From an uncultured Ruminococcus sp. (GTDB taxonomy: Bacteria; Bacillota; Clostridia; Monoglobales; Monoglobaceae), in the NCBI GenBank assembly GCA_902797885.1, contig CADBUP010000081.1, positions 1-35,014 on the forward strand: 35,014 nucleotides of DNA, in the 5' to 3' direction. Made by a program: the position numbers and the translations under genes. Of this stretch, positions 1-35,014 are shown in pieces. Positions within the stretch are counted from its first letter, which is position 1. The number at the start of each line of letters is the position of its first letter. Below the pieces are notes generated by a model. That model saw only the letters and a list, made by a program, of their open reading frames with translations, was not told the DNA's origin and did no database searches.

Positions 1-2
1 AT

Positions 3-86
3 GCGAGCATGCTGGAACCGGCAGACAGGCACGTTTGAGGGGCGTGTGCTTATGGCGTGTGGGTTCAAGTCCCACTGCTCGCACCA
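3..86 (+). tRNA. tRNA-Leu(GAG)
   Basis: The acceptor arm GCGAGCA (3-9) pairs exactly with TGCTCGC (76-82), followed by the discriminator A and an encoded CCA (84-86). The anticodon stem CACGT/GCGTG encloses the loop TTGAGGG, giving anticodon GAG, which reads CUC leucine codons. A long variable arm and the GGTTCAAGTCC T-arm fit a class II leucine tRNA. It lies two bases inside the left edge, so upstream signals are out of view. Confidence 0.95.
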
Positions 87-92
87 TTATTT

Positions 93-167
93 TGCCTGAT
101 AGTGTAATGGTTAGCACAAGTGACTCTGACTCACTTTGTCTGGGTTCAAATCCTAGTCAGGCAGCCA
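93..167 (+). tRNA. tRNA-Gln(CTG)
   Basis: TGCCTGA (93-99) pairs with TCAGGCA (157-163), followed by G and an encoded CCA (165-167). The stem AGTGA/TCACT closes the loop CTCTGAC, so the anticodon is CTG (glutamine, CAG). It follows tRNA-Leu after six bases, so the two are very likely one transcript. Position 32 of the anticodon loop is C. Confidence 0.95.
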
Positions 168-172
168 AACGC

Positions 173-206
173 AAAAAACCTGTTGACTTAAGTCGGCGGG
201 TTTTTT
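173..206 (+). terminator. Rho-independent terminator of the tRNA pair
   Basis: AAAAAACC (173-180) pairs with GGTTTTTT (199-206). The helix continues inward through G-C and G-U pairs to GAC/GTC around a TTAA loop, giving about 15 continuous pairs that end in a T-run. It lies immediately after the tRNA-Gln CCA. Confidence 0.85.
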
Positions 207-290
207 ATTTACCGATAAACTCAAGCTATGGAAAATAAATGGAATTTCGTCATTTCTCCGCTATCTTCAACAAGGTATTTAATATTCCGA

Positions 291-312
291 AGCTTGACGT
301 AAACGTCAAGCT
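291..312 (+). promoter_or_regulatory. Perfect 10-bp inverted repeat over the -35 box (operator candidate)
   Basis: AGCTTGACGT (291-300) is followed by AA and then its exact reverse complement ACGTCAAGCT (303-312). The dyad covers the whole -35 element and the start of the spacer, so a dimeric repressor bound here would exclude RNA polymerase. No T-run follows and it lies upstream of the predicted transcription start, so it is not a terminator. The binding protein is unknown. Confidence 0.6.
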
Positions 313-322
313 GTGCTATAAT
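294..322 (+). promoter_or_regulatory. Housekeeping-type promoter of the rhodanese/TtcA gene
   Basis: The -35 box TTGACG (294-299) and perfect -10 box TATAAT (317-322) are separated by 17 bp. The predicted start near 329 leaves a leader of about 48 nt before the ATG at 377. A perfect palindrome lies over the -35 box and is listed separately. Confidence 0.85.
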
Positions 323-376
323 ACACATTTAAACAACGGGTCTTATGACCTCATTTCATATTCAAAGGTGAAACTT

Positions 377-1513
377 ATGACTGAGATAAACAAAACGGAT
401 GAAATCACACTTGCTGAGCTTGATAAAGCTCAGAATTATCAGCTTGTCGATATACGCGAGGAATATACATTTCAGTACGGCTGTATCGACGGCGCAATAA
501 ATATTCCTCTTTCCGAGTTTGATGAAGGCAAGTTGGATAAGAAAAAAACAATAATTTTATATTGCAAGTCAGGAATCGTGAGCCTTGACCTTGCTCAGAC
601 GCTTCGCGATAAGGGCTTTTTTGCGGTCAGTTTGAAAGAGGGTTATATCGGCTGGCTTCGCCAAAGGCTTTCAGCCGACAACGATAAAACCGAAGAGGTT
701 GAAAAAAGTATCAGAAAGACCTTTCATAGGTCACTTTTTTCCAAATTTGCCTCTGCTATTAACGAATACGACCTTCTTAATGAGGGCGACCGCGTTGCCG
801 TCTGCATTTCGGGCGGAAAGGATTCGATGCTTATGGCTAAGCTCTTTCAAGAGCTGAAACGCCATAACAAATTTCATTTTGAGCTTGTCTTTTTGGTTAT
901 GGACCCCGGCTATAACAGCGAAAATCGCGAAATCATCGAACGTAACGCCCGTATGCTCAACGTCCCCATAACCGTATTTGAAAGCACGATTTTTGATGCG
1001 GTTTATAAAATAGAAAAGTCGCCCTGTTATGTCTGTGCAAGAATGAGACGCGGCTATCTGTATTCAAAAGCGAAGGAACTCGGCTGTAACAAGATAGCTC
1101 TCGGTCACCACTTCGACGATGTTATAGAGACAATTCTGATGAGTATGCTCTACAGCGGACAGATTCAAAATATGATGCCAAAGCTCAAAAGCACCAACTT
1201 TGAGGGGATGGAACTTATCAGACCTATGTATCATATAAGAGAGGACGATATTAAACGCTGGCGTGATTTTAACGACCTTCACTTTATACAATGCGCGTGT
1301 AAGTTCACCGATACCTGTACATCAGAGGCGTGCTTGACATCAAGCAGGACGGGGTCTAAGCGGATGGAGATTAAGCACCTGATAGCGGACTTAAAAAAGG
1401 TGAACCCTCAGGTTGAAAGCAACATTTTCAGAAGTATGCAGAATGTGAATCTCGAAACCGTGATTGCTTACAAGGATAAGACAGGAACTCACAGCTTTTT
1501 GGAAAATTATTAA
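377..1513 (+). CDS. Rhodanese domain fused to a TtcA-type tRNA 2-thiolation enzyme
   Basis: A 378-residue cytoplasmic protein. Residues 10-100 form a rhodanese domain with the catalytic-loop motif YCKSG (Cys63), which carries persulfide sulfur. Residues 110-360 resemble TtcA, which adds sulfur to C32 of certain tRNAs: an ATP PP-loop SGGKDS (145-150), CYVC followed by ARMRRG (Cys217, Cys220), GHHFDD, and a later cysteine group CAC (306-308). TtcA enzymes use such cysteines to hold an Fe-S cluster. I chose the ATG at 377 because AAAGGTG precedes it and the rhodanese fold begins directly after; the frame stays open upstream to 239, but that stretch contains the promoter. tcdA follows after 13 bp, so the two are probably co-transcribed. 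The fusion suggests that the protein carries its own sulfur donor. The exact modified base is inferred from family, not shown. Confidence 0.85.
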   Translation: MTEINKTDEITLAELDKAQNYQLVDIREEYTFQYGCIDGAINIPLSEFDEGKLDKKKTIILYCKSGIVSLDLAQTLRDKGFFAVSLKEGYIGWLRQRLSADNDKTEEVEKSIRKTFHRSLFSKFASAINEYDLLNEGDRVAVCISGGKDSMLMAKLFQELKRHNKFHFELVFLVMDPGYNSENREIIERNARMLNVPITVFESTIFDAVYKIEKSPCYVCARMRRGYLYSKAKELGCNKIALGHHFDDVIETILMSMLYSGQIQNMMPKLKSTNFEGMELIRPMYHIREDDIKRWRDFNDLHFIQCACKFTDTCTSEACLTSSRTGSKRMEIKHLIADLKKVNPQVESNIFRSMQNVNLETVIAYKDKTGTHSFLENY

Positions 1514-1526
1514 CGGGAGGCAGAGT

Positions 1527-2279
1527 ATGCTTAATCAATTTTCAAGGACAGAATTATTACTCGGCAGGGAAGCAATGGAAAGACTTCAAAATTCACGCGT
1601 TGCCGTATTCGGGATAGGCGGTGTCGGCGGTTACACCGTTGAGGCCCTTGTCAGAAGCGGGGTCGGCACTATTGACATAATCGATGACGATAAGGTATGT
1701 CTGACAAATATCAACCGTCAGATTTATGCAACGAGAAAGACAGTCGGCAAGTATAAAGTTGACGTTGCTGAGGAAAGATGCCTTGAAATCAACCCTGATG
1801 TCACAATAAACAAACACAGGACGTTTTACTCTCCCGAAACCTCGGCGGAATTTGACTTTAGCGAATATGACTATATTGTTGACGCAATCGACACAGTAAC
1901 GGGAAAGCTTGAACTCGTTGAAAACGCGTATAAGACAAAAACCCCGATTATAAGCTCAATGGGCGCGGGAAATAAGCTTGACGCCTCCGCTTTCGAGGTG
2001 ACGGATATATACAAAACCTCGGTTTGCCCGCTTGCAAGGGTTATGCGATATGAGCTTAAAAAACGCAGAATTCCGAAACTTAAAGTCGTATATTCAAAAG
2101 AAAAACCAATCACCCCTACCGAGGATATGGCGATAAGCTGTAAGGCACACTGTATCTGTCCGCCCGGAACGGCGCGGAAGTGCACTCAGCGCCGCCAGGT
2201 TCCGGGAAGCACGGCGTTTGTTCCGTCTGTTGTCGGCCTTATAATAGCCGGCGAGGTAATAAAGGATTTAACAAAATAA
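1527..2279 (+). CDS. tcdA: tRNA threonylcarbamoyladenosine dehydratase TcdA (E1-like)
   Basis: A 250-residue protein of the ThiF/MoeB/HesA E1-like superfamily. The N-terminal nucleotide-binding site GIGGVGG and the following acidic IIDDD are intact, as are the NRQI and DAIDTV motifs. TcdA uses ATP to cyclise t6A37 of ANN-decoding tRNAs into ct6A. The length is close to E. coli TcdA (268). The C-terminal region has the cysteine-rich patch SCKAHCICPPG, which differs from the E. coli form and could bind metal. The ATG at 1527 is preceded by GGGAGG (1515-1520); an in-frame upstream extension to 1464 overlaps the previous gene and is unlikely. Neighbouring tRNA genes and the TtcA-like gene make this a small tRNA-modification locus. 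Confidence 0.88.
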   Translation: MLNQFSRTELLLGREAMERLQNSRVAVFGIGGVGGYTVEALVRSGVGTIDIIDDDKVCLTNINRQIYATRKTVGKYKVDVAEERCLEINPDVTINKHRTFYSPETSAEFDFSEYDYIVDAIDTVTGKLELVENAYKTKTPIISSMGAGNKLDASAFEVTDIYKTSVCPLARVMRYELKKRRIPKLKVVYSKEKPITPTEDMAISCKAHCICPPGTARKCTQRRQVPGSTAFVPSVVGLIIAGEVIKDLTK

Positions 2280-2297
2280 GCCGGCACACGCCGGCTT
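2278..2297. terminator. Bidirectional terminator between tcdA and the aminotransferase
   Basis: AAGCCGGC (2278-2285) and GCCGGCTT (2290-2297) form a perfect 8-bp stem with an ACAC loop. AAATTATTTT follows on the plus strand and TATTTTGTT on the minus strand. It sits exactly between two convergent genes. Confidence 0.8.
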
Positions 2298-2300
2298 AAA

Positions 2301-3464
2301 TTATTTTAACATTTTCTTTCTCAGACTTGAGAGGCGGTTGAGTGCCTCGTTTAGCGTATCATCCTTTTTTGCATAGTGAAGTCTGATAAGATGGTTCACA
2401 TCTTCTTTAAAGAAGCTTGAGCCGGGAACAGCTCCTACGCCTACCTCTCTCGCCATATCCTCACAGAATTTCACATCGCTTTCATATCCGAATTCCGAAA
2501 TATCAAGAAGTATATAATACGCGCCCTCAGGCACCGTATGCCTAATTTTTAAATCGTCAAGTCCCTTCAAGAACAAATTACGCTTCGCCGTATACTTATC
2601 AGAAAGCCATTTATAATAATCATCACCGAATTTCAAGCCGACGACCGCCGCCTCTTGAAGCGGCGCCGCCGCTCCGACAGTCAAAAAGTCATGAACCTTT
2701 TTTACCGTTTCTGTTATCTCGGGCGGAGCAATAACATAGCCGAGCCTCCATCCGGTAATCGAATACGTCTTTGAAAGCGAGCTGCACGAAATTGTCCTTT
2801 CCTTCATTCGGGGAAGACTCGAAAAATAAACGTGCTTACTCGGCTCATACACAATATGCTCATACACCTCATCGGTGATAACATATGTATCATATTTCTC
2901 CGCCATATCAGCAATGATTTTCAGTTCATCATACGTAAAAACCTTTCCGCAGGGATTCGACGGATTACACAGGATAAGCGCCTTGGGGTTCTGTTTGAAA
3001 GCCGCCTCAAGCTCATCCGTATTAAAATTGAATTCAGGCGGATAAAGCGGAACATAAATCGGTTCCGCCCCGGAAAGGATGGTGTCCGCGCCATAGTTTT
3101 CGTAAAACGGCGAAAAAACTATAACCTTATCGCCTGGGTTTGTAACCGTCATCATTGCCGCCATCATTGCCTCGGTGCTTCCGCAGGTAACAACAATCTC
3201 GGCGTCGGGGTCGATTTTTCGTCCCATAAACCGCGACTGTTTCGCCGCAAGAGCCTCGCGGAAGTTCTGTGACCCCCACGTTATCGAATACTGATGAAAG
3301 TCCTCTTTTGTAACTTCGGCAAGGCGGTTTAGTATTTCTTTCGGAGGTTTAAAGTCCGGGAAGCCCTGTGACAAATTTACCGCACCGTATTTATTTGATA
3401 TCCTGGTCATACGACGTATTACCGAGTCGGTAAAACCCGCCGTTCTTTTGCTTAGTTCCTTCAT
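2301..3464 (-). CDS. PLP-dependent class I/II aminotransferase
   Basis: A 387-residue fold-type I aminotransferase. Visible landmarks are NLSQGFPDF near residue 30, NPSNPCGK (167-174), the DE pair at 198-199, the PLP lysine in SLSKTYSITGWR (Lys232) and a C-terminal RLHYA containing the substrate carboxylate-binding Arg. It would convert an amino acid and 2-oxoglutarate (or similar) to a 2-oxoacid and glutamate. It is the last gene of the oxidoreductase operon, so its 2-oxoacid product is the likely substrate of that enzyme. Its start lies inside the preceding amidohydrolase gene (74-nt overlap) with AAGGAG about 12 nt upstream. A slightly later start at Met19 is possible, but the family N-terminus supports the longer form. 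Substrate class (aromatic or branched-chain) cannot be read from the sequence. Confidence 0.88.
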   Translation of the reverse strand: MKELSKRTAGFTDSVIRRMTRISNKYGAVNLSQGFPDFKPPKEILNRLAEVTKEDFHQYSITWGSQNFREALAAKQSRFMGRKIDPDAEIVVTCGSTEAMMAAMMTVTNPGDKVIVFSPFYENYGADTILSGAEPIYVPLYPPEFNFNTDELEAAFKQNPKALILCNPSNPCGKVFTYDELKIIADMAEKYDTYVITDEVYEHIVYEPSKHVYFSSLPRMKERTISCSSLSKTYSITGWRLGYVIAPPEITETVKKVHDFLTVGAAAPLQEAAVVGLKFGDDYYKWLSDKYTAKRNLFLKGLDDLKIRHTVPEGAYYILLDISEFGYESDVKFCEDMAREVGVGAVPGSSFFKEDVNHLIRLHYAKKDDTLNEALNRLSSLRKKMLK

Positions 3465-4332
3465 TATTTTTTTGTTCTCCTTCTATTACCTTATTCAAAA
3501 AGTCAATAAAATTATAGCACTCAATCCGCCGCCGGTCAATGTCATTTAGTCCGATTTCGTCAAGTTTTTTTAGTTCGTCCGTCGGATTGCATATAGGAAA
3601 GTCACTTCCGAAGAAAATTCTGTCCGTTCCGAACTTTCTAAGCATCTTCCTGATACCCTCGGGCGGAACAAAGCTCAGCGTGCTTGAAATATCATAATAA
3701 ACCCTATCGCATACCGGAATAATATCAAACGCATCTTTCCAGTGCATATAGCCGCCCATATGGGCGGCTATCACGATAAGCTCAGGTACAGCGTCAAGAA
3801 CATTTCTCAGTTTATCCGCAGTTGAATACTTCATAACCCTGTCGCCCATATGAAACAAAACGGGAAGCTTCGCCCTTGCGGCCTCCTTATAAATTTCAAT
3901 CAGCTTTGGGTCATCCATATTTGTTCTCTGAAAATCGGGGTGGAACTTTATTCCCTTTAGTCCAAGCATTTTCATTCTCGAAATCTCTGATTTATAGTTC
4001 TCGTTATCACGGTGGAGCGTTCCGAAGCCAATCAGGCTGTCATCCTTTTCGCAGACGCTCGCTATAAAAGTATTGATACTCTCGGTCTGTGACGGAGTAA
4101 TCGCGGGCGAGCATACAAGCTGCATCACCACGCTTCGGTTTTTGTACACTCCGCCCCTCACTCTGTATAATTCAGAGACCTTTCCGCAGGTATACATCGG
4201 CGCACCGTAATACTTGCTGACATTATCCCGCGCCTTTTCAGCAATGTTGTCAGGAAAAATATGCGTGTGTGCGTCAATCACCGGAAGTATCTCATATTGA
4301 CTGTCAAATTGTATAATCGAGCTTTCGTTCAT
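3391..4332 (-). CDS. Amidohydrolase-2 family metal-dependent hydrolase
   Basis: A 313-residue protein of the TIM-barrel amidohydrolase superfamily (Amidohydro_2 type). It begins with the metal site DAHTHIFP near residue 20, continues with GIKFHPDF, AAHMGGY and ends the barrel with FGSDFPICNP, so all usual metal-ligand positions (HxH, His, His, Asp) are present. Relatives are decarboxylases or hydrolases of aromatic and other carboxylic acids. Its job in an oxidoreductase/CoA-ligase operon is unknown. The ATG at 4332 has AAGGAG 8 nt upstream and overlaps the CoA ligase end by 29 nt, which suggests translational coupling. The tail after about residue 290 is polar and lies over the start of the aminotransferase gene. 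Confidence 0.8.
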   Translation of the reverse strand: MNESSIIQFDSQYEILPVIDAHTHIFPDNIAEKARDNVSKYYGAPMYTCGKVSELYRVRGGVYKNRSVVMQLVCSPAITPSQTESINTFIASVCEKDDSLIGFGTLHRDNENYKSEISRMKMLGLKGIKFHPDFQRTNMDDPKLIEIYKEAARAKLPVLFHMGDRVMKYSTADKLRNVLDAVPELIVIAAHMGGYMHWKDAFDIIPVCDRVYYDISSTLSFVPPEGIRKMLRKFGTDRIFFGSDFPICNPTDELKKLDEIGLNDIDRRRIECYNFIDFLNKVIEGEQKNNEGTKQKNGGFYRLGNTSYDQDIK

Positions 4333-5644
4333 CTATAATTCTCCTTGATTTATGCTCCGAACGTGTATCCAGTCCGCCGTCAGGATGTACTATTACCGAA
4401 TACGGCTTAACGCCAATACGGCCTTTAAGTGCGGCGCTTGCTCTTACCGCAACCTCTTCGTCGGTTTCGGAATTGTTCGCGCTTTTCTCAATTTCGACCG
4501 AGTACTTGCAGGTAAAGTTCTTCTCAAATACCCTGATTAAATACTCGCCCGTTATTCCGCTCATATTCCGTATAACCGCTTCGATATCACTCGGGAATAC
4601 ATTAACCGCCGAAACTATAAACATATCGTCTTTTCTACCGTTGATATGAATTCTTCCGTGAGTTCTGCCGCACTCACACGGGGTGTTATCAATCCATCCA
4701 ATATCACCCGTGCGGAAACGAATAAGCGGTCTTGCGTGCTTTCTGAGGGTGGTGAATACCAGTTCTCCGACTTCGCCCGGTTTTAAAACCTCGCCCGTGT
4801 GAATGTCAACCGTCTCAACCAAAATATGATTTTCCGCAATATGCAAACCGTCTTTCGCTTCGCACATTGCCGCGCAGGCGCCGAATATATCAGACAGACC
4901 GTAGAAATCATAAACCTCTGCTCCCCACAAATCCTCTATCGCCTTTCTTGTTGCGTCAATCGAACCGCCAAGCTCTCCGGCAACAATAATCTTTTTAATA
5001 TTCAAATCCTTTTTGGGGTCAATTCCGGCTTTCAGAGCCTTTTCGCCGAGCTGCCATGCATATGAAGGACTTGTCCAGATTATAGTCGGCTGATACGTCT
5101 TCAAGACAAACAAAAGTCTCTCACTCGGAAGGGTTCCGCCCCATATGCAAAGGGCGCCGAGATTCTGAGCGCCTATAACGTCAGGGCCGCCAACGTAAAG
5201 CGAAAAGTTAAGGGCGTGAACATATCTGTCCTTAGGTCTCATTCCTATCTGCCAGAACCAACGGCTTTCCGTGTTCTGGAATTCATCAAAGTCCTTTTTT
5301 GTAAACGGGCTCATAGTGGGAACGCCCGTAGATCCCGACGACGTTGAAATAAACACAACATCCTCTTCGGGAACGGCACACAACTCGCCGAGGAACGAAC
5401 CCTTACCCTGTGTATCTCTTTGAGTCTTCTTATCCACAAACGGGAACTTTTGAATATCCTCAAGGGTCCTTATATCCTCAGGCTTCACTCCCGCCTCATC
5501 AAACGATCTCTTATAATACGGAGCGTTTTCATATGCGAACTTTACAATCTCTTTTAAATCCTCAAGCTGATGCTTTTCAAGCTCTTCTCTGGGCATTGTT
5601 TCAAGTTCTTCATCCCAGTACTTATTGTTAATATCTCTGCTCAT
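4304..5644 (-). CDS. Phenylacetate-CoA ligase-like adenylate-forming enzyme (PaaK family)
   Basis: A 446-residue member of the ANL adenylating superfamily, PaaK branch (typically about 430-440 residues). Visible are the phosphate-binding loop TSSGSTGVP near residue 100, YGLSDIFG, RFRTGDIGWID, a CECGR element and NGRKDDMFIVSAVNVFP, which leads into the C-terminal lid. PaaK enzymes join aryl acetates to CoA using ATP; beside an oxidoreductase that makes acyl-CoA, the enzyme could also run in reverse to release the acid. The start is preceded by GAGGAAAAGAAA, 15 bp after porB. Its presence argues for an aromatic 2-oxoacid (for example arylpyruvate to arylacetyl-CoA) as operon substrate, though some PaaK-like proteins act on other acids. 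Confidence 0.88.
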   Translation of the reverse strand: MSRDINNKYWDEELETMPREELEKHQLEDLKEIVKFAYENAPYYKRSFDEAGVKPEDIRTLEDIQKFPFVDKKTQRDTQGKGSFLGELCAVPEEDVVFISTSSGSTGVPTMSPFTKKDFDEFQNTESRWFWQIGMRPKDRYVHALNFSLYVGGPDVIGAQNLGALCIWGGTLPSERLLFVLKTYQPTIIWTSPSYAWQLGEKALKAGIDPKKDLNIKKIIVAGELGGSIDATRKAIEDLWGAEVYDFYGLSDIFGACAAMCEAKDGLHIAENHILVETVDIHTGEVLKPGEVGELVFTTLRKHARPLIRFRTGDIGWIDNTPCECGRTHGRIHINGRKDDMFIVSAVNVFPSDIEAVIRNMSGITGEYLIRVFEKNFTCKYSVEIEKSANNSETDEEVAVRASAALKGRIGVKPYSVIVHPDGGLDTRSEHKSRRIIDERKLDYTI

Positions 5645-5659
5645 TTTCTTTTCCTCATG

Positions 5660-6547
5660 TTATTTGAAATTTTTATCTATATAAGCCCACTTCTTATCTC
5701 GTGAAGCTTTTATGATATCTATGTCATCGTCAGTCAGATGCTTAAAACGCCCCTGACGTTTCAGATAATCGGCGGCATCAGTAAATTTCTTAGGTCTGTA
5801 ATTCAGTTTATACCCTCCGTCCTCGTATTCGGCGAGGTACCATAATCCACAGTCAACCACTTCTTTAGCAATGTCAACCGTTTCATCGGTTGCCACACCC
5901 CATCCGGTCGGACAGGGCGCAATCACATGAATGTACTTTGTACCGTTTATTTTTGACGCCTTTTCGACCTTATTGATAAAATCGTCTATATATCCTATGC
6001 TTGCCGTCGCCGCATATGGAATATCGTGTGCGGCAACAATTTCAAACATATTCTTTTTCGGTCTCAGGTTACCTCTTATATTTTCCCCCGCCGGAGTGGT
6101 TGTTGTCCTTGCGCCGAAAGGCGTAAGTGAACTTTTTTGAATTCCAGTATTCATATACGCCTCGTTATCATAGCATATGTATATAATATTATCATTTCTG
6201 TCAATCGCCCCGGAAAGCGCCTGAATACCTATATCAGCCGTTCCTCCGTCACCGGCAAAGCCGACGGCGTGGAAATCGGTTATGCCCTGTGCTCTGAGCC
6301 CCGCCTCAATCCCGGTCAGCATAGACGCCGTTCCGGCAAAGGTTGAAATTATAGCGTTGTTTGAAAAACATAGCTGCGGAAAGTTAAACCCGACAGCCGA
6401 CATACACCCGGCAGGCAAAACCGCAACCGAATTCTCTCCCAGAACCTTAAGTGCCATACGAACCGCCAGGCTTCCGCCGCAGCCGGCACACGCCTTGTGT
6501 CCGTAAAAATATTCTTCATCGCTGAGAGTTTTTGCATTTAAAGCCAT
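5660..6547 (-). CDS. porB: 2-oxoacid:ferredoxin oxidoreductase, beta subunit (TPP-binding)
   Basis: A 295-residue thiamine-pyrophosphate-binding catalytic subunit. The N-terminal HKACAGCGG, the later PAGCMS and APCPTGWGV supply the four cysteines that hold the proximal 4Fe-4S cluster in this family. GDGGTADIGIQALSGA and YDNEAYMNTGIQ are the TPP/Mg site. It decarboxylates a 2-oxoacid and passes electrons through the delta subunit to ferredoxin, giving acyl-CoA. The ATG shares its A with the stop of the alpha gene (TAATG), and GGAGGTGACC lies inside that gene, so expression is tightly coupled. The por symbol denotes the family; pyruvate need not be the substrate. Confidence 0.9.
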   Translation of the reverse strand: MALNAKTLSDEEYFYGHKACAGCGGSLAVRMALKVLGENSVAVLPAGCMSAVGFNFPQLCFSNNAIISTFAGTASMLTGIEAGLRAQGITDFHAVGFAGDGGTADIGIQALSGAIDRNDNIIYICYDNEAYMNTGIQKSSLTPFGARTTTTPAGENIRGNLRPKKNMFEIVAAHDIPYAATASIGYIDDFINKVEKASKINGTKYIHVIAPCPTGWGVATDETVDIAKEVVDCGLWYLAEYEDGGYKLNYRPKKFTDAADYLKRQGRFKHLTDDDIDIIKASRDKKWAYIDKNFK

Positions 6548-7710
6548 TAACGGTCACCTCCGATTTCTAAAAACGTCACCTTTGTCTCTCTATCCTCAAG
6601 TTCATCAAAAATCCGTTCAATTTTCTCCTCGGAAATATTTCTTCCTCCCAGACCTCCGATATAATTTGATGACGGTATGGTCAGTCCGTGCTTATACAGT
6701 GCAGAATTCACATTGGTATACACCGTTCCCTCATTGCCGAATGAAATATCCTTTTCAAGCACGGCTATCGCCTTTGCTTTCCCGGCCGCCGAGGCTATTT
6801 CCTCCGACGGGAACGGACGCAGGTAACGCAGCCTGAGCATTCCGACTTTCCTTCCGTTCTCTCTGAGCCAGTCTACCGTCTCCTTGACCAAACCCGATAT
6901 GCTTCCGAGGGTAATTATTATATACTCCGCGTCCTCGGTCTTATAATTTTCGGTCAGCCCGGTATATTTTCTTCCGAATATCTTCTCGAATTTTTCTTCC
7001 GCCTCTTTGATAATCGGCTTTGAATTCAGTAAGCCGAGGTGTTCCTTATACTTAAACGCAGTATTCGTTTCGGGTCCCGCCGAAAATCCGAGGTTCTTAG
7101 GATTCTTTAAGTCAAGCTTATTTTCCGTCTTAAACGGCGGAAGAAACTCATCCGCTTGCAGCGCCGTCGGAACATCAGCAACTTCATATGTATGCGTCAG
7201 AACAAATCCGTCAAGGTTCACCATAAACGGTGTTAAAACAGTCGGATGCTCGGCTATATAATAGCTCATCAAGGCAAGGTCAAGACTTTCCTGTGCATTC
7301 TCGGCATACGCCTGAATCCATCCGCTGTCAAGAAGCGAAATCGAGTCTCGCTGGTCGCCGTAAATATTCCACGGAAGGGCGGTCGAGCGGTTTGCGTTCA
7401 TCATGACAATCGGAAATCGCCCTCCCGACGCATAGGTAAGACATTCGGCCATATACAAAAGCCCCTGTGATGAGGTCGCGGTAAACGCCCTTGCGCCGAC
7501 CGCCGATGCCCCCATTGCGCACGAAAGCGCCGAATGTTCCGACTCAACGTGAATAAACTCTGCCTTAAGACTGTTGTCCTCAACCATCTCAGACAATCTC
7601 TCAACCACAATTGTCTGCGGAGTAATCGGGTATGCGGAAATAACTTGCGGCCTTGCTAAACGGATTCCCTCCGCAAACGCTTCGTTTCCCGATAAAAACT
7701 TTCTTGCCAT
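6547..7710 (-). CDS. porA: 2-oxoacid:ferredoxin oxidoreductase, alpha subunit
   Basis: A 387-residue subunit with the pyrimidine-binding TPP domain. Typical features are the opening FLSGNEAFAEG, YPITPQTIVVERLSE, FIHVESEHSALSCAMGAS, FTATSSQGLLYM and the C-terminal domain motif LRLRYLRPFP, which helps bind CoA. It pairs with the beta subunit to form the active site. It starts at the stop of the delta gene (one-base overlap) and runs into the beta gene in the same way. The length fits the separate alpha subunit of four-subunit enzymes such as those of Thermotoga, in contrast to the fused clostridial pyruvate enzyme of about 1170 residues. Confidence 0.92.
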   Translation of the reverse strand: MARKFLSGNEAFAEGIRLARPQVISAYPITPQTIVVERLSEMVEDNSLKAEFIHVESEHSALSCAMGASAVGARAFTATSSQGLLYMAECLTYASGGRFPIVMMNANRSTALPWNIYGDQRDSISLLDSGWIQAYAENAQESLDLALMSYYIAEHPTVLTPFMVNLDGFVLTHTYEVADVPTALQADEFLPPFKTENKLDLKNPKNLGFSAGPETNTAFKYKEHLGLLNSKPIIKEAEEKFEKIFGRKYTGLTENYKTEDAEYIIITLGSISGLVKETVDWLRENGRKVGMLRLRYLRPFPSEEIASAAGKAKAIAVLEKDISFGNEGTVYTNVNSALYKHGLTIPSSNYIGGLGGRNISEEKIERIFDELEDRETKVTFLEIGGDR

Positions 7711-8000
7711 TATTTTTCCGCCTCCATTTCTATCGCGCCGATTTTACAGACTTTTCTGCAGATTTCGCACCCCTTACAGAAATCATAATCGATATCGACC
7801 TTTCCGTCTTTTTTATAGATAACCCCGTCGGGGCAATACATATAACACCTGAGACAGCCGACACATTTTTGGGAATTTATAACCGGTCTTTTGTTTCTCC
7901 ATCCGGCATTTTTGGTTACAAGATATCCGGCCTCATACGCGGGGGCGTCAGGAATTTCTTCAAAGCCCACAGGTATCTTATCTCTTAAATACGGTTTCAT
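7710..8000 (-). CDS. porD: 2-oxoacid:ferredoxin oxidoreductase, delta subunit (2x4Fe-4S ferredoxin)
   Basis: A 96-residue ferredoxin-like electron-transfer subunit. Two CxxCxxCxxxC clusters are complete: CVGCLRCYMYC and CKGCEICRKVC. The N-terminal extension of about 40 residues, with a WRNKRPV stretch before the first cluster, is usual for this subunit. It carries electrons from the TPP site to external ferredoxin. Its start overlaps the gamma gene stop by four bases. Confidence 0.93.
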   Translation of the reverse strand: MKPYLRDKIPVGFEEIPDAPAYEAGYLVTKNAGWRNKRPVINSQKCVGCLRCYMYCPDGVIYKKDGKVDIDYDFCKGCEICRKVCKIGAIEMEAEK

Positions 8001-8530
8001 CTAAATGCCTCCTCTGCTGTCTTCGCCGCGGCAAGGGCGGCCTCTATATTTCTTTTATGAAGTCTTTCGGGCATCCCCTGTTTAATAGCAAAAATCACGT
8101 CATCGATAGATATTCCGTCATACACGGCCGAAAACGCGCCGAGCAAAACCGTATTGGTGATGGGTCTCTTTAATATTTCCTCGGCAATCGAATCCGCGTC
8201 AATAACAAACACACGTTTATCCTCCATCGGCCTTTTGGAATTTAAAATTATTACGCCGCCTTGCTTTAATTCATTAAATGCCTCCTCCGAAAAGAGCGTA
8301 TCGTCTAAAAAAATACTGAAGTCAGCCTTTTTTGTTTCGCTTCGGTTGCCTATAGGCTTATTGTCAAGCTTAGTAAACGCTCTAATCGGCGCCCCTCTTC
8401 TCTCGGGGCCGAATGACGGGAATGCAAGTGCAAAGCTGTTTGAATCTTTAAGTGCATACGCTTCTCCCAAGAGCCTTGCCGCCGTAAAAGCGCCCTGCCC
8501 CCCTCTGCCATGCCATAAAACTTCGGTCAT
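7997..8530 (-). CDS. porG: 2-oxoacid:ferredoxin oxidoreductase, gamma subunit
   Basis: A 177-residue gamma subunit, recognised from the opening VLWHGRGGQGAFTAARLL and from FPSFGPERRGAPIRAFTK. It is the first gene of the operon, giving the order gamma-delta-alpha-beta known from four-subunit pyruvate and 2-ketoisovalerate oxidoreductases. I place the start at the ATG at 8530 because AGGAG lies seven bases upstream; a TTG at 8539 in the same frame would put the ribosome site too close. The neighbouring ligase and aminotransferase point to amino-acid-derived 2-oxoacids. Confidence 0.9.
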   Translation of the reverse strand: MTEVLWHGRGGQGAFTAARLLGEAYALKDSNSFALAFPSFGPERRGAPIRAFTKLDNKPIGNRSETKKADFSIFLDDTLFSEEAFNELKQGGVIILNSKRPMEDKRVFVIDADSIAEEILKRPITNTVLLGAFSAVYDGISIDDVIFAIKQGMPERLHKRNIEAALAAAKTAEEAFR

Positions 8531-8606
8531 ATATGTCAACTCCTATATTAAATCGCTATATCATTTTACCAAAACCCATTATCGGGTTTTTCTTTATTTA
8601 TAACGT

Positions 8607-8635
8607 ATTATACCATTCTTTTCCGCCATTGTCCA
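8607..8635 (-). promoter_or_regulatory. Promoter of the oxidoreductase operon
   Basis: On the minus strand, TGGACA (8635-8630) and TATAAT (8612-8607) are spaced by 17 bp, with an extended -10 TGG just before TATAAT. The start near 8600 leaves a leader of about 70 nt. The leader begins with a small hairpin, AAAACCC/GGGTTTT (8571-8590), which has no T-run in this direction. Confidence 0.75.
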
Positions 8636-8715
8636 ATATTATATATCTATTGATAGTTATAGTCTTTATCTATAGCAATCATTAAATTTTTGAACCAATT
8701 ATTAGTTAAAAAGTC

Positions 8716-8756
8716 TTGACAAAGTATGTCTAATATGGTAGACTATACATGTCGAC
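8716..8756 (+). promoter_or_regulatory. Promoter with overlapping dyads before the BlaI-like gene
   Basis: TTGACA (8716-8721) and TAGACT (8739-8744) are 17 bp apart, with TGG before the -10 box. GTCTA (8728-8732) and TAGAC (8739-8743) form an inverted repeat that includes the -10 box. A second dyad GAC/GTC (8741-8753) surrounds TATACAT and runs into GTCGAC. BlaI/MecI repressors bind such promoter dyads as dimers and often repress themselves, so this is the probable operator. Confidence 0.6.
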
Positions 8757-8785
8757 AAAAGTAGAACGTATTGGAGATATGCCTT

Positions 8786-9157
8786 ATGAAACATATAAAT
8801 ATAGGTGAAGCAGAGCTTGAAATTATGAAAGTTGTATGGAAAGCAGATAGGCCGATAGGCTCGGCGGCAATAGGAAAAGCCGTTGAAGAAAAGGGCTGGA
8901 AGCGTACAACGATTGCCACATTTCTTGCAAGGCTTGTTGAAAAAGGTGCGTTGTCTGCCGAAAGACGGGGCAAGGCTTGGTATTACACACCGGTTTTGAC
9001 GGCAAAGGAATATAAGAAATCGCAGGTGAAAAGCCTTATAAAAAATCTGTTTGACGGCTCAGCCGAAAATTTGGTTGCCGCACTTTTTGAAGAGGAACAT
9101 TTTTCGGATAAGGATATACGAGAGCTGAAAGCGATTTTTGAGGATAAGGAGGGATAA
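8786..9157 (+). CDS. BlaI/MecI/CopY family transcriptional repressor
   Basis: A 123-residue winged-helix repressor of the penicillinase-repressor family. GEAELEIMKVVW near the N-terminus, then the recognition-helix region TTIATFLARLVEKGALSAERRGKAWYY, match the family, and the C-terminal half (KKSQVKSLIKNLFDGSAENLVAALF) is the usual dimerisation and protease-cleavage part. The ATG at 8786 has GGAG nine bases upstream; a TTG at 8771 is in frame but lies on the ribosome site itself. It lies two bases before a BlaR1-type protease gene, so the pair should act as repressor and signal-activated antirepressor. The signal need not be a beta-lactam. Confidence 0.92.
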   Translation: MKHINIGEAELEIMKVVWKADRPIGSAAIGKAVEEKGWKRTTIATFLARLVEKGALSAERRGKAWYYTPVLTAKEYKKSQVKSLIKNLFDGSAENLVAALFEEEHFSDKDIRELKAIFEDKEG

Positions 9158-9159
9158 AC

Positions 9160-10983
9160 TTGATTAGCGAAATATTCAAAGCCCTTTTAATCACATCTCT
9201 TGCCGGCTCTGCCCTTGCGGTTGTTATCAGCCTGTTCCGCCCGATAACAAAAAAGATTTTTGGGTATTCGTGGCATTATTACATATGGCTGTGCGTGCTT
9301 TTTGTAATGCTTATGCCGGTGCGGTTTAATGTAAACCCGACACCCACGCCAAGCATTACAACGCAAACGACACAGACGGAACAAACAACTGTCAGCGAAC
9401 AACCCGACGCAATCGAAAATATTGTGCAGGCGGATACGGCTCAAAATCCACAGCTTTTACGGAAAACATCTGTTATATGGGATAGAATAATTTATAACCG
9501 AATGAATATTTTAGCGTATTTATGGCTTATCGGCGCAATAGCTTTAATGCTCTTAAATGTTGTACGATATGTAAGGTTGGATATTAAAATACGCAAAACC
9601 GGTGAGGTTATATCCTGCCCCGAAATCAGCGAGTACACCGACAGGAAAATCAATGTTCGGATATGGAAAAATGTTGCATCACCATTTATGACAGGCGTAT
9701 TCAGACCAACGCTGATTTTGCCGAAAACAGAGCTTTCGGAAGAACAATTACATAACATACTCCGCCACGAAATGACGCATTTTAAACGGCACGATATTTT
9801 ATATAAATGGTTTGCCGAATTTGTAAAATGCGTGTACTGGTTTAACCCAATGGTGTGGTATGTTTCAAAACAAATCGCGGCAGAGTGTGAAATATCCTGC
9901 GATATGTCGGTTACAAAAAATATGACGGACAGCGAGGAAATGAGCTATATCAACACAATTCTCTCCCTGCTTCCGACAGGTAAATCCAAACAGCTTCCGC
10001 TTACCACACAAATGGCAAGCAGTAAAAAAATTTTGAAAAGGAGATTTATTATGATTAAAAATAAGAAAACAACAAGCAGATTTATGTCGGTATTATCCGC
10101 CGTTATTGCCGCCATTATGCTTTCAACAACGGTTTTTGCGAGTGGCGTATTATCAGATTTGACAACTGATGATTACACTATTGAAATACTGAATAACGGC
10201 GAAAAAATTGAACTCACGAATAAGCCTTTTATAGAAAACGGCGAGGTATATGTTCCGCTTAGGGAACTGTTTGAAAAAATGGGTATTATGAGTAATCCTG
10301 AAAATTATATTAATTGGGATAATGGGAAAATAACCGTTTCAATCAACGAGCCGTCAAGAAGCGTAAACGGATATTCGGAATATACTTATCAAATTGAAAT
10401 CGGTCAGGAAATACGAAAAATATTATCAAATCCGGAACCCATAAATTTTGATGTGCTAATTGTTCCGCCTGTTTTGAAGGACAGCATCACATATGTTCAA
10501 TTAGGTTCTGTATCGGGTGTTTTAAATGAAATTTACGGAACGCACTTATACAAATTAGAATATAACATTTTTGATAAAAACAGAAACGATATAACCTTTT
10601 CCGTAACTGATGCATTGGAAACAGAGAAAGATCTGAGAGAAATGTCGGATCCGATAAGAACAGTGGAGTTATTTTTTAAGGCCTTTTATAATCAGGATTT
10701 TGAGAAAATGAAAAGATACTGCACTCAAAGCTGTGTAGACAATTTCTTTGGTGATAATTATGTTTTCGGCATGAAAAAAGCAACGCCTTTAAGCATAGCC
10801 ACAGTTGATAATTTAGCAGAAAAAGGCTATACCAACGGTGAATGGATTGCACAGCCGGAGGTAAAAATGATACCTGCCGAAAATTCTGTCTTTGATCCAA
10901 ACCAAACGAAAACATCGTTTTATATGATATTAAAACAGCAGAACGGCATATATTTAATTGATGAGTTTGCGACAGGACTTTGA
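9160..10983 (+). CDS. BlaR1-type M56 membrane metallopeptidase with stalk and NTF2-like sensor end
   Basis: A 607-residue membrane protein. Hydrophobic segments lie near residues 5-25, 38-55, 115-137 and 307-325. The zinc-protease motif is HEMTH (203-207), followed by ECEISCD near 242-248, as in M56 peptidases that inactivate BlaI. The outer part does not look like the penicillin-binding domain of BlaR1: residues about 335-400 resemble a copper-amine-oxidase-N/stalk domain (NGEVYVPLRELFEKMGI), and the last 110 residues look like an NTF2-like fold (VELFFKAFYNQDFEKMKRYC). The start is TTG with AAGGAGGG before it. A second start at Met298 (10051) has AAAAGGAGA upstream and is followed by a signal-peptide-like segment, so the sensor part may also be made alone. 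There is no beta-lactamase gene nearby; the ligand is unknown. Confidence 0.85.
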   Translation: MISEIFKALLITSLAGSALAVVISLFRPITKKIFGYSWHYYIWLCVLFVMLMPVRFNVNPTPTPSITTQTTQTEQTTVSEQPDAIENIVQADTAQNPQLLRKTSVIWDRIIYNRMNILAYLWLIGAIALMLLNVVRYVRLDIKIRKTGEVISCPEISEYTDRKINVRIWKNVASPFMTGVFRPTLILPKTELSEEQLHNILRHEMTHFKRHDILYKWFAEFVKCVYWFNPMVWYVSKQIAAECEISCDMSVTKNMTDSEEMSYINTILSLLPTGKSKQLPLTTQMASSKKILKRRFIMIKNKKTTSRFMSVLSAVIAAIMLSTTVFASGVLSDLTTDDYTIEILNNGEKIELTNKPFIENGEVYVPLRELFEKMGIMSNPENYINWDNGKITVSINEPSRSVNGYSEYTYQIEIGQEIRKILSNPEPINFDVLIVPPVLKDSITYVQLGSVSGVLNEIYGTHLYKLEYNIFDKNRNDITFSVTDALETEKDLREMSDPIRTVELFFKAFYNQDFEKMKRYCTQSCVDNFFGDNYVFGMKKATPLSIATVDNLAEKGYTNGEWIAQPEVKMIPAENSVFDPNQTKTSFYMILKQQNGIYLIDEFATGL

Positions 10984-11088
10984 TTAAAAACTAATAAAAC
11001 ACGGGGCAAATCAAACAGCTCAGCAACATGAAAAAATGATATATTATTAAAATGAAATTTTTCGCTTATTACATCCTATTCTACGCAC

Positions 11089-11116
11089 AAATGCCTCCGC
11101 CGCGGCGGAGGCATTT
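11089..11116. terminator. Bidirectional terminator, 28-bp perfect palindrome
   Basis: AAATGCCTCCGCCG (11089-11102) is immediately followed by its reverse complement (11103-11116). It lies between the converging BlaR1-like and LysR genes. The T-runs are short on both sides, so strength is uncertain. The preceding stretch 10984-11088 is AT-rich and holds no gene I can support. Confidence 0.7.
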
Positions 11117-11122
11117 TCCGAT

Positions 11123-12040
11123 TCAAACATTCAGATACCTCGAAAGCTCCTTTATAAACACATCGCCGATCTGGCTCGGAACAGTATTTTTCTTAATTAT
11201 ATATCCTATTTCCATTGAGCTGTTGGGATTGTCCTCATCCGCCTCAAACGGAACGGCGATATAATCCTCGCCGTTCAGTTCCTCACAGATTATGCCCGAG
11301 CACAGCGTATACCCGTTAAGTCCGACCATAAGATTCAGCATCGTCGCACGGTCAGTCGCCTTGATTGTCCGCTGATATTCATTGGTGCTGAGTATTTCCT
11401 CGGCAAAGTAGAAAGACCCGTTCTCACCCTGTTCAAACGAAAGACAGGGATAGTCTTTAAGTTCATCAAAGCTTATTGACTTTCTGTCCGCAAGGGGATG
11501 ATTCTTCCATATATACACATATGCGTCACAGTCTATAAGCTTTTTAAACTCACAGTCATTCTCATCAAGCATCTTTTCTATAACCTTTCGGTTAAAGTCG
11601 TTTAAATACAAAAGTCCGATTTCACTTTTAAAGTTCCCCACATCGCATATTACGTCAAAGGTCTTTGTTTCGCGGATAGCAAACTCATAATTCAGCGTTC
11701 CGAACTGTTTGACCGTATCTACAAATGCCTTAACAACAAACGAATAATGCTGAGTTGATACACCGAACTTTCGTTTGATATTCTTGGTTTCGATATATTT
11801 CTCGTGAATCAGCTCATACTGCTGATACAGCTGTCTTGCATATAAGAGGAACTCCTCCCCCTCCCTGGTCGGTATAACACCTCTGCTTGTGCGAAGAAAG
11901 ATTGAAATCCCGACCTCTTTTTCAAGGTCCTTTACCGCGTTTGTCAGCGACGGCTGAGAGATGAACAGCGTCTCTGCTGCCTTGTTCATCGACCCCGCCT
12001 CTGATATTGTTAAAACATATATTATCTGCTGAAGTGTCAC
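11123..12040 (-). CDS. LysR family transcriptional regulator
   Basis: A 305-residue regulator. The N-terminal helix-turn-helix is clear (AGSMNKAAETLFISQPSLTNAVKDLEKEVG, residues about 15-44, then LFLRT-like IFLRTSRG), followed by a ligand-binding domain of usual length. It starts at GTG, four bases after the stop of the giant activase gene, and AAGGCGGTGA overlaps that gene's end, so it is translationally coupled to it. LysR proteins usually sense a metabolite of the pathway they control; the coupling suggests that it monitors the activase-linked pathway. Being downstream on the same strand, rather than divergent, is a less common arrangement. Confidence 0.9.
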   Translation of the reverse strand: MTLQQIIYVLTISEAGSMNKAAETLFISQPSLTNAVKDLEKEVGISIFLRTSRGVIPTREGEEFLLYARQLYQQYELIHEKYIETKNIKRKFGVSTQHYSFVVKAFVDTVKQFGTLNYEFAIRETKTFDVICDVGNFKSEIGLLYLNDFNRKVIEKMLDENDCEFKKLIDCDAYVYIWKNHPLADRKSISFDELKDYPCLSFEQGENGSFYFAEEILSTNEYQRTIKATDRATMLNLMVGLNGYTLCSGIICEELNGEDYIAVPFEADEDNPNSSMEIGYIIKKNTVPSQIGDVFIKELSRYLNV

Positions 12041-12044
12041 CGAA

Positions 12045-15000
12045 TCACCGCCTTAACGCGGCCGATACCTCGGCCCTGTCGTGTTTCTCGGAAGTCTTGA
12101 CTTTGCTTCCCGCTTCGTTCTGCAGGTTCTTCTTCGCCGCTGATAACATCAGCTTGATGCGGTTAAGCTGGTTCACTTCACTCGCGCCGGGGTCATAGTC
12201 AACAGCAACGATATTTGCATATGGATAGCTGTTTTTAAGAGCCTTTATCACGCCTTTTCCGACAACGTGGTTCGGCAGGCAGGCAAACGGCTGTATACAT
12301 ACTATATTCGGCACATCCGATGTCAAAAGCTCCGCCATTTCACCGGTGAGGAACCACCCCTCGCCGTATTGATTTCCGATAGACAAAAACGGCTTTGCCA
12401 GCTCAGCGACCTTTTCAATAGGCATAGGCGCTTCAAAGCGCCTGCTCTTTTTAAGTGCGTCAATCGCAGGCTTTCTGAGCCTTTGAATCGCCTTGATTCC
12501 GATATTTGACGCGACCGCCGAACGCAATGTTCCGCCGAGGAACTCGTGTTTATATCCCGCATTAAACAAACAATAATTCATAAAATCCATCAGATCGGGA
12601 ACAACCGCCTCGGCACCCTCGCTTTCAAGAAGGTCAACAAGGTGATTGTTGGCAAGCGGCATATACTTGACAAGAATCTCGCCGACAACGCCGACCCTCG
12701 GCTTGACAAGCCTCTCGTCTATGGGGAAGTTATCGAAAGCGCCAACTATCGCCTCGCAGATATTTTTAAAGCTCTTGTGACTCTTATCGTTAATCAGCGA
12801 GTCAATACAGATTTCCTCCCACTTCTTATGAAGTATATTTGCCGACCCCTTAGTTTTTTCATATGGACGAACGCGATAAAGACATCGCATAAACAGGTCG
12901 CCGTATACGATTGCCTTTGCCGCAGCCATAATCAATGCCGGCGGAAGCTTAAAGCCGTCATTTTTCTCCATCCCGTTCGCGTTGAGCGAGATAACGGGAA
13001 TGTGCGAAAGTCCGACCTTATCAAGCGCACGCCTGATAAACGCAACATAGTTGCTCGCACGGCAGCAGCCGCCCGTCTGAGACATAATTATCGCCAGTTT
13101 ATCCGTGTCGTATCTGCCCGAGGTCACCGCCTCCATAATCTGGCCGACAGCGGTGATTGACGGAAAGCACGCGTCATTATTGACGAATTTAAGCCCGGCG
13201 TCAATCGCGCTTCTGTTATCATTATCGAGGATTTCGATATTAAACCCGAATCTTCTGAAAACAGGTTCAAGAAGGCTGAAATGAATCGGGCTCATCTGCG
13301 GCGCAAGTATCGTATATCCCTCTTCAAACATCTTTTTGGTAAACACGCTTCGCTTATAACGAACATCCTTAGGCCTTGCGCAGATGTTTCGTTCACGGCG
13401 CATTTTCATTGCCGCAAGCAAGCTTCTTATACGGATTCTTGCCGCGCCGAGATTGTTGACCTCATCGATTTTAAGCACGGTATAAAGCTTGTTTGCCCCT
13501 TCCATAATCTCACACACTTCATCAGTGGTGACCGCATCGAGTCCACAGCCGAACGAGTTCAGCTGAATAAGCTCCATATCATCGCGCCGGCTGACAAATT
13601 CCGCCGCTGTATAAAGCCTTGAATGATAAACCCACTGGTCATTCACACGCACCGGTCTCTGAGGAGTAAAGTCAATGGGAAGGCTGTCCTCGGTAAACAC
13701 CGTCAAGCCGTATGACGCCACCATCTCAGGGATTCCGTGATTTATCTCAGGGTCTGTGTGATACGGCCTTCCGATAAGCGCAATACCGTTTCCGTTTTCT
13801 TTCTCCATCAGCTTAAAGATTCTCTCTCCCTCACGGCGAATATCGGCCTTTGCCCGGCGCTGTTCCTTCCAAGCGGAATCGACCGCCCTTTTAACCTCGT
13901 CCGCCGGGATGCTCCATTCGTCATCACAAAGCCTTACAAGCCGGTCGGCCGCCGTTTTTTTATCGGTAAACGCAATAAACGGTCTGACATAATTTATGCC
14001 CTTCAGAGCTATGTCCTCAACATTATTTTTCAAATTCTCGGGATACGAAACAACAATCGGACAGTTATAGTGGTTCTGCGCACCCGGTGTCTCCTGATGC
14101 TCATAAAAAACACACGGGTGAAAAATCGTTTTAACTCCGTTATCTATGAGCCATTGAACATGACCGTGTGCAAGCTTCGCCGGATAGCACTCGGATTCAG
14201 ACGGAATCGACTCCATCCCGAGCTCGTATATCTTTCTGTCCGAGAAAGGCGAAACAACAACCGAAAATCCGAGTTCCTTAAAAAATGTAGCCCAAAACGG
14301 ATAGTTTTCATACATATTAAGAACACGCGGAATCCCTATTTCGCCGCGGCTTGCCGCTTCAATCGAAAGCGGCTCATAGTCGAACAGCCGTTTTCGTTTA
14401 TATTCAAACATATTCGGCGCGCTCTTTTTTCCCGAAGCCCCGCCAAGACCGCGTTCGCAGCGGTTCCCGGTGATGTGCCGCCTGCCGCCGGGAAATTTAT
14501 TAACCGTCAGCATACAATTATTTGAACATCTTCCACAGCGAACCGTCGATGTCTCATATGTAAGCGACAGAATTTCATCAAGCGGAAGCATAGAGGTTTC
14601 CCTGCCGCGGCAGCGGTCTTTGGCTATCAGGGCCGCACCGAATGCACCCATAATTCCCGAAATATCGGGGCAAATTGCCTCAACGCCCGCTATTTTCTCA
14701 AACGCACGGAGAACCGCCTTGTTATAAAACGTTCCGCCCTGAACAACTATATTTTTGCCGAGGTCCCTTGCATCGGCAAGTTTAATAACCTTAAACAGCG
14801 CATTTTTTATGACAGAATAAGCAAGTCCGGCCGAAATATCGGCAACGGACGCCCCCTCCTTCTGTGCCTGTTTCACGTTGGAATTCATAAATACTGTGCA
14901 TCGCGTGCCCAAATCGACCGGATTCTCAGCAAACAGCGCCTCACTTGCGAACTCGGCGGCGGTATAGCCGAGAGAGCTTGCAAAGTTCTCAATAAACGAG

Positions 15001-16343
15001 CCGCATCCCGATGAACACGCCTCGTTTAAAAGCACATTGTCGACCGAATTATTTTTAAGCTTAATGCACTTCATATCCTGACCGCCTATATCCAAGACAC
15101 AGTCAACATCCGGATTGAAAAATGCCGCCGCCGTGCAGTGTGCAATCGTCTCAACCTCGCCCTCGTCAAGGCAAAACGCCGATTTAAGCAAGGCCTCGCC
15201 GTATCCGGTCGAACACGAATACGCAATCCTCGCCCCGGCGGGGAGCTTAGTCTTTAATTCGGCAACAGCTGAAATCGCGGTCTTTATCGGGCTTCCCTGG
15301 TTTCCCGAATAGAATGAATAAAGAAGCTGACCGTCGCTTCCGATAAGAGCCATCTTTGTCGTTGTAGACCCCGCATCGATTCCGAGGAAGCAGTCACCCT
15401 CATATGATGAAAGCTCCTCCTTCTTCACAACCGCCGCCTTATGACGCAAGCAGAACTCGTCATATTCCGCCCTGCTTGCAAACAACGGGTCAAGCCGTTT
15501 AATTTCAATGTCCATAGCCACGCCCTCGCTCAGACGTGAAATAAGTTCATCTATATCGGCACCCGTCACCTCATCGGCCTCAAGCGCCGCACCCATAGCG
15601 GCAAAAAGATGTGAATTTTCAGGGTCAACCGTGGTCTCGGGCGTAAGCTTAAGCGTGCGTATAAAAGCCTTTTTCAGCTCGGGAAGGAAGTGAAGCGGCC
15701 CTCCCAGAAACGCAACACAGCCGCGAATCGGCTTGCCGCAGGCCAGTCCCGAAATCGTCTGATTTACCACCGCCTGGAAAATAGAAGCGGCGAGATCCGC
15801 CTTTGTTGCTCCCTCGTTTATGAGCGGCTGAATATCCGTCTTTGCAAACACGCCGCATCTCGCGGCAATAGGATAGATTTCGCGGTAGGATTCAGCCTCT
15901 TTGTTCAATCCGGCCGCATCGGTCTGCAAGAGGGCGGCCATCTGATCGATAAACGAACCTGTTCCGCCGGCACAAACGCCGTTCATACGCTCGTCTATTC
16001 CGCCGTCGAAGTATATGATTTTTGCATCCTCGCCGCCAAGTTCGATGGCAACATCGGTCTGCGGCGCAGTATATTGCAAGGCCGAAGCAACGGCAACAAC
16101 CTCCTGGACAAATTCTATATTAAGCGCCTTTCCCAAGTTAATCGAACCCGACCCCGTGATTCTGGGTTTAAGCATACACTCTCCCGTTTGCTCACGTGCC
16201 TCACGCAAAAGCTCAGCCAGGGTCTGCTGAGTATGTGAGCAATGGCGGCGGTACTGACCGAATATTAAGTTGTTTTCATCGTCAAGCAGAACAAGCTTAA
16301 CGGTAGTTGAGCCTATATCAATACCGGCTTTATATTCTTTCAT
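12045..16343 (-). CDS. Giant 2-hydroxyacyl-CoA dehydratase activase-type protein (two ATPase domains plus DUF2229 and HgdB-like parts)
   Basis: A 1432-residue fused protein known from anaerobes. Residues 5-260 and 318-575 are two BcrAD/BadFG/HgdC-type ATPase domains with phosphate loops GIDIGSTTVK (8-17) and GIDAGSTTTK (321-330) and cysteines for a 4Fe-4S cluster (NGVCAGG Cys124 and ARCG Cys163; CSSGCG near 443-447 and RCTVF Cys482). A cysteine patch CGRCSNNC (603-610) plus Cys629 follows. Residues about 670-985 resemble DUF2229 (SECYPAK, FGCGLDAVTTDEV), and the rest a dehydratase-subunit-like part (NNDACFPS, GGCCRASNY at 1091-1098). HgdC-type activases use ATP to inject one high-energy electron into a dehydratase. 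The substrate of the fused form is not established. It starts at ATG 16343 behind its own promoter. It is followed by the LysR gene. Confidence 0.88.
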   Translation of the reverse strand: MKEYKAGIDIGSTTVKLVLLDDENNLIFGQYRRHCSHTQQTLAELLREAREQTGECMLKPRITGSGSINLGKALNIEFVQEVVAVASALQYTAPQTDVAIELGGEDAKIIYFDGGIDERMNGVCAGGTGSFIDQMAALLQTDAAGLNKEAESYREIYPIAARCGVFAKTDIQPLINEGATKADLAASIFQAVVNQTISGLACGKPIRGCVAFLGGPLHFLPELKKAFIRTLKLTPETTVDPENSHLFAAMGAALEADEVTGADIDELISRLSEGVAMDIEIKRLDPLFASRAEYDEFCLRHKAAVVKKEELSSYEGDCFLGIDAGSTTTKMALIGSDGQLLYSFYSGNQGSPIKTAISAVAELKTKLPAGARIAYSCSTGYGEALLKSAFCLDEGEVETIAHCTAAAFFNPDVDCVLDIGGQDMKCIKLKNNSVDNVLLNEACSSGCGSFIENFASSLGYTAAEFASEALFAENPVDLGTRCTVFMNSNVKQAQKEGASVADISAGLAYSVIKNALFKVIKLADARDLGKNIVVQGGTFYNKAVLRAFEKIAGVEAICPDISGIMGAFGAALIAKDRCRGRETSMLPLDEILSLTYETSTVRCGRCSNNCMLTVNKFPGGRRHITGNRCERGLGGASGKKSAPNMFEYKRKRLFDYEPLSIEAASRGEIGIPRVLNMYENYPFWATFFKELGFSVVVSPFSDRKIYELGMESIPSESECYPAKLAHGHVQWLIDNGVKTIFHPCVFYEHQETPGAQNHYNCPIVVSYPENLKNNVEDIALKGINYVRPFIAFTDKKTAADRLVRLCDDEWSIPADEVKRAVDSAWKEQRRAKADIRREGERIFKLMEKENGNGIALIGRPYHTDPEINHGIPEMVASYGLTVFTEDSLPIDFTPQRPVRVNDQWVYHSRLYTAAEFVSRRDDMELIQLNSFGCGLDAVTTDEVCEIMEGANKLYTVLKIDEVNNLGAARIRIRSLLAAMKMRRERNICARPKDVRYKRSVFTKKMFEEGYTILAPQMSPIHFSLLEPVFRRFGFNIEILDNDNRSAIDAGLKFVNNDACFPSITAVGQIMEAVTSGRYDTDKLAIIMSQTGGCCRASNYVAFIRRALDKVGLSHIPVISLNANGMEKNDGFKLPPALIMAAAKAIVYGDLFMRCLYRVRPYEKTKGSANILHKKWEEICIDSLINDKSHKSFKNICEAIVGAFDNFPIDERLVKPRVGVVGEILVKYMPLANNHLVDLLESEGAEAVVPDLMDFMNYCLFNAGYKHEFLGGTLRSAVASNIGIKAIQRLRKPAIDALKKSRRFEAPMPIEKVAELAKPFLSIGNQYGEGWFLTGEMAELLTSDVPNIVCIQPFACLPNHVVGKGVIKALKNSYPYANIVAVDYDPGASEVNQLNRIKLMLSAAKKNLQNEAGSKVKTSEKHDRAEVSAALRR

Positions 16344-16432
16344 GTTTCATCCTCCAACCTCAGAGAATTTTATGTCACCGCAGGCAAAACATTGTCGCCG
16401 AACCGCGGTTTATAGCGAATTTAATCATAACA

Positions 16433-16461
16433 ATTATAGCATAACACATTTTAAATTACAA
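16433..16461 (-). promoter_or_regulatory. Promoter of the activase/LysR operon
   Basis: On the minus strand, TTGTAA (16461-16456) and TATAAT (16438-16433) lie 17 bp apart. The -35 is inside ACTTGTAATTT, a near copy of a block found at three other promoters here. The leader to the ATG at 16343 is about 85 nt. Confidence 0.75.
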
Positions 16462-16548
16462 GTGGAAATTGTTATAAAAATATCAGGCCTCCTTGTCCGA
16501 TATCAAAAATATACTATTGAAATATCAGAAATATGCTATTTTCCTTGA

Positions 16549-16577
16549 TTGACAAATCATTTGTTTTGTGATAACAT
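16549..16577 (+). promoter_or_regulatory. Promoter of galE
   Basis: TTGACA (16549-16554) and TAACAT (16572-16577) are 17 bp apart, with TGA giving an extended -10. The transcript would start near 16584, about 43 nt before the galE ATG. Confidence 0.75.
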
Positions 16578-16626
16578 ACAGAGTAGATAGGATGAATTAA
16601 ATTACATATAAAAGGGGACTTTGACT

Positions 16627-17640
16627 ATGAATATTTTGGTTACAGGCGGCGCCGGCTATATCGGCAGTCACACTTGCGTTGAGTTACTTGAAAACGGCTA
16701 TGACATCGCTGTGCTCGACAATCTCGACAACAGCTGTGAGGAAGCGCTTGAACGTGTTAAAAAGATTACCGGAAAGGATTTTCCGTTCTATAAGGTTGAC
16801 CTTCTTGACTATGAGGCGACCGACAAGGTCTTTGCTGAGAACAAGTTTGACGCGGTTATTCACTTTGCCGGTCTTAAGGCTGTAGGTGAAAGCGTTGCTC
16901 AGCCGCTTCGTTACTATCACAATAATATTACCGGAACATTAAACCTCTTAGATATAATGAACAAATACAACGTTAAAAAGATGGTATTTTCTTCATCAGC
17001 CACCGTTTACGGCGATCCGCATACGGTTCCGATTAAAGAGGACTTTCCTCTTTCCTGCACCAACCCCTACGGTCAGACAAAGCTGACTATCGAATATATC
17101 TTAAAGGATTTGTGCAAGTCCGATCCCGATTGGGGCGTTATTCTTCTCAGATACTTCAACCCGGTAGGCGCTCATAAGAGCGGTCTCATCGGCGAAGACC
17201 CGAACGGTATCCCGAATAACCTGATGCCGTATATTTCACAGGTTGCTATCGGAAAGCTCGAGTGCCTCTCGGTATTCGGTGACGACTACGACACAAAAGA
17301 CGGCACAGGTGTTCGTGATTACATTCACGTTACCGACCTTGCGGTGGGTCACCTCAACGCTCTCGAAAAAATTAAAGACGAAAAAGGTGTATTGATTTAC
17401 AACCTCGGAACAGGCGTAGGCTACAGCGTTTTGGATATGGTTAAGGCATTTTCTAAAGCCTGCGGAAAGGATATAAAATATAAAATTGTCGGCAGACGTC
17501 CCGGAGATATCGCGGCTTGTTATGCTGACCCGTCAAAGGCTAATAAGGAACTCGGCTTTAAGGCGGTTCACACACTCGACGAAATGTGTGCCGATACCTG
17601 GAACTGGCAGACAAAGAATCCGAACGGATATAAAGGCTAA
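16627..17640 (+). CDS. galE: UDP-glucose 4-epimerase GalE
   Basis: A 337-residue short-chain dehydrogenase-type enzyme that interconverts UDP-glucose and UDP-galactose with bound NAD, for the Leloir pathway and for sugar-nucleotide supply. The N-terminal NAD motif [10 protein letters not shown], the catalytic serine region FSSSATVYG (121-129) and the YxxxK pair in PYGQTK (Tyr148, Lys152) are all present, and the length equals E. coli GalE within one residue. The ATG at 16627 is favoured: GGGG ends nine bases upstream, and the protein then begins MNILVTGG as in the family. A TTG two codons earlier is too near the ribosome site. It stands alone behind its own promoter. Confidence 0.95.
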
Positions 17641-17667
17641 AAAAGCTAAAAAGCTAAAAATCGAGCG

Positions 17668-17688
17668 GCTCCCCTTTTTAAGGGGAGC
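17668..17688 (+). terminator. Hairpin after galE (weak terminator)
   Basis: GCTCCCCTT (17668-17676) and AAGGGGAGC (17680-17688) pair perfectly around TTT. The following TGTTATAT is a poor T-run, so some read-through into azlC is likely. The preceding bases contain the duplicated word AAAAGCTA. Confidence 0.6.
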
Positions 17689-17722
17689 TGTTATATATGA
17701 TTACAGTTAGGAGTTTAATATC

Positions 17723-18445
17723 GTGCAGTCAACAAAAGAGAAAAATTCAACGGCTTTCCGTGATGGAATCCGCGACGGAATCCCGATTGCGCTGGGTTAC
17801 CTCGCAGTATCTTTTTCACTCGGAATAGCCGCGAAAAACGCAGGTCTTTCGGTTTTTCAGTCATTTATCGTCAGCGCCCTCTGTAACGCTTCAGCAGGGG
17901 AGTACGCAGGGATAACTCTGATTGCCGCGAAGGCGGCGTATATAGAAATCGCGATTATGACTTTCATAGCCAACGCGCGATATATGCTTATGACCTGTGC
18001 GCTGAGCCAGCGAATCTCGCCCGATACAAGTCTTATCCACCGAATGATAATGGGTTTTTACACAACTGACGAGCTTTTTGCAATTTCCATATCGCGGCCG
18101 GGATATGCCAATCCGTTTTATATGTACGGGGCGGTTGCGGTTGCTGCACCGGGCTGGGCATTCGGAACAGCCCTCGGCGCGATTGCCGGAAGCATTCTTC
18201 CGCTAAGACTCGTCAGCGCACTCAGCGTTGCTCTTTACGGAATGTTTTTGGCGGTTATCATTCCGCCCGCCCGTAAAAACAAAATTATCGCCGGAATAAT
18301 TATCTTCTGCTTTGCGGCGAGCTATGCCGCGGCGAGCCTGCCCATATTCAGCGGAATCTCTGAGGGAACAAAAACCATAATTCTTACTGTGGTAATTTCG
18401 ACCGCGGCGGCGGTTCTCTTCCCGAGAAACATTGAGGAGGTCTGA
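17723..18445 (+). CDS. azlC: AzlC family branched-chain amino acid exporter, large subunit
   Basis: A 240-residue polytopic membrane protein. It opens with RDGIRDGIPIALGYLAVSFSLGI, a hallmark of AzlC, and has about five to six hydrophobic helices, with ALCNASAGEYAG and FIANARYMLMTCALSQR between them. With AzlD it forms an exporter for branched-chain and related amino acids. The start is GTG at 17723 with TTAGGAG upstream. azlD begins two bases after its stop. I see no substrate-sensing leader. Confidence 0.9.
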   Translation: MQSTKEKNSTAFRDGIRDGIPIALGYLAVSFSLGIAAKNAGLSVFQSFIVSALCNASAGEYAGITLIAAKAAYIEIAIMTFIANARYMLMTCALSQRISPDTSLIHRMIMGFYTTDELFAISISRPGYANPFYMYGAVAVAAPGWAFGTALGAIAGSILPLRLVSALSVALYGMFLAVIIPPARKNKIIAGIIIFCFAASYAAASLPIFSGISEGTKTIILTVVISTAAAVLFPRNIEEV

Positions 18446-18447
18446 AA

Positions 18448-18762
18448 ATGACTCATAACAGTTATATCTATATATTGATTATGGCGGTTGTCACTTTTGC
18501 CGTTAGAGCGCTTCCCATAACGCTCATACGAAGGCAGATAAAAAGCAGATTTCTTCAGTCATTCCTGTTCTATGTGCCGTATGTCACGCTTTCGGTTATG
18601 ACCTTTCCGGCAATACTCAACGCAACACAAAGTCCGATTTCGGGCGCTCTTGCACTCCTTGCCGGAATCATCGCCGCCTGGTTTGGGGCGAGTCTCTTCA
18701 AGGTGGCCGTTTCATGTTGTGCCGTTGTGCTTATTGTGGAATTTATTTTGCCATTTATATAA
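18448..18762 (+). CDS. azlD: AzlD family branched-chain amino acid exporter, small subunit
   Basis: A 104-residue membrane protein with about four hydrophobic segments and the family pattern AVRALPITLIRR followed by FLQSFLFYVPYVTLSVMTFPAIL. It is the small partner of AzlC. GAGGAGGT lies inside the end of azlC, so translation is coupled. The stop coincides with the start of a strong terminator. Confidence 0.9.
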   Translation: MTHNSYIYILIMAVVTFAVRALPITLIRRQIKSRFLQSFLFYVPYVTLSVMTFPAILNATQSPISGALALLAGIIAAWFGASLFKVAVSCCAVVLIVEFILPFI

Positions 18763-18792
18763 AGAAAGCCGCTCAACTGAGCGGCTTTCTTT
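18761..18792. terminator. Bidirectional terminator between azlD and yfcE
   Basis: AAAGAAAGCCGCTC (18761-18774) and GAGCGGCTTTCTTT (18779-18792) form a perfect 14-bp stem with an AACT loop. T-rich arms follow on both strands. It overlaps the last base pairs of both convergent genes. Confidence 0.9.
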
Positions 18793-19324
18793 ATATACTT
18801 ACTATATTTCCGTCTAAATCCCTCCAGATAAATCTTGAATCCTCATAAACCATATAGCCGTGATGACTGCCCTCTTTAGGTATCGAAACCGACCCCGGAT
18901 TCATATATGTATAATCACCATGGGAAACGCACTTCGGAATATGCGTGTGTCCGTTCAGCAAGATATCACACTTCCCCATCGGCGGAAGATTTTTTTCATT
19001 ATAGATATGCCCGTGCGTTGCGAAGATAATCCTTCCGTCAAGGTCGAGAATACTATAATCAGCCATTATGGGAAAATCAAGTACCATCTGGTCGACCTCC
19101 GCATCACAATTCCCGCGGACACAAATTATTTCGTCCTTTATATTGTTAAGCATAGCTATAACCGACTTTGGATTATAGCCGCGGGGAAGGTCATTCCTCG
19201 GGCCGTGATACAATATATCGCCCAAAAGCAAAAGCTTATCGGGCTTTTCATCGTTATATCTCTTTAAAAGTTCCTCACAATATAATGAAGAGCCGTGAAT
19301 ATCTGATGCAATCATTAGTTTCAT
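18791..19324 (-). CDS. yfcE: YfcE-type metallophosphodiesterase
   Basis: A 177-residue calcineurin-like phosphoesterase. All metal-site blocks are present: DIHG near residue 8, GDILYHGPRN, RGNCDAEVD, THGH and NGHTHIP, then NPGSVSIPK. The opening KLM-ASDIHG and the HGPRN/NPGSVSIPK blocks closely match E. coli YfcE (184 residues), which hydrolyses phosphodiesters with Mn2+. I chose the ATG at 19324, seven bases after GGAG; the ATG at 19330 would touch the ribosome site. The gene is monocistronic between a TTGACA promoter and a shared terminator. The biological substrate is unknown. Confidence 0.92.
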   Translation of the reverse strand: MKLMIASDIHGSSLYCEELLKRYNDEKPDKLLLLGDILYHGPRNDLPRGYNPKSVIAMLNNIKDEIICVRGNCDAEVDQMVLDFPIMADYSILDLDGRIIFATHGHIYNEKNLPPMGKCDILLNGHTHIPKCVSHGDYTYMNPGSVSIPKEGSHHGYMVYEDSRFIWRDLDGNIVSI

Positions 19325-19364
19325 AATCATTCTCCTTTTTTCTTAGCGGAAAGATAATAATACC

Positions 19365-19393
19365 CCGTCTCAAAAGCCATAATTCCGAGACGG
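19365..19393 (-). other. Leader hairpin upstream of yfcE
   Basis: CCGTCTC (19365-19371) and GAGACGG (19387-19393) form a 7-bp stem with a 15-nt loop in the 5' leader of yfcE. No T-run follows closely, so it is not a convincing terminator. Function unknown. Confidence 0.45.
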
Positions 19394-19413
19394 CAGATTA
19401 TTTCCTTTCGGCT

Positions 19414-19442
19414 ATCTTATCACACTCACTTTAAATTGTCAA
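19414..19442 (-). promoter_or_regulatory. Promoter of yfcE
   Basis: On the minus strand, TTGACA (19442-19437) is perfect and TAAGAT (19419-19414) lies 17 bp on, with TGA before it. The leader of about 80 nt contains the hairpin at 19365-19393. Confidence 0.8.
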
Positions 19443-19472
19443 GAACAGTCATATCAATAGTAGAAATTGTAC

Positions 19473-19501
19473 TTGAAATTTATGCTGTTTATTGATATAA
19501 T
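19473..19501 (+). promoter_or_regulatory. Promoter of the KdgK-like gene
   Basis: TTGAAA (19473-19478) and TATAAT (19496-19501) are 17 bp apart. The -35 is part of TACTTGAAATTT, repeated exactly before tRNA-Arg and the malic enzyme gene. It is back to back with the yfcE promoter. Confidence 0.8.
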
Positions 19502-19543
19502 TAGATTATATTATTGGCTCAAACGATTTAAGGAGTGATTCTG

Positions 19544-20566
19544 ATGTTTAAAGAAAATACTGAATTTGACATAATCGGTATGGGGGAAGTTATGCTTCGG
19601 CTCTCGCCCCCGGGTAAGGAAACAATTTCTCAAAGCAAGGTCTTTGAAAAAAATGTAGGCGGAAGTGAATTAAACGTTGTCTCGGGTGCGGCTATGCTTG
19701 GCGTTCGCTCGGCAATGATTACCAAAATACCGGCAAACAAAATAGGCCATTTGGTTCGAAATCAAATCTCGGGCGGAAGTGTAAGCGACAAGTATCTTGT
19801 ATATGATAACTCCCCCGAATCACGTCTCGGTATATACTATTACGAAAGCGGCGCATATCCGCGAAAGTCCTCGGTTATCTATGACCGTGCGAGGTCATCT
19901 GTCTGCTCGCTCAGTCTTGACGAGGTTCCCGATGATATCTACACCAAAACAAAAATCTTTCATATAAGCAGTATTACTCTGGCGCTAAACCCCAATCTCC
20001 GCAAGACGGCGCTTGAGGTGATAAAACACTTCCACGAGGCAGGGGCGCTGATTTCATTTGACGTAAATTATAGGGCTGCACTCTGGAGCGAGGACGAAGC
20101 CCGCGCCGTTATCGAGGATGTATTTAACTATGTTGACTTTCTCTTTGTCTCAGAGGAGACATCGCGGCGTATGCTCAGACGCACGGGAACCCTCGAAGAA
20201 ATTATGGAAGGCTATGTAAAAGACTACGGCGTAAAGCTTGTTGCCACAACGAGACGCGAAGCGGTATCACCGACGTGTCATAACTTTAACTCAAAGATTT
20301 TCTATGACGGAAAGTTCTATGAAGAAAAGCCATACAACGGCATTGAGGTTATCGACCGAATCGGAAGCGGTGACGCCTATCTCTCGGGCGTTCTATACGG
20401 TCTTCTTAAAACCGGCGATGTTCAACAGGCGCTTGAACTCGGCAACGCGTCTTCCGCTGTCAAGAACACTGTTCTCGGCGATATGTCGGTAAGCAGTATA
20501 GACGAAATTATGAATGTTGTAAAATCACACAAGGCAACCGGCCGACAGGACGAAATGGTTCGATAG
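19544..20566 (+). CDS. kdgK: PfkB family sugar kinase, probably 2-keto-3-deoxygluconate kinase
   Basis: A 340-residue ribokinase/PfkB-fold kinase. GGSELNVVSGAAMLG (39-53) is the first signature, SFDVNYRAALWS (171-182) is typical of KdgK-type enzymes, and GSGDAYLSG (274-282) carries the catalytic base Asp277 and anion hole. KdgK phosphorylates 2-keto-3-deoxygluconate in uronate breakdown. The usual companions (aldolase, uronate isomerase) are not in view, so the substrate is a family inference; other sugar acids are possible. The ATG at 19544 has AAGGAG eight bases before it; the in-frame GTG at 19535 lies inside that site. Confidence 0.85.
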   Translation: MFKENTEFDIIGMGEVMLRLSPPGKETISQSKVFEKNVGGSELNVVSGAAMLGVRSAMITKIPANKIGHLVRNQISGGSVSDKYLVYDNSPESRLGIYYYESGAYPRKSSVIYDRARSSVCSLSLDEVPDDIYTKTKIFHISSITLALNPNLRKTALEVIKHFHEAGALISFDVNYRAALWSEDEARAVIEDVFNYVDFLFVSEETSRRMLRRTGTLEEIMEGYVKDYGVKLVATTRREAVSPTCHNFNSKIFYDGKFYEEKPYNGIEVIDRIGSGDAYLSGVLYGLLKTGDVQQALELGNASSAVKNTVLGDMSVSSIDEIMNVVKSHKATGRQDEMVR

Positions 20567-20572
20567 GATTTT

Positions 20573-20609
20573 TAATTTGTATCTGCGTATAAAACGCAGA
20601 TACAAATTA
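20573..20609 (+). terminator. Terminator after kdgK
   Basis: A 16-bp perfect stem, TAATTTGTATCTGCGT (20573-20588) with ACGCAGATACAAATTA (20594-20609), and a 5-nt loop, followed by TATTTAAAATATT. The helix is strong but the T-run is imperfect. Confidence 0.75.
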
Positions 20610-20624
20610 TATTTAAAATATTAC

Positions 20625-20653
20625 TTGAAATTTTATCCGAGATATGCTATAAT
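20625..20653 (+). promoter_or_regulatory. Promoter of tRNA-Arg
   Basis: TTGAAA (20625-20630) and TATAAT (20648-20653), 17 bp apart, end 17 bp before the tRNA. The block TACTTGAAATTT is the same as at the kdgK promoter. Confidence 0.85.
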
Positions 20654-20670
20654 ATTTCTCGGATTGATAT

Positions 20671-20747
20671 GTGCCTGTAGCTCAGCTGGATAGAGTGTCA
20701 GACTCCGACTCTGAAGGTCGTGCGTTCGAATCGCATCAGGCATACCA
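20671..20747 (+). tRNA. tRNA-Arg(CCG)
   Basis: GTGCCTG (20671-20677) pairs with CAGGCAT (20737-20743), the first pair being G-U, followed by A and an encoded CCA. The anticodon stem TCAGA/TCTGA encloses CTCCGAC, giving anticodon CCG (arginine, CGG). Position 32 is C, so it could be a substrate of the TtcA-like enzyme at 377; E. coli TtcA acts on several tRNA-Arg species. Confidence 0.95.
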
Positions 20748-20751
20748 AAAT

Positions 20752-20804
20752 GCGGCAAGTCATTGTCCGCCCTCTGATAAGACGGCGGCTTTAAGGCTTG
20801 TCGC
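20752..20804 (+). terminator. Two-part stem after tRNA-Arg, probably its terminator
   Basis: GCGGCAAGTC (20752-20761) pairs with GGCTTGTCGC (20795-20804), 10 pairs with two G-U, and an inner CCGCC/GGCGG stem (20767-20771, 20784-20788) stacks inside. TTATTAATTTT follows. It starts four bases after the CCA. The DUF4317 gene begins 30 nt later, so read-through could also supply its transcript. Confidence 0.55.
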
Positions 20805-20833
20805 TTATTAATTTTAAATTCAAGGAGAATACA

Positions 20834-21958
20834 ATGAACGATAAAGAATTAAGAGAAATCAGACGCAGGTTCAGACCCGACCAAAGCAATATTATGGGCA
20901 TCCGCGGCTGTCTTGTAAACGAAAACCGCGAAATTGTGACAACATTTTATCAGCCGATGGTTAAATGCACCGCCGATGAAAGCGAAAAACTTCTCGCCAT
21001 AATGAAGAAGTCACTATCAGGCGGTCTCGGTTCAAACCTAATCGATATAAGTTTCAGCACAAAGCAGGTAATGGAAAGTGAAGAACATGCGCTTTTAATG
21101 AACATGCGAAAATCCGCGCTTAAGGATGAAGACGCCGTGAATTTGTTTTATAATAAGGTTATAGAAAGCGTGAGTATGGACGGTAACTACGTCATTCTCT
21201 TGGCATATGACAACTATGACGTTTTCTCCTACACCGCTGACGGACAAAAAGATGATTCGACCGACGTTTTCTCATACATAATATGCAGTATTTGCCCTGT
21301 AAAGCAGATGAAAACAGCACTTTCATTTCGCGATTATGACAACTCGTTTCATTCAATCGATGCCGATTTAATGCTCTGCCCGCCACAGCTCGGATTTATG
21401 TTTCCGTCATTTGATGACCGCTGTGCAAACATTTACGGCGCACTTTATTATACAAAAGATATTTCAAACATAAACGAAATGTTTATCGAAAAAATATTCA
21501 ATACTCCCCTGCCTATGTCCGCTTCCGAACAAAAAGAGTCATTTGAAAGCTGTCTTGTCGAAACTCTTGAAGGCGAATGCGATTTCGAGACTGTCCGCTC
21601 GGTTCATGAACAGATTTCCGAAATTGTTCGCGAGCATAAGGAATCAAAGGATGACGAACCTCTCACCATGACTAAGAAAAGACTTGAAGAAGTTCTTGAA
21701 TATTGCGGCGTTGACGAAGAAAAGGTCGGAACGTTCGACAAAAAGTATGATGACGAGTTCGGCTCTGACACCGAAATCAATCCCAAAAATATAGTAGATG
21801 TCAAGAAATTTGAGCTTGCCACCCCCGATGTAACCATAAAGGTAAACCCCGAACGCAAAGAACTGGTCTCAACTCAGATAATCAATGGAGTAAAGTATAT
21901 TTTAATCCGTGCCGCCGATGGCGTAGAGGTAAACGGAGTAAACATAAATATAAAATAA
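20834..21958 (+). CDS. DUF4317 family protein of unknown function
   Basis: A 374-residue soluble protein. The opening LREIRRRFRPDQSNI followed by GIRGCLVNENREIV, and later LSGGLGSNLIDISFSTKQVMESEEH, match my memory of the DUF4317 family, common in gut Clostridia and without known function. No signal peptide, membrane segment or catalytic motif is evident. The C-terminal part is acidic. The ATG at 20834 has AAGGAG six bases upstream; the open frame back to 20798 overlaps the tRNA-linked hairpin and is not coding. No clear promoter of its own is visible, so it may depend on read-through from tRNA-Arg. Confidence 0.75.
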   Translation: MNDKELREIRRRFRPDQSNIMGIRGCLVNENREIVTTFYQPMVKCTADESEKLLAIMKKSLSGGLGSNLIDISFSTKQVMESEEHALLMNMRKSALKDEDAVNLFYNKVIESVSMDGNYVILLAYDNYDVFSYTADGQKDDSTDVFSYIICSICPVKQMKTALSFRDYDNSFHSIDADLMLCPPQLGFMFPSFDDRCANIYGALYYTKDISNINEMFIEKIFNTPLPMSASEQKESFESCLVETLEGECDFETVRSVHEQISEIVREHKESKDDEPLTMTKKRLEEVLEYCGVDEEKVGTFDKKYDDEFGSDTEINPKNIVDVKKFELATPDVTIKVNPERKELVSTQIINGVKYILIRAADGVEVNGVNINIK

Positions 21959-21984
21959 AAGGGGGCGACGCCCCCTTTTATTTT
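21952..21984. terminator. Strong bidirectional terminator between DUF4317 and the SLH gene
   Basis: AAAATAAAAGGGGG (21952-21965) and CCCCCTTTTATTTT (21971-21984) are exact reverse complements around CGACG. The T-rich arms serve both convergent genes. Confidence 0.9.
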
Positions 21985-21985
21985 A

Positions 21986-24900
21986 TCACTTTTTTTCGGT
22001 TTTTAAAAATCTTCCGAGAATTGCAGCCGCCTCAGCTCTTGTTGCACTATCCTTTGGATTTAACGTACTTTCCGTTCTTCCTTTTATTATGCCGCTTCCA
22101 ACCGCGTACTGCAGAGATTCTATTGCATACTCCGAAACATCGCCAAAATCATCGTATGAAAGAATGTTTGTATTTTCTCCCGCCGAAATGTCATATCCTT
22201 TATATTTTGCATATCTGAACATAATAGCCGCTATCTGCTCTCTTGTGATGTTCGCTTCCGGCGCAAACTCAGTTTCGGTTACGCCAAACACGATTCCGTT
22301 CTGCTGTGCCCAGACAACCGCATCGGCGTAATATGCACTCGGGTCAACGTCACTAAATCTGACGTTTTTACCCACATTCGGTTCGCCGTCTGCGCGATAA
22401 AGAATCGTAACAAGCATCGCACGCGTTAAGACTCCGTTCGGTTCAAACATCGTTTCGCTTGTACCTTTCATCAAGCCGTTCTCAGCCGCATATTTTACGT
22501 CTTCAAAGAACCAGTCGCCGCTTTTAACATCGTCAAAGGGATTTTTCCACTCTCCTGAAGTTTCAGTCTGCTTCTCCGTCCACGCCGCATAAAGAGTAAT
22601 ATCTTTCGTCACCCTCTCCGAAAAATCGTATTTTTCGGTCAAATCCTTATCTAAATACCAGCCGTTAAATTTAAATCCTTCCTTTGTCGGCTCTGCCGGC
22701 TCGGTTACCGAATTGTTTCTGACAACCGTCTGACTTGAAACATTGCTTCCGCCGTTGGAATCAAATTTAACCGTAAAGCGCGTCGTTCTGCCTCCGCCGC
22801 CTCCGCCTGTATGCCTTCCGCCGCCGTTACCATCATCGTTTTTATCGGGGTCGGAGCCAAATGTGATTACCGTCTGTGCCGCCGCGGATTCGTTTCCGTT
22901 TACATCTGTCGCGTATAGCCTTACAAGTCCTGTGTCAAGCTCGGGATTGGGAATCGTTTCCGTCATGTGGTTACCGTCCTTGTCAAGAACAGGATTACCT
23001 TCTTCGTCCCATATACCCTGCTCTATTGTGAGCTCAAGCTGACCTTCATATGTGAATCTGCCGTTAGCGTCCGCGGTAGCTGTGCCTTCCTTTCCTTCAA
23101 TGCAAACCGCTGCATTCGGCTCGGTGATTCCGCCTATCTGATACTTGCCCGTTTTCTCATCTGCATATACAACATTCTTATCGAGGCTCAGCATCGGCGC
23201 GGTGTTGTCTAACTCAACCATCAGATACTTGGTTGTTGTATCGGTATATATGCCCTTGTTCACTTTTGCATCGATTCTGAACATTACGGAACCATCAATA
23301 TAACTGTTGATATAGCCCCACTCGGCACCTATATATTTATCATTATTATCAACCCTTGTTATTGTATAATCAGCATTTACATTATTTTTATTCGATACAC
23401 CTATATACCAAGTATTATCATCTCCGTTGCCCGCAGAGGTTGTATACACACCGCTGCCGTCTTCTCCGTCATTTTTCTCAACCGCGTGCTCAACATACTC
23501 TGAACCTCTCAGGGTTTTTAAGGTTACGTCAATATCAATAGGTGTATACTCGGGCAGAAGAGTTTCATTCGATTTTTTCTCTTCGCTGTTGACTTTTGAA
23601 TTGGCTTTGTTTATATTGTTATTTTCTTCATCTTTAACACAATTGTACGCCGAAACGCCAACCACGTATGTCTTGTTCGCTTCAAGAACAGCGTTTTGAT
23701 TTGCCTTCTCCGTTGTTGTTTTGTTCTCGTTGCCGTCATACTCTATATCCGTTCCGCCAACGGTCATAGCCATATCAAGCCTAAATGTCTTGCTTGTGCT
23801 GTCATATGTTACGCCCGGATACTTATTGTCTTTTATTTTCTTGATATCATCCGCGCTGAAATCATATCCCTTACTTGTATCCGTAAGCTCGCCGTTATCA
23901 TCCTTTTGATATATCTTTATCTGATATCCCTCTGCATTTTCTACCTCGTCCCACTCTGCCTGCATAATCTCATTTCCGACAGCCGTAAGGCTTACCCTTT
24001 CCGGAGCGTTCGGCTGAAGAGTGTTTTTATATGAAACTTTATTATCAAACTCAGCTCTGTCAACAGGAAGAAGAACCGTTTGTGTTTCAGTCTCTCCTGT
24101 CTCGTCATTTGTTACCGTAATCGTTTCCTTTTTCAAAAGGCTTGCCGTTACATTATATTTGCCCGTGGGAAGCATTGTTCCCTCTTTAGGAATCTCTAAA
24201 CTTATATTTGAGACATCATTTACATCACTTTGTTCAATCAGATACTCGCTTTTACCCTTCTCGCTTCCGAAGTATGTCGCAAGAACGTATTCTGCACCAT
24301 CTTCCGCGTTTTTAACGCTTCCGCTAATGTTATATCCGCTAAGTGACACATCAAGGCTGTCAAACGGAGCCGAAGCGTTGAGGCTTGCACTAAAGTCTGA
24401 AAGGGTTGATGTAACGTTCCACTTATCGCCGATATTTGAGTTCTCACCCAAACCGATTAATACACAATTCTTACCATCGGCATTTGTAGAAGTATACATA
24501 TTTATGTCTTTCTCGTTTGTTATCTCTTCGTTTTCGTTATATATCGGCTTTGTTAAAGTAACCGCGCTGCCGCCCTTTGAAACAGTAATGCTGTCTGCAA
24601 ATGCGTTTATATCAGTATTTGCATCATTGGGCGTAAGCATCATAAGCACAGTCGCATCGCTTGAAAGCGTCTGACCTGCGTTTGCCTTAAGCTCAACATC
24701 CTTGCTGAAGACGCCGCTGTAAGCCGCTATGCCGGATTCATCGGCGTTATTTACAACCGCAGTATTTAACTCATCCATATTAAGGCTCATTACCGCGAGG
24801 GTTCCGTCTTCTTCGTTCATAACCGCGCTGTAACCGATGGGTTTATGATCCGCCCAATCCCATTCGGGCAGCTTCGACCAAAAAGGTTTTATTGTAAATC

Positions 24901-27547
24901 CTGCATTGTTCTCGGGGAAGATGTAGTAAACGCGGTATTTAACCACCTTCCAGTCAGCCTCCTTCTTTAAACCGCCATAAACCTTAAAGTTTTTAAACGC
25001 CTTATTTACCGCGCCGCCAAAGTCTACTCCTCTGACGGGAACCATAGTGTTTGCGCCGAGGTAGAAGTCAAAGCCTGTAGAACCAAGCTTCAATCCGCCT
25101 ATTGCACCCCAATCTTTCGGCAGATGCAGGCTTCCTCTTACTCCGCCGCTTAAATCGGCTGCGATATACACCCCTGTCGGAGCTTTGTAGCTGTCAAGCC
25201 CCGCAAATACACTTGCATTAATGTCTCCCTGAGCCTGAATAACCTCCCAGCCCTCGGGAACGCTTACGTGTACGCTTGCGCCGCCCATCGCCTTAATACC
25301 TGTATAATTCTTGCCGCTATAATTTCTTGTCTCGCCCTGAAGCCCCTCATACATCGAAAATTTATCGATAAGATTAAGCTTCTTCATAAACGAAATACCG
25401 ACATCCTCTGCCTCAATCTTATAGTACGCGGGGCCGAAGGTATAAGAAGCCTTTGCCTCCATAACATTAAGTATCTCGCCCTTACCCGTGATGGTAAGCT
25501 GTATCGGCGGAATCGCAAAAAAGTCGCCGTTAAACGTATCCGCAAGTCGGTCAAAGCCACCGCCCGCACCTTTTATATAAGCCACAATAACGGGAGGCGT
25601 AAGCGGAATCTTTGCAAGGTTCGACCCTGCGTAAAAGTACAGCTTATTCGGCATAAGCGACCCCGTCAGCTTAGAGCGCTTAAGCTCAAGCTCTGCATTG
25701 CTTTCAAACAGGTCAAAGACGTTCAGCTCCATCGTGAAGTGGTAGTACGACTTAAATGTATCGATTTCACCTTCTACCTTCGCCATATCAAGGCCTATCA
25801 TATCCGCCGTGTCGATTTTGCCCGTAGCCTTGATACCGTTCATCTTAAATTTTCCGTTCTTTAAACCATATCCAAGCTCTTCTATATTAAAGTCCGCACC
25901 GGGGAAGAGCTGAAACTCAACCTCACCGGTAAACTTAATATTTCCGTCGGGTTTTATCACCGCACCGTCCGGCTTAACCGTGGTATTTGGTATATCTATC
26001 GCCATCAGCGCCGCGTTATTAGACGCATCTATTGTTACGTTTATACCCTCTGCTCTCGGCTCCATTGTAATGTCATTGCCGCTTTGGTTTTTCTCCTGAT
26101 AGAACTTAAACGTCGTCGTGTTAAGACTTACGTGGTTTGCTTCTATGCTTCCGTCCTTGCCGACTGAAAGACCGCCGTCTGCCAAATTCCATACCGCTGT
26201 AACAGTTGACGACAACGCCGCCACACCCGTGGTAAACTTGTATCTGTCGCCTTCTTCTTTATAATCGCCGCGCAGAACCGCTATCGGCTCTCCGTAGCTT
26301 TTCTTATTTGTCTTAAGCTCGTTCTCACTCTTTGCGGGAACAGCCTTGTATCCGTCACCGTCTTTGTATATTCCGAGATGCCTCGCAGACGTCTTAATCG
26401 TTACGTTATCGTTGGGCGTAAAGTCCTTTTCGTTTGTTGCATACAAACCGCGAAAGCCCCAAAGTGTTGAACTTCCGTAGCCGGGAACTTCCAGCCCCAT
26501 AAGCGTGCGGCTTGCGTTTTCCAATATAACGTCGCCGTTTGACGTGGTCGAGAAGTATTCGGGCATATTGCCTGCATCATAATCCATATAGCCGTACTCA
26601 TGTCCACGGTTGATCTGCACATTCTGTGAATAACCGTCTACATATTCGCAATACAACCCCGATGTCGCGGTAAAAGGATTCGCCCATGTATAACCCCTTG
26701 TCATTATCTCAGTTATCGCCTCGTTTTGATTACCTCCGGTAACCTTGTTGGCGTGTGTGCGCGACATCGCGCCCGGGATAGCCGTCGGCGTATTGGTAAA
26801 ACCGTGATTCGTGGTACCTACCGCGGTATTCATATAAAGGCTTGCCGCGGTGGGGGCATTCTCATGACCCATCCTGTTAAAACCTTTCATTTCGGTTAAA
26901 ACCTTTATGTCCTTACGGGCATACATTGGGGGATCATTAACATATCCGACCGAAGTAACCGAGCGTATACCCCATGTTCTTCCTTTGTCATTCTCATCAT
27001 GCCCAATCATTCCGCCTGCGCTGAAACCGATTTCCGTTCCCGCGTCAAGCTTTGTTATATAATAATTGGTACAGATTTTATATTTGCCTCCGCCGATAGT
27101 ATACTCGGTCTTGATTCCCGCGGCCTTAACAGGCATTCCTGTCGCCTCGTCGATACTGCTCGTATCAACCGATGCCGTTTCGACCGAGCGTGTGTCAAAT
27201 GACACTTCTTTTGAATCAATGGTAAAATACACGCGCTGGTATATTCCTTTGTTGAATACCATATCATATGCCTCCGCGCCCGATGCCTCGGTTCTTGCGG
27301 GAAGCGTCACCATATAATTGTTCTTGTTGCTTGAATTCTTGCTTGTCAGAAAATAAAATCTGATATACCTATTGTTTAAGCAATAGATATTATAGCCGTT
27401 GTAATCCTCAAAGATTCTCCAGGCTGCCATATCCTCCCTCGCCGCCGAGGTCTGCGACGCGCCGACCAAAGCATACGCCTCGGGCGGAGCAACACATATC
27501 AGCATACAAAAGAGTAATAAAATACTTAAAAATCTCTTCGCCTTCAT
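21986..27547 (-). CDS. 1853-residue secreted S-layer homology (SLH) surface protein
   Basis: A giant exported protein. Residues 1-27 are a signal peptide (KAKR, then a long hydrophobic core ending near AYA). The next 900 or so residues are beta-rich, have no motif I recognise, and include many aromatic and Gly-rich strands. Near residues 1240-1400 there is a fibronectin-III-like region (QAEWDEVENAEGYQIKIY, TYVVGVSAYN). A Gly-rich linker at about 1575-1589 precedes an InlB/Flg_new-type repeat (1590-1656, ending LYAAW). Three SLH modules fill 1668-1850, each with the usual F-DV start and TR-E/TRA helix; these bind pyruvylated wall polymers. AAGGAG precedes the ATG, 36 bp after the TetR gene with no terminator between, so TetR probably controls it. 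It may be an adhesin or structural wall protein; no enzyme motif was seen. Confidence 0.85.
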   Translation of the reverse strand: MKAKRFLSILLLFCMLICVAPPEAYALVGASQTSAAREDMAAWRIFEDYNGYNIYCLNNRYIRFYFLTSKNSSNKNNYMVTLPARTEASGAEAYDMVFNKGIYQRVYFTIDSKEVSFDTRSVETASVDTSSIDEATGMPVKAAGIKTEYTIGGGKYKICTNYYITKLDAGTEIGFSAGGMIGHDENDKGRTWGIRSVTSVGYVNDPPMYARKDIKVLTEMKGFNRMGHENAPTAASLYMNTAVGTTNHGFTNTPTAIPGAMSRTHANKVTGGNQNEAITEIMTRGYTWANPFTATSGLYCEYVDGYSQNVQINRGHEYGYMDYDAGNMPEYFSTTSNGDVILENASRTLMGLEVPGYGSSTLWGFRGLYATNEKDFTPNDNVTIKTSARHLGIYKDGDGYKAVPAKSENELKTNKKSYGEPIAVLRGDYKEEGDRYKFTTGVAALSSTVTAVWNLADGGLSVGKDGSIEANHVSLNTTTFKFYQEKNQSGNDITMEPRAEGINVTIDASNNAALMAIDIPNTTVKPDGAVIKPDGNIKFTGEVEFQLFPGADFNIEELGYGLKNGKFKMNGIKATGKIDTADMIGLDMAKVEGEIDTFKSYYHFTMELNVFDLFESNAELELKRSKLTGSLMPNKLYFYAGSNLAKIPLTPPVIVAYIKGAGGGFDRLADTFNGDFFAIPPIQLTITGKGEILNVMEAKASYTFGPAYYKIEAEDVGISFMKKLNLIDKFSMYEGLQGETRNYSGKNYTGIKAMGGASVHVSVPEGWEVIQAQGDINASVFAGLDSYKAPTGVYIAADLSGGVRGSLHLPKDWGAIGGLKLGSTGFDFYLGANTMVPVRGVDFGGAVNKAFKNFKVYGGLKKEADWKVVKYRVYYIFPENNAGFTIKPFWSKLPEWDWADHKPIGYSAVMNEEDGTLAVMSLNMDELNTAVVNNADESGIAAYSGVFSKDVELKANAGQTLSSDATVLMMLTPNDANTDINAFADSITVSKGGSAVTLTKPIYNENEEITNEKDINMYTSTNADGKNCVLIGLGENSNIGDKWNVTSTLSDFSASLNASAPFDSLDVSLSGYNISGSVKNAEDGAEYVLATYFGSEKGKSEYLIEQSDVNDVSNISLEIPKEGTMLPTGKYNVTASLLKKETITVTNDETGETETQTVLLPVDRAEFDNKVSYKNTLQPNAPERVSLTAVGNEIMQAEWDEVENAEGYQIKIYQKDDNGELTDTSKGYDFSADDIKKIKDNKYPGVTYDSTSKTFRLDMAMTVGGTDIEYDGNENKTTTEKANQNAVLEANKTYVVGVSAYNCVKDEENNNINKANSKVNSEEKKSNETLLPEYTPIDIDVTLKTLRGSEYVEHAVEKNDGEDGSGVYTTSAGNGDDNTWYIGVSNKNNVNADYTITRVDNNDKYIGAEWGYINSYIDGSVMFRIDAKVNKGIYTDTTTKYLMVELDNTAPMLSLDKNVVYADEKTGKYQIGGITEPNAAVCIEGKEGTATADANGRFTYEGQLELTIEQGIWDEEGNPVLDKDGNHMTETIPNPELDTGLVRLYATDVNGNESAAAQTVITFGSDPDKNDDGNGGGRHTGGGGGGRTTRFTVKFDSNGGSNVSSQTVVRNNSVTEPAEPTKEGFKFNGWYLDKDLTEKYDFSERVTKDITLYAAWTEKQTETSGEWKNPFDDVKSGDWFFEDVKYAAENGLMKGTSETMFEPNGVLTRAMLVTILYRADGEPNVGKNVRFSDVDPSAYYADAVVWAQQNGIVFGVTETEFAPEANITREQIAAIMFRYAKYKGYDISAGENTNILSYDDFGDVSEYAIESLQYAVGSGIIKGRTESTLNPKDSATRAEAAAILGRFLKTEKK

Positions 27548-27583
27548 TTTAAAAATTCTCCTTATTTTATATAAATTTATTTT

Positions 27584-28276
27584 TTACATTTTCTCTCCGA
27601 GTTCAAATCCGAAGTTCATCGCAAGTGATTTAAAAAGCCTCTGCATAATTTGATTCGCAGTTTTTCTTATATCAATTTTAAGCACAAACGCAATAACCTC
27701 TTCCCTTTCGTCTTTCGGAACGTTATATACTTTCATACTCATTTCAAGAAACCGCTCAAGCTTTCTTTCAAGCGTAAAATACTGATCGCACTTTCTCGCC
27801 ATATAGTTACGCATAATTCCCGCCGTTCCTATTTCAAGCTCATAAAAATCGCCCTCCGAATACCCCGGGTTATAGTCGGAAAATATTTTTTTAAGTTCAA
27901 CCGACGTACGCCTGAAGATATATTCGGTGGTATCGTTATCAGAATACGCTTCGACATAAATTTCCCTTAAATTTTCGTTAAGTTCACTAAGCGTCATCTG
28001 TATTGCGGTTTCCACGGCATAAACATAAACGGGTTTTAAATCTTTTTCGCTTATGCTCCTCGCCGCCGCGAACTGGCTATCAAACATAAACTCAGTAAGA
28101 TCAAATAAAACACCGTACTTATTTTTAAACAAGTTCTGAAACGTTGAACAAGATACCTTGGCTTCCTCCAAAATTTCGGAAATAGTCGTCTTATAAAATC
28201 CTTGACGAATAAAAAATTTAACACATGCGGAAAGTATGCGTTGTCTTGCCTCAATACTGCTTTGATGCTGTCCCAT
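27584..28276 (-). CDS. TetR family transcriptional regulator
   Basis: A 230-residue regulator. The N-terminal DNA-binding domain is clear: ARQRILSACVKFFIRQGFYKTTISEILEEAKVSCSTFQNLFKNKYGVL (residues about 9-56). The ligand-binding part is all-helical and ends at the usual length. The ATG at 28276 has GGAGGG six bases upstream; an in-frame extension to 28333 crosses the operator region and is not used. Upstream lie a perfect dyad and further CAATATA half-sites over the promoter, so it is likely autoregulated. It precedes the SLH gene on the same strand, which is its most probable target. Confidence 0.9.
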   Translation of the reverse strand: MGQHQSSIEARQRILSACVKFFIRQGFYKTTISEILEEAKVSCSTFQNLFKNKYGVLFDLTEFMFDSQFAAARSISEKDLKPVYVYAVETAIQMTLSELNENLREIYVEAYSDNDTTEYIFRRTSVELKKIFSDYNPGYSEGDFYELEIGTAGIMRNYMARKCDQYFTLERKLERFLEMSMKVYNVPKDEREEVIAFVLKIDIRKTANQIMQRLFKSLAMNFGFELGEKM

Positions 28277-28293
28277 AGTACCCTCCTTAAAAA

Positions 28294-28347
28294 TATATTG
28301 GTATTTACACCAATATAATGCCAATATATTCACAAAAAGTCAATATA
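28294..28347 (-). promoter_or_regulatory. Operator array and promoter of the TetR-SLH operon
   Basis: TATATTGGT (28294-28302) and ACCAATATA (28309-28317) form a perfect 9-bp inverted repeat with a 6-bp gap. The word CAATATA recurs at 28311, 28322 and 28341, 11 and 19 bp apart. On the minus strand, TTGACT (28343-28338) and CATTAT, 17 bp on, form a plausible promoter inside the array. This is the expected layout for TetR self-repression. Confidence 0.7.
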
Positions 28348-28373
28348 ATATTTAAAAAAATAAAATTTTTCAA

Positions 28374-28396
28374 GAAATTTGTCGTTCACAAATTTC
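28374..28396. other. AT-rich stem-loop between the TetR promoter and the malic enzyme terminator
   Basis: GAAATTTGT (28374-28382) and ACAAATTTC (28388-28396) pair perfectly around CGTTC. It could be a second transcription stop for the malic enzyme transcript. No T-run follows, so its role is unclear. Confidence 0.4.
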
Positions 28397-28419
28397 GCCG
28401 CCGTTTTCAGGCATAAAAA

Positions 28420-28442
28420 AATCGGGGTTAAAAACCCCGATT
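28420..28442 (-). terminator. Rho-independent terminator of the malic enzyme gene
   Basis: AATCGGGGTT pairs with AACCCCGATT around a three-base loop and, on the minus strand, is followed directly by a run of seven T. It lies 24 bp after the stop codon. Confidence 0.92.
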
Positions 28443-28465
28443 AAGACCATTTTACAGCAACATAT

Positions 28466-29638
28466 TTATATTCTCGCCACGCCGGTCCTGCGTGCCGCTT
28501 CCGAAACCGCAGAAGCAACTGCCTTTGTAACATTAGGATTAAACGAATCCGGAATAATATAATCCGGTGTGATTTCATCATCCTTTATAACGCCCGCTAT
28601 CGCCCTCGCGGCCGCAATTTTCATTTCATCATTAATATCTTTCGCGTGTACGTCAAGCGCTCCTCTGAAAATTCCGGGGAAAGCAAGAACATTATTAATC
28701 TGATTCGGGAAGTCGCTGCGTCCCGTACCCATAATAGCAACCCCCGCCGCTTTCGCCTCGTCAGGCAAAATTTCGGGAACAGGGTTCGCCATTGCGAAAA
28801 CAATCGGATTATCCGCCATTGTCTTTATCATCTCAGGTGTAAGGGTCTTAGGCGCAGAAACGCCGATAAATACATCCGCACCTTTGATTACCTCTTTCAG
28901 CGAACCCGAACGCTTATTGTGATTTGTAATCTGTGCCATCTCCTTTTTAGAGTCGTTAAGACCCTCTCTGCCTTCATACACCGCGCCTTTTCTGTCACAT
29001 ATGATTACCTCTTTAAGTCCAACGCTTATGAGAAGCTTAGTGATGGCCACACCCGCCGCTCCGCAGCCGTTAACAACAGCTTTAAGCTCGGAAATATCCT
29101 TTTTAACAAGCTTAAGCGCATTTATGATTGCAGCAAGAACAACAACCGCCGTACCGTGTTGATCATCATGAAAAATCGGAATATCACATACCTCTTTAAG
29201 TCTCTTTTCAATCTCAAAGCATCTCGGCGCTGAAATATCCTCAAGGTTTACACCGCCGAACGAACCCGCAAGAAGTCTAACCGTATTAACTATATCGTCA
29301 ACATTTTCAGAACGTATGCAAAGCGGAAAGGCATCAACGCCGCCAAAACGTTTAAACAGGGCACACTTACCCTCCATAACCGGCATACCGGCCTCAGGGC
29401 CGATGTCGCCGAGGCCTAAAACCGCACTTCCGTCGGTCACAACAGCAACCAAATTTCCTCTTCGTGTATACTTATAGCTTAAATCCGTGTTCTCCGAAAT
29501 CGCCAAGCAAGGCTCAGCTACACCCGGCGTATACGCAACAGCCAAATCATCGCTATTTTCAATATCGCATCTTAAGGCAATCTCAAGCTTGCCTTTCCAT
29601 TCTTCATGTTTTTTTAAAGCATATTCTTTTTTGTCCAT
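28466..29638 (-). CDS. Malic enzyme (NAD(P)-dependent, decarboxylating)
   Basis: A 390-residue malic enzyme of the short bacterial type, converting malate to pyruvate, CO2 and NAD(P)H. Landmarks are AYTPGVAEPC, VTDGSAVLGLGDIGPEAGMPVMEGK, FHDDQHGTAVV, the Rossmann motif NGCGAAGVAI and FAMANPVPEI. There is no phosphotransacetylase-like C-terminal extension, so it is not the 760-residue MaeB form. The cofactor preference cannot be read with certainty. AAAGGGG precedes the ATG at a distance of about 10 bases. It is a single-gene unit between its own promoter and terminator. Confidence 0.93.
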   Translation of the reverse strand: MDKKEYALKKHEEWKGKLEIALRCDIENSDDLAVAYTPGVAEPCLAISENTDLSYKYTRRGNLVAVVTDGSAVLGLGDIGPEAGMPVMEGKCALFKRFGGVDAFPLCIRSENVDDIVNTVRLLAGSFGGVNLEDISAPRCFEIEKRLKEVCDIPIFHDDQHGTAVVVLAAIINALKLVKKDISELKAVVNGCGAAGVAITKLLISVGLKEVIICDRKGAVYEGREGLNDSKKEMAQITNHNKRSGSLKEVIKGADVFIGVSAPKTLTPEMIKTMADNPIVFAMANPVPEILPDEAKAAGVAIMGTGRSDFPNQINNVLAFPGIFRGALDVHAKDINDEMKIAAARAIAGVIKDDEITPDYIIPDSFNPNVTKAVASAVSEAARRTGVARI

Positions 29639-29674
29639 TTTAGAAGTACCCCTTTCTGTCTTCTCTAATTAGCT

Positions 29675-29703
29675 ATTATAATATAACGCCGCTCAAATTT
29701 CAA
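29675..29703 (-). promoter_or_regulatory. Promoter of the malic enzyme gene
   Basis: On the minus strand, TTGAAA (29703-29698) and TATAAT (29680-29675) are 17 bp apart. The -35 lies in TACTTGAAATTT, the same 12-mer as at kdgK and tRNA-Arg. Confidence 0.8.
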
Positions 29704-29749
29704 GTATAAATAACACAAACCAGAAAATTTTGTCGATATATGAATAATA

Positions 29750-30496
29750 TTAAAAAATTTTACTCATAACTCTGTCAAATACCTCACCTATACTGTCTCT
29801 TAAGACTATATCCGCACGGCTGTCGAACGAGGTTTCTCCCTTGTTTATAAGCACAATATTTCGTCCTCTGAAATATCCGAGGTATGATGCGGCGGGATAT
29901 ACTACAAGCGATGTTCCGCCGACTATAAGAAGATCCGCCGCCGATATCGCCGATACCGCCGCCGATACCGCCTTTTCGTTTAGCATTTCGCCATACAGAG
30001 TAACATCAGGGCGAACAAGCGCACCGCATTTTCTGCAATGCGGAACCGCTCCGCCGAGCGCCTCAACCTCTTTATAAGGCATATCTTCACCGCAAGCCGA
30101 ACAATAGTATCTCTTCGTCGTTCCGTGAAGCTCAATCACATTTTGACTTCCGGCAAGCTGATGAAGATTATCTATATTCTGTGTTATAACCGCATTTAAC
30201 ATACCCTCTTTTTCAAGCCGCGCAAGGGCCTTATGCGCCTTGTTCGGCTTCGCACCGGTATCAAAAAAGTATTTCTTACAGAAATCATAAAACGTCTCGG
30301 GGTGCTCAAACAAAAAATTGTGACTTAATATCACCTCGGGCGACACTCCGTATTCCTTAACGGAATTATATATTCCGTCCTCGCTTCGATAATCTTTTAT
30401 TCCGCTTTCGGTTGACACTCCCGCGCCGCCGAAAAATACTGTATTTTCACTTTCCTTAATCATTGCCGCAAAGCGGCTTACTTCTTCGTCTGTCAT
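29750..30496 (-). CDS. cobB: NAD-dependent protein deacylase (sirtuin, CobB/Sir2)
   Basis: A 248-residue class III sirtuin, which removes acyl groups from lysines using NAD+. GGAGVSTESGIKDYRS (23-38) is the NAD site (Lys replaces the usual Pro of GIPDFRS), TQNIDNLHQLAG (105-116) and ELHG with catalytic His124 follow, and the zinc site is CSAC (132-135) with CRKC (154-157). GGTSLVVYPA and VLINKGET close the Rossmann fold. The ATG at 30496 has CGGAG eight bases upstream; the in-frame GTG at 30505 lies on that site. It appears monocistronic; its stop is about 80 bp from the malic enzyme promoter, with no strong terminator visible. Confidence 0.93.
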   Translation of the reverse strand: MTDEEVSRFAAMIKESENTVFFGGAGVSTESGIKDYRSEDGIYNSVKEYGVSPEVILSHNFLFEHPETFYDFCKKYFFDTGAKPNKAHKALARLEKEGMLNAVITQNIDNLHQLAGSQNVIELHGTTKRYYCSACGEDMPYKEVEALGGAVPHCRKCGALVRPDVTLYGEMLNEKAVSAAVSAISAADLLIVGGTSLVVYPAASYLGYFRGRNIVLINKGETSFDSRADIVLRDSIGEVFDRVMSKIF

Positions 30497-30585
30497 CTCT
30501 GTCACTCCGTTTTGTTTATTATTTTTTATGCTTTGTCGGCTTCATTCGGGATGTTGAATCCTGATTATGATTTTATTATACTCAT

Positions 30586-30615
30586 ATTCTACCATAAGTA
30601 TTATTGTACGGTCAA
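30586..30615 (-). promoter_or_regulatory. Promoter of cobB
   Basis: On the minus strand, TTGACC (30615-30610) and TAGAAT (30591-30586), 18 bp apart, with TGG before the -10. A further TATAAT lies a few bases downstream and could be an alternative. The leader is about 80 nt. Confidence 0.6.
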
Positions 30616-30677
30616 GCAAAAACTTTTTTATACTGTTGACAAAACTTGTTCTTGGTTATACAATTTTAAAAAACATT

Positions 30678-30707
30678 CCAACTTTTTCGGCGTTCCTGCG
30701 TGTAATA
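30678..30707 (+). promoter_or_regulatory. ECF-sigma-type promoter before the zinc-ribbon gene
   Basis: CCAACTTTTTC (30678-30688), nine bases, then GCGTGTAATA (30698-30707). The AAC and CGT cores are separated by 16 bp, the usual geometry of ECF sigma promoters. The same two blocks with the same spacing occur at 31561. A TTGACA at 30636 with a poor -10 may be a second, weaker start. Confidence 0.7.
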
Positions 30708-30736
30708 TAATGAATTAACTATGGAGATGCGTAAAA

Positions 30737-31552
30737 ATGCCCGAATCAAACAAATTCCCCGCCCGCGGGTCGTTTACTTCATCCGCGCGTGAAGCACTTG
30801 AAAAGCAGGGCTCATCCGACACCGAATCATTGCTGAGCGGAATTGCCGATGCTTCCGCCGATGTAATCGACGCGATAACCCTCGACGAGCAAAATACTGT
30901 TACCTATTCGGCATCAAACAGCGCGATTGTCGGCCGAAGGTTCAGTCTGAAAAAAGATGAAAACGGGCTTTTAACAACGGATATATACGGTGGTGCCGCC
31001 CTTCGGTTTTTGTCGAATGACGAGTTTATGCTATCGGCCGTTTTTTCGGATGTGCTTTCAAAGTTCAGTGACAAAACCGAAAAATATGAAGAGGAGGAAT
31101 ACTTTTATCTCAGCGGCGGCAAAAACGCATACTTAATCAGCCGAATTTCGGCAGATAAAAAAAGCGGAGTAAGAACGTATGTAATCATAAACCCAACCTC
31201 CGTTAAATACGGAACATCGGCGCTTAAAGCCGCCGCAGGAATATTTATGCTTTTATTTATGATATATTGGGTTATTATTGCTCTTTGGGTATACCAAAAC
31301 ACCGAAAAGTCGCATCTTTCCGCACCGATATGGGGAATCATCACTCTATGTACCAACCTCGCCGGAGTTTTGGTATACACAGTATACAAACATTCAAACG
31401 CCGTTTGCCCCTGCTGCGGTGCGGTTCAGCCGAGGTCAAACACCTTTTGTATATCCTGCGGCGCCAAAATAGGTCTTACCTGTCCCGAATGCGGACACGG
31501 AACCGCCTCGGGCGATAACTTCTGTTCGAGCTGCGGCCACAAAATTAAATAA
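30737..31552 (+). CDS. Membrane protein with PLDc_N-like helical hairpin and C-terminal zinc ribbons
   Basis: A 271-residue protein of unknown function. Residues 1-160 are soluble and have no motif I know. Two hydrophobic segments (about 163-186 and 196-217) surround LWVYQNTEKSHLSAPIWGI; this resembles the PLDc_N domain pattern (WVY.(D/N)...R....lW), a small membrane module also seen in YxlE, a regulator of B. subtilis SigY. The C-terminus holds zinc-ribbon cysteine pairs: 224/227, 238/241, 249/252 and 263/266, so two ribbons. The ATG at 30737 follows GGAG at moderate distance. An ECF-type promoter lies about 30 bp upstream, suggesting envelope-stress control. The PLDc_N likeness is a reading by eye. 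Confidence 0.7.
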   Translation: MPESNKFPARGSFTSSAREALEKQGSSDTESLLSGIADASADVIDAITLDEQNTVTYSASNSAIVGRRFSLKKDENGLLTTDIYGGAALRFLSNDEFMLSAVFSDVLSKFSDKTEKYEEEEYFYLSGGKNAYLISRISADKKSGVRTYVIINPTSVKYGTSALKAAAGIFMLLFMIYWVIIALWVYQNTEKSHLSAPIWGIITLCTNLAGVLVYTVYKHSNAVCPCCGAVQPRSNTFCISCGAKIGLTCPECGHGTASGDNFCSSCGHKIK

Positions 31553-31560
31553 AATTTTCC

Positions 31561-31590
31561 CCAACTTTTTCTGTCATAGCGCGTGTAATA
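31561..31590 (+). promoter_or_regulatory. Second ECF-sigma-type promoter, before the P-type ATPase remnant
   Basis: CCAACTTTTTC (31561-31571), nine bases, then GCGTGTAATA (31581-31590): identical blocks and spacing to the copy at 30678, while the nine bases between and the flanks differ. It starts eight bases after the zinc-ribbon stop codon and would begin transcription about 23 bp before the next ATG. Confidence 0.7.
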
Positions 31591-31619
31591 GATGAAAAGA
31601 AAAAGTCAGGGTGATATTT

Positions 31620-32210
31620 ATGAACAACATATCCAAAACCATACCACGGATTTTAAAGGAAAACATCTGTACCGTATTTAATCTCTTGAATATCTTGATT
31701 GCTCTGCTCCTCGCGCTCGCAGGTGCATGGAAGAACATTTTGTTTATCGCGGTCATTTTAATAAATACAATAATCGGGATTATTCAAGAGATAAAGGCCA
31801 AACGTCAGATAGAGAGGCTTACTCTCTTATCTCTGCCGAGTGTCAACATAATCAGAGACGGAGTTTCGATGAGCATAACGCCGTCAGAGGTTAAAAAATG
31901 CGACATATTTCTGTTTGAAAGCGGTTCTGTGATATGCTGCGACTGTATTATAAAATCAGGCGAGGCAGAGATTAACGAATCTATTTTAACCGGAGAATCC
32001 GAACCCGCACTAAAACGCACGGGTGATACTCTCCTATCGGGAAGCACAGTAATCTCGGGACGTTGCCGAGCAGAGGCCTGCTGCGGCAGGTTCGTTTATC
32101 GGCTTGTCGACTCTTTTTATAAAAGGCCCTGCCGCCGCGCCGATAAGCAATGCGTTAAACATAGTTCCCTCTCTTACGGCGATAATTCCTCCGAAGAGAA
32201 TCACAGATAA
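31620..32210 (+). pseudogene. 5' remnant of a cation-transporting P-type ATPase
   Basis: From the ATG at 31620 (AGGGTGA just upstream) the frame encodes the start of a P-type ATPase: two membrane helices (about residues 20-34 and 39-56), NTIIGIIQEIKAKRQIERL, then the actuator domain with GDGV-like IIRDGVSM and the phosphatase loop TGES (124-127). Clear family likeness stops at GRCRAEA, near 32078. The remaining residues to 32210 are unlike any ATPase and end at a stop. The phosphorylation motif DKTGT, the nucleotide-binding domain and six or so further helices are all absent, so no transport activity is possible. Promoter and ribosome site look intact, so a truncated two-helix protein could still be made. 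Confidence 0.75.
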
Positions 32211-32249
32211 TTTCGCGGAACACAAGTCACAAACCCAAAAGCTTTCAGA
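32076..32249 (-). pseudogene. Inverted fragment resembling a YczE/YitT-type membrane protein
   Basis: On the minus strand the frame running down from 32249 encodes a hydrophobic stretch with LSVILFGGIIAVREGTMFNALLIG, then FIKRVDKPI. VREGT followed by a helix and LLIG is, from memory, typical of the C-terminal part of YczE/DUF6198-type membrane proteins. Nothing upstream continues the family; a terminator hairpin and another gene lie there. Likeness ends near 32076, where the ATPase likeness from the other strand ends. It is therefore probably a gene remnant joined head-on to the ATPase remnant. The family match is by eye only. Confidence 0.45.
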
Positions 32250-32260
32250 TTTTATATACT

Positions 32261-32305
32261 CAAAAAGGCTCAACTCGCATAAAAACAGCGGATTGAGCCC
32301 TTTTG
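32261..32305. terminator. Hairpin terminator between the remnants and DUF1540
   Basis: CAAAAAGGCTCAA (32261-32273) pairs with TTGAGCCCTTTTG (32293-32305), with one mismatch. AATTATTTTATTTTT follows on the plus strand and TTTTTGA on the minus side. It would end the DUF1540 transcript (minus) and the ATPase remnant transcript (plus). Confidence 0.7.
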
Positions 32306-32323
32306 AATTATTTTATTTTTCGT

Positions 32324-32482
32324 TTAGCGAGCCTTAAAAGTTACACACTCTGTATCACAAGAGCTGCAGCAAGTCTTTGACGAACCTACTTCAATCTTGC
32401 CCGCTGTACACTTTGAGCCGTTTTCGTTGTAGGTGCATTGCTGAACGCTGCAAAAAATTCCGGGATTTGTTGAATTGTCCAT
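32324..32482 (-). CDS. Small cysteine-rich DUF1540 protein
   Basis: A 52-residue protein with nine cysteines. The pattern C..QCTYNENGSKCTAGKIEV, then CCSSCDTECVTF, fits DUF1540, a small probably metal-binding domain found in many Clostridia and Bacilli. GGAGG lies nine bases before the ATG at 32482; a longer open frame to 32548 has no ribosome site. It has its own terminator downstream. Function unknown. Confidence 0.85.
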   Translation of the reverse strand: MDNSTNPGIFCSVQQCTYNENGSKCTAGKIEVGSSKTCCSSCDTECVTFKAR

Positions 32483-32572
32483 TTTAATGTCCTCCGTAAG
32501 GTTATATATTTTTAAGCCTTTATCGGCTACAAAATTATATTGCCTCAAAACGAAATAAAATATTCAAAAATT

Positions 32573-34597
<2,025 letters not shown>

Positions 34598-34618
34598 TTA
34601 ATATAAGTTAATATAAGT

Positions 34619-34647
34619 ATTATAATATAAAAAATTCATTTTTTCAA
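34619..34647 (-). promoter_or_regulatory. Promoter of ligA, with a tandem 10-mer just downstream
   Basis: On the minus strand, TTGAAA (34647-34642) and TATAAT (34624-34619) are 17 bp apart. Between the -10 and the gene, the word TTAATATAAG occurs twice in tandem (34598-34607 and 34608-34617, plus-strand reading), overlapping the expected transcription start; this could be a regulator site or chance AT-rich repetition. Confidence 0.7.
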
Positions 34648-34664
34648 TAATTATTAAAAAAATA

Positions 34665-34693
34665 TTGTAAATTCAGTCGGAATATGATATACT
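34665..34693 (+). promoter_or_regulatory. Promoter of the structured RNA
   Basis: TTGTAA (34665-34670) and TATACT (34688-34693) lie 17 bp apart. The expected start, near G34700, is almost exactly the first base of the long helix of the RNA. Confidence 0.7.
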
Positions 34694-34699
34694 GATTCT

Positions 34700-34860
34700 G
34701 CGACTTAGTTTAATATTCTTATTTATGAAAGGGTGCATATTTTACCTCTGTAAAAATGCATGCTCTCTTTTATTGCACCTAATTATAAGATTATTGCAAA
34801 ACTAAGTCGCATTAGTTGGAGTCATGTGTTTTTATGCGCGGCTTTGGCTGCGCATTTTTT
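34700..34860 (+). ncRNA. Structured small RNA candidate (6S-like?)
   Basis: A 160-nt unit with its own promoter and terminator and no open reading frame of note. GCGACTTAGTTT (34700-34711) pairs perfectly with AAACTAAGTCGC (34799-34810). The helix continues imperfectly through AATATTCTTAT with ATAAGATTATT (one mismatch, beside a 3' bulge), then an apical hairpin TGCAT-TTTTAC-CTCT-GTAAAA-ATGCA (34734-34761). This rod with internal bulges, 5' end paired at the transcription start, recalls 6S RNA (ssrS), which binds RNA polymerase. The identity is a guess; I did not recognise conserved 6S sequence blocks. It diverges from ligA. Confidence 0.55.
34834..34860 (+). terminator. Terminator of the structured RNA
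   Basis: ATGCGCGGC (34834-34842) pairs with GCTGCGCAT (34847-34855), one G-U, around TTTG, and is followed by TTTTT. Confidence 0.9.
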
Positions 34861-34901
34861 GGTTTATCCGAAAATTTTATCACGGAAATAACAAGCTAAA
34901 A

Positions 34902-34926
34902 GGGTCGGCTCAGATTGAGCCGACCC
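34902..34926 (-). terminator. Terminator of a gene entering from the right edge
   Basis: GGGTCGGCTCA (34902-34912) and TGAGCCGACCC (34916-34926) form an 11-bp perfect stem with loop GAT. On the minus strand TTTT follows. The plus strand lacks a T-run, so it should serve minus-strand transcription. Confidence 0.75.
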
Positions 34927-34966
34927 CTCAGACTGTCGAAAAAGTTATTTTCAGCAAGATATTGCT

Positions 34967-35014
34967 TTAAACTGACTGCCCTAAGCCCATAAATCCGCCG
35001 CCGCGCCCGTTGCG
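34967..35014 (-). CDS. Possible C-terminal end of a gene running off the right edge
   Basis: The minus-strand frame starting at the last base reads RNGRGGGFMGLGQSV and stops at 34969-34967. The stop lies 40 bp before the minus-strand terminator, which is the usual distance. Only 15 codons are in view, so neither reality nor function can be settled; another frame stays open longer but runs through the terminator. Confidence 0.3.
   Translation of the reverse strand, partial: RNGRGGGFMGLGQSV

Follow-up and report, generated by a model that had tools for sequence, protein, structure and literature searches.

Two identical ECF-type promoters in an uncultured Ruminococcus genome probably belong to a decaying SigY-like regulon

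The window analysed here is the whole of a 35,014-nucleotide stretch of DNA from an uncultured Ruminococcus sp. (assembly GCA_902797885.1, contig CADBUP010000081.1). The motif CCAACTTTTTC-N9-GCGTGTAATA is found exactly at 30678–30707 and again at 31561–31590, in each case on the + strand and over 30 bases, as a first-pass annotation of this DNA had stated. At the first of these sites, the ECF-type promoter P1, the -35 element AAC lies at 30680–30682 and the -10 element CGTGTAA at 30699–30705, separated by a 16-nt spacer with a T-tract, and a transcript would be expected to start at about 30711–30713. The second, P2, has AAC at 31563–31565 and CGTGTAA at 31582–31588 and precedes a fragment of a P-type ATPase gene. 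The 16-bp distance claimed between AAC and CGT holds at both sites (16 nt in each), as does the claim that their spacers and flanks differ. Autoregulated ECF promoters have AAC at -35 and CGT at -10 (PMC8103513), and both window sites have them too. Just upstream of P1 there is a sigma-A-like TTGACA-N17-TACAAT (30636–30664, + strand), identified by consensus match only (11/12 bases); no sigma-A-like site was seen before site 2.

No third site with three or fewer mismatches was found in the window, and none appeared across 100 dinucleotide shuffles. The annotation had proposed a scan of the whole genome, a draft in 204 contigs that is 98% complete. In its 2,579,087 bases the core AACTTTTTN10GCGTGTAA occurs exactly twice, with no occurrence in the reversed control, which places the pair far beyond chance. 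The looser motif was of no such use: with three mismatches it gave 45 matches against 51 in the reversed control, from which it is indistinguishable, and it was rejected as background.

P1 is followed by a 29-nt leader with a GGAG (30708–30736, + strand), the presumed junction of a deletion, and then by a gene for a 271-aa membrane protein (30737–31552, + strand) with a sensor-like region, a two-helix PLDc_N-like hairpin and a C-terminal double zinc ribbon. Pfam matches to DZR and Zn_Ribbon_1 uphold the earlier naming of a zinc-ribbon membrane protein as the first target. The PLDc_N-like hairpin claimed for it is supported through homologues, one of which passes the cut-off for PLDc_N (PF13396; G300, E=4.6e-5, 23.7 bits against 23.3) while another is weak (G206), but the window protein itself does not reach that cut-off. 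For the sensor-like region the strand pattern gives only hints of a PAS/Cache-like character, and an AlphaFold model of the protein, built on an alignment of just two sequences, was of poor quality (mean pLDDT 52.7). The ORF is intact and all zinc-ribbon cysteines are present. Missing, with the frame kept, is an N-terminal membrane helix of about 35 residues that is present in all six N-terminally complete homologues.

The gene behind P2 (31620–32210, + strand) encodes a truncated P-type ATPase. Over 151 aa it shares 60% identity with the N-terminal part of an intact 752-aa ATPase of Candidatus Roslinia caecavium (G010), but only about 155 residues precede the cut. The homology runs to 32075 and stops short of the phosphorylation site, leaving only half an E1-E2_ATPase domain and neither the phosphorylation site nor the HAD domain, so the ATPase is indeed broken, as first described. 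Past the break, the sequence at 32076–32285 is unrelated to the ATPase. The junction carries an inverted repeat, gccgagcag/ctgctgcggc, and a minus-strand ORF beyond the break (32034–32273) resembles the end of a membrane protein and has no Pfam match. Other features of the window are a 52-aa cysteine-rich DUF1540 protein encoded between the broken operon and ligA (32324–32482, − strand); a 607-aa protein (9160–10983, + strand) with an N-terminal membrane part, an RHEMTHF motif and an unusually long C-terminal region, which by eye only resembles BlaR1/MecR1-type sensors; and an 1853-aa secreted protein (21986–27547, − strand) whose C-terminal repeats are S-layer-homology-like, again by eye only.

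The zinc-ribbon protein has a full homologue (41–43% identical) in just one of 37 other genomes of the family, that of G010. There the operon runs from an ECF sigma gene through genes for an 86-aa membrane protein and the zinc-ribbon protein to the intact 752-aa P-type ATPase. A profile built from the window and G010 zinc-ribbon proteins yielded seven more homologues in 391 Clostridia genomes. Five of these seven loci (G188, G206, G300, G196 and G133) keep the order ECF, small protein, zinc-ribbon protein; one is cut off by a contig end (G053), and one has a shorter zinc-ribbon protein and no ECF before it (G139). The operon ECFs are 42–55% identical to one another. The small protein of the relatives is about 90 aa long, with two hydrophobic segments and an L..EI..KC motif that is conserved, and a Pfam search with it assigned no family. 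Genes for DedA (VTT domain) and PAP2 proteins recur beside the ECF operon in relatives, and in G196 a DedA gene is the first gene of the operon. DedA proteins include undecaprenyl-phosphate flippases, according to PMC9876793, PMC12893004 and PMC10127716, which together with these neighbours suggests that the operon may be linked to lipid-carrier recycling and respond to stress on the envelope or the lipid carrier. The papers searched on SigY/YxlC, zinc ribbons and PLDc_N gave no description of the intact system, and as far as we searched an intact SigY-like version in Clostridia is undescribed.

The promoter motif recurs with the operon. AAC-N16-CGT(G/A)TAA lies 30–107 bp before the first operon gene in each of the six genomes whose upstream region could be read (G010, G188, G206, G300, G196 and G133), where the chance of such a site in 250 bp is about 1e-4 to 1.3e-3 for each operon. 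Directly before the G010 ECF gene it reads CCAACCTTTTTCAAATACCGCCGTGTAACATAATG, with the same 16 nt from AAC to CGT as in the window motif; the G133 site, whose T-tract is shifted, was recognised by eye only. Both blocks and their spacing are conserved before the cognate ECF gene in 6/6 operons, the pattern of autoregulation. Since a conserved site stands before all six ECF operons, we assign the motif, on its sequence, as the autoregulatory promoter of the operon's ECF group, and the earlier reading of the two window sites as ECF-sigma promoters is borne out.

The window's own exact motif had no match in 59 relatives, since conservation does not extend to the bases on either side of AAC and CGTGTAA; the pattern that succeeded was AACNTTTTN11CGTGTAA. 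Across the 391 Clostridia genomes, CAACNTTTTN11CGTGTAA occurs at 11 sites (reversed control, 5): seven operon or ATPase promoters, three sites within genes and one intergenic site. This last, an exact ECF-type CCAACCTTTTCATTTTTCCAGCGTGTAATG in G312 (L142:1501-1527), lies before a flippase-like Polysacc_synt gene, which is a possible further target of the operon sigma group. Matches with one mismatch inside genes (L045, L105, L111, L114), together with L137, L143 and L144, were taken as chance. In two genomes, AACTTTTTN11CGTCTAA was also seen at the 3' end of another group's ECF genes (L109:1501-1526 and L110:1501-1526), just before the anti-sigma-like gene, and is possibly an internal promoter or chance.

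A second exact copy of the motif in G188, on a different contig from the ECF operon, precedes a homologue of the window ATPase that is 44–46% identical to the G010 ATPase. No exact copy was found before the ATPase in G010. Since the G188 copy stands at a separate locus, P2 is no accident and both window targets have independent support; by its promoter, the ATPase is a predicted target of the operon sigma in a separate lineage too. G010 and G188 both lend support to the small regulon that had been supposed to contain the zinc-ribbon and ATPase genes. The G188 ATPase gene (L112, G188:C14) is itself split over two frames around the fourth membrane segment, a frameshift either of the organism or of the assembly.

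In the relatives, promoter 1 is separated from the zinc-ribbon gene by two genes, one for an ECF sigma factor and one for the small two-helix protein (L083:4020-4890; L096, L097, L099 and L101); both are absent behind P1 in the window. The window genome encodes two ECF genes, here C93 and C125. The first has an RsiW-like neighbouring gene whose product resembles a zinc-binding membrane anti-sigma. The second (G000:C125, L010:1429-2741) represents a second ECF group of the family, and the membrane protein encoded downstream of it has no Pfam family. The operon ECFs are 20–33% identical to these two, and a profile gave the G010 ECF 283 bits and the pair only 101 and 48; identity and scores rule out either one as an orthologue of the operon sigma. 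The sigma factor had been placed elsewhere in the genome, a view that fails since in the relatives its gene directly follows promoter 1, ahead of the zinc-ribbon gene, and the two ECFs present are not orthologous to it. A search of the other contigs found neither the cognate sigma gene nor any fragment of it, and at 98% completeness the genome probably lacks it.

Altogether, the results suggest that the window probably holds a SigY-like regulon in decay, whose promoters have been orphaned by the loss of their sigma factor. P1 and P2 would both be recognised by a single SigY-like ECF sigma factor. In the relatives, the counterpart of P1 would be the autoregulatory operon promoter, the ~90-aa two-helix protein would be an anti-sigma and the zinc-ribbon/PLDc_N membrane protein a co-regulator; under stress, these membrane partners would free the sigma factor, and its own operon and the ATPase would be switched on. 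In the lineage of the window, a deletion would have removed the genes for sigma and its small partner along with the first helix of the zinc-ribbon protein, and the ATPase would have been truncated, leaving the promoters orphaned. The anti-sigma roles, the signal and the placing of the deletion in the organism rather than in the assembly are what we infer from the comparison. The remaining zinc-ribbon ORF would be a relic, or would be read from the upstream sigma-A-like promoter or by a non-cognate ECF; with a near-consensus sigma-A promoter at 30636–30664, the gene may be transcribed without the lost sigma factor. What remains is best read as a sigma-less, partly broken remnant with no working regulon evident. 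Some observations run counter to decay. The conserved blocks of P1 and P2 are perfectly identical, which is unusual without selection unless the loss is recent, so the sites either lost their sigma factor recently or continue to be read. The zinc-ribbon ORF, being intact with all its zinc-ribbon cysteines, may still be used. A draft assembly, moreover, may have failed to include the sigma gene, or may have created the deletion by error.

A wider proposal, which we consider rather unlikely, is that the Clostridia operon is an undescribed SigY-like ECF system in which the zinc-ribbon/sensor protein and the tiny anti-sigma would control a sigma factor governing the ATPase and lipid-carrier recycling genes, and that the window's sensor, with the sigma gene deleted and its first helix gone, has been repurposed under sigma-A or another ECF. 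Lower again we place a working regulon whose sigma factor sits elsewhere, the C125 (or C93) ECF of the same genome having taken over P1 and P2. The genome does retain two ECFs and both promoters are intact. Before C125-type ECFs in relatives the promoter-like sites read TGAAAC and, about 15 nt on, CGTGTATATAA (TGAAACC-N15-(C)GTGTATATAA), and GTGTATATAA is near the window's CGTGTAATA. However, TGAAAC with about 15 nt to CGT differs from CCAAC with 16 nt at P1 and P2, and the window genome's own C125 site reads CGGATATATA. Neither ECF is orthologous to the operon sigma, and of the two targets the broken ATPase, at least, could not function. Cross-talk of a C125-type ECF with P1 and P2 is possible but, judged by these sites, not favoured.

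We find it slightly less credible still that the real genome carries a complete operon which the draft assembly mis-joined or dropped. Both breaks fall inside a contig whose flanking genes here, SIR2 and ligA, are ordinary; the reading frame of the zinc-ribbon ORF is unbroken where the helix is missing, and the ORF is equipped with a start and a GGAG of its own; and the other contigs hold no fragment of a cognate sigma gene. These points weigh against an artefact despite the 204 contigs of the draft and the closeness of the breaks at 30708–30736 and 32075. Finally, the motif could be an operator or RNA element common to both genes, with transcription from the sigma-A-like promoter at 30636–30664, which is near consensus and would put the motif of site 1 in a 5' leader. 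This is very improbable: site 2 is without a sigma-A-like site before it, and AAC and CGTGTAA recur at a fixed 16-nt spacing before ECF genes in six genomes, as for autoregulated ECF promoters (PMC8103513).

On the preferred reading of a decaying regulon, the window seems to catch a regulon after the loss of its sigma factor, with promoters that have outlived it. For an ECF system thinly spread over Clostridia, the comparison supplies the promoter together with its sigma factor, a pair of putative membrane regulators and two targets, and the zinc-ribbon/PLDc_N partner is a testable idea for how SigY-type sigma factors might be held at the membrane.

Among the closest known systems, the operon of G010 (L083/L088) shares with the window the promoter, the zinc-ribbon protein, the ATPase and the order of these two genes; it differs in retaining genes for the sigma factor and the small membrane protein, as well as the first membrane helix of the zinc-ribbon protein, and in having an ATPase that is intact. 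That ATPase is akin to the CtpE-type calcium pumps (family 23) in length (752 aa against 791 aa) and in its LPKGL motif, where CtpE-type ATPases have VPEGL (PMC5615198), a likeness that is a lead only. CtpE takes up calcium for cell-surface integrity (PMC5615198). The window copy, unlike CtpE-type ATPases, is without the catalytic domain. The SigW/RsiW-type pair at C93 of the window genome also sets an ECF sigma gene beside an anti-sigma-like membrane protein gene, but it differs in its 25–33% identity to the operon ECFs and in its sigma-A-like promoter. Against NCBIfam models, the operon ECFs of the relatives match SigY (NF007216) best, at 133–141 bits and below its cut-off of 194. In Bacillus subtilis, sigY-yxlCDEFG likewise encodes small membrane proteins downstream of the sigma factor, one of them with a PLDc_N hairpin, and the SigY regulator YxlE has this hairpin. 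The early hint at SigY was therefore a good one as to best match and hairpin, while the scores stay under the SigY cut-off. Unlike in the B. subtilis system, the hairpin of the Clostridia operon is part of a protein that also carries a sensor-like domain and a double zinc ribbon, ABC transporter genes were not seen at the operon, the promoter has CCAAC with a T-tract at -35, and the window lacks the sigma factor itself. By analogy, the Clostridia operon, which we do not file as SigY, probably operates in the manner of SigY, though with a zinc-ribbon/sensor partner that sets it apart.
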